Source of the DNA: Singulisphaera sp.
GTDB lineage: Bacteria; Planctomycetota; Planctomycetia; Isosphaerales; Isosphaeraceae
NCBI GenBank assembly: GCA_027451445.1
Contig: DAIDJG010000068.1
Coordinates: 1 to 61,428 of the forward strand
DNA length: 61,428 bases
Reading direction: 5' to 3'
Shown: positions 1-61,428 of the stretch, one piece after another
How the letters are laid out: the number at the start of each line of letters is the position of its first letter
How positions within the stretch are numbered: the stretch's first letter is position 1
Translations under genes and position numbers: made by a program
The notes under the pieces: generated by a model
Told to the model about the DNA's origin: nothing
The model's database searches: none
The model's input: the letters and a program-made list of their open reading frames with translations, nothing else

Positions 1-173
1 AGTCTGTCCCGGAAGTGAAGCGGAGCCGGAAAAGGGGGACTGGCTCCGAGTCTTCGAGGTGCCTGTCCCCCTTTTCCGGCGGAGCGAGAAGCGTGGAAAT
101 GGGGACAGGCACCGTCCGAAGACGTCCGGAGCCAGTCCCCATTTCCACGCTTCTCGCTCTATTGGGACAGACT
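1..173. repeat. Double-hairpin dispersed repeat, intact copy
   Basis: Two consecutive perfect inverted repeats lie inside a short terminal inverted repeat. Terminal arms: 1-10 (agtctgtccc) and 164-173 (its exact complement). Hairpin 1: 25-40 pairs perfectly with 65-80, then one mismatch, then 42-44 with 61-63. Hairpin 2: 83-106 pairs perfectly with 135-158 (24 bp), followed by the same mismatch-then-GGC/GCC arrangement. Both stems carry the same core at their apex (ggggac-a/t-ggc), so the hairpins are related to each other. A degraded second copy in the same orientation is at 59532-59685. No ORF inside looks real. It is probably a non-autonomous REP/MITE-like element; the mobilising enzyme is not in this window. 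The element may extend left of base 1. Confidence 0.8.
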
Positions 174-192
174 CTCAGAGGGAGTGCAACGC

Positions 193-408
193 ATGGACAC
201 GGCCCCAACAGCTCGAACGAGCCTGCTGATCCGCCTCCACGATTCCGCGGACGACCGAGCGTGGACCGAGTTCGCCGCGGTTTATGGTCCTCTCGGCCGT
301 CGGCTGTTGCGGAGCCGAGGGCTTCAGAACGCCGACGCGGAGGACCTCGGCCACGACGTGTTCGAGGACTCGTTGAGCAACTTTTCATCGACCGGTCATT
401 CGCGGTGA
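193..408 (+). pseudogene. Truncated ECF RNA polymerase sigma factor (region 2 fragment)
   Basis: The reading frame gives about 71 residues that start like planctomycete ECF sigma factors (TSLLIRLHDSADDRAWTEF, then LQNADAEDLGHDVF). This is the start of sigma region 2, the part that contacts core RNA polymerase and the -10 element. After 'DVFED' the similarity stops and the frame ends; region 4 is missing. Normal ECF proteins are about 170-200 residues. The fragment begins 20 bases after the double-hairpin repeat and ends about 95 bases before purN, so it looks like debris from a rearrangement. ATG at 193 is used; an in-frame GTG at 184 is also possible. Family assignment is from motif recognition only. 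Confidence 0.6.
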
Positions 409-503
409 CGGATCTGCGTTTCGGGGTCATAATAGTGCGGATCGGTTTCCCCGATCCGCGCTTGCTTTATGACTCCTTCCACGGACTTGATTCCGTCACC
501 ACC

Positions 504-1160
504 ATGCCCGACTCTCCACGGGTTCCGCCGATCTCGGACCCTCCCATCCGCCTGGCCGTTTGTGTTTCGGGCGGGGGAACGACGCTCCAAAACCTGATCG
601 ACCTCATTCGAGCCCGCAAGCTCAAAGCCTCGATCGTCCAGGTCGTCGCAAGCCGCCCGCGGATCGGTGCCATTCCCAAGGCCGAAGCGGCGCGGATTCC
701 GCTCGCACTGGCCTCCCGGACGGCCAAGACGCGAGCGGAGTTCAGCGCCTCGGTATTCGACCCGATTCGCCAAAAGAATGCCGACCTCGTGGTCCTGGGC
801 GGATTCCTCGCCCTGCTGGAGATCCCTCCGGACTACCAGGGCCGGGTGATCAACGTTCATCCGTCGCTGATTCCCGCGTTCTGCGGCCAGGGTTACCACG
901 GTCAGGCCGTCCATCGCGCCGTGCTCGAGACCGGAGTCAAGGTCTCCGGCTGCACCGTGCACTTCGCGGACGACACCTATGACACAGGCCCGATCATCTT
1001 GCAGAAGACCGTGCCTGTGCAGGACGACGACACGATTGATACGCTCGCGGCACGGGTCTTCCAGGCCGAATGCAAGGCCCTCCCCGAAGCGATCTCCCTC
1101 TACGCAGAAGGCCGCTTGAAGCTGGAGGGCCGTCGAGTCCGGATCGCCGACCGTTATTGA
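504..1160 (+). CDS. purN: Phosphoribosylglycinamide formyltransferase
   Basis: GAR transformylase transfers a formyl group from 10-formyl-THF to GAR in de novo purine synthesis in the cytosol. The 218-residue product has the family's usual length. The N-terminal loop AVCVSGGGTTLQNLID corresponds to the phosphate-binding region; NVHPSLIPAF supplies the catalytic Asn and His; DTYDTGPIILQ supplies the catalytic Asp. The reading frame is open back to base 15, but the upstream part runs through the repeat element and the sigma fragment, so ATG 504, just before MPDSPRVPP, is the sensible start. It stands alone; no other pur genes are nearby. Confidence 0.93.
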   Translation: MPDSPRVPPISDPPIRLAVCVSGGGTTLQNLIDLIRARKLKASIVQVVASRPRIGAIPKAEAARIPLALASRTAKTRAEFSASVFDPIRQKNADLVVLGGFLALLEIPPDYQGRVINVHPSLIPAFCGQGYHGQAVHRAVLETGVKVSGCTVHFADDTYDTGPIILQKTVPVQDDDTIDTLAARVFQAECKALPEAISLYAEGRLKLEGRRVRIADRY

Positions 1161-1205
1161 CGCCGACCGTGGAGCCCCGGTCAGGATGCCGTCGGTTGGC
1201 CGCTC

Positions 1206-1520
1206 TCAATGCGGCAGCACCCGCTGCCAGATCAAGAGCGACGCGAGAATGAGCGGGAAGGCGTTGATGAGCATCCCGGCCACCGCGTACCGGCCGATCC
1301 TCTGATGCGTCGCGTGGGCGATCGACCAACCGAACACGCCCAGCAGCAATCCAATCAGCGGCGGCTCAACTGGTAAGGTCGCGTAGGGCCCATTCTTCTG
1401 GACAGCGATCAGCGCGAACGCGAAACCCCAAGTCACCGCGATCGCGAGACCCATGAGCAGCGAGGCCTGTCCCAGTAGGAACGAAAGGCCCCAGGCGGTC
1501 TTGGTCCACAGAGTATTCAT
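1206..1520 (-). CDS. Small multi-pass membrane protein
   Basis: A 104-residue protein that I do not recognise as a named family. About three hydrophobic segments are visible: GLSFLLGQASLLMGLAIAV, PLIGLLLGVFGWSIAHA, and AGMLINAFPLILASLLIW. ATG 1520 is chosen because an aaggaggg Shine-Dalgarno sequence sits just upstream; a longer frame would start at 1577 with a charged, unlikely leader. It converges with purN, with a gap of about 45 bases. Function unknown; inner-membrane location inferred from hydrophobicity. Confidence 0.6.
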   Translation of the reverse strand: MNTLWTKTAWGLSFLLGQASLLMGLAIAVTWGFAFALIAVQKNGPYATLPVEPPLIGLLLGVFGWSIAHATHQRIGRYAVAGMLINAFPLILASLLIWQRVLPH

Positions 1521-1752
1521 CCGCACGGCTCCCTCCTTTCCTTCAATGTGTGGCCGTGACTCTGTTCTGTTCCACACGTCTATTCGTAGGGACCGGGCGA
1601 ATATCGAATGAAACCCGTTTGAATCGAATTCGGTCGTGACGGGCCAACGAATACCAGTGCAGGAGCGGATGATTGCCGGCGGTGTTCGAAGGCACTACGA
1701 TTTCCGGGCAATCCCCCGATTCCTACGCCGAATCGATTGCATGGAGATTGTC

Positions 1753-3936
1753 ATGATCCGTATGCACCACGCACGCCGCGGGTCGTTTGCACTCGCGATG
1801 CTGTTTTTGACGGTTTCGCCGTGCATTGCCGCGGACGGTTCCGTGAGCGTCTCGTTCGGCCCTTCGGGCATCAAGGTCTACTCAAAGGGAAACGACCAGA
1901 ATGCGCGGAGGTGCATCGTCTGGCCGATTTCGGACGGCCAGTTCGGACGCCTCGAGTTTTCCCCACGGGCGGGTCATCCCGTAAGTTTCAGCCTGGCGAT
2001 CGCGGCTTCGGACGCAGAACAGGACTCCGGGAAGGTTCTGCTCAAAGACGTGGAACCCGTTACGTTCGTCACGGTTGGCTCTCGCGTCGGCTCGGAGGTG
2101 CGCCCGCCCTCGATGAGCGTCTTCAATACGTTCTTCGATTCGCCGGCCCAGCGCCCTCATCAATCCTACGAGGCCAGGTGGGAGGGCAAGCGGACGATCG
2201 CAATCGATATGAAGCATCATGTGACAATTCGTGTCGATGGTCTTACCGCCGGTCCGTTTTCCGGGTCTTTGCAATTCACCGTGTACCCGCACTCTCCACT
2301 CGTGCAGATCGAAACCCTGCTCTCCACCGGAGAGGATCGTCGAGCCTATCTCTACGACATGGGACTTGCCTCTGACGGCGAGCCGAGCTGGAAGTCGATG
2401 TCATGGATGGACACCGAGGGGAAGTTCCAGTCCGAGACGCTGGCGCCTAAAGACGACGATCGTCCCCTGGCCGTCCGGCACCGCACGCTCATCGCGGAAG
2501 GCGCGAACGGCTCAGTCGCGTGTTTCCCGCCGCCGCACCAGTATTTCTTCGCACGCGATCTGACCGACAATTTGCGTTATGTGTGGTTCGGCAAAGGCCA
2601 TCGAAAGCTCGAAGATCGATTCGCGTTCGGCATTCGCCAATCGGAAACCGGCGGCGGCTCATTTGCCCCGTGGATTAGCGCCCCACCAGGCATGACGCAA
2701 CACCTCGGAATGTTCCTGCTGCTTTCGCCCGGAAACGCGCGACAAACGCTCGACAACGTGCTTCGCTACACCCATGGCGATCGCTTCCCCGACCTGTCCG
2801 GCCACGTCACATTCACCAGTCACTGGCACATGGCCATCGCGCTGGCGGCGATGAAAGAGATCGAGGAGAAGAAGAGCCGAACGATCCCCGATTTGGTGAA
2901 TATGTTCAAGGACATGAACGTCAATATTGTCCACCTCGGCGAGTTCCACGGTGACGGCCATCCCCGAGACCCAGGGCCGGTACGGATTGCTGAGCTCGAT
3001 GCGCTCTTCGCGGAGTGCCGGCGGCTGTCGGATCCAAGGCTGCTGCTACTACCGGGCGAAGAGGCGAACGCTTACCTCGGCCTGCGCCGTCGCGATCGCG
3101 GCCAGGACGCCGGGCACTACATGCTCTTTTTTCCCCGACCGGTTTACTGGACGATGGTGCGAGGGAAGGATCAACCCTTCGCCGAACAGGATCCGAGCCG
3201 TGGTACTGTGTATCACGTCGGCAGCGTCGAGGACATGATGATGCTCCTCCAACGCGAGCACGGACTCGCCTGGACCGCCCACCCGCGGATCAAAGCGTCA
3301 AGCTGGACGCCCGATGGGTACAAGGACGAAGACTTCTACAAGGCAGACTCCTGGCTGGGCGCCGCTTGGAAGGGCATGCCGGCCGACCTCTCTCAGCCTA
3401 AACTCGGCACGCGTGCGCTCGACCTGCTCGACGACATGGCCAACTGGGGTCAACGGAAGTACATGCCCGGTGAGGTCGACGTCTTCAAGATCGACCACAC
3501 GCACGAACTCTACGGCCACATGAATGTCAACTACCTCAGACTCGACCGTGTTCCTCGTTTCGACGAAGGTTGGCAGCCTGTCCTCGACGCTCTCCGCGGG
3601 GGCCGGTTCTTCGTGACGACGGGTGAAATCATTGCCCACGGGTTTGACGTCGGCGGCAAGCATAGTGGCGACACGCTGCGGCTCGGGTCTGAGGAATCCC
3701 TCGAGGTGAAGCTCGAGATCGAATGGACCTTCCCGCTCAAGCTCGTCGAACTGATCTCGGGCGATGGCGAACGCGTCTATCGGAAGACCATCGACGTGTC
3801 CGACACCGAGTCGTTCGGCCGACGGAGGTTTACTCACGAGCTTGATCTGAAGGGGCGGAAGTGGCTCCGTCTCGAGGCTTGGGACGTTGCGACGAACGGC
3901 TTGTTCACGCAGCCCGTCTGGATCGCTGAGCAATGA
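1753..3936 (+). CDS. Secreted PHP-like (CehA/McbA-type?) metallohydrolase
   Basis: A 727-residue exported protein. The N terminus is a Sec signal peptide (SFALAMLFLTVSPCIAA, cleavage expected before DGSVS). The first half is beta-rich and unassigned. The second half has spaced His/Asp/Glu motifs that resemble a PHP-type metal site: HLGEFHGDGHP (about 394-404), a GEE (about 437), TAHPR (about 509) and DHTHELYGH (about 580-589), followed by a Gly-rich C-terminal beta region. This order suggests a metal-dependent phosphoesterase-like domain, but the assignment is inference. ATG 1753 has a ggag six bases upstream; ATG 1741 is the alternative. It stands alone, convergent with the ThuA gene. Confidence 0.6.
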   Translation: MIRMHHARRGSFALAMLFLTVSPCIAADGSVSVSFGPSGIKVYSKGNDQNARRCIVWPISDGQFGRLEFSPRAGHPVSFSLAIAASDAEQDSGKVLLKDVEPVTFVTVGSRVGSEVRPPSMSVFNTFFDSPAQRPHQSYEARWEGKRTIAIDMKHHVTIRVDGLTAGPFSGSLQFTVYPHSPLVQIETLLSTGEDRRAYLYDMGLASDGEPSWKSMSWMDTEGKFQSETLAPKDDDRPLAVRHRTLIAEGANGSVACFPPPHQYFFARDLTDNLRYVWFGKGHRKLEDRFAFGIRQSETGGGSFAPWISAPPGMTQHLGMFLLLSPGNARQTLDNVLRYTHGDRFPDLSGHVTFTSHWHMAIALAAMKEIEEKKSRTIPDLVNMFKDMNVNIVHLGEFHGDGHPRDPGPVRIAELDALFAECRRLSDPRLLLLPGEEANAYLGLRRRDRGQDAGHYMLFFPRPVYWTMVRGKDQPFAEQDPSRGTVYHVGSVEDMMMLLQREHGLAWTAHPRIKASSWTPDGYKDEDFYKADSWLGAAWKGMPADLSQPKLGTRALDLLDDMANWGQRKYMPGEVDVFKIDHTHELYGHMNVNYLRLDRVPRFDEGWQPVLDALRGGRFFVTTGEIIAHGFDVGGKHSGDTLRLGSEESLEVKLEIEWTFPLKLVELISGDGERVYRKTIDVSDTESFGRRRFTHELDLKGRKWLRLEAWDVATNGLFTQPVWIAEQ

Positions 3937-3963
3937 ACGCAGCCGCCAACGTCAGCCGACCGG

Positions 3964-3996
3964 GAGGACGGGCCGTTCTCTTTCGAGCCCGTCCTC
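3964..3996. terminator. Stem-loop between convergent genes
   Basis: GAGGACGGGC (3964-3973) pairs perfectly with GCCCGTCCTC (3987-3996) around a 13-nt loop, between the stop codons of two converging genes. There is no clear T run on either side, so it may be a weak bidirectional terminator or a 3' end stabiliser. Confidence 0.45.
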
Positions 3997-4019
3997 TCGT
4001 CAGGACGATCGACGCGACC

Positions 4020-4847
4020 TCATTCAGCCGCCGCAGCCGACGGACCGTAACCCGGCTTGGGGTTGCCCTCGTCGTCGAGCTTGTCGCAGGCCCAAAGCAG
4101 GCCGCGCGTGAGCATGTCGAGATATACGGGGTCTTGCATGTGGGCGTTGTTGTGCGTCAAGGTGGTCCCGAAGACGCGTCCCTTGCCGTAGGTGTGCGAC
4201 CAGATGACGGTGTGGTCGCGCTTGTTGTCGAGCGCGTAGGCCTGGGCCAGTGACGTCGTGCCGGGCCAGACCTTTTCGATGGCGTACAACTCCTCGTTCC
4301 CCGTCTTCCAGACCTCGGGGAACGTCTTCATGATCGGGTTCTTGGGCTCGAGGTTCTTGACCTCGAGCGGCTGCTGGGGCCCGTGGCGCCGGGTGGTCAC
4401 TCCGATGAACTCGCGGTATTCGTCGGTCTTCATGCTGCTGAACGTGTGCATGGCACAGTGAATGAGCACGGTCGGCTTCCCTTTGCGGGTCGGCGCGATG
4501 ACACGCTCGACGAACGCGGGGTCGTTGACCGCGGAAAAGCACTCATTGTGCACGACCAGATCATAGCCATCGGCCCAATCGTCCTTCTCGTAGATGCTGA
4601 TCCGGTGATTGGTGGAAGTTCCCCCCTCCTGTACGATCGTCCATTCTACGTTCGCTCGGGCACTGACGCCCTTGGGAATGATCACTTTCTGGTTGTTATA
4701 GTCGTGGCAGCACCCCCCCGTAATGTAGAGGGCGCGAAGCGGTTTGTCGGCGGCCTTGTCGGCCCCTCGCAAGGCCGGCGCAAGCGCCAAGGCACTCAAT
4801 CCGAGTGCACAGGCTGTCAACAACAACTTCCGGAGCTTGTGTGTCAT
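4020..4847 (-). CDS. Secreted ThuA-domain protein
   Basis: A 275-residue exported protein. A Sec signal peptide (LLLTACALGLSALALAPALRGA) precedes a ThuA-like flavodoxin/class I amidotransferase-like fold: LRALYITGGCCHDY at the start, YDLVVHNECFS, GKPTVLIHCAMHTF in the middle, and PVIWSHTYGKGRVFGTTLTH near the end (first residue approximate). ThuA-type domains are common in planctomycete secreted proteins, with proposed links to sugar metabolism; no reaction can be assigned here. ATG 4847 has a ggag six bases upstream; ATG 4859 in frame is the alternative. Upstream of it is a 285-base gap with no visible gene. Confidence 0.85.
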   Translation of the reverse strand: MTHKLRKLLLTACALGLSALALAPALRGADKAADKPLRALYITGGCCHDYNNQKVIIPKGVSARANVEWTIVQEGGTSTNHRISIYEKDDWADGYDLVVHNECFSAVNDPAFVERVIAPTRKGKPTVLIHCAMHTFSSMKTDEYREFIGVTTRRHGPQQPLEVKNLEPKNPIMKTFPEVWKTGNEELYAIEKVWPGTTSLAQAYALDNKRDHTVIWSHTYGKGRVFGTTLTHNNAHMQDPVYLDMLTRGLLWACDKLDDEGNPKPGYGPSAAAAE

Positions 4848-5132
4848 CGCGTTCTCCATGGTGCGATTCGAAGGATCGGTCGCGTATTGGACCCGTCAAT
4901 GTAGAGATACCCTAGCCGACGAGTCTGCCCGGCGAAAGGGCCCAGACTGTGTGACGGCGTCCGAACGAAATCGCCGCAGGGGCAGCATCGACAACGCCGG
5001 CGGCTGTCGCTAGCCTGAGACGGAGCGAGCGACGTGCGACGAGCGGTCAAGTGGACCAATGAACCTGCCGGCTCCCCCTGTGTCAAAAGAGGTCGGCGGA
5101 CCTCTTCGGCAACTTTCGAGGGATGACAAACC

Positions 5133-5942
5133 ATGGGGCAGAGGATCGTACAGGTTGATGCGTTCACGGATCGTCCGTTTGGCGGCAATCCCGCGGCCGT
5201 TTGTGTCCTGGCCGGGCCTCATGACGAATCGTGGATGCAGAACGTCGCTCGCGAAATGAATCTGTCGGAAACGGCGTTTCTCCACCGCGAAGGCGATGCG
5301 TTTCGACTCCGCTGGTTCACGCCTGCCGTTGAGGTCGACCTTTGCGGTCACGCCACGCTCGCCACGGCGCACGTCCTCTGGGAAGAGGGATTCGTTGGTT
5401 TCGATTCTGTCGCGCGTTTCCAGACGCGCAGTGGTGTCCTCACCGCAAGTCGTGATGGCGATTGGATTGAGCTCGATTTCCCAGCCCTGCGCATCGAGCC
5501 ACCGACTACGGATGTGGACTCGTTGTCGAAGGCTCTCGGTACTCCGGTTCGACTGGCGGCGCGGAATGCCTTCGACCTGCTCGTCGAAGTCGAGTCCGAG
5601 GAGCACGTGCGGACGCTTCGGCCTGACATCGGCCGGCTCGCCGCGCTGCCCGTACGAGGAATCATCGTCACCAGTCGCGCGTCCACCGCCGGATTCGATT
5701 TCGTCTCTCGATTCTTCGCTCCCGCGGTTGGCGTCGATGAGGACCCCGTGTGCGGCTCGGCGCATTGCTGCCTCGGTCCCTTCTGGAGTGAGCGACTGGA
5801 CAAGACCGAGCTTGTCGGCTATCAAGCATCTCCCCGAGGCGGTGTTGTGCGCGTTCGAGTGCGCGGGGATCGCGTGCTGCTCGGTGGGAAAGCCGTGACG
5901 GTGCTGCAGGGCGAACTCCACGAAAGTGCTACTCCGCGTTGA
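5133..5942 (+). CDS. PhzF-family isomerase
   Basis: A 269-residue protein of the PhzF/diaminopimelate-epimerase-like fold. Seen directly: VDAFTDRPFGGNPAAVCVL at the N terminus, the conserved Glu46 in NLSETAFL (the proposed acid/base of the family), LCGHATLATAHVL, and the C-terminal half-site DEDPVCGSAHCCLGPFW. PhzF itself isomerises DHHA in phenazine synthesis, but most homologues outside that pathway have unknown substrates, and no phenazine genes are nearby. The ATG at 5133 is preceded by cgagggatg. Confidence 0.88.
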   Translation: MGQRIVQVDAFTDRPFGGNPAAVCVLAGPHDESWMQNVAREMNLSETAFLHREGDAFRLRWFTPAVEVDLCGHATLATAHVLWEEGFVGFDSVARFQTRSGVLTASRDGDWIELDFPALRIEPPTTDVDSLSKALGTPVRLAARNAFDLLVEVESEEHVRTLRPDIGRLAALPVRGIIVTSRASTAGFDFVSRFFAPAVGVDEDPVCGSAHCCLGPFWSERLDKTELVGYQASPRGGVVRVRVRGDRVLLGGKAVTVLQGELHESATPR

Positions 5943-6046
5943 GATTGCGCTTCCCAGCGAACTCGCGATCGAAGCATTCGGGTGGTCGTGTTCCAGGCAT
6001 CTCGGTGAGATCCCGACGGCGGGCTGTGCCGTAACATTGCGAGCGT

Positions 6047-6664
6047 TTGCGAGTGATTTCGGACGAACCGCAAGATGAGTTGGACGGAGAGCGGCCAGAC
6101 TCTGGCAGCCTGATTGTCTTCGCTGTGGTGTTCGAGGGATGCCTTGCGCCGGTTGCTTTGATCGTCGGCTGGCTCCTGGGCCAGAAACCGCTCGCGGATT
6201 TCGCGTGGTCCCTACGTGCCGTGGGCGCCGGCCTGCTCGCGACGCTGCCTATGCTGGCGCTCCTCGGACTCGCCGTGCGCTGGCCCTTGGGGCCGTTTCG
6301 ACGAATCGTGCGCTTTTTCGATCGCGAGGTCCGTCCCCTGCTCCGGCTGCGCCCCTGGACCGATCTCGCATTGATCTCGCTCGCCGCAGGAGTGGGTGAG
6401 GAAATGCTGTTTCGAGGCGTCATCCAGGGCGCCCTGTGCCGCGCGCTCGGTACGGGAACGGGATTGTTGCTGGCAAGTTTAGTGTTTGGGGCGTTTCACC
6501 CGATCACGCCGGGCTATGCCGTGATCGCGGGATTCCTCGGGCTCTACCTCGGGGGAGTCTGGCTCGTCACAGGAAATTTGCTCGCCGTCATGATTGCGCA
6601 TGCCGTTTACGACTTTGTTGCGTTGCTCATTCTGCTTCGCTGGATGCGGACCCTCGACGACTAA
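6047..6664 (+). CDS. CPBP-family intramembrane glutamic protease
   Basis: A 205-residue polytopic membrane protein with about six hydrophobic segments. The CPBP/Abi motif set is complete: Glu118-Glu119 followed by Arg123 (GEEMLFRG), His151 in FGAFHPIT, and His185 in MIAHAVYDF. Family members cleave membrane substrates or mature peptides; the substrate here is unknown. The start is unclear: TTG 6047 opens the frame and GTG 6053 is an alternative, neither with a strong ribosome site. Confidence 0.85.
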   Translation: MRVISDEPQDELDGERPDSGSLIVFAVVFEGCLAPVALIVGWLLGQKPLADFAWSLRAVGAGLLATLPMLALLGLAVRWPLGPFRRIVRFFDREVRPLLRLRPWTDLALISLAAGVGEEMLFRGVIQGALCRALGTGTGLLLASLVFGAFHPITPGYAVIAGFLGLYLGGVWLVTGNLLAVMIAHAVYDFVALLILLRWMRTLDD

Positions 6665-6829
6665 CGCCCGCACTCGGATTCCCATTGCCAGGATCCGCGG
6701 GATTTCGAGAATAAGGGCGAAAGCCGCGGTACTCGCAGGCACGAACGTTCGGCCGGTGGGACTCGTAACGTCCCTAGCGCCACTCGCGGGGCGGCGAACC
6801 GGAACCCCTTGTGATAAGGGTCGATTGTG

Positions 6830-7756
6830 ATGCGGACATCCAAGCATTCACCGCTGTGGCAGGGAGCCCTCGTGCTGTCGGCGCTGGTCGTCGCCGCGCC
6901 CTCGATTCAGGCCGAGACGTTGCGCTGGAAGCTCAAGCCCGGCGACACGTTGCACTACGTGATCGAGCAGAAATCGGTCTCTACGCTCAAGGAGAATGGC
7001 AAAGAAGTGCGGAAGTCGAGCATCTCGAAAACCATTGACCTCTCGAGGAGCGTGAAGCGCGTCGACGGAAGCGGCAACGCGGAGATGACGCAGAAGTTCG
7101 AGCGCGTGCGGATTCATGTCGACACGGGCCTTCAGAAAATCGACTTCGACTCCGATCAGGACGACGACCGCACGAACGCGCGGATGATGGCACCCTTGAA
7201 GGCGATGGTCGGTGCGGAGTTCACGTTCAAGATGACTCCGGAAGGCGCTGTGAGCGACGTTCAGATCCCGGCGAAAGTTGCGAAGGCCCTGCGCGAGGGT
7301 GCCGGTAGCTCAGGTTCCGCAGAACCCTTTTCCGAAGATAAATACAAAAAAGCGATGGTCGACGCGAGCGTGGCCTTTCCCAAAACGGATCTCGCAAAAG
7401 GTCAGTCGTGGAGCCAGATTATGACCGTGCCGGTACCGCCGCTGGGCACTGAAACACACACCAAAACTTACACGCTCGAAGGCCCTGGCGACGCGCCGGG
7501 CGTCCAGAAAATCGGGCTGGACATCAAGGTTGAATTGAAACGCGACCCGAGCACGCCGGAGAGCGACATCAAGCCGATCTCACATACCATCAAGGGAACC
7601 TTCCTCTTTGACAACGAGGCCGGGCGCATGACGTCCAGTGACGTGCTTGACAAGAACGACGTCGCCTACAAGTTTCAAAACGCCGACATCACTTCGACCG
7701 AGGAACAAACCTCGACCATGAAACTCGTGCCGGGGACCTCGGAGAAGAAGCCGTAA
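6830..7756 (+). CDS. Secreted hypothetical protein, resembles DUF6263
   Basis: A 308-residue protein with a Sec signal peptide (GALVLSALVVAAPSIQA) and then ETLRWKLKPGDTLHYVIEQ, a pattern I associate with planctomycete DUF6263-like proteins (LRW-K-PGD near the mature N terminus). The remainder is soluble and rich in Lys, Thr and Asp, with two halves that each repeat a 'lysine-rich strand then Val/Phe strand' texture. No catalytic motif is visible. ATG 6830 is chosen over GTG 6827. It converges on the sigma-54 activator gene. Confidence 0.55.
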   Translation: MRTSKHSPLWQGALVLSALVVAAPSIQAETLRWKLKPGDTLHYVIEQKSVSTLKENGKEVRKSSISKTIDLSRSVKRVDGSGNAEMTQKFERVRIHVDTGLQKIDFDSDQDDDRTNARMMAPLKAMVGAEFTFKMTPEGAVSDVQIPAKVAKALREGAGSSGSAEPFSEDKYKKAMVDASVAFPKTDLAKGQSWSQIMTVPVPPLGTETHTKTYTLEGPGDAPGVQKIGLDIKVELKRDPSTPESDIKPISHTIKGTFLFDNEAGRMTSSDVLDKNDVAYKFQNADITSTEEQTSTMKLVPGTSEKKP

Positions 7757-7780
7757 GGACGACAGGGGTGAACGAGAGAT

Positions 7781-7810
7781 CCCCAGCAACGGTTATTGGA
7801 GCTGCTGGGG
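7781..7810. terminator. Stem-loop between convergent genes
   Basis: CCCCAGCA (7781-7788) pairs perfectly with TGCTGGGG (7803-7810) around a 14-nt loop, between two converging stop codons. No T run follows on either strand, so a bidirectional role is inferred from position only. Confidence 0.4.
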
Positions 7811-7820
7811 TGTGTCACCC

Positions 7821-10898
<3,078 letters not shown>

Positions 10899-11413
10899 GT
10901 CGGAATCAGGCTCCAGTGAACATTCAGGGTGGCTCTTGGATGATCCTAGCGATTGATAGCCTAACGAATCCCCGACGAAACTCAAGGAAACCGTTAACGA
11001 AATTTCGACATCCGGAGTTTTTGGGGTGGGATGATGTCGATGGCGGGGGGAAATTAGGTTTGGGTGATCTGTATAAAAAGCAGGTCCGTATGCTCCTCGG
11101 GGTCGCTCGGCAACCTCCATTAAAAGTGTCCACAAAGTGGTTTTGGGGATGATAGGTAATTTGCGATGGCACTCTTGCTTCCCGTTTTTCTCGTGATGGT
11201 TGTAGATCGATTAGGCGGTGACGATTTTTCGTCAGTTCGATGACGAGGCTGCGTTTCAAGGCGGCTCGAATTGGAGGGCGGAGCGCGCTCAAATCGTAAT
11301 CCTTCGGACCAAATTCGGGGTGGTACGCAAACTGCCAAAGGATTCTGTCGGTGGGACTGGCTGCACACGAGTAGCCTTCATGATCGACACCCAGCCGGTG
11401 CTCGGGGGATTCC
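10899..11413. other. Divergent intergenic region, no gene seen
   Basis: A 515-base gap between the divergent starts of the sigma-54 activator and the alpha/beta hydrolase. It is AT-richer than its surroundings and holds a tataaa at about 11072, but no convincing -35/-10 pair. An apparent sigma-54 box at 11166 has the wrong spacing (see rejected items). No ORF here has coding character. Confidence 0.5.
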
Positions 11414-12277
11414 ATGCGGTTGGCAGGCAAACGGCGCTTTGAGTGGTTGCTATCGAGTCACTTCCATGAGGGGAAGGAGCATCAGGTCCGCCTCCAGGGT
11501 GACTCGGTGGATGTGGTGGAAATGGGGACGGGTGAACCGATCGTTCTTGTGCCGGGGCTGGCGGGGGGTTGGAAACTATTAGCTCCCCTCGCTCACCTGT
11601 TGGCGAAGCGATACCGGGTTTTTGCGTGTGGTCTGCGCGGAGACCGATTTCCGTTGGGGATGAGCCTTGCGTCTGACCTGGGGGATCACGCCCACGACCT
11701 TGCCGAGTTGATTGAGCGGCTTGGTCTGGAACGGCCGGCTGTCCTGGGCGTCTCATTTGGCGGGGCGGTGGCCTTGGAGTTCGCGGTCGAATATCCCCAA
11801 CGCCTGAGTGCTCTCACCGTGTTTGGGGCTGAGGCACGTTTTCGAGCGACGCTCGGAACGACGATCGCCAGACGGGTTCTGGAACGGTTTCCCTTACCGA
11901 GCGACAACGGCTTCGTGAACCAGTTTTTCAACCTCCTTCACGGTGGAAAGCCAGAGCCCGGACCGCTTCCCGATTTCGTCGTGGAGCGGTGCTGGGAAAC
12001 CGATCAAAGCATCGTGGCGCAGCGGATCGGGTTGCTCGATGCGTTCGATGTCCGCGATCGCCTCTGGCGGATCGATGTTCCGACGCTCGTGCTTGGGGGG
12101 ACTCGCGACATCGTGGTGCCGCCGGCACGGCAGCGCGCGTTAGCCGAGGCGATCAGCGGCGCACGGTTTGAGGCGTTGGAAGGGGCGGGACACATCGGCT
12201 TCCTGACTCACCGCCTCGAGGTCGCACGCCGCGTCAATCGGCTCTTGCGGGTCGCACGCCACTCGACGTGCGAGTGA
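11414..12277 (+). CDS. Alpha/beta hydrolase
   Basis: A 287-residue alpha/beta-fold hydrolase. Seen: the oxyanion-side strand IVLVPGLAGGWKLLAPLA, the nucleophile elbow GVSFGG (Ser), the acid GGTRDIVVPP (Asp), and the C-terminal GAGHIGF (His). These form a complete catalytic triad. The substrate (ester, lactone, haloalkane or other) cannot be told from sequence. The start at 11414 follows cgggggattcc. It is divergent from the sigma-54 activator and is followed by an intrinsic terminator. Confidence 0.85.
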   Translation: MRLAGKRRFEWLLSSHFHEGKEHQVRLQGDSVDVVEMGTGEPIVLVPGLAGGWKLLAPLAHLLAKRYRVFACGLRGDRFPLGMSLASDLGDHAHDLAELIERLGLERPAVLGVSFGGAVALEFAVEYPQRLSALTVFGAEARFRATLGTTIARRVLERFPLPSDNGFVNQFFNLLHGGKPEPGPLPDFVVERCWETDQSIVAQRIGLLDAFDVRDRLWRIDVPTLVLGGTRDIVVPPARQRALAEAISGARFEALEGAGHIGFLTHRLEVARRVNRLLRVARHSTCE

Positions 12278-12311
12278 ACTGACGGCGCCGCGAAACAGAT
12301 CGATGATTCCA

Positions 12312-12350
12312 GGGGACCAGGAGCCACTCGCCTGGTCTCCTTTCTTTTTT
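12312..12350 (+). terminator. Intrinsic terminator after the alpha/beta hydrolase
   Basis: GGGGACCAGG (12312-12321) pairs with CCTGGTCTCC (12331-12340), with one G-T pair, around a 9-nt loop, followed by tttctttttt (12341-12350). This is a textbook Rho-independent terminator on the plus strand. Confidence 0.85.
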
Positions 12351-12403
12351 GTTCGCACAAACTGTTGACGGCGTCTGTCTTCCAACCCGGAGAAGCATTG
12401 GTA

Positions 12404-13024
12404 ATGCCGGAACGTTTGGAGTTGCTCAGTCCTCTCCTGGTTCGCGCTCTGCGGTGCGCGTCCTACTGGCACCGTGGGCAACTCCGGAAAGGATCGGCGA
12501 TACCTTATGTCGAGCACGTGATGGGGGTCGCCTTGATCCTCGATCGCTCGGGCTTCGGCGAGAACGTCGTCATTGCCGGCCTGCTGCACGACGCGGTCGA
12601 GGACACCGAAGCGACACTTGCCGAGATTGAGGGACTCTTTGGGTCTGAAGTCGCCGGAATTGTGAGTGATTGCTCCGAGCAGAAGACGGATAGCCTGGGA
12701 AACAAGCGGCCGTGGATTGATCGCAAACGCGATCATCTCGCCGTCCTCGTTGAGGCGGGTTTGGCGAGCCGCGCGGTGATCCTGGCCGACAAGCTGAACA
12801 ACCTGATCAGTATCGAGATGGACCTTCGAGACAAGAAGCCCATCTGGAGTCAGTTCAACGCGGACCGAGAGCAGGTTCTCTGGTATCACCGCACGATGAT
12901 CGACCAACTCGATGGCGACGAGCCGCGTTTGGGACAGCTCGCTTCGGAGGCTCGCCGCGTTCTCAACGCCATTGAAGCGCTCGAAGGCGGCGTGGACCCG
13001 CTCAGCGCGGAGAACCCGCTTTGA
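12404..13024 (+). CDS. HD-domain phosphohydrolase, SpoT-hydrolase-like
   Basis: A 206-residue stand-alone HD protein. Motifs match the (p)ppGpp-hydrolase branch: HRGQLRKGSAIPYVEHVMGVA (first His), then LLHDAVEDTEAT (HD plus ED), and ADKLNNL (the downstream Asp). There is no synthetase or TGS domain, so this may be a small alarmone hydrolase or another nucleotide phosphohydrolase; the choice is not resolvable here. ATG 12404 has ggagaag about nine bases upstream; the frame opens at TTG 12365. Confidence 0.82.
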   Translation: MPERLELLSPLLVRALRCASYWHRGQLRKGSAIPYVEHVMGVALILDRSGFGENVVIAGLLHDAVEDTEATLAEIEGLFGSEVAGIVSDCSEQKTDSLGNKRPWIDRKRDHLAVLVEAGLASRAVILADKLNNLISIEMDLRDKKPIWSQFNADREQVLWYHRTMIDQLDGDEPRLGQLASEARRVLNAIEALEGGVDPLSAENPL

Positions 13025-13131
13025 ACAAGCCGATACCGCTGATTGCGAATCAGACGGCTGTCTCAAGCCGCAAAATCGGTCGTAGCCTACCCACGAGCGC
13101 AGGAAAATCGGCAAACCTTCCCACGAGACGG
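13025..13131. other. Start of the 728-base gap upstream of aroF
   Basis: The non-coding gap runs from 13025 to 13752. This first part has no feature I can name; the structured transcript candidate follows it. Confidence 0.5.
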
Positions 13132-13159
13132 TTGATCGCGGCTTCCGGGTTGGTATAGT
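13132..13159 (+). promoter_or_regulatory. Sigma-70 promoter for the leader/ncRNA
   Basis: TTGATC (13132-13137), a 16-base spacer, then TATAGT (13154-13159). This gives four and five matches to the two consensus hexamers. Transcription would start near 13166. Confidence 0.65.
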
Positions 13160-13293
13160 GAAAGTGTCGGTGAGGTCGCACACACCCAACCGACTTGGGT
13201 CGTACGGACGTGGTACGACGGGCTAAAGCTCGCTTCCACTCGAGGCTGGACTCCCGTGGGACCGAGGTGGCTTAACAAGAGGGAGGTGATCGC

Positions 13294-13326
13294 GTGTGTA
13301 GTGACAACCAGGGGCGGCTCGCCTAA
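13294..13326 (+). CDS. Possible 10-codon leader peptide
   Basis: GTG 13294 follows gggaggtgat at ideal spacing, one of the strongest Shine-Dalgarno sequences in the window. The frame encodes MCSDNQGRLA and stops at 13324-13326. It lies inside the structured leader. It has no Phe, Tyr or Trp codons, so classic ribosome-stalling control of aromatic synthesis is unlikely. It may instead be a ribosome or regulator binding site without a functional peptide. Confidence 0.35.
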   Translation: MCSDNQGRLA

Positions 13327-13604
13327 CGGCAGCCGACGGGTTGCCCGTCGGGCAAGCCGCATACCAGTCTGATTTTTGCGCACGGCCAGGTCCGGCTTGT
13401 TCGGACCTGGCCTGCTTTACCTGCGAACTTGACGGCCGATTACGAGGATTCCGAAAACACGTGAGCCGGTCCTTCGTCCTCCCTGGCACTGGGTCGTATT
13501 GTGGCTGGTGGTCCCTGTACTTTACGGGGTACTCCACAGGTTGCCGGGCCTTGGGCGGAGTTTAGTCAGGATCGACCGCTCTTCTCTTCCAGAGAAAACA
13601 CACC

Positions 13605-13651
13605 AAAGGCTCCGGGACCTGAGTTAGGGTTCCGGGGCCTTTGTTTGTTTT
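13605..13651 (+). terminator. Intrinsic terminator upstream of aroF
   Basis: AAAGGCTCCGGGACC (13605-13619) pairs with GGTTCCGGGGCCTTT (13628-13642): 15 bp with two G-T pairs and an 8-nt loop, followed by gtttgtttt. It ends the leader RNA about 100 bases before the aroF start. Confidence 0.88.
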
Positions 13652-13752
13652 AGGACCGCGGGTGCGGTTCTTACGTTGGGGCAGGGTTACTATTCGTTCG
13701 CATCGAACTCCCCGGGGCGTGACCCAAATTCGTTTGTGGAGGGCGGGGTACC

Positions 13753-14766
13753 GTGATTGTTGTGATGAAGGCTGACGCGACGGCGGAGCAAGTGGAGCAC
13801 GCAGCCGCACACATCACCTCGTTGGGCCTGTCGCCCCAGGTGATCCGAGGCGCACACCAAACCGTGATCGCCGCGATCGGCGAGGAACGGCCGGGTCTCA
13901 TCGAAACATTGGAAGCGGGTGCAGGCGTCGAGAAAGTCTTGCCCATCATGGCCCCCTACAAACGGGCCTCATCCGAGTTGAAGAGCGAACGTACGGTCGT
14001 TCGGGCACGCGGGCTCGAAGTGGGCGGCACGAAGATCGCGGTGATCGCTGGACCGTGTTCGGTCGAGAACGAGGCCCAGATCGTGGCTATCGCGCGCAAG
14101 CTCAAGGAGCGCGGAGCGACGGGCCTGCGAGGGGGAGCCTTCAAGCCCAGGACCAGCCCATACAGCTTCCAGGGCCACAAGGAAGAAGGTCTCAAGATGC
14201 TCGCCGCAGCGCGGGACGAAACTGGACTGGCGATCGTCACCGAAGTCATGGCGCCGGAACACGTTCCCATGGTCGCCGAGTACGCCGACGTGCTTCAGAT
14301 CGGCGCGCGAAATATGCAGAATTACCAGCTTCTTCAGGCTGTGGGCGACTCGGGCAAACCCGCCCTGTTGAAGCGCGGGATGAGCGCGACGATCGACGAG
14401 TTTTTGTTGGCCGCGGAGTACATCCTGGACCGGGGCAACCCCAACGTCATGCTCTGCGAGCGCGGGGTTCGTACATTCGAGGAACACACACGCTTTACGC
14501 TGCCGCTCGCGACAGTGCCCTACCTGCACGAGAAGAGCCACCTCCCCGTGGTGGTGGATCCGTCCCACGGCACGGGGAAAGCTCGATTGGTCCCTCCGAT
14601 GTGTAAGGCGTCGGTCGCGGCCGGGGCCGATGCGCTGATCATCGAAGTGCACGAGGATCCCGAGCACGCGATGAGCGACGGTTCCCAGACCATCACACCG
14701 GCGGTCTTCGCCCAGGTGATGCAGCAATGCCGGCGTGTTGCTGAGGCGGTCGACCGGACGATGTGA
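13753..14766 (+). CDS. aroF: 3-deoxy-7-phosphoheptulonate synthase with N-terminal regulatory domain
   Basis: DAHP synthase condenses PEP and erythrose-4-phosphate, the first step of the shikimate pathway. The 337-residue protein starts with a ferredoxin-like (FL/ACT-type) domain (about 1-70) as in Thermotoga and Bacillus type I-beta enzymes, where it mediates feedback inhibition by aromatic amino acids. The barrel follows: [47 protein letters not shown], and [11 protein letters not shown], carrying the metal and PEP ligands. The GTG at 13753 is the start ([10 protein letters not shown]). It follows the structured leader and terminator, so expression may be controlled by termination. Confidence 0.93.
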
Positions 14767-14794
14767 TCCGGAACCGTTGGGAATTGAGTTCGGT

Positions 14795-14834
14795 GGGGTG
14801 GGCGTGAATTGCACCCGACTGCGAAGCCCACCCC
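14795..14834. terminator. Stem-loop between aroF and the DUF1501 gene
   Basis: GGGGTGGGC (14795-14803) pairs perfectly with GCCCACCCC (14826-14834), 22-nt loop, between converging genes. There is no T run. Confidence 0.4.
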
Positions 14835-14887
14835 CGTCGAACCTCGACGTTTTCAGTGACACGTTGCTTGCATCTGCGTCATCTCAC

Positions 14888-16171
14888 TCAGCCCACGAGC
14901 TCCTTGATCGGCGTTGCACCCTTCTCGACGATCCGTATTGGGCGTCCGATCGGCGTGGGGTTCTCTTTGGTGTAGTCCACGCCGAGGATTGAGCAGACCG
15001 TCGCGAGAAAATCGAGACCCGAGATCGGTCGTTCGATCACCTCGGCGCCCTCCTTGTCGGTCTTGCCGATCACCTGCCCCCCCTTGATGCCGCCGCCGAA
15101 GAGGGCCAGGCTCCAGGCGCGCGGATAATGGTTGCGTCCCGGAGTGCCCTGGTTCGCGGTGATCTTGGGGGTTCGGCCAAACTCACCCATCCAGATAACA
15201 AGCGTCGAGTCGAGACGCCCGGAGGACTCGAGCTCAGTGATCAGTCTCGCGATCGGCGCATCAATCGTGCCAGAGAGTTTCTTGACCCTCGGGAAGTTGT
15301 CCTTGTGCGTGTCCCATCCGTTGGAGAATACCTCAACGAACGGTACACCAGCCTCGTTAAGACGTCTGGCGAGGAGGCACCCTCGCCCGAAGGCGCTCTC
15401 GCCATACGCCGCGCGGACGGAGGCGTGTTCACGCTCGATATCGAACGCCTGGGCTTCCTTCGACCGGAGCAGCGCGACGGTCCGCTGATAGGTCGTGAGG
15501 TGGTCATGCCCTGCTTGACTCGTAGCCGTGCGTAGCAAACCCCGCTCCATGTCTTCGAGCAGTCCAAGCCGTTCACCGAACCGCAAGCCATCAACTGGTG
15601 GTCGCAGATTGGCGACGCCCTTGGCGGCATCCTCAATGATGAGCGGCTGATGCCGGACTCCCAGGAAACCTGCCCCGTAGCCGAACTTGCCGCCGACCGA
15701 AACGAAATTCGGTAGCGCGACGTCCGCCTTTCCCAACTCGGCTGAAGCGATGGCGCCGAGGCTTGGATGAACCAGTCCACCCGAGCCCTCCCGATAGCCT
15801 GTATGCATATAGTAGCGGGCTGGACCGTGTGCCCCTTGACTTGTGCTCATGCCCCGGAGCAGCACCCCATGGTGCATCTGCTTGGCGATTTGCGGCAGAT
15901 GCTCACTGATTTCGATTCCGGGCACGGAGGTCGCGATCGGCTTGAATTCGCCGGCGTCTTTCGTCCCGGGCTTGAGGTCGAGAGTGTCCTTGTGGCTCGC
16001 GCCTCCTTCCATCCAGAGGAGGATGCACGACTTGGGCTTCACCCCTGTTTCTGCCGCGCGGGTCGCAAGCACGTTGAGCCAGCCCGAGAGCGAAGTGAAC
16101 GACGCACCTGCCGCCGCGAATCGGAGCAGTTCGCGCCTGGAGCACGCGAGAGAGCGGTGAACATTGGCCAT
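14888..16171 (-). CDS. DUF1501 protein, Tat-exported
   Basis: A 427-residue sulfatase-like DUF1501 protein, a family very expanded in Planctomycetota and related to alkaline-phosphatase-fold enzymes; function unproven. The N terminus is a twin-arginine leader (SRRELLRFAAAGASFTSLSGW). Internal marks: CILLWMEGGASHKDTLDLKP, GWDTHKDNF, LVIWMGEFGRTPKI, and GRNHYPRAWSLALFGGG. ATG 16171 is chosen because aaggag lies eight bases upstream; ATG 16195 is in frame but weaker. It is the second gene of an operon with the DUF1549/1553 gene, which ends about 20 bases upstream if the frameshift there is read through. Confidence 0.92.
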   Translation of the reverse strand: MANVHRSLACSRRELLRFAAAGASFTSLSGWLNVLATRAAETGVKPKSCILLWMEGGASHKDTLDLKPGTKDAGEFKPIATSVPGIEISEHLPQIAKQMHHGVLLRGMSTSQGAHGPARYYMHTGYREGSGGLVHPSLGAIASAELGKADVALPNFVSVGGKFGYGAGFLGVRHQPLIIEDAAKGVANLRPPVDGLRFGERLGLLEDMERGLLRTATSQAGHDHLTTYQRTVALLRSKEAQAFDIEREHASVRAAYGESAFGRGCLLARRLNEAGVPFVEVFSNGWDTHKDNFPRVKKLSGTIDAPIARLITELESSGRLDSTLVIWMGEFGRTPKITANQGTPGRNHYPRAWSLALFGGGIKGGQVIGKTDKEGAEVIERPISGLDFLATVCSILGVDYTKENPTPIGRPIRIVEKGATPIKELVG

Positions 16172-16191
16172 GGAACCGGCTCCTTGATTTC

Positions 16192-17770
16192 TCAATGATT
16201 GAGCGTGAACTCACTGGTATTCAAAAGCACCCAGAGGAGGTCGGCGAACTCCTCACGTAGAGGTGCGCGTCGATTGGTGGAGGAAGGCTTCGATCCGTGT
16301 GCGTTCGGCCTTTGAGGGGTATCGCGAAAGAGTCGCGAGATAGAGCCGGTCGACAGCCTGCGCGGGCGTCCGCGATGTGGCGAGCGCGTCGTCAAGCAAA
16401 ACAGATCCCTTATTCATCTCGGGCGAATTCATCAGTTGGAGCACCTGTGGAATGCCGGTGCCGTACTCGGTGGGATCCGCACCGTCCGGCACGTCGAAGA
16501 AGGCGATGAACTTTGCGCGGAGTGATTTCGGCTCGTATTTAATTGCTTGTTCTTTGGCCGCTTTGCGGGCTTCCTTGGGGGTCTCGCCCTTGTGTCCCAG
16601 GACGATCGCAAGGGAATCGTAAAGTTGTTCAGGCGTGAGAGGCTTGATCGCCATCCGCGCGAAGTGTTCATCGGGCGAGTTCCCCTCGCTCGCAGCCCCG
16701 CTGGCACGCTGATAGGCCTGACTGTTACAGATCGCCCCGATGAGATACTTGAGGTCGAAACCGGACTTCGTGAATTCGGCGGTGAGTTCCTTGAGCAGTT
16801 CCGGCTCTCCGGTCGGATCCGCGCTCAGATTGTCGACAGGTTCGACGATCCCCCGGGCGAAGAACTGGGCCCACGTCCGATTGACCATCGCGCGGGCGAA
16901 GAACGGGTTCTCCGGGTTGGTCATCCACTGGGCAAGCGCAGGGCGATACGGTTCACTCGCGCTGAGTTTGGGCTGGTCGGCACCGAGAAACTTGGGCGCC
17001 AGGTTGAGGGCCGAGTCCGGCAGGGGCGCCTTCTTTTCCTTGCCGCTTTCGTTCACCACTTCGGGTTCACCTTTTCCGACCTTCTTGCCCCCTGCGCGGA
17101 CCTTGGAGAAGAACGCGGCCATGCTCCAGTAATCCTTGCGCTTCCAAGGAGCGAACGGGTGGTCATGACACTGGGCGCATTCGAGGCGCACGCCCAGGAA
17201 GAGCCGGCAGACCTGGTCATTGAGCTTGTCGGGGGTGCGCAACGCGATGAAGAACGTCGCAGCACCGCTATCGCCCTGAGTCCCGGTGACCGTGAGCAGA
17301 TCGTTCACCAGTCGATTCCAGGGTTGGTTCTCGTTGAACCGCGTTTTCAGCCACTCGACGAACGGTTCACTCTTGAGGCGCCGATTGGTCGAGTCGCGAA
17401 CCATCAGCAGCGTTTCCCATGTCTCGGCTTGATGTTTACCGTAATCGGGACTGGCGAGCCGCTCGTCGATGAGTTTGGCTCGCTTGTGAGGGTCGCGACT
17501 CGCGAGGAAGTTCGCGGCCGTGTCGGCGGAGGGAATCAATCCGGTCAGATCCAGGTAAGCCCGCCGCAGGAACTCCGCATCGTCGGCAAGCGGCGCCGGC
17601 GTGACATCCTTAGACGAGCGGCTCTGCTCGATCAACGCGTCGATACGTTGGGCCAGCGCATGGGCACTGGTCCCGGCGTTCGGCTTCGCGGGAGCGGCCG
17701 CTTCGGCCTGCCCTACGAGCGCCAGGAGCAGAAGCCCCCGCAGACCCTTTATGATTCGAGTTCGCGACAT
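16192..17770 (-). CDS. DUF1549/DUF1553 secreted protein, frameshifted near its 3' end
   Basis: The main frame runs 17770-16253 (505 residues) with a Sec signal peptide (GLRGLLLLALVGQAEAAA). It has the DUF1549 block (AYLDLTGLIPSADTAANFLA, LECAQCHDHPFAPWKRKDYW; the CxxCH looks like a heme or metal site) and the DUF1553 block (NPENPFFARAMVNRTWAQFF). It ends abruptly as HQSTRTST. The expected family C terminus (EEFADLLWVLLNTSEFTLNH) is present in the next frame, 16192 to about 16270. So one base has been gained or lost near 16256-16275: a real mutation, a sequencing error or, less likely, programmed frameshifting. ATG 17770 (MSRTRIIKG) is the start. Confidence 0.85.
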
Positions 17771-17857
17771 GCCTTTGACCCTCGTTTCGCGCGGCGGGAT
17801 GGTCGATTCGTCGGTTCGCGAACACCCGCGAACCGGCACCCCAGATCATTGCTCGTG

Positions 17858-18217
17858 TTACTTGTTTTTCTTCTTCTTCTTTTGCTTGACCTTGGGCTGG
17901 AGGCCGTCAAGTTTGACCTCGGTGACCTTGCCTTCGCCCGCACTCGTGAGGGTCAGGTCCGATCCCTCTTTCAGTCCTTTCAGACCCCCGACCACATCCT
18001 GAGTCACCGCTTTCTTCAATTTCTTGCCGAACTGGCCGGTGATCCGTGCATCATTGGCGACGCTGAAGGTTTTCTCCGCATCGCCGACTGCGAGAGTGAC
18101 TGTGTTCTTGTCTCGGTCAACGCTCTTGAGCTTTCCCTTGATCTCCTCGGCCGGGAGCCGCCCGGCGCCGAACGCCAGGATCAGGGTACAAAGGACGAAG
18201 CGAAGAAGGTGTCGCAT
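17858..18217 (-). CDS. Small secreted protein with lysine-rich tail
   Basis: A 119-residue protein. A signal peptide (LLRFVLCTLILAFGAGRLPA) precedes a short beta-rich domain (EIKGKLKSVDRDKNTVTLAV, GDAEKTFSV, DARITGQF) resembling OB/SH3-like barrels in planctomycete secreted proteins. It ends in KQKKKKKNK. The basic tail could bind nucleic acid or acidic polymers. ATG 18217 has aaggaaa upstream; an in-frame ATG at 18283 is weaker. Not recognised as a named family. Confidence 0.65.
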   Translation of the reverse strand: MRHLLRFVLCTLILAFGAGRLPAEEIKGKLKSVDRDKNTVTLAVGDAEKTFSVANDARITGQFGKKLKKAVTQDVVGGLKGLKEGSDLTLTSAGEGKVTEVKLDGLQPKVKQKKKKKNK

Positions 18218-18415
18218 GCCAGGTTTCCTTGATTGAGGGGTCAACGCGTTCGACGACTGAGCTCGGCGAGGACCGGATCGCACATTCGTCGTGTCGGATC
18301 GTCTCGTCTTGCACCGCCAAGAAACGACGCGGCGAGGAGTTTGTGAGTTGTTATGAGCACCGATTCTAGAGAATTCGTCGTTGGCCTGACGGAATCACGA
18401 GCGTCAGAAAAGCGC

Positions 18416-19333
18416 TCAAGGCGATTTACGATTCTTCTTTTCCGCGCGACGCTCCGCGGCCCTGTTGGGCCGTTGGTTCGTGATCTTCAGGGCACGTCTG
18501 ATCTCCTTGCGCGAGGAGTCGGGAGCTCGCTCGAGAAGCGCGACCAGAGCGTTCATGCGATCGGAGTCGCTGAGGATGAGACGCTCGAGGCGCCGCTGGC
18601 GTTCAAAGTCGAGCGCACCGGACCGCTCGATGACGTCCATCTTCGACTCGATGCCCAGCTCGACGACGCGCGAATAAAGACGTGCCGACTGCGCGACGCG
18701 GCGAGCGTCGCCTCCACGCGAAGCACGGCTCAAGCGCTTGAAGAGCTTATTGGCAAGCTCGTTGAAGTGGTCCGCTTCAGCAAGGGGATCGGCGTTGCGC
18801 GCCAGCCATGGGGCGTTGGCGAGGAGCGCTTCCGCGAGGTCTTTGTCCTCTGTTGGAAGACTCGCGTTACGCACGTCTCGCGAAAGATCCGATGCGTGAT
18901 CGGCCAGGATCCGGTTCCGCTCTTCGGGAGCCGAAGCGCGGGCGAGGCTAAGGTTCCAGTCGACCAGACGCTCGACCACATCGGCGGAGGCCTCTGCACG
19001 CGGGATCGCTACGAACAGTCCACCACCTAACCCCAGCGCAACCAGAATCGAGGCCGCGATTAGCCACCGAGATACCTTGAAGCGTCGACGTCGTGCAAAC
19101 GCCGGAGCGGACGTCGGTTCGGACAAGCGTGCAAGGAAATCGTCCCGCGCCTGTTCCGCTGAAGCCGGGAGCGGGATCGCCCTCCATTCCTCGTCCAAAC
19201 GCGCCAGATCGGATTGCAGCCGCCGGCAATCCTCACACTGAGCGATATGGTTGGATAACTCCGCACGTGGAAATCCCTCGACGGAGAGACCGTCGTCGCT
19301 GAGTAGAATCTGCTGTACGTTGTGGCAGTCCAT
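18416..19333 (-). CDS. Anti-sigma factor with zinc-binding HxxxCxxC motif
   Basis: A 305-residue single-pass membrane protein. The N-terminal ZAS-type motif is His29-Cys33-Cys36 (NHIAQCEDC), which in this family binds zinc and the partner ECF sigma. One membrane segment (about 90-110, WLIAASILVALGLGGGLFVAI) is followed by a long helical C-terminal domain (about 115-305) ending in a Lys/Arg-rich tail. It starts 18 bases downstream of the ECF sigma gene's stop, so the two form a sigma/anti-sigma operon. The C-terminal domain is on the opposite membrane side and could sense envelope signals; that is inference. Confidence 0.82.
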   Translation of the reverse strand: MDCHNVQQILLSDDGLSVEGFPRAELSNHIAQCEDCRRLQSDLARLDEEWRAIPLPASAEQARDDFLARLSEPTSAPAFARRRRFKVSRWLIAASILVALGLGGGLFVAIPRAEASADVVERLVDWNLSLARASAPEERNRILADHASDLSRDVRNASLPTEDKDLAEALLANAPWLARNADPLAEADHFNELANKLFKRLSRASRGGDARRVAQSARLYSRVVELGIESKMDVIERSGALDFERQRRLERLILSDSDRMNALVALLERAPDSSRKEIRRALKITNQRPNRAAERRAEKKNRKSP

Positions 19334-19351
19334 GAGGGTGGTTCCGCGAGC

Positions 19352-19891
19352 TTAGGCAGAAGGTTTATCGGACAACGATTTCGCCAGTTTTGTGCGGGCC
19401 TGGTGCATGTGCCAGCGGGCGCCTTGCTCGGTCGTCCCGACAAGTTCCGCGATGTCGCGAAACGACAGGTCTTCCTGGACTCTCAGGTGAAAGACCATCC
19501 GGGTCATTTCGGAAAGCTGCTCCAAAGCAATCCGCAGGATCGCGCCCGCCTCCGCCAGTTCCAGATGCCTGGCAGGCGATTGCTCGTCCGCTGGGTCGTG
19601 CTCTAACGTAATAAATGTCAAACGCTTGCGACGGCGAGCGAGGTCACAAACGGCGTTTGCGGCGATACGAAGCAGCCATACCCGCATGCATGTGCCCGGT
19701 TGAAAAGTATCGCGGCGGTTCCACGCACGGAGAAACGTCTCCTGGGCGAGATCCTCAGCGTCGTGCGCGTCACCGAGCGAGCAATAGACGAGCCGGTACA
19801 CGGAGGTCCAGTGCTCGCGAACCACCGCGGCAAAGCCATCCGAGCCGAGCTCTCCTAAGTTCTGTCTCGGTGGGTCATCATCACGGACCAA
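19352..19891 (-). CDS. ECF-type RNA polymerase sigma factor
   Basis: A 179-residue group 4 sigma factor. Region 2: WTSVYRLVYCSLGDAHDAED then LAQETFLRAW. Region 4: LSEMTRMVFHLRVQEDLSFR with the HTH DIAELVGTTEQGARWHMHQA. The start is a TTG at 19891, supported by aaggag six bases upstream; no ATG is available near the N terminus. It is followed by its anti-sigma gene. By analogy with such pairs it should be released under envelope stress; its target promoters cannot be deduced. Confidence 0.9.
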   Translation of the reverse strand: MVRDDDPPRQNLGELGSDGFAAVVREHWTSVYRLVYCSLGDAHDAEDLAQETFLRAWNRRDTFQPGTCMRVWLLRIAANAVCDLARRRKRLTFITLEHDPADEQSPARHLELAEAGAILRIALEQLSEMTRMVFHLRVQEDLSFRDIAELVGTTEQGARWHMHQARTKLAKSLSDKPSA

Positions 19892-20496
19892 AGTACTCTC
19901 CTTGCGATAGGAAACGTCCGTTCGGCCAATTTGTGAGTTCGTAAGAGCGAGAAATCTTTCGAGGCCGGATCCTCAAGAGTTGGCAGTTGCCGAAAAAGCC
20001 TCGAATTCGCTACGACTTCAGCATTCGAGGGGCGTGTTTTCAAGCAACACCGCGATCGGTAGCGATCGAACTCCATGGCGGTCAATCCTCGCCTCCCCCA
20101 TCACGACGAGCGGCGACTGCGTCGCTCGGTAAGCGTATCTGTGCACGACGGCAAGCTCCGCGCTGCTGGCTGCCGCAGTCCTTCGGATCGCTTTGACGAG
20201 CGTCCAGGAGCCATGCGACAGAACCCAAAACGGCTTCGGCCAGCTCCCTGATCACTTGGAGGCTCGCTCGCTACGTGAGGGGCGGCGCGCAAGCGGATGC
20301 GCGCGGGTATGCACACGTCTGCGTGAATGGGCCGGTAGCTGAAAAATTAATCATCGGCTTGAGTTTTGCGATTTGAAGTCCTTCTGCCCTGAGCGCCTTC
20401 GAGGCGGGCCGCGGCGGACATTCACCAGAGGCTGCCACGGATCAGATCTCCGTTACCCAGGATCGCCAGGAGCTATTCTTGGAGGGAGATGAGAAC
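19892..20496. other. Divergent 605-base gap, no gene seen
   Basis: This lies between the divergent ECF sigma and repeat-protein genes. Two small hairpins are visible: GCGCGC/GCGCGC around 20282-20303 and CGCCT/AGGCG near 20394. No ORF has coding character. Promoters for both flanking genes must lie here, but I found no clear -35/-10 pair. Confidence 0.45.
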
Positions 20497-22119
20497 ATGC
20501 GCCTGCACCGCTATCATCAATGCATCCGCAAATCGTTTCGAACACTTACCATCCACAACAGGCTACGAGTGAAACCCACCGCTCCGATCGGAGAGCTGGA
20601 ATGGCTCGAAGATCGCAAGCTCCTTTCTGCGGGCGGTGGACATAAGAGCCCTGGCGCATCAGGACCCGCCGTGATCGAACATCCCGGCGCGCATTCAGAA
20701 AACGGTCCGGCGACAAATCCAGGAAACGGCCAGGGTGGCCAAGGTCCGAATGGCCACGGTCCATCCGGTCAGGTACAAAACAACCAAGGACCGAACGACC
20801 AGGGTCCGAATGGGCAAGGACCGAACGACCAGGGTCCGAATGGGCAGGGACCGAATGGTCAAGGCCCGAACGACCAGGGTCCGCCCGGTCAAGCACAGAA
20901 CGGCCCGGGACATGGCGACCAAGGTCCGAACGACCAGGGACCGAATGGTCAAGGACCGAACGGTCAGGGTCCGCCCGGTCAAGCACAGAACGGCCCGGGC
21001 CCGAACGACCAGAGTCCGAGTGGGCAAGGCCTGAACGACCAGGGTCCACCCGGTCAAGCACAGAACGGCCCGGGTCTGAATGGTCAAGGACCGAACGGTC
21101 AGGGCTCGCCCGGCCAACTCCAGGACGGCCAAGGACATGGTGACCAAGGTCCTAATCCACAGGGTCAGGATAATCAAGGGCCCAGCTCCCAGGGTCCGGG
21201 TTCGCAAGGCCCGCCCGTGTCCGGACAGACACCGAAGGGTTCCAATGGCCAAGATGAAGTGCCGCAGACTTCGAACGGGAACCCGTCGGTCTCCTCGACA
21301 GCGACCTCCAGTACGCCGCCAAGCCCGGAGACGAACACCCCGGCGGGCAGTAACAGCAGCGCGCCCGTCGGTGGGGAGGGCGGGTCGCCCGTTGCGGCGG
21401 TTGCCGCTGGCTCTCCCGTCCAGCGGGATACGCAAGTCGCCAGCACAAATCCCTCCGGTGGCCCCGCGGTAGCCCGGGATACTCCGGTCGTGAACGGAAA
21501 CACGACGGTGCTCGATACCAAGGGATCTCGAGGTGCGAACAATACTGCCGCATCCATGAGCGCTGTACCAACCGTCGAACTTGGCGCGACCATCGTCAAT
21601 GCAGAGAGACCAAATCCACCGATCGCAGGTTCCAACAATCCCGAGCTGCGATCCGGCGATGCACCGGCGACGCAGGCCGCAGGAGCGGGGCAAGCCATTC
21701 CGGTGACGCTTGGTGGCAACACCACGCGCAATCGGGCTTCGCTCACACAGCGTCAGCTCGGTATGAAGGGAGCCGTTGAGCGTCTGGCCGAAAAGGACGG
21801 GAGCGATCAGGAGAACGCCTCGCCGCGCGAATGGGACCGGCTGGCGGACCTTGTCCCGATCGACCTTTCGTCGTTCGACGAAGCTGTCGGGGAGCTTTCG
21901 GAACGGGCCGGTGAATTGGGCACTGCGTTGACCGAGTTCCTCGACGTGTTTGACTATGATGGTATGTCGCCTGCGGTCGTGGGTGCGGTCTTCGCGTCCG
22001 TGAGCGGCGTTGCCGTACACCGCGTGCTCTGGAAAGGCCGCACTCGCCTGGCCATGCGCCTTGACGACGACGAGTCGATGAGGAGTTGGCTGCTCGAGAC
22101 GGCTTCGATCGATGCTTGA
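20497..22119 (+). CDS. Surface protein with Planc_extracel-type motif and Gly-Pro-Asn-Gln repeats
   Basis: A 540-residue low-complexity protein. The N terminus has LEWLEDRKLLS (about 34-44), the planctomycete extracellular protein motif (Planc_extracel-like; LEDR-x-LLS) found at the start of many exported giants. Residues about 79-240 are pentapeptide repeats of the form QGPN(G/D), interspersed with GPPGQAQNGPG blocks. A Ser/Thr/Pro/Ala-rich linker follows (about 245-410), then a conserved-looking helical domain with a hydrophobic segment near 489-511. ATG 20497 has gggag upstream. It is separated from the kinase gene by 27 bases, so the two are probably co-transcribed. Confidence 0.75.
   Translation: MRLHRYHQCIRKSFRTLTIHNRLRVKPTAPIGELEWLEDRKLLSAGGGHKSPGASGPAVIEHPGAHSENGPATNPGNGQGGQGPNGHGPSGQVQNNQGPNDQGPNGQGPNDQGPNGQGPNGQGPNDQGPPGQAQNGPGHGDQGPNDQGPNGQGPNGQGPPGQAQNGPGPNDQSPSGQGLNDQGPPGQAQNGPGLNGQGPNGQGSPGQLQDGQGHGDQGPNPQGQDNQGPSSQGPGSQGPPVSGQTPKGSNGQDEVPQTSNGNPSVSSTATSSTPPSPETNTPAGSNSSAPVGGEGGSPVAAVAAGSPVQRDTQVASTNPSGGPAVARDTPVVNGNTTVLDTKGSRGANNTAASMSAVPTVELGATIVNAERPNPPIAGSNNPELRSGDAPATQAAGAGQAIPVTLGGNTTRNRASLTQRQLGMKGAVERLAEKDGSDQENASPREWDRLADLVPIDLSSFDEAVGELSERAGELGTALTEFLDVFDYDGMSPAVVGAVFASVSGVAVHRVLWKGRTRLAMRLDDDESMRSWLLETASIDA
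20731..21216 (+). repeat. 15-nt (pentapeptide) tandem repeats
   Basis: Degenerate 15-base units of the type ggtccgaatgggcaa encode QGPNG/QGPND. Larger blocks recur about three times (GPPGQAQNGPG). Because the unit is a multiple of three and purine/pyrimidine biased, several other frames and the opposite strand stay open across it. Confidence 0.85.
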
Positions 22120-22146
22120 GTGACGAAGGCGGCAGGGGACGTTCCG

Positions 22147-24861
22147 ATGTTTCGCAATCGAAGGAACGCCGCGGGCGCTTCGAACGAGGCTCCGCTCGGG
22201 TCCGAGGGTGCCTCGTCGAACGAGCCCTTCGGCGAGGTTCCTTGCCCCAGCGCCGCAATGCCGTCGGCGAGCGAATCGTTCTGGATACCTGCCGCGTTCT
22301 CTCCTGGGTTGGGCGCACCCTCTTCGGCTGTCGCCGAGCCCATGGACCGGCAGGTCCTCCAGCTCATCGAGGAAATGACGACGGCCTGGCGTGACGGTCG
22401 GCGACCGCGAGCCGAGGATTATCTGGCGATTTATCCCGAGCTCAGCGAGAACACGGACGTGGCGCTTCGAGTGATCGAGCACGAGGTGAGACTCCTCCGA
22501 AAAGTGGGTCTCGAGGTCTCGTGCGCCGAGCTCTCGGACCGGTTTCCCCAGTGGAGTGACCGCGTCCGCGTCTTGGCCGATCCGACGAGCGTGTGTTCAC
22601 ACACGGCGTCGGCACCGAGCCAGCCTGCTGTTGGCGGCGTGCTGGGCGATTATCTCCTCCGTGCGATCCTGGGCCGGGGAGCGCGCGGCATGGTTTATCT
22701 GGCGGAGCAACTGAGCCTCGCGAACCGCCCCGTCGTGTTGAAGGTGACACCGCGTATCGGCTCCGAACACCTGTCACTCGCGCGACTTCAACACGCCAAC
22801 ATCGTACCGATCTACGGCGTGCAGGAACTCAAAGATCAGGATTTTCGCCTCCTGTGCATGCCCTACCTGGGCGGTGCGACGCTGGCACATATCTTGAGCA
22901 TGGTGCGCGACATTCCTGTCGGGCATCGGACGGGGCTCGATATTCTGCGGGGAATCGACGAGGTCCAGGCGGAGTCGCCCCATGCGATCCCGCCTGTGGG
23001 CCCGGCGCGACAACTCCTGGCGCGTTTATCGTATGTGAGGGCCGTGTGTTGGCTAGGGGCAAGTCTGGCCGACGCGCTCCAGTTCGCACACCAGCGTGAA
23101 CTGCTGCATCTGGATATCAAGCCGTCCAACGTGCTCATCGCGGCCGACGGGACCCCGATGCTCCTCGACTTCCACCTTGCCCAGGCACCGCTTCAGGCGG
23201 GAGAGAAGGTGATGCAGCGCCTGGGAGGGACGTCCGCATACATGCCTGCCGAGCAGTGGGCTGCGATGTTGCAGGCACGCGAAGGGAAACTCATTCCGTC
23301 ATCGGTGGACGGCCGGGCCGACATCTATGCGCTCGGTGTCTTGTTGTACGAGGCGTTGGGGGGTGCAATCCCGGCTGGGTTTTGCCCGACGCTGGCACTT
23401 CAGTTCAAGCGTCCTGCACACATTCCTCCGGGACTTGTCGACATTGTGGCGAAGTGTTTGGCGTTCGAGCCGGAGCAGCGGTACGCGAACGCCGCGCTGC
23501 TTGCCGACGACCTGCGCCGCCAGTTTGCCGATCTTCCTCTGCGTGGCGTTCCGAATCGGAGTCTGGCGGAGCGCTGGGGTAAGTGGCGTCGTCGTCGGCC
23601 GCACGCACTGGGGCATGCCGCGGTTCTCATGACCGTGGGGCTGGGGCTTTGCGCCGGCGTTTTTGTGGCTTTCGCCGACGCCCGCCAACGTGTCGAGAGC
23701 GCCGACAAACTGCTGGTCGAGTCGCGTGGTCTTCTCGACCGCCGTGAGTATCGAGCGGCAACGCGCGTTCTCGAGCGGGGCTTGTCGATCGTCACGCCAC
23801 ATCGAAGCATGTCCCCCTTCTCGCACCTGACCCGTGCCCGTCGGCTGCAGGGGGAATTCACGACGGCACTTCGATCCGCGCGTCGCGCGCTTTTCGCCGA
23901 GGATTTGCACGAGAAGCTGGATCAACTCCGGATCCTTCACGGTGCCGATCTGCCCCCTTCCCAATCGCTCAACACGTTGGAGCATCAACTTCGAGCCGCC
24001 TGGGATGCGCGGGGCACCTTGGCGGACTACCTGAAGGACGGAGCCGCGCCGGACCAGGCCGAACGGCTCCGCGCGGATGCGCTCGACCTGGCTGTCCTCT
24101 GGTCGGACCTTGGCGTTCGTCTGGCGTCGCCTGGCGGAAGCGACGCGAGGCGCCGACAGGCGTTGCAGACGTTGACACAGGCTGAGAAACTGTTCGGCCC
24201 AAGCCCAGTCCTCGAACGCGAGCGAGAGAGGTACGCGGAGTCGCTTGGCGAGTCGGAGGTCGCCCGTGCCGCGGCACTTCGAGCGCGTGCCCTCGTTCCC
24301 ACTTCGGCGTGGGAGCACTATGCGCTGGGCCGCTCCTTCCTCGATGCCGGCGCGCTCGACGCGGCGGCGTCTGAGTTTGAGCATGCCACCGAGATGGAGC
24401 CGAGGGATCTGTGGGGACACTTCTACCAAGGCATCTGCGCTTATCGGATGCACCGGTTCGAGCAGGCGTCCCACGCCTTTGATATTTGTGTGGCACTCGC
24501 CGACGACAAGGCGGAGTGCTACTACAACCGAGCGCGCGCGGAAACGGCTGCCGGCAATCACGAAGATGCGCTGCGGGACTATGATCATGCTTTGCGACTC
24601 GACCCGCGTATGGGATTCGCGGCGCTCAATCGTGGGGTCATCCTATATGGGGCGAAGCGCTATAAAGAGGCGATTGCCAACTTCGAACGCGCGCTCGAAA
24701 TCGGGGCCGATCCGATTCTTGCGCACTATAACCTGGCACTTGCCTATCACGCCGAAGGCGCGCGCGACGCCGCACGCGAAAGTCTCGCGAACGTGCTACG
24801 CATCGACCCCCGGCACAAGGAAGCACGACGGCTTGAGCGGCTGTGGGGCCGCGCAGACTGA
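22147..24861 (+). CDS. Membrane Ser/Thr protein kinase with C-terminal TPRs
   Basis: A 904-residue Hanks-type kinase. An N-terminal planctomycete pre-kinase domain (about 65-145) is followed by the kinase domain (about 168-465): Gly loop GRGARGMVYLAEQ, catalytic Lys in VVLKVTP, loop LLHLDIKPSNVLI (HLD in place of HRD), LLDFHLAQ (DFH in place of DFG), and GTSAYMPAEQW. One membrane segment (about 490-508) is followed by a TPR array (about 690-895; EHYALGRSFLDAGALDAAAS, YYNRARAETAAGNHEDALRD). The replaced Gly of DFG suggests altered metal handling or reduced activity. ATG 22147 is preferred over GTG 22120, which directly abuts the previous stop. Confidence 0.85.
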   Translation: MFRNRRNAAGASNEAPLGSEGASSNEPFGEVPCPSAAMPSASESFWIPAAFSPGLGAPSSAVAEPMDRQVLQLIEEMTTAWRDGRRPRAEDYLAIYPELSENTDVALRVIEHEVRLLRKVGLEVSCAELSDRFPQWSDRVRVLADPTSVCSHTASAPSQPAVGGVLGDYLLRAILGRGARGMVYLAEQLSLANRPVVLKVTPRIGSEHLSLARLQHANIVPIYGVQELKDQDFRLLCMPYLGGATLAHILSMVRDIPVGHRTGLDILRGIDEVQAESPHAIPPVGPARQLLARLSYVRAVCWLGASLADALQFAHQRELLHLDIKPSNVLIAADGTPMLLDFHLAQAPLQAGEKVMQRLGGTSAYMPAEQWAAMLQAREGKLIPSSVDGRADIYALGVLLYEALGGAIPAGFCPTLALQFKRPAHIPPGLVDIVAKCLAFEPEQRYANAALLADDLRRQFADLPLRGVPNRSLAERWGKWRRRRPHALGHAAVLMTVGLGLCAGVFVAFADARQRVESADKLLVESRGLLDRREYRAATRVLERGLSIVTPHRSMSPFSHLTRARRLQGEFTTALRSARRALFAEDLHEKLDQLRILHGADLPPSQSLNTLEHQLRAAWDARGTLADYLKDGAAPDQAERLRADALDLAVLWSDLGVRLASPGGSDARRRQALQTLTQAEKLFGPSPVLERERERYAESLGESEVARAAALRARALVPTSAWEHYALGRSFLDAGALDAAASEFEHATEMEPRDLWGHFYQGICAYRMHRFEQASHAFDICVALADDKAECYYNRARAETAAGNHEDALRDYDHALRLDPRMGFAALNRGVILYGAKRYKEAIANFERALEIGADPILAHYNLALAYHAEGARDAARESLANVLRIDPRHKEARRLERLWGRAD

Positions 24862-24890
24862 CGGTGCCGGTTCAACGACCTCACAGTCGA

Positions 24891-27800
24891 TCACGATTGA
24901 GCCGGCCCGATCGTTTGCGGTCCTTTGGACTCTCTGGCCAGTTCATTGGCGGCAAGGCTAAAGATCGGGTCGTCCTCGCGCACCAGCTCAGAGAGTGCCA
25001 TGTCGCGGTCGAGGTCAGCCAGATCCTCTCCGGCGGCTTTGATTTCATCCTCGAGCCGGGTCATCTGGTCCACGGTCTGCTGCCGCCACCGTTGCGCTTG
25101 GTCCAGCCACCTGTAGAGCCGATCGCGCAGCTCGTCGGAGTCCGCCACCGTCGCGTTCTTGATGCGCGGGCGATTGATGGGTGCCCCAAGCTTCTCCTGA
25201 GACCGCTCCGCGAGCGTCGCTTTGAGGAGCCGAATCTGGTCGACCAGCTCGCTTTTCTCCTGAGCCGAACCGTTCATGGCCTGGGGCACGCGAGACAGCA
25301 CACCGGCGAGCCGTCGAACGACCTCCGGAGAGACTTCGCCGCCGCTCCGTGAGCCTGAGTTCGACATCGACGCACGGGCCGCGAGCCGATCGCGTTCCTG
25401 GCGCACTTGCTCGAGTTGGCGGAGGGCCTCTTCCCGGCCCTCCACCGCCTTCATCGCCGTGTTGCGCAATTGATCCAGGATCGCGTGAGCGTGCGCTTCG
25501 GCATTCGAACGCTGGGCCTGGGCTTCATCGAGCTGTGCCCGAAGCTCGTCTCGCTCATGTTCCAGTGTCTCACATTGCTGCCTTCTCCCGTCAAGTTCCG
25601 CACGCAGTTCCTCGGCTCGCTCCCCGGTGCCTCGGAGGGCGTCGTCCAACTGTCGTTGCAATCGAGAGCGTTCCTCTTCAAACGCTGTGCGCTCGGCCTC
25701 CCAACCTGCTTCGCTGTGGCCGGTCGTATTCTCGGTGTCGGCAAGGCGTCCGCTCAACTCATCACGCTCGCGGACGACTTCATCGAGCCGTTGCTGCAAT
25801 CGCTCGCATTCTTGCCGCGCGCTGTCGACGTCGTGGCGTGCCTGTGCGAGCTCTGCGTCGCCCGGCATCGACCCGTCTTCTGAAGGGTTCCGCCGCTCTT
25901 CAAGTTCGTGACGCGCCTGCTCCCATTCCTGTCGCAACGCTGAGAATTCATGTTGATGTTCTTCAACCAGGGCGTCCCGCTCGCGTTGCAGCCGTTCGTT
26001 CTCGCCGCGCAAGGCCTCGGCCTCGGCCAGTCGCGTGCTCAACTCGTCGCGCTCCAGGGCGAGCGCATCGAGACGCTGTTGCAGACTCTCATGCGCCTGA
26101 CGCGCGGACTCGAGTTCTCGCCGAGCCTGCTCGAACTCGTCGGTTTGAGCCTGGAGTTCGTTCGTCGCGTGTTCACGCACGTTCGCGAGCAGCGACTCGA
26201 AGTTTTGCTTGACTTCCTCCAACTCTTGACGCAGTGCAGAGCGGCCATCTTCGTATTCCGCGGCAATGGCGATGCGCTCTCCGTTGAGTCGCTCAATCTC
26301 ACCGCGCAGGCTTTCGGCTCGTTCTTCTGCGGAGTGAGAGACCGCGTCCAGCTCTTGACGCAGTTGGTCGCGTTCGGCGATCCGCTGCTCCATTTCAGCC
26401 TGGAGCTCGCCCTCCAGACGCAGGCGCTCGTTCTCCGCATGCTCGCGCCGGGCGTTTGCGTCTTCGGCAGCGTAGCGCGCCGCCTCGGCCTCGCGGGCGG
26501 CCTCTTCAAGCTCTCGGCGGGTGGATTCGAGCCTCTCGCGGAGCGCTTCATCCTCTCGCCGAAGTGCCTGGTACACTTCCTCGGTTTCCCGACCCGCGTC
26601 GACCTGCGCACGTAGTGACTTCCGTTCGTGTTCGAACTGTTCTCGTTGCTCCGCGAGTGCGCGGTCCGCCTGAGCCAGGAGTTCGGAGCGCTCGGTCTGC
26701 CGGCGTTCTTCGGATTCGCGGCGCTCATTCTCCCAATCGTGCCGCTCACGCTCACGGGAAGCTGCAGCGTCGCGCGCCGCTTGCTCCAGAGCCTCCAGTC
26801 GTTCCCGAAGCTGGTGCCGCTCGCGGCGAAGCTGGTCCCGTTCGGCGTTCCATCGCTCCAACTTCTCGCGCTGAGAGAACTCCTCCTGCCGTTTGGCTTC
26901 CGCCTCGCGTTCACGATGCTCGTGCCAATCGGCATTCCATTGATCGAGAGAACGTTTGAGCTCAGCCTCAGCGAGCTGGCGAGCGGCCTCCGCCTCCTGC
27001 TCGCGGTCTCGGAGTTTGCGCGTCTTTCGCGAAAGGGCGTCGCGCTCAGCCGTCAATCGTTGGATCGTTTCTTCATGCGATCGCTTCTCGTGGCGCTCTG
27101 CGTCGCACAGTCGTCTCGCCTCAACAAGGGCTTGTGCATATTCCGCCTCCAGCGCGAAGAGGCGGTGCCGGAATCCATCACGCTCCTCGCTGACTTCGGC
27201 GACTCGGCGGTCGGCGTTTGCGAGCAGCTCTTCTTTGTGCGACTCCCAGCGCGCGGTCCGGTCTTGCAGGTCGGCGTCGAGCGTCACGAGGAGGCCTTCG
27301 AGCTCAATACGATGCTCGCGCGCCTCACGCGTTTCATGCTCGTATTCGACCCGCTGTTGTTCGAGCGCCGCGGTGCGTTCGGCGACTTTTGCTTGCAGCT
27401 CGCTCACCTGCTCGCGAAGCCGGACGAGTTCGGCAGACCACTCACCGTCCGCGGGAGGAGCCGGCATCTGCGAGTCCGCGCCGCGGAGCGAGTCCCCGTC
27501 CAGCGACGGGCTCTCAAACAGCCGGACCAGCGGCTCATCGGGTATTGCGTAAGGATTCGCACATTCGTCTTCCTCGCAACGTGCCTCGTTGGTGTGCTCG
27601 TTCTTGGCTCGCACTTCCCAGGCGAACAGAGAGTCGGTCGAGCCCGGCGGAGTTTCACTCGGCTCCTCTTGAGGAGGCCCCAGCCGTTCCTTGGTTTCGA
27701 TCTCCTTGAGCGTTTCTCTGGTGTGTTGGAGCTCTTCGATCACCGCCACGTGCTGGGTCGCCTGCATGGCCAGTTGCGACATCAACTCGCGGAATTCCGC

Positions 27801-28019
27801 TTCGAGCGTACCAATCCGCGTTCCGATCCCCGCGTCGTGCGACACGGAGTCGAACTGCATCTCCTCGAGAACGTGCGACCCCCGCTGCGCTGCCTCCGCA
27901 TCCGCGCGAAACTTGTGGCCACAGTATTTGCAAAGGCCTTTTCGGCCCAGGTTCGCGGTACGAACGTGCAGATGGTGCCGGCAGCGTGGACAGGAAATTC
28001 GCACACGTTCGATCGTCAT
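24891..28019 (-). CDS. Zinc-ribbon coiled-coil giant
   Basis: A 1042-residue protein. The N terminus is a zinc ribbon: Cys10-x2-Cys13 and Cys30-x2-Cys33 (ISCPRCRHHL, GLCKYCGHKF). Most of the rest (about 190-880) is uninterrupted heptad-rich coiled coil full of Glu, Arg, Gln and Ala (ERDQLRRERHQL, EELRAELDGRRQQ), then a C-terminal helical region with a Trp-rich turn (YRWLDQAQRWRQQ). SMC-like length without an ATPase head; possibly a cytoskeletal or DNA-tethering scaffold, which is inference. ATG 28019 has gaggagg upstream; the frame is open to 28118. It converges with the kinase gene, with a 29-base gap. Sequence similarity to other coiled coils would be unreliable. Confidence 0.8.
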   Translation of the reverse strand: MTIERVRISCPRCRHHLHVRTANLGRKGLCKYCGHKFRADAEAAQRGSHVLEEMQFDSVSHDAGIGTRIGTLEAEFRELMSQLAMQATQHVAVIEELQHTRETLKEIETKERLGPPQEEPSETPPGSTDSLFAWEVRAKNEHTNEARCEEDECANPYAIPDEPLVRLFESPSLDGDSLRGADSQMPAPPADGEWSAELVRLREQVSELQAKVAERTAALEQQRVEYEHETREAREHRIELEGLLVTLDADLQDRTARWESHKEELLANADRRVAEVSEERDGFRHRLFALEAEYAQALVEARRLCDAERHEKRSHEETIQRLTAERDALSRKTRKLRDREQEAEAARQLAEAELKRSLDQWNADWHEHREREAEAKRQEEFSQREKLERWNAERDQLRRERHQLRERLEALEQAARDAAASRERERHDWENERRESEERRQTERSELLAQADRALAEQREQFEHERKSLRAQVDAGRETEEVYQALRREDEALRERLESTRRELEEAAREAEAARYAAEDANARREHAENERLRLEGELQAEMEQRIAERDQLRQELDAVSHSAEERAESLRGEIERLNGERIAIAAEYEDGRSALRQELEEVKQNFESLLANVREHATNELQAQTDEFEQARRELESARQAHESLQQRLDALALERDELSTRLAEAEALRGENERLQRERDALVEEHQHEFSALRQEWEQARHELEERRNPSEDGSMPGDAELAQARHDVDSARQECERLQQRLDEVVRERDELSGRLADTENTTGHSEAGWEAERTAFEEERSRLQRQLDDALRGTGERAEELRAELDGRRQQCETLEHERDELRAQLDEAQAQRSNAEAHAHAILDQLRNTAMKAVEGREEALRQLEQVRQERDRLAARASMSNSGSRSGGEVSPEVVRRLAGVLSRVPQAMNGSAQEKSELVDQIRLLKATLAERSQEKLGAPINRPRIKNATVADSDELRDRLYRWLDQAQRWRQQTVDQMTRLEDEIKAAGEDLADLDRDMALSELVREDDPIFSLAANELARESKGPQTIGPAQS

Positions 28020-28420
28020 GACCCAACCTCCTCGGGATCTGTCTGCGGCTGTTGCCGGTTTGTCTGGTTCGACGCGGGGAACACCGAGGATCGGTGACCG
28101 CCCGCACGCCGTTTTCAAACCAGTTCGGCGCGCAAAGTTGCTTACATCGTGTCGTGTGCAATCTCGGTGCCGTTTTTGAGAGTCTGGTTGTGCCGAAGCC
28201 GGGTTCGACCAGAAGGGCGCGAGGCGGTCGATTTCCCTACTCTGTGCATTCGCTCTGTCTCGACAGAACTTGCTGGCCTTATTCCGTCCAGGTCATCCCA
28301 CTCATTGGTCCAGGCGAGCCGAAGCGCATCGCCTTGACACAAGGTCTGGGCAGTGAGAATGTCCTTACGGTTGAGGTGCTCTTCAAACGCTTGACTCCGG
28401 TGCTTTGGAGGGGTGTGGCG
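28020..28420. other. Divergent 401-base gap, no gene seen
   Basis: This lies between the zinc-ribbon gene and the second DUF1501 gene. A TTGACA at 28334-28339 faces the DUF1501 gene, but the hexamer 17 bases on (gaatgt) is a poor -10, so I do not call a promoter. The plus-strand frame is open through here but lacks coding character. Confidence 0.45.
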
Positions 28421-29872
28421 ATGCTCGGGATCTGGGGTGGCTCGGGACAGCCGGGTGAGTGCTCGCGGCGGGCTTTGCTCCAGATCGGAACACTCGGGCT
28501 GTTCGGACTGAGCCTTCCGCGGTTTTTGAGTGCTCAGGCGACCGCGCAGGAGGCCGACGCGCAATCGGGCGGTTCGTCATGCGAAAGGAGCGGATTTGGG
28601 AAGGCTCGATCGGTCATCTTGATTTACCTTCAAGGAGCCCCCAGCCACATCGACTTGTGGGATCCGAAGCCCGACGCTCCATCGTCGATCCGGGGCGAAT
28701 TCCGCCCGATCGCGACGACTGCGCCCGGGGTCTTTCTCGGCGAAGTCCTGCCGCGGTTGGCCCTTCAGGCGAACCGGTTTGCGTTGATCCGCACGCTCGG
28801 TTTCAACCCCAAGGGGCTCGCCAACCATGGCGCAGCGATCTACACCCTGCTGACAGGCCACGACCCTACCAATTTCACCTCGACCGGGCTGGCCGTCCCG
28901 CCGTCCCGCGACGATCTTCCGTCCCTCGGATCGGCCGTCGCACGCTACAGGCCGTCGGAACCGGGAGCACTCTCGTACGTGGCGCTCTGCGGGCCCGTGA
29001 AGGAAAACGTTTTCATCGGCGTGGCCCAGGCGGCTGGATCGTTTGGGAATGCCTACGATCCGTACACGATGTACGACGATCCGACCAGCACGCTTCGCGA
29101 CGCGGAATTTTCGCTGCCGCCCGACGTAACTTTGGGCCGACTTCGCGCTCGACTCGATCTCCGCACGGTTGTGCAACCCCGCGGGGGCGGTTCTCCTCAC
29201 GATTTCGAAACACACTACGGTCGGGCCTTCGCACTGATTGAGTCTGCGCGGGCGTCACGGGCATTTCGACTGCATGAAGAGCCCGCCGCGACGCGCGCGG
29301 CGTATGGTCCAACGCGCTTCGGTCAGAGTTGCCTGCTGGCCCGACGTCTCATCGAGTCCGGTACCCGATTCGTCCAGGTGACCTGGCCCGCTCGCTCGGA
29401 CGACGAGCCTGCGCCGGGGCCGGACGGCTCGTGGGATACGCATCGCAACAACTTTCCCATGCTGCGTGAGCATCGCTGCCCAGTCTTCGACCAAGGGGCA
29501 GCCGCACTCCTTTCCGACCTGGCGGCGCGAGGATTACTCGACGAGACCCTCGTGATCGCCATCGGCGAGTTCGGCCGCTCTCCTCGTATCGGTGCACCGA
29601 CCACGATGAACGTCGGTCCCGGCGGGCGTGATCACTGGCCCCACTGCTATTCGGCCCTCGTGGCAGGGGGTGGCGTCCTGGGTGGCCGAATCCACGGCCA
29701 GTCCGACCGCCACGGTGCCTTCCCAAGTGTTGATCCCGTCCACCCGTTCGACCTGATCGCGACCGTCTACCACGCACTCGGCATCGACCCGGCGCGACAT
29801 TTCCTCGACGCTCTCAACCGGCCGAGGCGACTCGTCGATCACGGCGAACCGATCGTCGGCCTCTTTGCGTAA
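28421..29872 (+). CDS. DUF1501 protein, Tat-exported, unpaired
   Basis: A 483-residue DUF1501 (sulfatase-like) protein. The Tat leader is CSRRALLQIGTLGLFGLSLP. Family marks: SVILIYLQGAPSHIDLWDPKP, FALIRTLGFNPKGLANHGAA, GSWDTHRNNFPML, TLVIAIGEFGRSPRI, and GRDHWPHCYSALVAGGG. Unlike the 14.9-kb copy it has no DUF1549/1553 partner next to it. ATG 28421 has ggagggg upstream; a longer frame to 28052 is not protein-like. Confidence 0.92.
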   Translation: MLGIWGGSGQPGECSRRALLQIGTLGLFGLSLPRFLSAQATAQEADAQSGGSSCERSGFGKARSVILIYLQGAPSHIDLWDPKPDAPSSIRGEFRPIATTAPGVFLGEVLPRLALQANRFALIRTLGFNPKGLANHGAAIYTLLTGHDPTNFTSTGLAVPPSRDDLPSLGSAVARYRPSEPGALSYVALCGPVKENVFIGVAQAAGSFGNAYDPYTMYDDPTSTLRDAEFSLPPDVTLGRLRARLDLRTVVQPRGGGSPHDFETHYGRAFALIESARASRAFRLHEEPAATRAAYGPTRFGQSCLLARRLIESGTRFVQVTWPARSDDEPAPGPDGSWDTHRNNFPMLREHRCPVFDQGAAALLSDLAARGLLDETLVIAIGEFGRSPRIGAPTTMNVGPGGRDHWPHCYSALVAGGGVLGGRIHGQSDRHGAFPSVDPVHPFDLIATVYHALGIDPARHFLDALNRPRRLVDHGEPIVGLFA

Positions 29873-29939
29873 GGATCGAGAGCGGTCGGGAGTCGTAGCG
29901 TCCCAGTCTCGGGCGTTTCATCGAGCACGCTCTTCGCGC

Positions 29940-30989
29940 TCAGCCTCCGATCACGACGCGTCCTGGCGTCTCCCCGTGCGGTTCGACGATGCTGATCTCG
30001 CGCTCGACAAAGGCCTGGATCGTCGCGACATTCGTGCGGAGATGTTCCGTGATCTCGGCAACGGTGTACTCGCTATGCCCTTTGGCGAGTGCCAGAGGGA
30101 GAAGAATCTGGTCCGCGGAGTGAGCGTCGACGGCCGCGGAGCGTACCGACTCGAACGCGAGGAGTTCCATCACGGCCTCGTCGGCGACCACTTCGGAGGG
30201 CTTCCCTCGTTCGCCGAGGCCAACGAACGTGGCGGGAACACTGCCTTCGTGCTCGACGACCAGACTGATGGCAGCCCCCTGCCCCGGGCTGCGCCAGTCG
30301 GCCAGTTCGATCTCGGCGGCGAGCCCGTATTGGGCGAGGCGGGCCAGGGCGCGGTCGCGCATGCGCTGGGCGATGTCGGGGCGGAGGTTCGCCACGCCCG
30401 CGACGCCGTGAATTCGGGTGATGGGACCGCGAGACGTCGCAATGAAGGAGCGGGGATTGCCCGGCTCGATCCAGGCGTCGAGCTGGCCGCCTCCTCGCGG
30501 GTAGAAGCCGGCGGAGGGCATCACGACCGAGAGCGACATCCCAAATTTCGCGAGGTGCGCGCGCCAGGTCGAATCGACGAATGGGAATGCCGGAGCCTTG
30601 GGGTTGAATGTCCCGCCTTCGAGGGTCACCCTCACCGGTTTTACGGCTTGCATGGCGAGCGGGAGGTGGAGGGTTTGGAGGACAAGGCATGTCGAGCCGG
30701 CGGTGCCGATATCGATCATGAGGTCGCGTGGCTCGTAGACCCCGGGCCGGAAGCTTAACTCACGAGCACCGACCGCTGCCCCTTTCACTTCGGCGTTTCC
30801 CAACTCAGCGGCAGCCTCGACCGCGGTCAAGTGCTGAGGGCGCAGACCGGGCCTGTCGCGGTTCGCGCGGATCTTGGTCATGCGAAACGGCTTGCCGGTC
30901 AGGAGCGAGAGTGTGAGGGCGGTACGGAGGATCTGGCCGCCCCCTTCGCCTTGCGAACCATCCAGAGTCACCACGGCAGACGACACCAC
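29940..30989 (-). CDS. rtcA: RNA 3'-terminal phosphate cyclase
   Basis: RtcA converts RNA 3'-phosphate to a 2',3'-cyclic phosphate using ATP, in RNA repair. The 349-residue product matches the family length (about 340). Seen: VTLDGSQGEGGGQILRTALT at the N terminus, the RGPGLRPQHLTAVEAAAEL-like block, FYPRGGGQLDAWIEP, and the catalytic His in VDAHSADQILLPLALAKG. Start choice: GTG 30989 gives the right length and has aaagggg five bases upstream; ATGs at 31049 and 31148 would add tails, the latter overlapping the lipoprotein gene. No rtcB or rtcR is adjacent, which is atypical compared with the E. coli rtc operon. Confidence 0.9.
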   Translation of the reverse strand: MVSSAVVTLDGSQGEGGGQILRTALTLSLLTGKPFRMTKIRANRDRPGLRPQHLTAVEAAAELGNAEVKGAAVGARELSFRPGVYEPRDLMIDIGTAGSTCLVLQTLHLPLAMQAVKPVRVTLEGGTFNPKAPAFPFVDSTWRAHLAKFGMSLSVVMPSAGFYPRGGGQLDAWIEPGNPRSFIATSRGPITRIHGVAGVANLRPDIAQRMRDRALARLAQYGLAAEIELADWRSPGQGAAISLVVEHEGSVPATFVGLGERGKPSEVVADEAVMELLAFESVRSAAVDAHSADQILLPLALAKGHSEYTVAEITEHLRTNVATIQAFVEREISIVEPHGETPGRVVIGG

Positions 30990-31122
30990 ACGGGCCCCTT
31001 TGTTCGACGTTCCGCTGGGCGCCTTGAAAACGCGGTGGGGAGTACCCATCGCGGCCTCATGCTGCGTGTGCCGCACCCAGACCTTGCGGCGCTCGGTGGA
31101 GGAAGATCGGTCCCAGTATCGC

Positions 31123-32067
31123 TCAGTGGGTCTGAGTTGCCAATCCATTGGTAGCGGCTCCTTCCGTGTTGGGCGACTCCGCCGGTTTCGGCGGGTCGAT
31201 CGGTACAAGGTTCGTTGGCGGCGACGGGGGCGCATTGTGGTCGGGAAGGCCGGACTTACCTTGCAACGCCCACATCAGGACGACCTTCTGTGTGATTCGG
31301 TCGCTGTTGGCTTCCCGTTCCGTGAGCAGAAACGAGCCCAGGCTGTGCGGTTTGTCGGGCCGGCAACCGATCACGACGGCCTGGTCAGGCTGCAAGTTCA
31401 GGTTCGCCGCAAGCTCCCGAATGGTTTCTTCTTCCTGGCCGTTTTTAATCGTCATCATCTGGGGCGAGTAGGTACCTCCTGTCGCAATGCTGCCGATCGC
31501 CTGCTTGATGGGGCCGTGGAGGATCTCAGGAACGATCCTGAGCGTAACTTTAGTCACGCTCTCATTGTGAGTGGTAACCCTGAGCCGGCCGCTGGCGTCC
31601 TGATACTGCTTGCCCGTCGCTTGCCCATTCCGATTCAGGAAGAGGCTTGCGTGCGGCACGGGCGGTCCCAGACTAACGAATCCCGCGACGCCCTCGGGGA
31701 TGAAGTATTGAGCAGGCTCAAGCTTATGGGGCGGTGGGGCGATGACGATCTCGTCAACTTCATTGGGCAGCTTTCCTGTCAAGAGCCCGACTCGCAGACC
31801 GTTGTCTTCCAACGCACGTCGCGTACTCGGCTCGACGACCTGCTCGTCGGCACTCCGCCAGAGCGCATCGTTGATCACCGTGTCATTGATTGGCCGCGAG
31901 AGGATCGCGACCGTGACGAGGCACCGCTTCGGTTCGATGATTTGGCCGCTTTGGCCTCTCCCAATCCGCATAATGTCCTGGCGCAGTGCCGAGGACGAGC
32001 GATTGAGCGAACAGCCCACCACGGCCGTCATGGCCAGGCCCAGGAGGAGAACCTGCCTCGCATTCAT
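31123..32067 (-). CDS. Lipoprotein of unknown function
   Basis: A 314-residue protein with a lipobox signal (VLLLGLAMTAVVGCSL; Cys is the predicted lipidated residue). The mature part has beta-rich segments such as RCLVTVAILSRPIND, NGLRVGLLTGKLPNEVDEIV, and SFLLTEREANSDRITQKVVLM, and a Pro-rich C terminus. I do not recognise the family. It is upstream of rtcA on the same strand, about 130 bases before its start. ATG 32067 is chosen because it begins the signal peptide directly; ATG 32130 is in frame but adds a non-signal leader. Confidence 0.6.
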   Translation of the reverse strand: MNARQVLLLGLAMTAVVGCSLNRSSSALRQDIMRIGRGQSGQIIEPKRCLVTVAILSRPINDTVINDALWRSADEQVVEPSTRRALEDNGLRVGLLTGKLPNEVDEIVIAPPPHKLEPAQYFIPEGVAGFVSLGPPVPHASLFLNRNGQATGKQYQDASGRLRVTTHNESVTKVTLRIVPEILHGPIKQAIGSIATGGTYSPQMMTIKNGQEEETIRELAANLNLQPDQAVVIGCRPDKPHSLGSFLLTEREANSDRITQKVVLMWALQGKSGLPDHNAPPSPPTNLVPIDPPKPAESPNTEGAATNGLATQTH

Positions 32068-32254
32068 GGGGCGGAATCCTTTCCGCGACACCTTTAGATC
32101 GGAAAAATGGAGAATGTGCGAAAACCGCACGGTTTGCGGCTAATCTGGCCGCCTATGATTCCAGGCGGAAGTCTATGGCTAACGCGAAAGTGCGTCAACG
32201 GCGATTCAACGTCGATCTTGGGTTCGCAAGGTCAAAAACCGAGTCCAACGCCGT

Positions 32255-32260
32255 TATAAT
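32255..32260 (+). promoter_or_regulatory. Possible -10 box for the squalene-cyclase-like gene
   Basis: TATAAT at 32255-32260, about 80 bases before the ATG. No good -35 at 16-18 bases upstream, so confidence is low. Confidence 0.3.
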
Positions 32261-32340
32261 GAAACGACGGACTTCGCAATGACCATTTTGTCGTACGAAG
32301 TGATCTTCGGGTGCCAGTTCTCGGAAAGGAATGTTGACCG

Positions 32341-33474
32341 ATGTATCAGTCGACCTCTCGCCGTGGGTTCCTCGGTCGGAGCATCCAAACGTTGGGAGCC
32401 CTCGGTCTGCTGGCGGGCCGACGGCCTTCCGAGAGTTTCGCGGCCGATGGCCCGTCCGAGGTTGAGATGACCGAGAAGGCCGTTGCGTTCCTCAAGCACC
32501 GGCAGGATAGTAAGGGCGGATGGTCGACCGAACGGAACGAGCCGGGAATCACGGCGCTCGCGGCGGCCGCCTTACTGCGGTCGAAGCGAGTCACACCCGC
32601 CGATCCGTCGATCACAAAGGCGCTCGCTTACCTCGAGTCGTTCATCGGGCCTAAGGGCGGCCTTTCAGAGGCGGCGCACGCGAATTACACCACGGCGATT
32701 GCGCTGGTCGCCTTCCACGAAGCCAACACGAATGGCCGCTACGATCGGATCATCAAAGAGGGGCAGGACTTCCTCAAGTCCATGCAATGGGACGAGAGTG
32801 AGGGGAAGAGCCAGAGCGATGCCTTCTACGGCGGAGCCGGTTATGGGGGCAAGAACAGCCGGCCCGACCTCTCGAATACCGCGTTCTTCATGGACGCGCT
32901 GCGCGACACCGGCCTGCCCGCCGATGACCCCGCACTGAAGAAAGCGCTCGTGTTCGTTTCCCGGTCCCAGAACCTCAAGAGCGAGTTCAACGATCAGGCC
33001 TGGGCCGGCAAGGTGAATGACGGCGGCTTTATCTACACACCGGCCAACGGTGGGCAGAGCATGGCCGGAAACGAACCCGGCGGCGGAATGCGCTCTTACG
33101 CGAGCATGACCTACGCCGGCTTCAAGAGCCTGATTCACGCCGGGCTCACGGCCAATGATCCGCGCGTGAGGGCCGCGCTCGAGTACATGAAGAAGAACTA
33201 CACGCTCGACGAGAATCCGGGCATGGGCCAAGTGGGGCTTTACTACTACTACCAGGCGTTCTCGAAAGCGCTGGCCGCGTGGGGCCATCCTACGCTGGTG
33301 GACGCCAAGGGCCAGTCGCACGATTGGCGCGCCGAGCTACGCGCCGCGCTCGCGAAGCGTCAGAACGCGGACGGAAGCTGGGTCAACCCGGCCGATCGGT
33401 TCATGGAGGGGGACCCGAACCTCGTCACGTCGTACGGATTGCTGGCGCTGAGCTATGCGCGGGAGAAGAAATGA
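32341..33474 (+). CDS. Tat-exported prenyltransferase/squalene-oxidase repeat protein
   Basis: A 377-residue alpha/alpha-barrel protein of the squalene-hopene cyclase repeat clan. A Tat leader (STSRRGFLGRSIQTLGALGLLA) precedes repeats such as AVAFLKHRQDSKGGWST, ITALAAAALLRS, and ALAKRQNADGSWVNPADRF (QW-type GGW/GSW motifs). The DxDD acid motif of true squalene cyclases is not evident, so a binding or structural role, as in many planctomycete copies, is likelier than cyclisation. ATG 32341 is the obvious start of the leader. Confidence 0.85.
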   Translation: MYQSTSRRGFLGRSIQTLGALGLLAGRRPSESFAADGPSEVEMTEKAVAFLKHRQDSKGGWSTERNEPGITALAAAALLRSKRVTPADPSITKALAYLESFIGPKGGLSEAAHANYTTAIALVAFHEANTNGRYDRIIKEGQDFLKSMQWDESEGKSQSDAFYGGAGYGGKNSRPDLSNTAFFMDALRDTGLPADDPALKKALVFVSRSQNLKSEFNDQAWAGKVNDGGFIYTPANGGQSMAGNEPGGGMRSYASMTYAGFKSLIHAGLTANDPRVRAALEYMKKNYTLDENPGMGQVGLYYYYQAFSKALAAWGHPTLVDAKGQSHDWRAELRAALAKRQNADGSWVNPADRFMEGDPNLVTSYGLLALSYAREKK

Positions 33475-33490
33475 CGGCTGGAGCAGATTC

Positions 33491-33603
33491 AAAATGGCAT
33501 ATGCAAGATGACAAATGGCAGACGGACGCTCGAGAGTAGTGCAATACAGCAACGACCGCGCTTCATTTGTCATATGTCATTTTGCATTTGCCATCTGCCA
33601 TTT
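33491..33603. repeat. AT-rich imperfect inverted repeat of ATGGCA/ATGCAA-type words
   Basis: The left part (33491-33524) and the reverse complement of the right part (33561-33603) share ATGGCA-ATGCAA-ATGACA-ATGGCA words. Within the right arm short direct repeats (atttgtcat, atttgccat, ctgccattt) recur. It sits between the converging squalene-type and HIT genes and is much AT-richer than its neighbours. It could act as a hairpin terminator or be a degenerate dispersed repeat. Confidence 0.5.
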
Positions 33604-33612
33604 AGCATCCCT

Positions 33613-34062
33613 TCATTCGTCCCCTGCGCCCGGCTTCAGCTCTCGCTCGATCCGGAACCGCATCTGGCCCAGTTCGTCGCCCACATATTCGCTGTGGGGC
33701 CAGGGCCAGTTCACGGGGTCCTGGTGAAAGCGCGGGATGATATGCCAGTGACCGTGGCCAATCGTTTGGCCCGCGGCTTCACCGTTGTTGACGATGACGT
33801 TGAATCCGTCGGCACCAGTGGCCGCCTGGATGGCGCGGCAGAGTTTCGGGAGGAGACCACCGAGGTGGGCGGCAACCGATTGGGATAGCTCGGTCAGATC
33901 GGCGTGATGGTGCCGAGGGACGACCAGCACGTGCCCTTTGTTGACGGGGTTGATGTCGAGAAACGCGACGGCGTGGTCCGTCTCAAGGATGCGAGACGAG
34001 GGGATCTCGTCTCGCACGATCTTGCAGAAGATGCAGTCAGGCTGATGCGCATGTGCAGCCAT
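33613..34062 (-). CDS. HIT-family nucleotide hydrolase
   Basis: A 149-residue histidine triad protein (HINT/Fhit-like) that hydrolyses or transfers nucleoside monophosphates. Marks: DCIFCKIVRDEIPSSRI at the N terminus, the middle DINPVNKGHVLVVPRHH, and the triad GHGHWHIIPRF. It is the last minus-strand gene of the ribosomal cluster, starting about 45 bases after the rplQ stop; ATG 34062 begins the normal family N terminus. Confidence 0.92.
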   Translation of the reverse strand: MAAHAHQPDCIFCKIVRDEIPSSRILETDHAVAFLDINPVNKGHVLVVPRHHHADLTELSQSVAAHLGGLLPKLCRAIQAATGADGFNVIVNNGEAAGQTIGHGHWHIIPRFHQDPVNWPWPHSEYVGDELGQMRFRIERELKPGAGDE

Positions 34063-34107
34063 ATCTCGATCCGTCCGTCATCTGGTGGCCGGGAGATATC
34101 GCGGCGC

Positions 34108-34527
34108 TCAAGCGCCGCCGGCAGAGGCGACGAGGGCCGGTCGCGTCGGAGCCTTGACCTGTTCTTTTTCGCCCAGCAGCGAGATCACCGCCATGGGAGC
34201 GGCATCACCCTGACGGACCTTGGCGAGCTTGAAGATGCGCGTGTAGCCTCCCGAGCGGCCCTTGAAGCGGGGACCGACCTCGTGGAAGAGCTTGAACGCG
34301 ACTTCCTTCTGGGTCAGGACGGCCAGGGCACGGCGGAAGTTGTTCAGGTTCCAGCCGTCCTTTGCCAGGGTGATCAGCTTCTCGGCGAACGGCTGAAGCT
34401 CCTTGGCCTTCGCCAGGGTCGTTTCAATCCGTCCGTGTTCGATGAGAGAAGTGGCCAGGTTGCGCAGCAGCATCCGGCGATGCGACGGCGAACGCTTGAA
34501 TTTTCGGCCCGCTTTTCGGTGACGCAT
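34108..34527 (-). CDS. rplQ: Ribosomal protein L17
   Basis: Large-subunit protein bL17. The 139-residue sequence [20 protein letters not shown]... and [26 protein letters not shown] (first parts only) are diagnostic. It follows rpoA as in the classical alpha operon. The C-terminal extension (AAAP-type: [19 protein letters not shown]) is longer than in E. coli, probably harmless lineage variation. Confidence 0.97.
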
Positions 34528-34646
34528 GGTTCTCTCGCGTTTATCTTGGGAAGGTGCGCGGCACGCACCGGCTCGGGTTTTCGTTTGCCTGTATGAAGAA
34601 GAATCGGGCCAAGCGTTCCTGGCCCGACCGAGTGGTCAGTTCATGC

Positions 34647-35642
34647 TCAAGCGCGTGCGGGGACGTTCATGCCAAGGTCGAGGCCGATCTCGTGGAGTTT
34701 GGCCCTGACTTCTTTGAGCGTCGTCTCGCCGAAGTTGCGAACCTGAAGGAGCTGCTCCTCCGACTTGCTGACGAGGTGGCGCACGGTGGTGATCCCCTCG
34801 CTCTCCAGGCAGTTGGTTGCACGGACTGAAAGCTCGAGCTCGGCCAGGCTCATGTCGAGCTTGCGTTCGAGCTCGGCGTCGAGCGGCTCGTTGCGGAACC
34901 CATCGGCGCCCGAGGCGTCGGATGGCAGGCCTGGGCCGGGCTCGTAATACTGAACGAACGGGTTCAGGTGCTTGCGCAAAATCTTGGCCGCTTCGACGAG
35001 CGCCATTTCGGGGCCGAGCGTGCCGGTCGTCCAGATTCGGAGCAAGAGCTTATCGTAGTTCGTGCGCTGACCGACGCGGGTGTTCTCGACCCGGTATTCG
35101 ACGCGGATCACCGGGCTGTAGATCGCGTCGATGGGGATCGCGCCGACCTCGAGGTCGTCGGTGTGCCCTTCGGCGGCGGGACGGTAGCCTCGGCCGTTCT
35201 CGACGGTCATTTCGAGAACGAAGGGAACGTCGTCGGTAAGGGTGCAGAGGATGTGGTCGGGGTTGATGACCTCGATTGATTCATCATGCAGGATGTCGGC
35301 CGCCGTCACGACGCCACGACGATCGCGCTCGATGCGGATGGTGCGGCTGTGCTCGGAGTGATTCTTGACGACCAAGCCTTTGAGGTTGAGAACGAGGTCC
35401 GTGATATCCTCGACCATGCCGGGGATCGACGAGAACTCGTGCTGAACTCCCTGAATCTTGATCTTGGTCACGGCGCTTCCCTCCAGGCTCGACAGGAGGA
35501 TTCGCCGCAAACTATTACCGACGGTGTGGCCGAAGCCGCGTTCGAAGGGCTCGACGTGGAACTCGCCATACGTGTCGGTCAGTTTGTCTCGGGCACAAAT
35601 AACCCGGCTGGGCAGTTCGAGGCCACGCCAACGGATGCGCAT
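34647..35642 (-). CDS. rpoA: RNA polymerase subunit alpha
   Basis: A 331-residue alpha subunit: the N-terminal dimerisation domain ([20 protein letters not shown]-type, [15 protein letters not shown]) and the C-terminal alpha-CTD with the helix-hairpin-helix ([20 protein letters not shown]) that binds UP elements and activators. The linker carries [12 protein letters not shown]. It sits between rpsD and rplQ as expected. Confidence 0.97.
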
Positions 35643-35723
35643 CGCATTGTCCCCTTGAGTAGTCGTGTGTGGGTGGGACCCCTCGATGGCATCGAACCAT
35701 CAAGGAGATCCACCGCATCCTTG

Positions 35724-36353
35724 TTAGCGGCTCAAAAGCTCGACGATCAGTTGCGGAGTGACCGGCAGAGAGATGTCCTGGGTTGAGGGGAGGCGGGAGA
35801 CTCGCCCCTCGGGCGGATCGGTGCTGACGCGGTCAAGCCAGTCGGGGACCGGCGGCATCCCTTCGGCCTCCAGGTGGGAGGCAGCCAGCTTACGGGAGTG
35901 CTCGCGATCCTTCACTTGAATCTGATCGCCGGGGCGAACCAGGTAGCTCGGAATGTCCAGTTTGCGGCCATTCACCAGGATGTGGCCATGTGTGATCATC
36001 TGCCGGGCCTGGGCGCGACTCGTTGCGAATCCAAACCGGGTGACCACGTTGTCGAGCCTGCGCTCGAGGATCGCCATCAAGGCGTCGCCCGTGTTGCCGG
36101 GCCGGCGGCCCGCCATCTCGAAGTACTTGCGGAACTGGCGCTCGAAGACGCCGTAGTACCGCTTGACCTTTTGCTTCTCGCGAAGGCGAATCGAATACTC
36201 GCTCGCCTTCCCGCGGCGGAACTGGTGCATCCCCGGCACCCCTTCGCGGCGGTCGACGGCGCACTTCGGGGTATCACACCGCGTTCCCTTCAGGAACAGC
36301 TTCAGGCCTTCGCGGCGGCAGAGGCGGCAGACCGGACCAATGTGTCGTCCCAT
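35724..36353 (-). CDS. rpsD: Ribosomal protein S4
   Basis: Small-subunit protein uS4, 209 residues. The N terminus is the zinc-binding C+ type (CRLCRREG, CDTPKCAVD; four Cys). The S4 RNA-binding core is LERRLDNVVTRFGFATSRAQ and MITHGHILVNGRKLDIPSYL. It is upstream of rpoA, where the family acts in assembly and, in some bacteria, in autoregulation of the operon. Confidence 0.97.
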   Translation of the reverse strand: MGRHIGPVCRLCRREGLKLFLKGTRCDTPKCAVDRREGVPGMHQFRRGKASEYSIRLREKQKVKRYYGVFERQFRKYFEMAGRRPGNTGDALMAILERRLDNVVTRFGFATSRAQARQMITHGHILVNGRKLDIPSYLVRPGDQIQVKDREHSRKLAASHLEAEGMPPVPDWLDRVSTDPPEGRVSRLPSTQDISLPVTPQLIVELLSR

Positions 36354-36592
36354 AGCGGCTCAAACATCCTCAGCGTCTAAAGATTCTCGTTCGGGTTGGT
36401 TGGGCCGAGTGTTCCGGCCTTCGCGTGGAGGCGAAAGACGCGGGTTCCCCGGGCGACTTCGCCGCACGTCACGTGCGACTCACGAATCAACAAAATGAGC
36501 CTCAGAGGGAAACGCGGCTGCTCGACAACCCGAACACCGAACAATCCACGTGCCTCGCAAGGCGCAGCAATCGACTCCCGACCGATGCTCGA

Positions 36593-36973
36593 TCAGACGC
36601 GCCGCTTCTTCGGCGGGCGGCAACCGTTGTGCGGCAGCGGGGTCACGTCTTCGATCGCCTTGATTGAAAGCCCCGATGCCTGGAGCGCGGTGATCGCGCT
36701 TTCGCGACCGGAACCAGGCCCCTTGACCTTGACCTCGACTTCCTTGACTCCGAACTTCGTCGCGGTCGCCGCCGCCGTCTCCGCCGCGCGCTGGGCGGCG
36801 AACGGCGTGCTCTTCCGGCTCCCCTTGAAGCCGACGGTCCCCGACGAGGCCCAGCAGAGTGCGTCGCCGTTCGGATCGGTGATCGTCACCGTCGTGTTAT
36901 TAAAGGTTGCTTTAATGTGCACGACCGCCCGACTGACATTGCGGCGTGTCTTGCGTTTCTTGGCCTTGGCCAC
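36593..36973 (-). CDS. rpsK: Ribosomal protein S11
   Basis: Small-subunit protein uS11, 126 residues: [20 protein letters not shown] and [18 protein letters not shown], ending [11 protein letters not shown] 240-base gap with no visible gene separates it from rpsD. Confidence 0.97.
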
Positions 36974-37161
36974 GGCTGCGCTGCTCCCTGATCGATGCTC
37001 GTGAGGAAGGTCTTAGCCGACCTGCCCGGAAGGTTCCCAACACGGAGAAAAAGCGATCCCGACCTCGCGTGGAGTGGCCGGGACAAAAACTGCATGGCCC
37101 AGTCCCCCGCAATGGGGTGGACCTGGGCCTGTGAGATCCAAGTGCGGAGGGTGCGTCCCCT

Positions 37162-37545
37162 TTACCGCATTTCCTTGACGCCCTTCTTGCCGGCGACGGT
37201 CTTCCGCGGGCCTTTCCGCGTGCGGGCGTTGGTCCGGGTGCGCTGGCCGTGGACCGGGAGGCCCTTGCGGTGCCGCAGGCCTCGGTAGCAACCGATGTCG
37301 CGCAGCCGCGAGATGCTCTGCTGCACCTGGCGGCGGAGCTGCCCTTCGACCACGTATTCGTTATCCAGCAGGGCGGCGAGCTTCGCCAAATCGTCTTCGG
37401 TCAGGTCGCGGGCGCGCTTATTGGGGTCGATCCCCGTGCGCTCGCAAAGCTGGTTGGAGAGAAACGGACCGATCCCGTAGATGTAGCGCAAGGAGATCAC
37501 CGTGCGTTTGTCGTTCGGGATGTCCACACCGAGGATACGAGGCAT
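37162..37545 (-). CDS. rpsM: Ribosomal protein S13
   Basis: Small-subunit protein uS13, 127 residues: [20 protein letters not shown] start, the H2TH region, and the tail [20 protein letters not shown]. It lies between rpmJ and rpsK. Confidence 0.97.
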
Positions 37546-37651
37546 CCGACCTAATCTCCGTGAATCGATTCCAGGTTTCCCACCACCGCTTCGCGGTCAA
37601 AACCAAAGGGAGTGGCGTTGGGTCTGTGTTGTTGGTGTTTCGAAACGACGC

Positions 37652-37765
37652 TCAACCTTGCCGTTGCTTGTGGCGCGGGTTTTCGCAGATGACGTAGACC
37701 TTGCCTTGGCGGCGGACTACCTTACACTTCTCGCAGATGCGTTTGACGCTCGATCGAATCTTCAT
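37652..37765 (-). CDS. rpmJ: Ribosomal protein L36
   Basis: Large-subunit protein bL36, 37 residues, too short for a usual ORF cutoff. [20 protein letters not shown] then [17 protein letters not shown]: the C+ type zinc site (Cys, Cys, Cys, His) is intact. Its place before rpsM is standard. The usual neighbour infA is not present between it and map. Confidence 0.95.
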
Positions 37766-38023
37766 CGCGCTCGGTGCTCACTTTCCTTCGTCGCGAGGCA
37801 AAACCGCCGTAGCGGCCCCACTCTTTAGCCGAATGACGCGCTCAATCGAGGGTATCCCCATCCCAGCCTGGGGCCGAATTGAGCCAATATACTGCTCGAC
37901 CTCCGCTCCGGCAAGACCGGAATCGGGGTCTCGGTCTACATTTTGCGAGAGCCCTTTCTCTCGGAGGCTCCCTCGGATCGCAAGGTTCGGACGTCCTTAC
38001 GCCGACTGCGCCAACTCTTGGCT

Positions 38024-38830
38024 TCAGTCGTTCAAGTAGGTCAAGACCCTTGGCCCCTCCCTGGTCATCGCGACCGTATGCTCGAAGTGAGCGGCCGAGG
38101 AGTGGTCTTTGGTTTCAACGGTCCAGCCGTCGTCAAGCGTGCGGACATCCTTCGTGCCGAGCGCAACCATCGGTTCGATGGCCAGCACCGTACCGGGCTC
38201 GAGCAGAATGTCGTTTTTCTTGAGGGCCGGGCTCACGAAGTTCGGGACCTGGGGCTCTTCGTGCATGTCCTGGCCGATGCCGTGCCCGACGAACTTTTCG
38301 ACCACGAACATCTTCTGACTTTTGACGTACTGCTCCATGAGGCTGGCGACTTCCGACCAGTAGCGGCACCGCCCCATCGCGCGAATGGCGAGGTCGAGTG
38401 TCTCCTGGGTGACCGTCAGCAGGCGCTGATTCTGCGGCGAAACCTCGCCGATTGCCAGAGTGACTGCGGAGTCGCCGCACCAGCCGTTCAGCTTGCAGCC
38501 GGTATCGATCGAGACGATGTCACCTTCGCGGAGCGGCCGTCGATTCGGGATGCCGTGCACGACCTGATCGTTGATGCTCGCGCAAATGACAGCGGGAAAC
38601 GGGGGCTTTCCCTTCATGGAGCTCGGATAGCCGCGAAAGAGGGGGATCGCGCCGTGCTCGCGAAACATCGCCGCGACCGCCTCATCGAAATCGGCCGTGG
38701 TTGCGCCCGGTACCGCCATCTGGCGGACCTTGTCCAGCGCCTGCGCCACGAGGCGGCCCGCATCGCGCATCAGACCGATTTCGCGCGGGCTCTTTAGCTT
38801 GATGACTCGCGGCTCACTACGGCGCAACAT
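38024..38830 (-). CDS. map: Methionine aminopeptidase, type I
   Basis: Removes the initiator methionine from nascent proteins at the ribosome exit. The 268-residue protein has the five metal ligands: Asp in VSIDTG, Asp in CGDSAVT, His in GHGIG, Glu in IEPM, and Glu in FEHT. Start ATG 38830. Between secY and rpmJ, where adk and map usually lie; adk is missing. Confidence 0.96.
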   Translation of the reverse strand: MLRRSEPRVIKLKSPREIGLMRDAGRLVAQALDKVRQMAVPGATTADFDEAVAAMFREHGAIPLFRGYPSSMKGKPPFPAVICASINDQVVHGIPNRRPLREGDIVSIDTGCKLNGWCGDSAVTLAIGEVSPQNQRLLTVTQETLDLAIRAMGRCRYWSEVASLMEQYVKSQKMFVVEKFVGHGIGQDMHEEPQVPNFVSPALKKNDILLEPGTVLAIEPMVALGTKDVRTLDDGWTVETKDHSSAAHFEHTVAMTREGPRVLTYLND

Positions 38831-38868
38831 GCCAGGTTCCTCGACAGGCGGTCTTGTGTCGTGTGCTT

Positions 38869-40245
38869 TTAGCGCTTGCTGACCAATCCCGTGTAATTCC
38901 GCATGATCAGGTGGCTGTCGATCTTCTGCACCAGGTCAAGGCAGACGCTTATGACGATCAGCAGCCCTGTCCCTCCCAGGAACGACGCGATCGTGTAGTC
39001 CACGCCCAAAGACGTCTGCACGACCGACGGAATGACTGCGACCAGGCTCAAGAACGCTGCGCCCACGTAGGTGATCCGGAGCATCACCTTCTCGAGGTAA
39101 TCCGCGGTGCGCCGGCCTGGGCGATAACCGGGGATGAAGCTACCGTAGTCCTTCAGGTTCTCGGCCATGTCCTTCGGGTTGAAGGTGATGGCGGTCCAGA
39201 AGTAACAGAAGAAGTAGATCAGGACGATGTAGAACACCGTGTAGACGTAGCTTTGCTTCTGGAACGAGTCCGCCGACTCGCGAATGAAGGAGGCGAACGC
39301 CGACGCCAGCGTCCACTGGTCTGACTGCCAGCTCGCCGTCGCGCGTTCCAGGCCTTTGAGGATGAACGACGGGAAGATGAGCAAGCTCGACGCGAAGATG
39401 ATCGGCATCACGCCCGCTTGATTCACCTTCAGCGGCAGATACTGACGGGTGCCACCGAAGACCCGCCGGCCTCGGACGTGCTTCGCGGACTGCGTTGGAA
39501 TCCGGCGCTGGCTTTCCGTGATCGCGATCACACCCACGACGACCGCGACGAACATCCCGATCAAGAGGATGATCTGGATGATCCCGATCTTGCCCTGTTC
39601 GGCACTAATCGACGGCGATGCGTTGTTCCAGAGGTCCCGGAGCGCCACCGGCATCCGCGCCAAAATGCCCGCCATGATCAGAAGGCTGATCCCGTTGCCA
39701 ATACCGTACTCGTCAATCTGCTCGCCAATCCACATCAGGAAGATCGTCCCCGCCGTCATGACGGACACACACACGAGTCCAGGCCAGAACCCTCGATGCT
39801 GTTCGAGCACCACGTTCATCTGGGGACTCATCATATACTGTACCCAGAACGCGCTCTGGACCGCGCATAATACAACTGTCGCGTAGCGCGTATACTCGTT
39901 GATCTTCTTGCGCCCGCTCTCACCCTCCTTCATCATCGCTTCGAGCGATGGGACGACGCTCCCGAGGAGCTGGAAGATGATCGAGGCGGAGATGTAGGGC
40001 ATGATGCCGAGGCCGAAAATCGTGCTCATGCCGATCGAGGTGCCACCGAACATGGCGACCGTGCCGAAGACCTTTCCCGCAGCGCTCTTCTGCTGCATCT
40101 CTTGCCAGTTGGCGAGCTGGTCCTGGTTGACGATCGGCAGCGGGATGTAGAAGCCGACCCGGTAGATGGCCAGGAACATGGCCGTCATGAGGATCTTGCG
40201 CTGCAGGTCGGGGACCTTGAACAGGATCGTGTAGAGCTTGCCCAC
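38869..40245 (-). CDS. secY: Protein translocase subunit SecY
   Basis: A 458-residue inner-membrane channel of the Sec translocon, ten hydrophobic segments. Marks: LGIMPYISASIIFQLL, EYGIGNGISLLIMAGI, and the C-terminal VMLRITYVGAAFLSLVAVIP. The GTG at 40245 (VGKLYTILFKVPDLQRKIL) is preferred: a gaggag lies upstream and the upstream frame to 40356 is not SecY-like. Follows rplO by about 245 bases. Confidence 0.95.
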   Translation of the reverse strand: MGKLYTILFKVPDLQRKILMTAMFLAIYRVGFYIPLPIVNQDQLANWQEMQQKSAAGKVFGTVAMFGGTSIGMSTIFGLGIMPYISASIIFQLLGSVVPSLEAMMKEGESGRKKINEYTRYATVVLCAVQSAFWVQYMMSPQMNVVLEQHRGFWPGLVCVSVMTAGTIFLMWIGEQIDEYGIGNGISLLIMAGILARMPVALRDLWNNASPSISAEQGKIGIIQIILLIGMFVAVVVGVIAITESQRRIPTQSAKHVRGRRVFGGTRQYLPLKVNQAGVMPIIFASSLLIFPSFILKGLERATASWQSDQWTLASAFASFIRESADSFQKQSYVYTVFYIVLIYFFCYFWTAITFNPKDMAENLKDYGSFIPGYRPGRRTADYLEKVMLRITYVGAAFLSLVAVIPSVVQTSLGVDYTIASFLGGTGLLIVISVCLDLVQKIDSHLIMRNYTGLVSKR

Positions 40246-40490
40246 GGTGGAACATCTCCTCGCGCGGTCGGGAACGGGCGAATGGTGGGGGCTCCGCCCC
40301 CGGGGATTGGCAACGCAGCCTGACGGATCGGCCCAGGGAGGGGTGGGCTTTTCCACAGAACATGGGACGGCTTCTGGACCTCGGCTCGCGGAAAGCGACT
40401 ATCTTAATGGTTTTAGGCGAAGCGAGCACCCAATCCGGGTCCTCTCCACAGAATCACAGTGGGCGGGAACCCGGATTATCTTAATGTGAT

Positions 40491-40943
40491 TCAGGCGACG
40501 ACAACGGCCTTTCCACCAGCGGCCGCGAGCTTCTCGGCGGCAGAGCCGCTGAACTTGGTCGCGTGCACGGTCAGGGCCTTCGTGACGGTACCGTCACCCA
40601 GAATCTTGATGCCGTCGTCATGGCGCCCCTTCACCAACCCTCGGGCACGAAGGGCGGCCTCGTCGATGACCGCGCCGGCCTCGAAGCAGGCTTCGAGCGA
40701 CGACAGGTTGACAATGGCGAGGTCCTTCTTGAACGCGCCGTTGAAGAACCCTCGCTTCGGAACGCGGCGGGCAAGCCGGGTCTGACCGCCCTCGAACAAC
40801 GGGGCGTGCTTGAACCCTTGGCGCGACGAGTGGCCCTTGTGCCCTTTGCTCGACGTCTTGCCGTGTCCCGAGCCGGGACCTCGGCCGACGCGCTTGCGTT
40901 TCTTGTTCTTATGGATGCCAACGTGAATGTCGTGGAGTTGCAT
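40491..40943 (-). CDS. rplO: Ribosomal protein L15
   Basis: Large-subunit protein uL15, 150 residues: the Gly/Arg-rich start KKRKRVGRGPGSGHGKTSSK and KGHKGHSSRQGFKHAPLFEG. Its ATG overlaps the rpsE stop (taATG), suggesting translational coupling; L30, which normally lies between them, is absent. Confidence 0.96.
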   Translation of the reverse strand: MQLHDIHVGIHKNKKRKRVGRGPGSGHGKTSSKGHKGHSSRQGFKHAPLFEGGQTRLARRVPKRGFFNGAFKKDLAIVNLSSLEACFEAGAVIDEAALRARGLVKGRHDDGIKILGDGTVTKALTVHATKFSGSAAEKLAAAGGKAVVVA

Positions 40944-41428
40944 TAGAGGCTCACTCCCCGCAGACGAGCCACCTCGTCCTTGGTGCGGAGTTGGGTCAAG
41001 GCGTTGATGGCGGCCTTGACGAGGTTGAGTTTGTTGGTCGAACCGTAGCTCTTGGTCAGGATGTCGGTGACGCCTGCCGCCTGGACGACGGCTCGCACAG
41101 CGCCTCCGGCGATCACGCCCGTACCGGGGCTGGCCGGCAGCATCACGACGCGTGCTGCGCCGAAGCGGCCGATCACCTTGTGAGGGACGGTGCCCCCGTT
41201 GAGGTTAACGCGCTGCATTTGCTTGTGCGCGTCCTTCACGCCTTTTTCGACAGCCGGCGGCACTTCATTCGCCTTGCCGTAGCCCCACGCCACCTGTCCT
41301 CGGCCGTTTCCCACGACCACGAGGGCGTTGAAGCTGAAGCGGCGGCCGCCTTTGACGACCGCGGCGCAACGACGAATGGCCACGACGCTTTCGGACCATT
41401 CTCCACGATCTCTGGTATCGCTTGACAT
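40943..41428 (-). CDS. rpsE: Ribosomal protein S5
   Basis: Small-subunit protein uS5, 161 residues: [40 protein letters not shown], and [20 protein letters not shown]. Stop codon overlaps the start of rplO by one base. Confidence 0.97.
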
Positions 41429-41440
41429 GGCGGGCTCCTT

Positions 41441-41821
41441 TTAGAATTGCAAACCCGCCTTGCGGGCGGCGTCAGCCAGGGCCTGGACCCGGCCATGATA
41501 TTTGTAGCTTCGGCGGTCGAAGCAAATCTTGTCAATGCCGGCCTTCTTGGCACGCTCCGCGACAATCCGTCCGACGGTCTCGGCCGCGGCCTTGTTGCCA
41601 CCGTAGGGGTGCTGACCCTTGATTTCGGAGTCCATCGTGCTGGCGGATGCCAGAGTCGTGGCGGTCTCGTCGTTGATGACCTGGGCGTAAATGTGCTTGG
41701 AGCTCCGGAAGACGGCCAGGCGCGGCCGTTCGGCCGTTCCGAAGAGCCGCTTGCGAACGTGTCGCTGACGGCGTAGGCGGCGGACTTGAACGATTGTGCG
41801 ATTCACCGGAAGGTCCTTCAA
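41441..41821 (-). CDS. rplR: Ribosomal protein L18
   Basis: Large-subunit, 5S-rRNA-binding uL18, 126 residues: FGTAERPRLAVFRSSKHIYA and the tail YKYHGRVQALADAARKAGLQ. Within the spc-like operon between rplF and rpsE. Confidence 0.97.
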   Translation of the reverse strand: MKDLPVNRTIVQVRRLRRQRHVRKRLFGTAERPRLAVFRSSKHIYAQVINDETATTLASASTMDSEIKGQHPYGGNKAAAETVGRIVAERAKKAGIDKICFDRRSYKYHGRVQALADAARKAGLQF

Positions 41822-41909
41822 TCTTCGTGGGGTTTAAGGGGCGGCCGATGCCGACCGGACGCCCAGCCCGATAACAGGTGTATGGAAAGGCCGGCGCGCG
41901 GCCTGTGCG

Positions 41910-42461
41910 TTACTTCGAGCCGAACGCCTTACCAGCCTTCCGGCGAACCGTCTCACCCTCGTAGCGAATCCCCTTGCCTTTGTACGGCTCGGGAGGACGC
42001 GTCTTGCGGACCACGGCCGCGAACTGGCCGACGGCCTGCTTGTCCGCACCAGTGATCGTAATGTGCGTCGCATCGGGGACAGTGACGCTGACACCGGGGG
42101 GCGCTTCGAGCACAACCTGGTTCGCGTAGCCGACCTGGAGCGCCACGGTGTTGGCCTTCTTGAGCTGGGCTTGATAGCCGACGCCCACGATCTCCAGCTT
42201 CTTGGTATAGCCCTGCGCGACCCCTTGGACCATGTTGGCGATCAAGCTACGGGTCAAACCGTGCAGCTCACGGTTCGTTCGCTCATCGTCCGGGCGCTCG
42301 ATCAAGAGTTCCCGCTTCGCTTCGTCGAAGCGGACGGTCATCGCGGGCTTGTAGGTCCAGGAGAGCTTTCCCTTCGGACCTTCCACCGCGATCGTGGAGT
42401 CAGCAACAGAAATCTTCACGTTAGCCGGCACGGGGACCGGTTTGCGGCCGATACGGGACAT
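41910..42461 (-). CDS. rplF: Ribosomal protein L6
   Basis: Large-subunit protein uL6, 183 residues: MSRIGRKPVPVPANVKISVA, IANMVQGVAQGYTKKLEIVG, and the C-terminal RPPEPYKGKGIRYEGETVRR. Confidence 0.97.
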   Translation of the reverse strand: MSRIGRKPVPVPANVKISVADSTIAVEGPKGKLSWTYKPAMTVRFDEAKRELLIERPDDERTNRELHGLTRSLIANMVQGVAQGYTKKLEIVGVGYQAQLKKANTVALQVGYANQVVLEAPPGVSVTVPDATHITITGADKQAVGQFAAVVRKTRPPEPYKGKGIRYEGETVRRKAGKAFGSK

Positions 42462-42566
42462 GATGCACTTATCCTCTCAATCGGATCGAGCCATCGCGAG
42501 GGCGAGAGCGTACACTCACCTGCCGCGGACGGCACTGCCGGGGGATGTGGGTTCAAATTACCGGGG

Positions 42567-42962
42567 TCACTCCACCAGGGCCAGGATCTCGCCGCCCACC
42601 TTCTCGGCGCGGGCGCGGCGGTCGCTCAGGACCCCTTTGGGTGTGCTGAGAATCTGGATCCCCATCCCACCCAGCACCGGCTTCAAGTCTTTGTAGCCGC
42701 TGTAGACCCGGCAACCGGGCTTGCTCACGCGGACGATCCGGGTGATCAAGCGCTCGCCGTTGGGGCCATACTTCATTTCGAGCCGGAGCGTCCGCGCGGG
42801 GAGCGTATCCAGCTCCTGGTAATCCCAGATGAACCCTTCGTCCTTCAACACCTGCGCGACACCCTTGCGCAGCTTGGAGAGGGGCATCTCGACGATCGGT
42901 CGCTCGATCCGGACCGCGTTTCGAATCCGGGTGAGCATATCAGCAATGGGGTCGGTCATCAT
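42567..42962 (-). CDS. rpsH: Ribosomal protein S8
   Basis: Small-subunit protein uS8, 131 residues: MTDPIADMLTRIRNAVRIER and the C-terminal LSTPKGVLSDRRARAEKVGG. Two adjacent ATGs (42962, 42959) are candidates; the open frame to 43001 is not S8-like. Confidence 0.96.
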   Translation of the reverse strand: MMTDPIADMLTRIRNAVRIERPIVEMPLSKLRKGVAQVLKDEGFIWDYQELDTLPARTLRLEMKYGPNGERLITRIVRVSKPGCRVYSGYKDLKPVLGGMGIQILSTPKGVLSDRRARAEKVGGEILALVE

Positions 42963-43076
42963 GGCAGAAGCGGGTCCCGTCAACCACCGCGGGTAACGCA
43001 CTTGCCCGGCGAGACAATCGGCGGGGCGTCGGCGTCGGCGCGGCGGGGAGGCACAGGCACAATCTCAATGAGGAGC

Positions 43077-43262
43077 TTACCAACTGGACTTCTTCACACC
43101 CGGAATCAGGCCACGGCTGGCCAGGCTCCGGAAGCAGATCCGGCAGATGCCGAACTTGCGGTAGACAGCGCGAGGACGTCCGCAAAGCTTGCAGCGGTTC
43201 CGGTGGCGGACCGCGAACTTGCGGGGCGTCTCCGACTTGATCATCTGGGCCTTGGTCGACAT
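43077..43262 (-). CDS. rpsN: Ribosomal protein S14, zinc type
   Basis: Small-subunit protein uS14, 61 residues, the short C+ form: [20 protein letters not shown], with Cys pairs C-x2-C and C-x2-C, then [19 protein letters not shown]. The zinc-free long form (about 100 residues) is not here. Confidence 0.97.
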
Positions 43263-43305
43263 AAGATCAACTCACCCGTACAAGGGACTGCGAAAAGACT
43301 ATGAT

Positions 43306-43875
43306 TTATTTCTGCGGCCCGGCCCCTTTGGCCTGAGGCTGCCGGAACGGGACACCGAACGACCGCAACAACTCGCGCGCCTGGTCGTCGCTCGAGCTCG
43401 AGGTCACAATCGTGATGTCCATTCCCTGCGTGTGGTGGAGCTTGTCGGCATCGATCTCGGGGAAAACAACCTGCTCGGCGAGGCCCAGCGTGTAGTTTCC
43501 GTGACCGTCGAAGCTGTTCGGGTTGACGCCCCGGAAGTCGCGAATACGAGGGAGGGCGATCGAGATCAGACGGTCGAGGAACTCGTACATCCGCTTGCCG
43601 CGGAGCGTGACCTTGCAGCCGATTTCGTTGCCTTCGCGGAGCCGGAAGCCGGACACCGAAGTCTTCGCCTTGGTGATGAGCGGCTTCTGGCCGCTGATGC
43701 GGGCCAGGCTTTCGGCAGCGACCTCGAGAACGGCCTTGTCCTGGGTGGCCTTGCCGACACCCATGTTGATGACGATCTTCTCCAACTTGGGGGTCGCCAT
43801 CTTGTTTTTGAGGTTGAACTTCGTCGCCAGGGCGGGCGCGATGCTCTCGTTATACTGGTCGTGCAGGCGGGCCAT
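43306..43875 (-). CDS. rplE: Ribosomal protein L5
   Basis: Large-subunit, 5S-rRNA-binding uL5, 189 residues: [40 protein letters not shown], and [22 protein letters not shown]-terminal extension ([12 protein letters not shown]) is extra. Confidence 0.97.
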
Positions 43876-43921
43876 ACCTATCGTCCTCTTGCGCGTTGGC
43901 TTCGGTCACGTCGTGGCGTGA

Positions 43922-44299
43922 TCAGGGTTTGGAGGTCTTCTTCACGGCACGGGCCGACTTCGCGGGGCCGACTTCACCCAGCCCGGCCGAGCAAGCCTTG
44001 CAGTACCGTTGTTTCTGGCCGGAGTCGAGAAAGCGGTGGCCGACGCGCACGCCTCGCTTGCAGCTCGGGCAGTAGAGCATGACGTTCGAGGCGTCGATCG
44101 GCATCTCTTTCGAAAGCCGGCCCCCCTGCTGGTTCTTGGCGCTCGGCTTGACGTGCTTGTACACGCGGTTGACGCCTTCGACAACGATCTTGTTCTTGTC
44201 GGGAAGGACGCGCAGCACCTTGGCGATCTTACGGGCGCCGGGGCTCCCCTTGTCGTCGCCCGTCATCACTTCAACTTGGTCATCTTTACGAATGTGCAT
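43922..44299 (-). CDS. rplX: Ribosomal protein L24 with zinc-ribbon tail
   Basis: Large-subunit assembly initiator uL24, 125 residues. KOW start MHIRKDDQVEVMTGDDKGSP. The C-terminal half has four Cys (77, 80, 100, 103; LYCPSCKRGVRVG and RYCKACSAGLG) that would form a zinc ribbon, then a basic tail. E. coli L24 lacks these Cys pairs; several other phyla have them. Confidence 0.95.
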   Translation of the reverse strand: MHIRKDDQVEVMTGDDKGSPGARKIAKVLRVLPDKNKIVVEGVNRVYKHVKPSAKNQQGGRLSKEMPIDASNVMLYCPSCKRGVRVGHRFLDSGQKQRYCKACSAGLGEVGPAKSARAVKKTSKP

Positions 44300-44349
44300 A
44301 ATCGGCTCGCTTCGCTCAAGGCTCTCGGGCTCGGGTCGGGATCGTTCCC

Positions 44350-44730
44350 TCAGACCACTTCCGCGGCCAGGCTGATGATCTTCATGAACTGGCGGTCGCG
44401 CAGCTCGCGGGCGATCGCGCCGAAGATGCGCGTGCCACGGGGGTTCTTTTCGTTGTCAATGAGGACGACGGCGTTGCGGTCGAACTTGACGTAAGAGCCG
44501 TCAGTTCGGCGCGTCGAGTTCCGCACGCGCACCACGACGCAGCGGACCACATCGCCCGCCTTCACGTCGCCGCCGGGGGATGCTTTCTTGACGCTGGCAA
44601 TGATGATGTCGCCCAGGCCGGCGGTCCGCCGCTTGTAGCGCGAGGCACTACCACCGATGACCTTGAAGCACATCACCTCCTTGGCCCCGGTGTTGTCGGC
44701 GACGTCCAGTCGCGTTTGCATCTGAATCAT
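44350..44730 (-). CDS. rplN: Ribosomal protein L14
   Basis: Large-subunit protein uL14, 126 residues: [40 protein letters not shown], and the end [20 protein letters not shown]. Confidence 0.97.
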
Positions 44731-44829
44731 GAGACACCTGTGATTGTAGGGTGCGAATTCCGCACCGAAGCCTGCCTACGAACCGGTGCGCTGTACGCAC
44801 CCTACAAAACGGAACAACGACGCGAGCCT

Positions 44830-45150
44830 TTAGCCTTTCGGCGCTTCACCTTCGCCGGCCAGGGCCTGCTGGGCGCCTGGGCGAACGATGCGGACGATCC
44901 GCCACCGCTTCAGCTTGGAGAGCGGGCGGGTTTCCATGATCTCGACGGTGTCGCCAACGTGCGACTGGTTGGTCTCATCGTGGGCGTGGCACACGGTGCG
45001 GTGTTTCATCAGCTTCCCGTACTTGGGGTGCGGGACAAGCTTTTCGATTTCAACGCGCCGGGTTTTGTCCATCTTGTCGGACTTGACGACCCCGATCTCG
45101 GTCTTGCGCGGGGTGCGAGCGGGTTTTGCGGAAGGCGTCGGTTGGCTCAT
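44830..45150 (-). CDS. rpsQ: Ribosomal protein S17
   Basis: Small-subunit protein uS17, 106 residues: RKTEIGVVKSDKMDKTRRVE, HPKYGKLMKHRTVCHAHDET, and VGDTVEIMETRPLSKLKRWR. The N-terminal 13 residues (SQPTPSAKPARTP) and C-terminal tail are extensions over E. coli. Confidence 0.96.
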   Translation of the reverse strand: MSQPTPSAKPARTPRKTEIGVVKSDKMDKTRRVEIEKLVPHPKYGKLMKHRTVCHAHDETNQSHVGDTVEIMETRPLSKLKRWRIVRIVRPGAQQALAGEGEAPKG

Positions 45151-45178
45151 CGCGTATTACCGGGTCGTAAAAGGTGGT

Positions 45179-45409
45179 TCAGGATTTTGCCGCGACCGAG
45201 GCGGCCGGCTTTTGGCGTTCGATCTCGCGGAGCCGCAGGATCGTCTTGATCCGTGCCACCTCGCGACGCGCTTTGATGATTTCGCTGGGCGCCTCGAGTC
45301 GTTCGGTCTCGCTCTGGAGGCGCAGACGGAACAAGTGCTGCTGGGTTTCTTTCAGGAGCAGGTCGAGCTGCTCGTCGTTCTGGTCGCGAAGCTCGGCGGC
45401 CTTGGACAT
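45179..45409 (-). CDS. rpmC: Ribosomal protein L29
   Basis: Large-subunit protein uL29, 76 residues, all helical: MSKAAELRDQNDEQLDLLLK and RREVARIKTILRLREIERQK. ATG 45409 follows gggaggtg; the frame is open to 45430. Confidence 0.95.
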   Translation of the reverse strand: MSKAAELRDQNDEQLDLLLKETQQHLFRLRLQSETERLEAPSEIIKARREVARIKTILRLREIERQKPAASVAAKS

Positions 45410-45449
45410 GGCCCACCTCCCCTGGTTCAACTCTCGAAAGACACTGGTA

Positions 45450-45869
45450 TCAGATGGTGGGCCGGCGGGTCACGAAACGGCAATGGACAGGCAGCTTGTG
45501 CGCGACGCGAGCCAGTGCGGCGCGGGCCGCTTCTTCACTCACGCCGGCGATCTCGAACAGCACGGTCCCCGGCTTGACGACCGCGGCCCAGTATTCGATT
45601 TCGCCCTTGCCCTTACCCATTCGGGTCTCGGCCGGGATAGAGGTCACGCTCTTGTGCGGGAAGATTCGGATGTAGAGCTTCCCACCCCCCTTGACGGTCT
45701 GACTGGCCACGACGCGACCGGCTTCGATGGTCTGGGCGCTGATGCGTCCCGGTTCGAGAGCCTGAAGGCCGAACTCACCGAACGCGACGTAATTGCCGCG
45801 GGTGGCGTTACCTTTTACGCGGCCTTTTTGGCTTTTTCGGTACTTGACTCGCTTGGGCATCATGGCCAT
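45450..45869 (-). CDS. rplP: Ribosomal protein L16
   Basis: Large-subunit protein uL16, 139 residues from 45869: MPKRVKYRKSQKGRVKGNAT, TRMGKGKGEIEYWAAVVKPG, and LFEIAGVSEEAARAALARVA. The normal N terminus MPKRV begins at ATG 45860; 45869 is the first ATG in frame. Either way the start lies inside rpsC, overlapping its last 53-62 bases. Confidence 0.96.
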   Translation of the reverse strand: MAMMPKRVKYRKSQKGRVKGNATRGNYVAFGEFGLQALEPGRISAQTIEAGRVVASQTVKGGGKLYIRIFPHKSVTSIPAETRMGKGKGEIEYWAAVVKPGTVLFEIAGVSEEAARAALARVAHKLPVHCRFVTRRPTI

Positions 45870-46518
45870 CGGTGCCGCCCTCCGCCTTCAGTAAATGGTA
45901 GTCGCCTTGGTTGACCCAAACCTTGATTCCGATGTGCCCCTGCGCCGTTTTGGCTTCGGAGAAGCCGTAGTCGATCTTGGCGCGGAGCGTACTGAGCGGG
46001 ATGGAGCCCATGTTGGCCCCTTCGGTGCGGGACATTTCCGAACCGCCCAGGCGGCCGGAGAGGAGGATCTTCACCCCCTTGGCGCCGCCGTCCATCGTCT
46101 GCTCGAGCGCCCGCTTGATCGTGCGGCGGAAGCTCGAGCGTTTCTGGAGTTGTTCGGCGATGTCCTCGCTGATGAGCTGCGCGTCGATCTCGGGACGGGT
46201 GACCTCTTCGATCTTGATGTTGATCCGCCGCCCGGTCAGCGTTTGCAGCTCTTCCTGAAGCTTCTCGACCTCGGCGCCCTTGCGTCCGATGATGATGCCC
46301 GGCCGAGCAGTGAAAAGGATGACCTTCACTTCGTCGCGGGTCCGCTCGATCTCGACCTTGGGGATGCCGGCATAGCTGTACTTCTGCTTGACGAACTTGC
46401 GGATCTTGAAGTCTTCGACCAGCAGGTCTTTGAACTCGTGCTTGGAGGCATACCAGCGGCTACGCCAGTCCTCCATGATACCGACGCGGAACCCCGTCGG
46501 TCGCACCTTTTGGCCCAT
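45808..46518 (-). CDS. rpsC: Ribosomal protein S3
   Basis: Small-subunit protein uS3, 236 residues: MGQKVRPTGFRVGIMEDWRS, the KH domain IIIGRKGAEVEKLQEELQTL, and the S3 C domain GRLGGSEMSRTEGANMGSIP then IGIKVWVNQGDYH. Beyond the family core a tail (KAEGGTDGHDAQASQVPKKP) is read from the overlapping rplP start region. ATG 46518 begins the usual N terminus. Confidence 0.96.
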   Translation of the reverse strand: MGQKVRPTGFRVGIMEDWRSRWYASKHEFKDLLVEDFKIRKFVKQKYSYAGIPKVEIERTRDEVKVILFTARPGIIIGRKGAEVEKLQEELQTLTGRRINIKIEEVTRPEIDAQLISEDIAEQLQKRSSFRRTIKRALEQTMDGGAKGVKILLSGRLGGSEMSRTEGANMGSIPLSTLRAKIDYGFSEAKTAQGHIGIKVWVNQGDYHLLKAEGGTDGHDAQASQVPKKPKRPRKR

Positions 46519-46537
46519 GGTTCGGCGTCCTTTGGGG

Positions 46538-46918
46538 TTAAGAAGCCTGGCCCGACTGGGCCTCGGCAAGTTTGGTCAAATCAGCAAGGCCGATCGTAAT
46601 GTGTGCACTGCGCCGGCGAATGAGATAGGCCATGCCTCGGGCGCGGGGCATCAGCCGCTTGAACATCGGGCCGCCATCGCCTCGAGCGTCGACGATCAGC
46701 AGGTCGCCGACGTTCCGCATGCCGCGGTCCTCCGCGTTGGCCATGGCGCTCTTGAGCACCTTTTCGATCATCCTCGCCCCGCGCTGGGGCATGTACTTGA
46801 GAATGTCGAGGGCGTCGTCGGCGTACTTGCCGCGCACCAGATTGAGGATCGGCCGCAGCTTGAGCACCGAGGTCCGGGCGAAGCGGTGCTGCGCGGTGTA
46901 GTCGGATGTAGGGTTCAT
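46538..46918 (-). CDS. rplV: Ribosomal protein L22
   Basis: Large-subunit protein uL22, 126 residues: AQHRFARTSVLKLRPILNLV, LDILKYMPQRGARMIEKVLK, and MFKRLMPRARGMAYLIRRRS, whose hairpin lines the exit tunnel. ATG 46918 is preferred over 46945 (poor leader MTCWCENAV). Confidence 0.96.
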   Translation of the reverse strand: MNPTSDYTAQHRFARTSVLKLRPILNLVRGKYADDALDILKYMPQRGARMIEKVLKSAMANAEDRGMRNVGDLLIVDARGDGGPMFKRLMPRARGMAYLIRRRSAHITIGLADLTKLAEAQSGQAS

Positions 46919-46999
46919 AACCGCGTTCTCACACCAACAAGTCAACGGTGCGAGTCACGCACCGCAAGAAGAAGGATTCCCAAGGTACCCAAGCAGACG

Positions 47000-47284
47000 T
47001 TACTTCTTGGCTGGCGACTTGCCACCCTTGCCACCGTGTCCGCGGAAGGTGCGGGTCGGCGCGAACTCGCCGAGCTTGTGTCCGACCATATCCTCGGTCA
47101 CGTAGAGCTTGATGAAGTTCCGCCCGTTGTGGATTGCAAAGTTCTTGCCGATGAACTCGGGCACGATCGTGCAGGCGCGTGCCCACGTCTTGATCGGGTC
47201 GCGGTTGCCGGTCTGGTCGGCGCGATACACCTTTTCGAGCAAGCGCTCGACGACGTAAGGGCCTTTTTTCAGCGAACGTCCCAT
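47000..47284 (-). CDS. rpsS: Ribosomal protein S19
   Basis: Small-subunit protein uS19, 94 residues: [20 protein letters not shown] and IPEFIGK-like [20 protein letters not shown], ending GKSPAKK. Confidence 0.97.
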
Positions 47285-47356
47285 CGGATCTCTTCCCGTT
47301 TCAATCGGTTGAACAGGTGAATCGTCTTTGTCTGTCTCAGCGAAATATTAGAGTCG

Positions 47357-48214
47357 TCAGATCTTCAACTGGCCATAGCGGACGCTCGTGCGACGGCGAA
47401 TGATCGCCTTGTTTGACGGCTTGCGTCGCGCCCGTGTCTTACCACCCTTGGCCAGCACGCCGGTCGGCGATTGGGGCGTATGTCCCTTGGACCGCCCTTC
47501 GCCACCGCCCATCGGGTGGTCGACGGGATTCATGCATGAGCCTCGGACGTGCGGCCGGCGGCCCAGCCAGCGTTTGCGGCCGGCTTTGCCCAGGCGGATA
47601 TTCATGTGATCGGCGTTGCCGACCATGCCGATGGTTGCACGGCAGGTCGCGGGAATACGCCGCACTTCGCCCGAAGGGAGCGTGATCTGAGCCCAGTCGC
47701 CTTCGCGGGCGGTGAGGGTCGCTCCGACGCCGGCTGATCGGCAGAGCTTGGCACCGCCGCCGGGCTGCATTTCGATGTTGTGGATCTGCAAGCCGGTGGG
47801 GATCTTCGCCAGCGGCAGGCAGTTTCCGACCTTGGGCTCAGCGTTCGGGCCGCTGCCGACGGACATGCCCGCTTTGAGTCCCTCGGGGGCAATGATGTAG
47901 CGCTTCGCACCGTCAGGGTAGACGATCAGGGCGATACGTGCCGAGCGGTTCGGATCGTACTCGATGTGCGTGACCTGTGCGACCTGGCCGTCGTGATCGT
48001 TGCGCCGGAAGTCGATGATCCGGTACATCCGCTTGTGCCCGCCGCCGCGGTGCCGGCACGTGATGAAGCCGTGATGATTCCGCCCTCCCTTTTTCTTGAG
48101 CGGGGCGGTCAGGCTCTTCTCGGGCTTCTTGTTCTTGTCGGTCAGTTCAGCGAAATCGCTGACCGACGCAAAGCGCCGTCCGGGGCTGGTCGGTTTGTAG
48201 TATCGGATACCCAT
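47357..48214 (-). CDS. rplB: Ribosomal protein L2
   Basis: Large-subunit protein uL2, 285 residues, near the peptidyl-transferase centre: [20 protein letters not shown] and the peptidyl-transferase-side motif [20 protein letters not shown]. The His of 'VDH' (residue 233) is kept, but the next conserved His in 'DHPHGGG' is Met235 here. Otherwise typical, ending [13 protein letters not shown]. Confidence 0.97.
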
Positions 48215-48292
48215 GGTCTTATCCTTTTCAGCCGCCCGTTACGGCGGAAGAGTCCCAGTCGAAGGCCCGGCCTTGCCGCGGCGGAAAGCATC

Positions 48293-48619
48293 TCAATAGA
48301 AATCGATCCGGTATTCTTCGTGCAGGGCGACGATCGCCTTTTTCCAGTTCCGCATCCGGCCCGACTTGAGGCGGTGCCGGCGCAGCTTGCCACGCCGGTT
48401 CTGGATGCGAACGTCAGCCACTTTGACGTTGAACAGCGTCTCGATCGCGTTCTTGATCTCGGTCTTGGTCGCGAGTGTGCTGACCTCGAACGTGTAGGCA
48501 TTGTGCCGTTCAGAGACGTGCGTCGCCTTCTCGGTGATGAGTGGGCGGAGCACAACCTGATAGGGCTCCAGAGCGGGGCCTTTACGGGTGGCCTGCGGTG
48601 GTCGGCGGAGTGTCACCAT
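48293..48619 (-). CDS. rplW: Ribosomal protein L23
   Basis: Large-subunit protein uL23, 108 residues, at the exit tunnel and the SRP/trigger-factor docking site: YQVVLRPLITEKATHVSERH, FEVSTLATKTEIKNAIETLF, and VRIQNRRGKLRRHRLKSGRM. Confidence 0.96.
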   Translation of the reverse strand: MVTLRRPPQATRKGPALEPYQVVLRPLITEKATHVSERHNAYTFEVSTLATKTEIKNAIETLFNVKVADVRIQNRRGKLRRHRLKSGRMRNWKKAIVALHEEYRIDFY

Positions 48620-48623
48620 GATC

Positions 48624-49358
48624 TTAGCTCTCCGAGACGGCCGGGCGACGGGTCGGTTTGTCCTTGACCTGTTGCTTCAGCGCGTTGAGGGCCTCGCGGG
48701 TCAGCAGCAGGTAACGCTGCTTGAGAATGTCGTACGTGTTGAAGTCGGACACCGGTGCCACCTGAACGCCGTCGATGTTCCGGGCCGAACGGTGGAAGAC
48801 CGGGTCATGGGCCGGCAGACCAATGAGGATGGTGCGATCGTCGAGCGTCCTCGCACGCGCCTTGGCCTTCGTTTCGCCGACGGTTTCTGTCGCCTCGTCC
48901 TCAGTCAGGTCCGGGCGGCGGAGCGTTTGGAGCACCTTGACGACCTGCTTGGTCTTGGGCTCCTTCAGGTCCAGGCCGTCGAGCACGATGGCCTGATTGT
49001 CCTGGAACTTGGACAGCAGCGCCATGCGGACCGCGGCTCGCACGGCCTTCTTGGGCATCGTGTAGCGGTAGTCACGATTGCGGCGGGCGAATGCGACGCC
49101 ACCGCCCTTGCGCTTGTTGGTCCGTTTGGCCCCGGCGCGGGCGTTGCCTGTTCCTTTCTGGCGGAACAGCTTCTTCCCCGAACCCGCAACGTCGGCCCGG
49201 CCTCTGGTATTGACGGTGCCGACCCGGCGCGCCGCCAGGTGCATGACGACGACGTCGTGGAGGAGTTGCTTATTGATCTCCCCGCCGAAATCGGCTGGGT
49301 CGATCGACTCCTCGCCGACCTTTTCACCGAGCGGGTTGTACACCGGTACGGTCAACAT
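48624..49358 (-). CDS. rplD: Ribosomal protein L4
   Basis: Large-subunit protein uL4, 244 residues: MLTVPVYNPLGEKVGEESID, GTGNARAGAKRTNKRKGGGV, and the C-terminal half LVLDGLD-type AIVLDGLDLKEPKTKQVVKV. ATG 49358 matches the usual N terminus; 49382 is in frame but adds MAHFGYFA. In gamma-proteobacteria L4 represses the S10 operon; no such leader is evident here. Confidence 0.95.
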   Translation of the reverse strand: MLTVPVYNPLGEKVGEESIDPADFGGEINKQLLHDVVVMHLAARRVGTVNTRGRADVAGSGKKLFRQKGTGNARAGAKRTNKRKGGGVAFARRNRDYRYTMPKKAVRAAVRMALLSKFQDNQAIVLDGLDLKEPKTKQVVKVLQTLRRPDLTEDEATETVGETKAKARARTLDDRTILIGLPAHDPVFHRSARNIDGVQVAPVSDFNTYDILKQRYLLLTREALNALKQQVKDKPTRRPAVSES

Positions 49359-49464
49359 GGCAAAATACCCAAAATGAGCCACCCAGGAATGAAGTCGCGA
49401 AGGTCCGTTTCGACGTTCGGTCTTCAGCCTCGTTCGTTGATTCCTTGGCGGCGAACTGTTGACG

Positions 49465-50100
49465 TTAAACCTTGTTTGTTTGTCGAATCGTCAGGTAACC
49501 GCCGTTCGGGCCCGGCACCGCGCCTCGGACCAGGAGCAGGTTGTTGGTCGCGTCGACGCGTACGACCTTGAGGTTTTTGACGGTCACCCGAGCGAACCCG
49601 AAACGACCCGGCTTCTGAATACCCTTACGGGTGTGGGCCGGATCAGCGCTGGGGCCTGAAGAGCCGGGGTGCCGGTGCATTCGCTTGACACCGTGCGAGG
49701 CTCGCAGCCCCTTGAAGCCGTGACGCTTGACGACACCCGAATAGCCGCGCCCCTTGCTGGTGCCGATCACGTCCACGGTCTTGATCTCGTTGAAGACCTC
49801 GACCGTCAGGGTCTGCCCCTCGGTGACGCCTTCCGCCGGAGTGTCCTGTCGGATCTCGCGAACATAGCGCTTCGGTTCGGCGGAGACCTTCTTGGCATGC
49901 CCGCGCTCGGCCTGGGTCGCGTTCTTTCGTTTCTTGTCGTCGAATCCGAGTTGCAAGGCGTGATAACCGTCCCGTTCCTCGGTCCTGACCTGGAGCACAG
50001 TGCAAGGACCGCATTCCAGGACGGTGACCGGGACGACCGTCCCGTCGGTCTCGTAAATCTGGGTCATGCCGACCTTTCGGCCGAGCAGTCCGACGCGCAT
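49465..50100 (-). CDS. rplC: Ribosomal protein L3
   Basis: Large-subunit protein uL3, 211 residues: MRVGLLGRKVGMTQIYETDG, GTSKGRGYSGVVKRHGFKGL, and SHGVKRMHRHPGSSGPSADP. Preceded by a 285-base gap after rpsJ, larger than elsewhere in the cluster. Confidence 0.97.
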   Translation of the reverse strand: MRVGLLGRKVGMTQIYETDGTVVPVTVLECGPCTVLQVRTEERDGYHALQLGFDDKKRKNATQAERGHAKKVSAEPKRYVREIRQDTPAEGVTEGQTLTVEVFNEIKTVDVIGTSKGRGYSGVVKRHGFKGLRASHGVKRMHRHPGSSGPSADPAHTRKGIQKPGRFGFARVTVKNLKVVRVDATNNLLLVRGAVPGPNGGYLTIRQTNKV

Positions 50101-50385
50101 GGCTTACTCCGTCGTGATTTCCAACGTCGAGGGCTTCCGGCGCGAGGCCAAAAGCGGCCGCTCCGGGAACGGCAAGTCCCCGGAATCCACAGAGTCTACC
50201 TAGGTTTTCGATCTTTGGGGGACTGACCCGGGTTCCGGCATCGGCGATGATGCTGGCGTTGAGTCAGCTTTATCCGGTCGCCGGCCTCGGAGTTCCGAAG
50301 CACAAACGATCCGGCACGAGCGAAAATTCGCCCGTGGGGTACGGGGCCGCCCCGGTCCCGCCGCAAGGCGAGTGTGCGTTGTCGA

Positions 50386-50718
50386 TCAGCCGCCCGCGGG
50401 GGACGCCTTGATCTTGATGTCGACGCCCGCCGGCAAGCTGAGCTTATTGAGGGCGTCGATGGTTTTGTTCGTGGGCTGGACGATGTCGATCAGCCGCTTG
50501 TGCGTCCGAATCTCAAATTGCTCACGCGACTTCTTGTCGATGTGAGGGCTCCGGAGCACCGTGTACCGCTCAATACGAGTGGGCAAGGGGATCGGGCCGT
50601 GGACGATCGCCTCGGTCCGCTTGGCGGTGTCGACGATGTCCTTCGCCGACTGGTCGAGGATGGTGTGGTCGTACGCCTCCATCCGGATGCGTATACGTTC
50701 GTTGCTGATACCCGCCAC
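50386..50718 (-). CDS. rpsJ: Ribosomal protein S10
   Basis: Small-subunit protein uS10 (NusE), 110 residues: [20 protein letters not shown] and [20 protein letters not shown]. Also an antitermination partner of NusB. First gene of the main ribosomal cluster, with a promoter about 110 bases upstream. Confidence 0.97.
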
Positions 50719-50821
50719 GAAAATGATCCCTTCAGTCTCAAAGGGGCCCCTTACCGCATCCCATTTGCGGCAGCGGGGGTCTTGTCCCTAACTTCACCCG
50801 ATTGTTACGCGGGAAAGTAAG

Positions 50822-50850
50822 AATCTAGCGAGGAAGCGGCGGCGAGTCAA
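50822..50850 (-). promoter_or_regulatory. Sigma-70 promoter for the rpsJ cluster
   Basis: On the minus strand: TTGACT (50850-50845), 17-base spacer, TAGATT (50827-50822). Five and four matches to consensus, with ideal spacing. It would give a leader of about 97 nt before the rpsJ ATG. Confidence 0.65.
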
Positions 50851-50934
50851 TGAGTCTTCATCGGGATTTTGCACGATTCGTGGTCGCTCATACTGCAAGA
50901 GGCTCCCCGCATAGGCCCATGGGGTTGGAGAAGG

Positions 50935-50940
50935 TATAAT
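50935..50940 (+). promoter_or_regulatory. Possible -10 box for the DUF4058 gene
   Basis: TATAAT about 42 bases before the ATG; no good -35 found. Confidence 0.3.
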
Positions 50941-50981
50941 CCGTTCTGAACCCCTCGTCACATTTCCGGAGCGGACGGACC

Positions 50982-51755
50982 ATGGCGAGCCCATTTCCCG
51001 GAGTTGACCCATATCTCGAGGCTCGGGGGCGCTGGCCGGACTTCCACTCGCGGCTCATTACGTACTGTTGCGACGTGCTTAATGACCGGCTCCCGGAGAC
51101 TTATGTAGCGCAGATCGACGAGCGGATCCGCCTGGTGGAGTCGCCGGAGGATAGTGGCAGAGTGCTGCTACCCGACGTCGCAATCGCGCAGAGCGTGCCA
51201 CCTCGCTCGAACGGTTCGACTACCGGGGCAGTCGTCCTCGAACCCGTCACGGTCGAAGCTTTGGATCTGGAAGAGGTCCGAGACACTCGAGTTGAGATTT
51301 TGGCTTTGCCTGACCGTAGGCTCATCACGATCTTGGAAGTTCTTTCGCCAGCGAACAAGGTTGAGCCTGGATTTAGTGACTATCGTTCAAAGCGTGTCGA
51401 AGTTCTGCGTCAGTCGATCCATCTGGTCGAGTTGGACTTGTTGCTTTCTGGCCGACGGCTCCCCACCCGCGGATCGTTGCCGCCAGGCCATTTTTACGCC
51501 TTCATTACGAAGGCCGATCGTCGCGAGAGTCACCAGGTCTATGCCTGGTCGATTCGACAGCCGCTGCCAATCATCCCGATTCCGTTGAAAGCCCCCGACT
51601 CTGATCTCGCTCTGGACCTGGCTGAGCTGTTCTCGATTGCCTTTGAGCGCGGTCGCTATCTACGATTGATCGACTACAAGGCTTCGCTCTCTCTCCCTCT
51701 GAGCGACGACGACCGGCTTTGGGCCGAGGCGCTCGCGCAAGCCGCGTCGCGCTGA
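50982..51755 (+). CDS. DUF4058 family protein
   Basis: A 257-residue DUF4058 protein, a family abundant in planctomycetes and cyanobacteria, function unknown. The diagnostic N terminus SPFPGVDPYLEARGRWPDFH and the middle LITILEVLSPANKVEPGF (a nuclease-like strand-Asp/Glu pattern) are present. It is on the plus strand inside an otherwise minus-strand cluster; its stop is only five bases from the fusA stop (tail to tail). Confidence 0.9.
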   Translation: MASPFPGVDPYLEARGRWPDFHSRLITYCCDVLNDRLPETYVAQIDERIRLVESPEDSGRVLLPDVAIAQSVPPRSNGSTTGAVVLEPVTVEALDLEEVRDTRVEILALPDRRLITILEVLSPANKVEPGFSDYRSKRVEVLRQSIHLVELDLLLSGRRLPTRGSLPPGHFYAFITKADRRESHQVYAWSIRQPLPIIPIPLKAPDSDLALDLAELFSIAFERGRYLRLIDYKASLSLPLSDDDRLWAEALAQAASR

Positions 51756-51760
51756 AAAAC

Positions 51761-53887
51761 TTAGCCGCCCGCCAGGCTCTCGAGCAAGCTGTCGGGCGCT
51801 GCGGCATATTCGAGAGGTTCCATGCTGTAGCTGGCTCTCCCCTGGCTCTGGCTGCGGACGGCCGTTGAGTAGCCGAACATCTTTTCCAGGGGGGCGCGGG
51901 CCTCGATCACCATCAGCTTCCCGCGCGTGAACGTCTTGTCGATCAAGGCACGGCGGCTGGAGAGGTCGGCCGTGATGTTGCCGAGGTATTCATCGGGTGT
52001 CACGACCTCCAGCTTCATGATGGGCTCGAGCAGAACCGACCCGGCCTCGTGGACCGCTTTTCGTAGGGCATCGGACGCGGCGAAGCGGAACGCCAATTCG
52101 TTGGAATCGACGTCGTGCGAGTCGCCGTCGATGAGTGTCACTCTCATGTCAACCATCGGGTAACCCGTGCGCCCTCCGGACTTGGCCTCTTCGCGGAGGC
52201 CGGCCTCGATGGCCGGGATGAATTCCGACGGGATCGTGCCTCCTTTGAGCTTGTTCACGAATGCCAGCACCGGTGCACCCTTGGGCTGAGTTTCCGGCTC
52301 CAGGTCGATGGTGACCTTCGCATACAGACCAGTCCCGCCGGTCTGACGAATGCACGTTCCCTGGATCCGTTTCACGGCGTTCTTGATCGTCTCTCGGTAG
52401 CTAACGCGAGGCCGGCCAACGTGAACTTTGAGCTTGTAGTCGCGGATCATCCGGTTCTTGATGATCTCGAGGTGCAGCTCGCCCATGCCCGAGATCAGGG
52501 TCTGGCCGGTCTCATCGTTGAATTTGTACGAGAACGTGGGATCCTCACGTGCCAGCGCGTTGAGTGTGTCAGCCAGCTTACCCTTGTCGGCGGAGCTGAC
52601 AGGCTCGATCGACATGCTGATCACGGTCTCGGGAAACTCGATCCGTTCGAGCAAGATCGGGTGCGAGGCATCGCACAGCGTGTCGCCCGTCACCGAGTCC
52701 TTCAGACCGACGACTCCGACGATATCCCCGGCGGATGCCTCTTCGACCTTTTCGCGATCGTCCGCACGGATGTGGTAGAGCCGGGAACAATTCTCCTTTT
52801 TGTCTTTCCCCGGGTTGTACATCCGGCTGCCGGCCTTGAGCACTCCCGAGTAGATCCGGACGAAGGCGAGGTCGCCGTGCTGGTCGTTGGCGATCTTGAA
52901 AACGAGGCCGCTGAACGGTTCCTCGGGATCGGCCTTGCGGGTTAGCTCGGTGCCTTTCTTAGGGTGGTGACCCTCGACGGGTGGCTTGTCGAGCGGGCTG
53001 GGAAGCAACGCTGAGACGGCATCGAGCAGGCGCTGGACGCCGACGTACTTGAAACTGGAGCCGCAGAGCACGGGCTGCGCACGGCCCGTGAGCGTCGCGC
53101 GCCGGAGCGCGGCGATGATATCACTGGGAGCGAGCTCGGCGCCATCGAGGTGGGCCATGTACTGCTCGGCGAAGGGTTCATCGAACCCGCTCAGGGCGTC
53201 GAGCATCCGCTCACGCCAGACTTCGGCATCCGCGAGGAACGCCTCGGGGATCTCGTCTTCGGTGAAGGTCGATCCCAGGGTTTCGGTCTGGAAGTGAAGG
53301 GCTTTCATTGTGATCAGGTCGATGATGCCCTTGAACTCACCCATCGTCCCTTCGGGGCCGGAGCCAATCGGAATCTGGATCGGGATCGGGTGGCTTTCGA
53401 GGCGCTCGGTGATCTCGTTGAAGACGCGCTCGAACTCGGCCCCGATGCGGTCCATTTTGTTGATGAAGCAGAGTCGAGGGACGTGGTACTTGGTCGCCTG
53501 TCGCCAGACGGTCTCGCTTTGAGCCTCGACACCTTCGACGGCAGAGAAGATCACGATCGCGCCGTCGAGCACGCGGAGTGAGCGCTCGACCTCGGCCGTG
53601 AAATCCACGTGGCCCGGGGTGTCGATGATGTTAATCGTGATTGGCTTGCCGGCTGCGTCTTTCCAGTGGCACGAGATCGCCGCCGCTCGGATTGTGATCC
53701 CGCGCTCGCGTTCCTCGGGATCGAAGTCGGTGGTCGTATTGCCCTTGTCGACATCCCCCATCCGGTGGATTTCGCCCGTGTAGTACAGGATCCGTTCGGT
53801 GGTCGTCGTTTTGCCGGCGTCGATGTGCGCAATGATGCCGATGTTGCGAATCGATTGCAGGGGACTTGAGGCGGGGTCGCTGTCCAT
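51761..53887 (-). CDS. fusA: Elongation factor G
   Basis: A 708-residue translocase GTPase. G1 AHIDAGKTTTTERIL, G3 DTPGHVDF, G4 NKMD; switch II follows RERGITIRAAAISCHW, where classical EF-G I has a ...ITSAATT-type sequence. Domains III-V are complete (SADKGKLADTLNALAREDPT, EPIMKLEVVTPDEYLGNITA). Planctomycetes carry several EF-G paralogues, including the spirochaete-planctomycete-delta (spd) group; this one could be such a form, but only a tree would decide. ATG 53887 (MDSDPASSPLQ) is the start; the frame to 54145 overlaps Uma2 and is not EF-G. Confidence 0.95.
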   Translation of the reverse strand: MDSDPASSPLQSIRNIGIIAHIDAGKTTTTERILYYTGEIHRMGDVDKGNTTTDFDPEERERGITIRAAAISCHWKDAAGKPITINIIDTPGHVDFTAEVERSLRVLDGAIVIFSAVEGVEAQSETVWRQATKYHVPRLCFINKMDRIGAEFERVFNEITERLESHPIPIQIPIGSGPEGTMGEFKGIIDLITMKALHFQTETLGSTFTEDEIPEAFLADAEVWRERMLDALSGFDEPFAEQYMAHLDGAELAPSDIIAALRRATLTGRAQPVLCGSSFKYVGVQRLLDAVSALLPSPLDKPPVEGHHPKKGTELTRKADPEEPFSGLVFKIANDQHGDLAFVRIYSGVLKAGSRMYNPGKDKKENCSRLYHIRADDREKVEEASAGDIVGVVGLKDSVTGDTLCDASHPILLERIEFPETVISMSIEPVSSADKGKLADTLNALAREDPTFSYKFNDETGQTLISGMGELHLEIIKNRMIRDYKLKVHVGRPRVSYRETIKNAVKRIQGTCIRQTGGTGLYAKVTIDLEPETQPKGAPVLAFVNKLKGGTIPSEFIPAIEAGLREEAKSGGRTGYPMVDMRVTLIDGDSHDVDSNELAFRFAASDALRKAVHEAGSVLLEPIMKLEVVTPDEYLGNITADLSSRRALIDKTFTRGKLMVIEARAPLEKMFGYSTAVRSQSQGRASYSMEPLEYAAAPDSLLESLAGG

Positions 53888-54035
53888 GAGTGGCGATCCA
53901 GTGCGGGCGAGGGCGGTGGTCGAGAATGAAGTCGTTCCCTCGAATTCTAACGGCGGGCGCACGATTGCACAGCGCGAGTCGCGCCTCGCGCTCGATGCGC
54001 TCGGGAATTCGCTCGCTTGGAGAGTCCAGTGCGTT

Positions 54036-54653
54036 TCATGCCAGCAGATTTTCGACCGCGACGTGGCCGCACACCTGGCCACCGATCGTGACAGGGACCA
54101 ACTCTCCAGCGCTGAAAACCGTGCGTTCTTCATAACCAGGATCATCTGCCGGTCCCGTCGGCCGAGTGCAGACCTCGACCGATTGACCGACGAGATTCAC
54201 GATCCAAACGCACGGTACCTCAGCCCACGCGAGACGCCGGAGTCCGGCGCGGTCCTCCGCCACCGAACTGTCGGCGACTTCCACGATTAACGCGATGTCA
54301 GCCGGCCCTGGATGTCTCTCCGCGTAGTCTCGGAACGAACCTCGAACGACGGCTATGTCCGGCTCGGGTTCGCTGTCAGTCCCTTCAGGCCCGCGTCGAA
54401 GAGTCACCGGATCTTCTTTGCGCACGTACCACCCGGTGGGGATGAGCGATCCAAGAACTTCTATAGCTTGCTGCGCGGCAGTGACGTGACGCGGTTTTTT
54501 GGTCATCTTTCGCACCAGGAGGCCGTCGAGAAGAACAACCCTGTCCGCCCGCGAGAGCAGACCCAAATCCCCCATCCGGTGGTAGAGTTCGACAGAGATG
54601 CGGTACAGTCGTTCCACATCGGTGTTCGGCGGGAAAGAAGTTACTGTCGCCAT
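54036..54653 (-). CDS. Uma2 family (DUF820) putative nuclease
   Basis: A 205-residue PD-(D/E)xK-like protein. ERLYRISVELYHRMGDLGLL then DRVVLLDGLLVRKMTKKPRH, the acidic strand SEPEPDIAVVRGSF, and ADIALIVEVADSSVAEDRAG, with CVWIVNLVGQSVEV following. Uma2 proteins are massively expanded in planctomycetes and cyanobacteria; activity in cells is unknown. ATG 54653 begins the family N terminus; the frame to 54812 is spurious. It sits just upstream of fusA on the same strand. Confidence 0.85.
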   Translation of the reverse strand: MATVTSFPPNTDVERLYRISVELYHRMGDLGLLSRADRVVLLDGLLVRKMTKKPRHVTAAQQAIEVLGSLIPTGWYVRKEDPVTLRRGPEGTDSEPEPDIAVVRGSFRDYAERHPGPADIALIVEVADSSVAEDRAGLRRLAWAEVPCVWIVNLVGQSVEVCTRPTGPADDPGYEERTVFSAGELVPVTIGGQVCGHVAVENLLA

Positions 54654-54871
54654 CGCGAATCTTCTCCCGAAATTGGCGCCTGGGGATCTGCGGTTCGGGT
54701 GAAAACCCTTTGGCTCAGATTCTAACAACGACGGCATCTCCAAACAGCGCACTGGAACACGCACATTCTCACAGGTACGATGAGGACAGCGGTCTCGGCG
54801 ACCGTGTTTCAAGTGCTGCTGCGCTATCGGCTAGGGGAGCCGTCCTCTCTTGCAGACCGGGAGTCCGGAAG

Positions 54872-55288
54872 ATGACCAACATCAACTCGTTCCGCGAGTC
54901 TGGCGAGCGCTACAAGATCCTCCGGTTCCTCGGCGACCTTTTGATCGGGTCAGGGGCGTTTCTGTTGACGGTCGGCACCGTTCTTTTCGTGTTCGGCGTC
55001 TACGTGCTCTGCAGGGCGTCAACGGACCAAACCCAAGGCGTGGATCATTTCGTCGGTAGCGTGAACGTCACGCGTTGGGTCGCCGGGCTGAGTGGCACAG
55101 TGGTTCTGATGTGGTCGATCTTCAGTACGCTCGCCGGTCTGCAACTCATTGGCTACGGCGCGTTCTTGCGGCTCATGATCCATCTCGAAGAAAACACCCG
55201 CGCATCCGCTCAGGCGCTCGACAAGATGCGGGTCAGTCTGGAGTCGATCGAGAGACGAGAGAACGTAGAACAGTCTCTCCAGGTCTGA
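54872..55288 (+). CDS. Two-TM membrane protein
   Basis: A 138-residue protein with two long hydrophobic segments (LLIGSGAFLLTVGTVLFVFG and SGTVVLMWSIFSTLAGLQLI) and a charged C-terminal helix (ASAQALDKMRVSLESIERRE). It resembles small DUF4282-like membrane proteins in layout, but I cannot assign a family. ATG 54872 has ggag upstream. Confidence 0.6.
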   Translation: MTNINSFRESGERYKILRFLGDLLIGSGAFLLTVGTVLFVFGVYVLCRASTDQTQGVDHFVGSVNVTRWVAGLSGTVVLMWSIFSTLAGLQLIGYGAFLRLMIHLEENTRASAQALDKMRVSLESIERRENVEQSLQV

Positions 55289-55641
55289 CGCTTCCGTTGG
55301 CTCTCATGCCAGCCGTGGTGGCCTGTGCGAACGTTCGTGACGCCTTGAACGTACTTGCGGACACAGCGCCACCGGTCGCATCGGCCCTGATGAAACAACG
55401 GTTGTCAGTCACATTCGGCGGTCCCCTGAGTATCAAGGCGTGTAGGGAGGAAGATTGGGCTTCGGCGGAATCTGCGGTGCGCCGCGATGGTGAGCGACGA
55501 GCCTCAAGATCTCGGCACGTCCTTGACCGCCAAGTGTTCTCCCTTGAAAATCGTCGTCGGCGCCGTTTCCGACGATGACATGTTTGCGGTGACCGCGTGA
55601 GTCACCGGGCCCTTGGTTCCGGAATTGAGGAGGTGCCGACG
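55289..55641. other. 353-base gap, no gene seen
   Basis: Between two small plus-strand genes. The open frames here have no coding character, and I saw no clear promoter or hairpin. Confidence 0.45.
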
Positions 55642-56061
55642 ATGGCTGACGCGCTCAGCACGATGACGAAAGCGAAGTGGGACGAACTGAAGAGAAACGC
55701 GCAGATCCCGACGACGTCAATCTTCAAGACGTTGCTTGGAGGCGCTGCCAACGTCGGCTCGGCGATCGAGAAATACCAGGCAGCGCGGAAAGACTGGAAG
55801 GCGTTCAAATCCGCATCCATCGTCAAGACCTACGTCAAGGCGTTGGATGGTCTGATCTCCGCGTTCGACAAGTTCACGAAGATCAAAGAATTCAAGACGG
55901 AAGAAGCCAAGGAGCTGGCGAAGGCGATCAAGGTCTGGAAGCAGGCTGCCGCCGACAAGAAACAGAAGGTCTTGCAGTTTGCGGCCGAGAACAAGGACGC
56001 ACTCAAGGCGAACGATCACGCGTTGCTGCTGGTGAGACTGGAAGAGGCCGGATTGGTGTGA
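55642..56061 (+). CDS. Small helical hypothetical protein
   Basis: A 139-residue Lys/Ala-rich protein, soluble, nearly all alpha-helical by composition (WDELKRNAQIP, EKYQAARKDWKAFKSASIVK, EEAKELAKAIKVWKQAAADK). No signal peptide or known domain. ATG 55642 has a strong gaggaggt Shine-Dalgarno, so the gene is probably real. Family unknown. Confidence 0.6.
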   Translation: MADALSTMTKAKWDELKRNAQIPTTSIFKTLLGGAANVGSAIEKYQAARKDWKAFKSASIVKTYVKALDGLISAFDKFTKIKEFKTEEAKELAKAIKVWKQAAADKKQKVLQFAAENKDALKANDHALLLVRLEEAGLV

Positions 56062-56110
56062 TCGGCGCCGCGGATCGTCGAAATATCGCGGTCTCGACAT
56101 AAAATGGGGG

Positions 56111-57394
56111 TCAGCCCGACCGGCGCGAAGCCGGGTGATTCGGTGCGGTGACCCCCTTGCGAGCCGGCTGCGCGGCGATGCGCTCGAAATAGTCCTTGAG
56201 CGCCGGGATTGCCACGTCCAGACTGTATCGCTCCTCGATCGTTCGCCGGGCGGCCCTTCCCAGAGGAGCGAAGGCGGCCGGGTCGCCCAGCACACGTAAC
56301 GCTGTGTCGGCGAGTTGGTCGACATCGAAAAAGGGAGTCACGAGTCCGTTGACGCCCGGCTCGATCACTTCGCGCACGGGCGGCACGTCCGACCCAATCA
56401 CCACGGCGCCGCTGCACATTGCGTCGAGGAGCGACCACGACAGTACGAACGGTACCGAGGGGTAGATGTGGAGGTCGGTGAGCCTCAGGATCTGAGCCAG
56501 TTGCTCGGGAAGGATCGTGCCGAGGAACAGGAACCGCGAGAGGTCGTATTTGTCCTGCTCCAGCACCCACTGCTTGAAGCTCGGCCGTCCCGTGTGCAGC
56601 GCATCCCAGCCATAGTGAATCTCCTCGCCGCCGACGACGATGAAGAGCACGTCCGACCGGGCACGACCAATCCGGTCGGCGGCCTTCATGAAGATATCAA
56701 AGCCCCGCACCGACTCCAACCCGCGCGCGACGTACGTCACAACACGAGTTCCCTCCGGGATCGACACACCGCCGAACTGGCGAACGGCGGGGCCGGGCTG
56801 GTACTCCGTCGTGTCGATGCCGTCGAAGTGGACTTCAATCTTGTGCTGAAAACGCTTCGGGAACGAGGCACGCTGCCAGTGCGTCGCCGAGTAACCTGTG
56901 TCGGCCTCGACGAGTGTGGCAAGTGTCGGGGCGTTGATGCTCCGCGGGAAGAAGGGGGCGGGCTCAGCCGGGGGCAGGTCGATGCGATACGAGATGTCCC
57001 GGCGGTTCAGGCCGAAGTAATATTCGCAGTAGATCACGATCGGGCAGTCGAACAACTCCGACAGAAAGAGTGTCGGCGCTCCTCGACCCCCATGCGCAAC
57101 GACCAGGTCAGGCTTCAACTCGGGCTTCGTGCGTAAGACATCATAGACCGTGCGGCACTGCTCCAGGAACAACCCATAGATCTGAGGCCAGGGGATTCCC
57201 CCTTTTTGCCGGTGTTCCTGGGAGAGCGGAACCTGGTGGATTTCTAGCTTCTCGAGCATCGCCCGAGTCGGCGTCGGACAGGCCGAAAGGCTCTGGATCA
57301 AGTAGCTGCAGCGCCAGCCATAACGTTCCGTTAGCTCCAGACCGAGCCGGCCGAACTGCGCGGGAAAGGCGTCGTGAATGAAGAGAATGTGCAT
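56111..57394 (-). CDS. Family 4 glycosyltransferase
   Basis: A 427-residue GT-B fold retaining glycosyltransferase. N-terminal domain MHILFIHDAFPAQFGRLGLE; linker and C-terminal domain TRVVTYVARGLESVRGFDIF, then the donor-binding E-x7-E-like region AMCSGAVVIGSDVPPVREVI. No signal peptide; a cytosolic enzyme of polysaccharide or glycan synthesis. It is clearly related to the second glycosyltransferase at 58193-59482 (similar layout and C-terminal motif). Confidence 0.9.
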   Translation of the reverse strand: MHILFIHDAFPAQFGRLGLELTERYGWRCSYLIQSLSACPTPTRAMLEKLEIHQVPLSQEHRQKGGIPWPQIYGLFLEQCRTVYDVLRTKPELKPDLVVAHGGRGAPTLFLSELFDCPIVIYCEYYFGLNRRDISYRIDLPPAEPAPFFPRSINAPTLATLVEADTGYSATHWQRASFPKRFQHKIEVHFDGIDTTEYQPGPAVRQFGGVSIPEGTRVVTYVARGLESVRGFDIFMKAADRIGRARSDVLFIVVGGEEIHYGWDALHTGRPSFKQWVLEQDKYDLSRFLFLGTILPEQLAQILRLTDLHIYPSVPFVLSWSLLDAMCSGAVVIGSDVPPVREVIEPGVNGLVTPFFDVDQLADTALRVLGDPAAFAPLGRAARRTIEERYSLDVAIPALKDYFERIAAQPARKGVTAPNHPASRRSG

Positions 57395-57428
57395 TTGGGA
57401 GATTTATCGGTGGACCGGAAGGTCGCGC

Positions 57429-57902
57429 TCACCGAGGCAGACCGACGAACAGTCGGTTCGGCCTAATCTGAGCGCGACCGCGCTGAAAGTCGAACCCCAC
57501 GTGAAAATATCGGAAGAAGCCAGTATGGCCGAGCGTGACTCTCGCCTGCTCCTCTTCGGAGTCACTTTCCGAATCGCGAATAAACGCGACACGGGCGGTC
57601 CACACCCAGGATTTCGGAGATTGGCGAAGCTCAAAGACAACGGATCCAAAATAGCCGATGGCGTCGCCGCCTAAGCCGCGAAACACGACAGGAACCGACT
57701 TGTCTACTTTAATCCCGAGCCGCCGAGCGACCGACAACGACATCTTGGTGTCATCAGCTCCCGTGTCCAGGAGGCCGAGATACGGCCTCCTCGGGCCCGA
57801 CACCTCCGCTCCGATCCAGAGCGGAACCTTAGGCCGATAGATAAACCCGGATGGATAATCCAGCGTCGGCTGGATTTCCTCGCGACGAAACTTGAAAATC
57901 AT
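57429..57902 (-). CDS. Retropepsin-like aspartic protease
   Basis: A 157-residue protein with the retroviral-type active-site motif LLDTGADDT (catalytic Asp46, DTGAD), flanked by strands typical of clan AA proteases, and a second half-site-like segment ARVTLGHTGFFRYFHVGFDF near the C terminus. It should act as a dimer if active. Its ATG overlaps the stop of the DUF5678-like gene by four bases (ATGA), so the two are translationally coupled. Confidence 0.8.
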   Translation of the reverse strand: MIFKFRREEIQPTLDYPSGFIYRPKVPLWIGAEVSGPRRPYLGLLDTGADDTKMSLSVARRLGIKVDKSVPVVFRGLGGDAIGYFGSVVFELRQSPKSWVWTARVAFIRDSESDSEEEQARVTLGHTGFFRYFHVGFDFQRGRAQIRPNRLFVGLPR

Positions 57903-58123
57903 TGCCGATAACGGAACGAATGGAATTCAAGCATGGGTTCGGCCTCACCGTTTTTCGCGGCGTTCCGTTCTGCTTCCTCGATCGTGTCACCGGAACCCAC
58001 AATGTGCATACCATCGTTGGTCCATGCCACCCATTTTCCCGCTAGGCTGAGCGGCAGGATATCGGGTTCCTGTTCCACCGTTGCAGCGTCGGTCTTTTTG
58101 GGACGGGTGCTCTTCTTGGACAT
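57899..58123 (-). CDS. Small DUF5678-like protein
   Basis: A 74-residue protein. The core LAGKWVAWTNDGMHIVGSGD and TIEEAERNAAKNGE matches the 'GKWVA...G..I..SG.t..eA...A' pattern of DUF5678. It starts with a basic stretch (KKSTRPKK). An aaggagg precedes the ATG at 58123. Coupled to the retropepsin-like gene; possibly its partner or substrate. Confidence 0.7.
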   Translation of the reverse strand: MSKKSTRPKKTDAATVEQEPDILPLSLAGKWVAWTNDGMHIVGSGDTIEEAERNAAKNGEAEPMLEFHSFRYRQ

Positions 58124-58192
58124 GAAGGCCTCCTTCCACTCGGACGAATCTCCGGGTTCCGCGTGCTCACGCGGAGGTGACAGTCTCCTCCG

Positions 58193-59482
58193 TTATTCTA
58201 CCGTCTCTCGCTCGCGACGGGAGACACGATATTCCCGTTCCACCAACCGATCAAAAAGCTCCGCCAGGCGAGGAAGCGTGACGTCCTGGTCGTACCGCTC
58301 CCGGATCAGATCCGCCGCGGCGTCACCGAGGGGACGAAACGCCTCGGGCTCATCCAGCACTCGCAGCGCTTGCAGGCTCCAGGCCCCCGCGTCGTTGGGA
58401 TCGAGCAGCAGGCCATTGACCTCGTGCGTGATGACCTCCCGGCACGGGGCGGAATCAGAGGCAAGGACGACGGAGCCGCAGGACATGGCTTCAAGGACGG
58501 AGCGCGCGACGGGATACACACGGCTGGGGGCGATGTGAAGGTCGCTCGCCGCAAGCACTTCGGCGACCGCCATGCGGGGCTTGTTGCCGAGCATCCAGAA
58601 GCGGTCGGTGTCGTAGATCGGATCCTGGGCCCGGAGGAGTGCCGGATAGTCCTTCTGATGGAAATCGATATCGAGTCCGCGCCGGACGACCGATTCGCCT
58701 ACGACCACGCACAGGACGTCCGAGCGGGCGCGGAGGAGCGTGTTCGCCAGGCTCCAAAATCGGTCAAAGCCCCGGAGACGTTCGAGCGTCTGGGCTACGA
58801 ACGTGACAACCCGCGCTCCTTCCGGGATGGGGCGCCCTTGAATCATCCGGGGGCCACTGCGTGGGCGGGGCGCGAAGAGGCGGGTGTCGACGCCGTCGTG
58901 GAGCACCTCAAAGTCAGCGCGGTATTCGGCCGGAAAAAGGTCGCGTTGCCACGTGGTGGGCGTCCAGGGGAGATCGCAGTTTTCGAGGTCGAGCAGTTCG
59001 ATCGCGCTGGCCGAGCGCCTCCAGTGGAAGTAGGCTGCGGGGGTGTGCGGGCCCGCTTCATCGGCCAGATCGAATTCCCGCGGTTGATTGTAGTAGTCAA
59101 AGAAGTTGACGACGGGCGCTCCCGGGCGATACACCGGAGCAAACAGCGACGACCCCAGTCCGGTTGACCGGCCGATGATCAGATCGATCGGCTTCGGCCG
59201 GTTGACCTCGAGAACTTCCCAGCAGCCGTACGAATAACACAGGCTGCGCTCGAGCAACCGATGCCATGGCGCGGACGGCTCTCGTGCGACGCCGCCGACG
59301 TTGAACACCGAGACGTTCAGGCCCTTCGCCATCGAAGGAGGCCAGAATTCGGGCGGGTCCGCGGTGTGGCAGTAGAACCAGCACCGATACCCCCGTCGGC
59401 GCACGAACCAGTCGGCCACCGCGCCCAGGCGGCCCGGGAAATGAGGCTCGACCCAGAGCAGATTCAGCGGCGGTGGAGGCAT
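58193..59482 (-). CDS. Family 4 glycosyltransferase, second copy
   Basis: A 429-residue GT-B glycosyltransferase. N-terminal LLWVEPHFPGRLGAVADWFV; C-terminal RVVTFVAQTLERLRGFDRFW and AMSCGSVVLASDSAPCREVI, parallel to the motif in the 56.1-kb copy. Related paralogues flank the retropepsin/DUF5678 pair, suggesting duplication within an insertion between rpsG and fusA. No export signal. Confidence 0.9.
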   Translation of the reverse strand: MPPPPLNLLWVEPHFPGRLGAVADWFVRRRGYRCWFYCHTADPPEFWPPSMAKGLNVSVFNVGGVAREPSAPWHRLLERSLCYSYGCWEVLEVNRPKPIDLIIGRSTGLGSSLFAPVYRPGAPVVNFFDYYNQPREFDLADEAGPHTPAAYFHWRRSASAIELLDLENCDLPWTPTTWQRDLFPAEYRADFEVLHDGVDTRLFAPRPRSGPRMIQGRPIPEGARVVTFVAQTLERLRGFDRFWSLANTLLRARSDVLCVVVGESVVRRGLDIDFHQKDYPALLRAQDPIYDTDRFWMLGNKPRMAVAEVLAASDLHIAPSRVYPVARSVLEAMSCGSVVLASDSAPCREVITHEVNGLLLDPNDAGAWSLQALRVLDEPEAFRPLGDAAADLIRERYDQDVTLPRLAELFDRLVEREYRVSRRERETVE

Positions 59483-59531
59483 CGTCGGCGAATCCTACCC
59501 GACTTGGCGTTGAGACTCACGCGAAGCTATG

Positions 59532-59685
59532 AGTCTGTCCCGGAAGTGGAGCGGAGCCTGAAAAGGGGGACTGGCTCCGAGTCTTCGAGGTGCCTGTCCC
59601 CCTTTTCTGGCTCTGGCGGAGCGGGCGTGGAAAATGAGGACATGCACCGTTCCATTTCCACGCGTCCGAGACTGTGGGACAGGTT
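59532..59685. repeat. Double-hairpin dispersed repeat, degraded copy
   Basis: Same orientation and order as the element at 1-173. The left terminus agtctgtccc is identical; the next 60 bases are nearly identical (hairpin 1 with substitutions), but hairpin 2 has lost part of its left arm and most of its loop, and the right terminus reads gggacaggtt instead of gggacagact. It lies directly downstream of rpsG, at one edge of the insertion that separates rpsG from fusA. Confidence 0.8.
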
Positions 59686-59690
59686 CTAAG

Positions 59691-59731
59691 ACGGAGCGGT
59701 GTCCGTCGTTCCCAGCGGACCGCCGCTCCGT
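59691..59731 (-). terminator. Stem-loop after rpsG
   Basis: ACGGAGCGG (59691-59699) pairs perfectly with CCGCTCCGT (59723-59731), with an inner TCC/GGA. It is 28 bases beyond the rpsG stop; no T run, so a weak terminator at best. Confidence 0.4.
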
Positions 59732-59759
59732 GTGTCTCATCGCGGGCTTTGAGGCGTGC

Positions 59760-60233
59760 TCACCACGCGAAGTGGGCAAATGCCTTGTTCGCGTCGGCCA
59801 TGCGGTGCACGTTTTCGCGACGGGTGATGGCGGCACCTTCGCGGTTGTACGCCGCCAGCAACTCGTCAGCGAGCTTGATCGCCATCGGGCGCCCTTTCTT
59901 TTCGCGGGCGGCCATCAGGATCCAGCGGATCGAAAGCGTCTGCTGGCGGGTCTTGTTGACCTGCATCGGCACCTGATACGTGGCACCACCGACGCGCTTC
60001 GAGCGCACCTCAATGATCGGCTTGACGTTCTCGACCGCCCGGGTGAATACCTCGATGGGGTTCTCGTTCGGCAAGCGTTTTTCGATGAGCCCCATCGCGT
60101 CGTAGAAGACCTTTTGCGCAACGCTCTTCTTGCCGTCGTGCATCAGGCAATTCATGAACTTGCTCGCCAGTTTCGAACCGAAACGGGGATCGGGGCGAAG
60201 CTGGGACTTGCTGGCGGTGAACTTGCGGGCCAT
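59760..60233 (-). CDS. rpsG: Ribosomal protein S7
   Basis: Small-subunit protein uS7, 157 residues: [40 protein letters not shown], and the C-terminal [12 protein letters not shown]. Follows rpsL by about 130 bases. fusA, normally next, is 5.9 kb away. Confidence 0.97.
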
Positions 60234-60363
60234 GCGCGTTCGTCTCGTCCTGGAAGGTTCGCCGCTCCGGGTGAGTGACCGTCATGGGACGCACCCACCG
60301 TGGCGGAAGCCAGAACCTTGTTTCGTAAGGGACCCTTAATCAAATACGGCAACGACGATCGTT

Positions 60364-60768
60364 TTACTTCTTCTTGGGTGCGCCCTTGGCCGGCGCAGCG
60401 CTCTTGGCCTTGGCCCCGTACTTGGAGCGGGCCTGCTTGCGATCCGCGACGCCCAGGCTGTCGAGCACGCCTCGGACGATGTGATAGCGAACGCCCGGCA
60501 AGTCGCGGACGCGGCCGCCACGTACGAGGACGATCGAGTGTTCCTGCAGGTTGTGCCCTTCGCCACCGATGTAGGCCGTGATCTCCTTGCCGTTCGAGAG
60601 CCGGACACGCGCCACCTTCCGGAGTGCGGAGTTCGGTTTCTTGGGCGTCATCGTCTTGACCTGGAGGCAGACCCCGCGCTTGAACGGGCACTTCTCGAGC
60701 ACCGGCGACTTGGTCTTGTAGACCACCGGTCGGCGCGGTTTCCGAACGAGCTGGTTAATTGTGGGCAT
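60364..60768 (-). CDS. rpsL: Ribosomal protein S12
   Basis: Small-subunit decoding-centre protein uS12, 134 residues: [40 protein letters not shown] (the streptomycin-site Lys of PKKPN is wild type) and [18 protein letters not shown] Lys/Ala tail ([14 protein letters not shown]) is extra. First gene of the split str operon; promoter at 60937-60964. Confidence 0.97.
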
Positions 60769-60867
60769 GAGTCAAATCGTTCCCTTCAGCCCGGCCCCTG
60801 GGATCAGGGACAAGGCCGGAGTAGTCCTGTCGCGGGATGGCGTGCCGGCGTCCCTATCACTTCACCC

Positions 60868-60919
60868 AAAAAAAGAACCGGGCCGGTTCGAAGCATCGCG
60901 CACGATGCAACCGGTCCGG
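60868..60919 (-). promoter_or_regulatory. Attenuator-like hairpin in the rpsL leader
   Basis: Arms 60878-60888 and 60909-60919 pair (11 bp with one G-T), with an inner 60893-60898/60903-60908 stem and a 4-base bulge. On the minus strand the hairpin is followed by two bases and then T7 (60874-60868). It begins about 11 nt after the predicted start site, so it would act as a terminator inside the rpsL leader. Confidence 0.65.
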
Positions 60920-60936
60920 ACAACGCCGAAGCAAGT

Positions 60937-60964
60937 AGTGTACCGCTCGCCGACTTCTTGTCAA
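60937..60964 (-). promoter_or_regulatory. Sigma-70 promoter for rpsL
   Basis: On the minus strand: TTGACA (60964-60959), 16-base spacer, TACACT (60942-60937). The -35 is perfect and the -10 matches at four positions. Start expected near 60930, giving a leader of about 160 nt before the rpsL ATG. Confidence 0.75.
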
Positions 60965-61041
60965 TACGAACGAACGTGATTTGGGGCATGCCCTCGCGTC
61001 CGAGTACCGTCCGCGAACTGGTTGGCCTGCAGCCACGCCGC

Positions 61042-61047
61042 TATAAT
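61042..61047 (+). promoter_or_regulatory. -10 box of tyrS
   Basis: TATAAT, 62 bases before the tyrS ATG. No good -35 at normal spacing (TTGGCC at 61022 is 14 bases away). Confidence 0.45.
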
Positions 61048-61108
61048 GTCCCAATCGTGGGAAAAGGGTTGGATTCTTCGAAAACTCAAGAGTTGTGGTG
61101 ACCGGCTG

Positions 61109-61428
61109 ATGGGAATCGTGGCGACTGACCGTCCGAATGCTTTTGATATCCTGGTTGAACGCGGATTCGTCAAACAGGTCACAGACGAAACTGCGCTCAA
61201 GCCATTGCTTGGCAAGGAGCGCGTGACCTTCTACATCGGGTTCGACCCGACGGCGGACAGTCTCCACGCCGGCAGTCTCATGCCCATCATGGCGATGGCC
61301 CACCTCCAACAGGCAGGACATCGGCCGATTGCGATCATTGGGGGAGGAACCACCATGATCGGCGATCCCAGTGGGAAAACCGAGCTCCGACGGCTCATGA
61401 CGGCTGAGGAGATCGACGCGAACGGCAC
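61109..61428 (+). CDS. tyrS: Tyrosyl-tRNA synthetase, N-terminal part
   Basis: The frame from ATG 61109 stays open to the end of the window (106 full codons), so the gene is cut off. It encodes [20 protein letters not shown], the class I signature region (HAGS in place of HIGH, tyrosine site YIGFDPTA), then [20 protein letters not shown]. TyrS charges tRNA-Tyr. Divergent from rpsL across a 340-base intergenic region holding promoters for both. Confidence 0.93.

Follow-up and report, generated by a model that had tools for sequence, protein, structure and literature searches.

Two adjacent RNA elements upstream of aroF in a planctomycete genome: a widespread structured RNA with a mini-ORF and a putative aromatic amino acid attenuator

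The window analyzed here is a stretch of planctomycete DNA of 61,428 nucleotides. It contains aroF (13753–14766), which encodes a DAHP synthase with a ferredoxin-like domain (PF00793, PF18152, and NF006421). The region 13132–13752, immediately upstream, consists of two adjacent RNA elements on one strand rather than a single element. Element 1, a structured RNA gene that spans 13132 to about 13420, has a promoter and an extended Shine-Dalgarno sequence and carries a 10-codon ORF. Element 2 (13461–13651) is composed of a leader ORF, an antiterminator, and a terminator ahead of aroF. The features of both elements and aroF itself are found on the + strand. The original prediction had proposed either a small RNA or a riboswitch or attenuator for aromatic amino acid synthesis. 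The small RNA and the aromatic attenuator both appear to be present, side by side, and the aromatic amino acid riboswitch was discarded. Two features had been missed: a second short ORF (13461–13565) bearing a cluster of aromatic codons, and the extent of the widely conserved part, which is limited throughout the family of the window to about 13191–13362 and stops well 5' of the terminator. An HD-domain gene (PF13328) is located upstream of element 1 at 12365–13024, and an HD-domain homologue occurs upstream of the element 1 RNA in 18 of 36 loci.

The sigma-70-type promoter predicted at 13132–13159 (TTGATC, 16 nt, TATAGT, with TG ahead of the −10 hexamer) was recovered as the sole match of a scan of 12000–15500, for which shuffled sequences gave a mean of 0.3. 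Its register is preserved across the alignment of 35 family loci. The predicted richness in hairpins is reflected in the fold of 13166–13652, with an energy of −226.5 kcal/mol versus −196.1 ± 6.9 kcal/mol for shuffled sequences (z = −4.42; 0 of 100 shuffles equal). The 5' hairpin P1 (13166–13194, GTCGGT with ACCGAC) was assigned from the fold and the alignment. P2 (13199–13219), a hairpin of 7 bp whose loop contains ACGU, shows two-sided changes both in a broad set of 41 sequences and in 34 sequences of the family. The inner part of P4 (13236–13259) is a hairpin containing CGAGGCTGGACTC that exhibits covariation in the family alignment; it is near-invariant within the family and poorly conserved beyond it. 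The extended Shine-Dalgarno sequence follows at 13279–13291, and its segment GGAGGTGATC (13282–13291) is complementary to the 3' end of 16S rRNA. The predicted pairing of a Shine-Dalgarno sequence with a 10-codon ORF is present, with GGAGG at 13282–13286, GTG at 13294, the translation MCSDNQGRLA, and TAA at 13324–13326; this mini-ORF (13294–13326) has a counterpart in 107 of 107 representatives.

Three further stems with two-sided changes lie behind or across the stop codon. Hairpin A (13328–13345) starts 1 nt 3' of the stop codon and pairs strand S1 (13328–13334) with S2 (13339–13345). Hairpin B (13341–13355) pairs the S2 side (13341–13346) with S3 (13350–13355) and excludes hairpin A. P5 (13314–13360) joins the 3' end of the mini-ORF (13314–13319) to 13355–13360. 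A strong hairpin at 13384–13412, followed only by TGCTTTA, sits where the RNA terminator of relatives lies, which suggests positional homology. The poor T-run implies that element 1 of the window may simply form the beginning of the aroF mRNA.

The terminator predicted ahead of the DAHP synthase gene is real (13604–13651; stem 13604–13643 plus a T-run, 109 nt 5' of aroF), but it appears to belong to a separate leader-peptide attenuator, distinct from the RNA with the 10-codon ORF. The leader ORF MSRSFVLPGTGSYCGWWSLYFTGYSTGCRALGGV (13461–13565) is an open frame that begins with GTG 13461, the likely start codon, and ends with TAG; AGGA is positioned 12 nt upstream of the start. The frame contains the cluster Trp-Trp-Ser-Leu-Tyr-Phe-Thr-Gly-Tyr (WWSLYFTGY), and an aromatic cluster is also found in relatives. 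The putative antiterminator strand (13537–13552) pairs with the 5' arm of the terminator in a duplex of −24.5 kcal/mol and in the fold calculated without the 3' arm.

The leaders of the family were compared for these features. A strict WW..F[TPK] frame was detected in 25 of 35 leaders and a wider pattern in 29, for a combined 30; element 2 was recognized by neither pattern at loci L008, L029, and L033–L035. At least five aromatic residues per 9-residue window were found in 21 of the 35 leaders versus 3.4% of shuffles. In 28 leaders the terminator begins 25–51 nt behind the stop of the leader ORF, and an antiterminator strand that pairs with the terminator 5' arm begins 7–15 nt behind the aromatic codons. 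No terminator was found by the same rule in the L027 leader. The mean for the antiterminator duplex in the 28 leaders is −20.5, versus −18.9 ± 0.39 for cross-genome pairs and −14.6 for shuffled sequences; the best of 200 cross-genome permutations is −20.3. The matched duplexes barely surpass the cross-genome ones because the antiterminator strand is itself conserved. Among the aroF loci outside the family, aromatic-rich frames are present in L074, L120, L160, and L189; they are less marked in L072 and doubtful in L112 and L113.

Element 2 combines an ORF rich in codons for the products of the pathway with a terminator and a mutually exclusive antiterminator, as is characteristic of attenuators, and it is very probably one. 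Its anatomy is that of a classical aromatic attenuator that would regulate aroF. When charged Trp, Tyr, or Phe tRNA is scarce, the ribosome would stall at WWSLYFTGY and leave 13537–13552 free to pair with the terminator 5' arm, so that transcription could continue into aroF. When aromatic amino acids are ample, the ribosome would proceed to the stop codon and mask 13537–13552, and the terminator would form. The element 1 promoter may also serve aroF, being the sole promoter candidate found in the window.

The distribution of element 1 was determined by sequence, covariance model, and pattern searches. The DNA at 13132–13660 has matches in 37 of 59 genomes: 35 of the 37 genomes of the window's family, counting its own genome, and 2 others with short matches; the same RNA is also present on a Tautonia sociabilis contig. 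Covariance model R1 was built from 34 sequences of the window's family and model R2 from 41 sequences, 5 of them from outside the class, and both were used to search genomes of Planctomycetota. R1 matches 42 of the 45 genomes of the family (the three listed misses are 64–77% complete) and 189 of 248 genomes of the class, mostly with one copy each. R2 matches 248 of 297 class genomes, again mostly in single copy, and 220 of the 261 good genomes; the listed misses among the 49 class genomes lacking a match include families f6, f7, and f9. In the phylum sample, R2 matches 130 of 392 genomes at E ≤ 0.1, a threshold at which chance matches are expected. At E ≤ 0.001, R2 matches 57 genomes outside the class (counted by hand among the 392 phylum genomes; five of the genomes supplied sequences to R2).

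With R1, 38 of 246 genomes of the phylum sample were matched at E ≤ 0.1, including 24 outside the class, from which 20 of 20 loci read carry the Shine-Dalgarno sequence and the mini-ORF. A pattern scan of named genomes returned at least 120 matching stretches. Among the 80 matches listed, 74 are planctomycete and one (L170) is from an uncultured bacterium, and all 75 have the mini-ORF; the other 5 look like chance matches in long open frames. Because the sequences are related, these counts are not independent of one another. The existence of an RNA family containing element 1 is practically certain. Two loci have unusual copies. In the aroF leader of L023 (genome G005), the full copy of the RNA (L023:2122–2283) is preceded by another of lower score (L023:1924–2082, 24.6 bits). 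Adjacent R1 matches at L242:1904–1992 and 1993–2115, in a genome outside the class, are perhaps a tandem or a split match.

The stems are kept in relatives, with covariation. In the alignment of 41 sequences, two-sided changes were observed in 7 of 7 pairs of P2, 6 of 7 pairs of hairpin A, 4 of 5 pairs of hairpin B, and 3 of 5 pairs of P5. For P2 and A together, 92.7% of the cells are paired and 13 of 14 pairs are changed on both sides; for P2, B, and P5 the values are 91.0% and 14 of 17. None of 500 shuffles is as high for either stem set, and versions slid along the alignment drop to 28–55%, a control that favors the structure since it was read off the same 41 sequences. These sequences were obtained by omitting 8 named loci, drawing 54 at random from the rest of the 107 representatives, and dropping 13 by hand. 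The mean energies of A, B, and P5, calculated for 103 of the 107 representatives with no hand choice, are each below those of all 100 cross-genome permutations. The GGT/ACC pairs across the mini-ORF never vary and were excluded from the covariation evidence, and alignments A2 and A3 omit L023, which carries an insertion. RNAalifold returned only one small helix, near −8.5, for the broad alignment of 54 sequences, which counts against a single shared fold. As shown by sequence comparison, hairpins A and B behind the stop codon both covary and are mutually exclusive.

Two smaller features accompany these stems. A hairpin with at least 6 pairs around an ACGN loop lies 5' of the Shine-Dalgarno sequence in 82 of 107 representatives versus 8.1 in shuffles, and a GRCGG motif is located 3–16 nt (median 11) past the first base of the stop codon in 103 of 107. 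RNA variants without GRCGG behind the stop were noted at L078, L100, L101, and L104.

All 107 non-redundant representatives have an ORF of 8 or more codons behind the Shine-Dalgarno sequence, and a strict mini-ORF rule is satisfied by 101 of 107 versus a shuffled mean of 6.9 and maximum of 15; a start-like triplet was a selection criterion for the loci from the pattern scan and not for those derived from the models. Across the RNA family the mini-ORF is 8–18 codons long. It starts with GTG (80 representatives), ATG (14), or TTG (13) and stops with TAA (40), TGA (37), or TAG (30). The spacing between the Shine-Dalgarno sequence and the start codon is 7 in 75 of the 107; the start of L158 was taken out of register in this survey. 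Comparison thus shows that start, frame, and stop are kept. Gaps divisible by three account for 333 of 564 within the ORF, 569 of 2596 upstream, and 162 of 2091 downstream, as counted over pairs at ≥72% identity with L158 omitted, where pair counts are not independent. Looser alignments gave no such signal (2995 of 8866 ORF gaps divisible by three).

Variation is similar at the three codon positions, with 0.87, 0.77, and 0.65 bits at positions 1, 2, and 3 for 27 ORFs of 10 codons and 0.99, 1.04, and 1.05 bits for 33 ORFs of 13 codons. Selection on the peptide is therefore not indicated, there being no excess of third-position change, and the P5 stem constrains part of the mini-ORF. Equal variation fits a role for the position of the ribosome rather than for the peptide. 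Attenuation by amino acid starvation through the 10-codon ORF was rejected, as the copy of the window has no aromatic codon; a Trp codon is present in the mini-ORF of some relatives.

Promoter-like sites with 9 of 12 matches were identified upstream of 41 of 107 representatives, versus 6.4 expected; a control region gave 0 of 106. Outside the class this level is reached in just 2 of 17 loci, and a stricter pattern is found in 9 of 37 class loci. Of the 107 representatives, 84 have a terminator-like site of −18 kcal/mol or lower within 220 nt, versus 3 after shuffling. Taken over the representatives, element 1 combines a putative promoter of its own, a putative terminator, and a kept ORF, the attributes of a dual-function or translated small RNA.

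In its plan, element 1 starts with a series of 5' hairpins, after which come a very strong ribosome-binding site and the mini-ORF. The distance from the stop codon to S1 would place S1 under a terminating ribosome, and translation would then favor hairpin B. A ribosome at the stop codon of the mini-ORF would cover S1 and leave S2 to pair with S3 (hairpin B), and without the ribosome S1 would pair with S2 (hairpin A). Such ribosome gating is, on balance, the favored mechanism for element 1. The RNA would signal, or itself influence, the initiation or termination of translation, and in most families it would do so in trans. More tentatively, element 1 could be a phylum-wide leader-peptide switch that is detached from any downstream gene, senses free ribosomes or the termination state, and signals in trans; almost perfect complementarity to the 16S 3' end would load the ribosome, and this loading and termination on the mini-ORF would flip the RNA between its two folds.

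The match to 16S rRNA may also be read as a decoy or clamp for its 3' end, serving 30S titration, storage, or assembly, with a mini-ORF that merely tunes the RNA. The 16S-complementary stretch of the Shine-Dalgarno sequence is longer in many relatives than in the window. The sequence GAAAGGAGGTGATC is complementary to what we take to be the 16S 3' end in genomes G013, G020, G021, and G039, all other than that of the window. Searches with AAAGGAGGTGRTC yielded 17 matches in 8 genomes, of which 10 are 16S antisense and 4 are the element 1 RNA. In addition, GATCACC, which resembles the 16S end and could pair with the Shine-Dalgarno sequence, is found downstream in 30 of 103 representatives versus 1.9 expected, in a count for which the anchor was misplaced inside the ORF at 20 loci; the copy of the window is not among these 30. 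However, a decoy has no need of the start, open frame, and stop that every one of the 107 representatives retains, and the 13-base Shine-Dalgarno motif is absent from the genome of the window, where the Shine-Dalgarno sequence departs upstream of GGAGG. This explanation is considered unlikely. As a separate observation, AAAGGAGGTGATCCTAGTC occurs with similar flanks at two places in G042 (L264 and L268) and is unlike both the element 1 RNA and the 16S antisense of other genomes.

Element 1 might instead be just the 5' part of the aroF leader, acting as a riboswitch or second attenuator that controls aroF. Adjacency to aroF was judged by tblastn and clustering, since longest-ORF gene calls overlook aroF in L074. 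In the window's family, all 35 loci with a core match have aroF downstream in the same orientation, 82 to 690 nt behind the core and as close as 82–86 nt in L033–L035; a weak extra locus, L036, is without aroF. It is also downstream in 7 loci outside the family (L072, L074, L112, L113, L120, L160, and L189). The gap from the terminator to aroF is just 36–46 nt in L007, L023, and L033–L035, which leaves little space for a further promoter.

Against this reading, aroF adjoins the RNA in only 2 of the 37 loci of other families that were read by tblastn from 147 out-of-family matches, and terminator-like sites lie close behind the RNA in most loci. ORF clustering over 167 loci, some represented through two collections, placed aroF at 51 (including L125, at 3.6 kb), and no other cluster has a constant position and strand from family to family. 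Element 1 looks stand-alone because of the difference between 35 of 35 in the window's family and 2 of 37 elsewhere, and a role limited to the aroF leader is judged quite improbable. A riboswitch for aroF was rejected since the RNA is mostly away from aroF outside the window's family; the placement of a riboswitch domain before functionally related genes is not seen across families. That the mini-ORF works through its peptide, whether in trans or by arresting the ribosome, is very doubtful: recurring endings such as NQRWLA and SQRGG and the frame-keeping gaps speak for it, but third-position change is not in excess and the changes track the P5 stem, as in QRGG to QRGS where CCACC becomes GCTTCC.

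Taken together, it is probable that element 1 is a member of a ribosome-gated small RNA family and element 2 a classical attenuator, an assessment that rests mainly on the existence of the RNA family and on element 2 being an attenuator. If correct, Planctomycetota possess a small RNA that occurs in 248 of 297 genomes of the class, gave no Rfam 15 match in the searches made, and has as its constant features a ribosome-binding site, a mini-ORF, and a fold governed by ribosome position. It would offer a directly testable route into translation sensing in this phylum. The attenuator is of an ordinary kind, yet it would provide a specific and testable control of aromatic synthesis in the window's family.

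To our knowledge, few regulatory RNAs are known from Planctomycetota. The original prediction recognized no RNA family here, and none reaches its Rfam gathering score anywhere in the window, where the best weak match is CC2171. The element 1 RNA is likewise unmatched at the gathering cutoff in 20 loci of relatives, where only four tRNA matches and one int-alpA match were obtained, all away from it. CC2171 (RF01867), a Caulobacter small RNA, resembles element 1 in that an extended Shine-Dalgarno sequence precedes GTG in its consensus; it was rejected at 22.2 bits versus a cutoff of 75, and its 7 weak matches across the whole genome include none above the cutoff and none at the element 1 locus.

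The rnTrpL/peTrpL of Sinorhizobium is reportedly a leader-type RNA that contains a short ORF and can also function at a distance from its own gene. Element 1 would resemble rnTrpL/peTrpL, the subject of PMC7298713, in these respects; it differs in that no constant gene follows it across the families read and in lacking a run of codons for a single amino acid. Rhodopirellula-1, a candidate motif from 2010, is listed as an ambiguous, probably cis-regulatory RNA of Planctomycetes and Proteobacteria, in a table row that carries no Rfam number (PMC2864571). Compared through this table entry, it shares the Planctomycetes with element 1 and may be the same RNA. Attenuators of the trp type with leader peptides have been predicted in Actinobacteria (PMC1262725). 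In the relevant passages of that account they share with element 2 the repeated Trp codons, an antiterminator strand behind them, a GC-rich terminator with a T-run, and a downstream biosynthetic gene; aro genes are not named there. Element 2 differs in its gene (aroF), its planctomycete host, and its mixed Trp/Tyr/Phe cluster. The titles and abstract openings of the literature surveyed gave no account of the element 1 RNA or of a planctomycete aroF attenuator.

Finally, tmRNA and 6S RNA resemble element 1 as widespread small RNAs, and tmRNA also has a short ORF. Both were rejected as its identity and differ from it as separate genes of the same genomes, with tmRNA above the cutoff elsewhere in 10 of 13 genomes and 6S RNA in 7 of 13. 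A further 6S RNA candidate was detected at G000:C167:10803–10965 with a score just below the cutoff (40.2 versus 46.4 bits).
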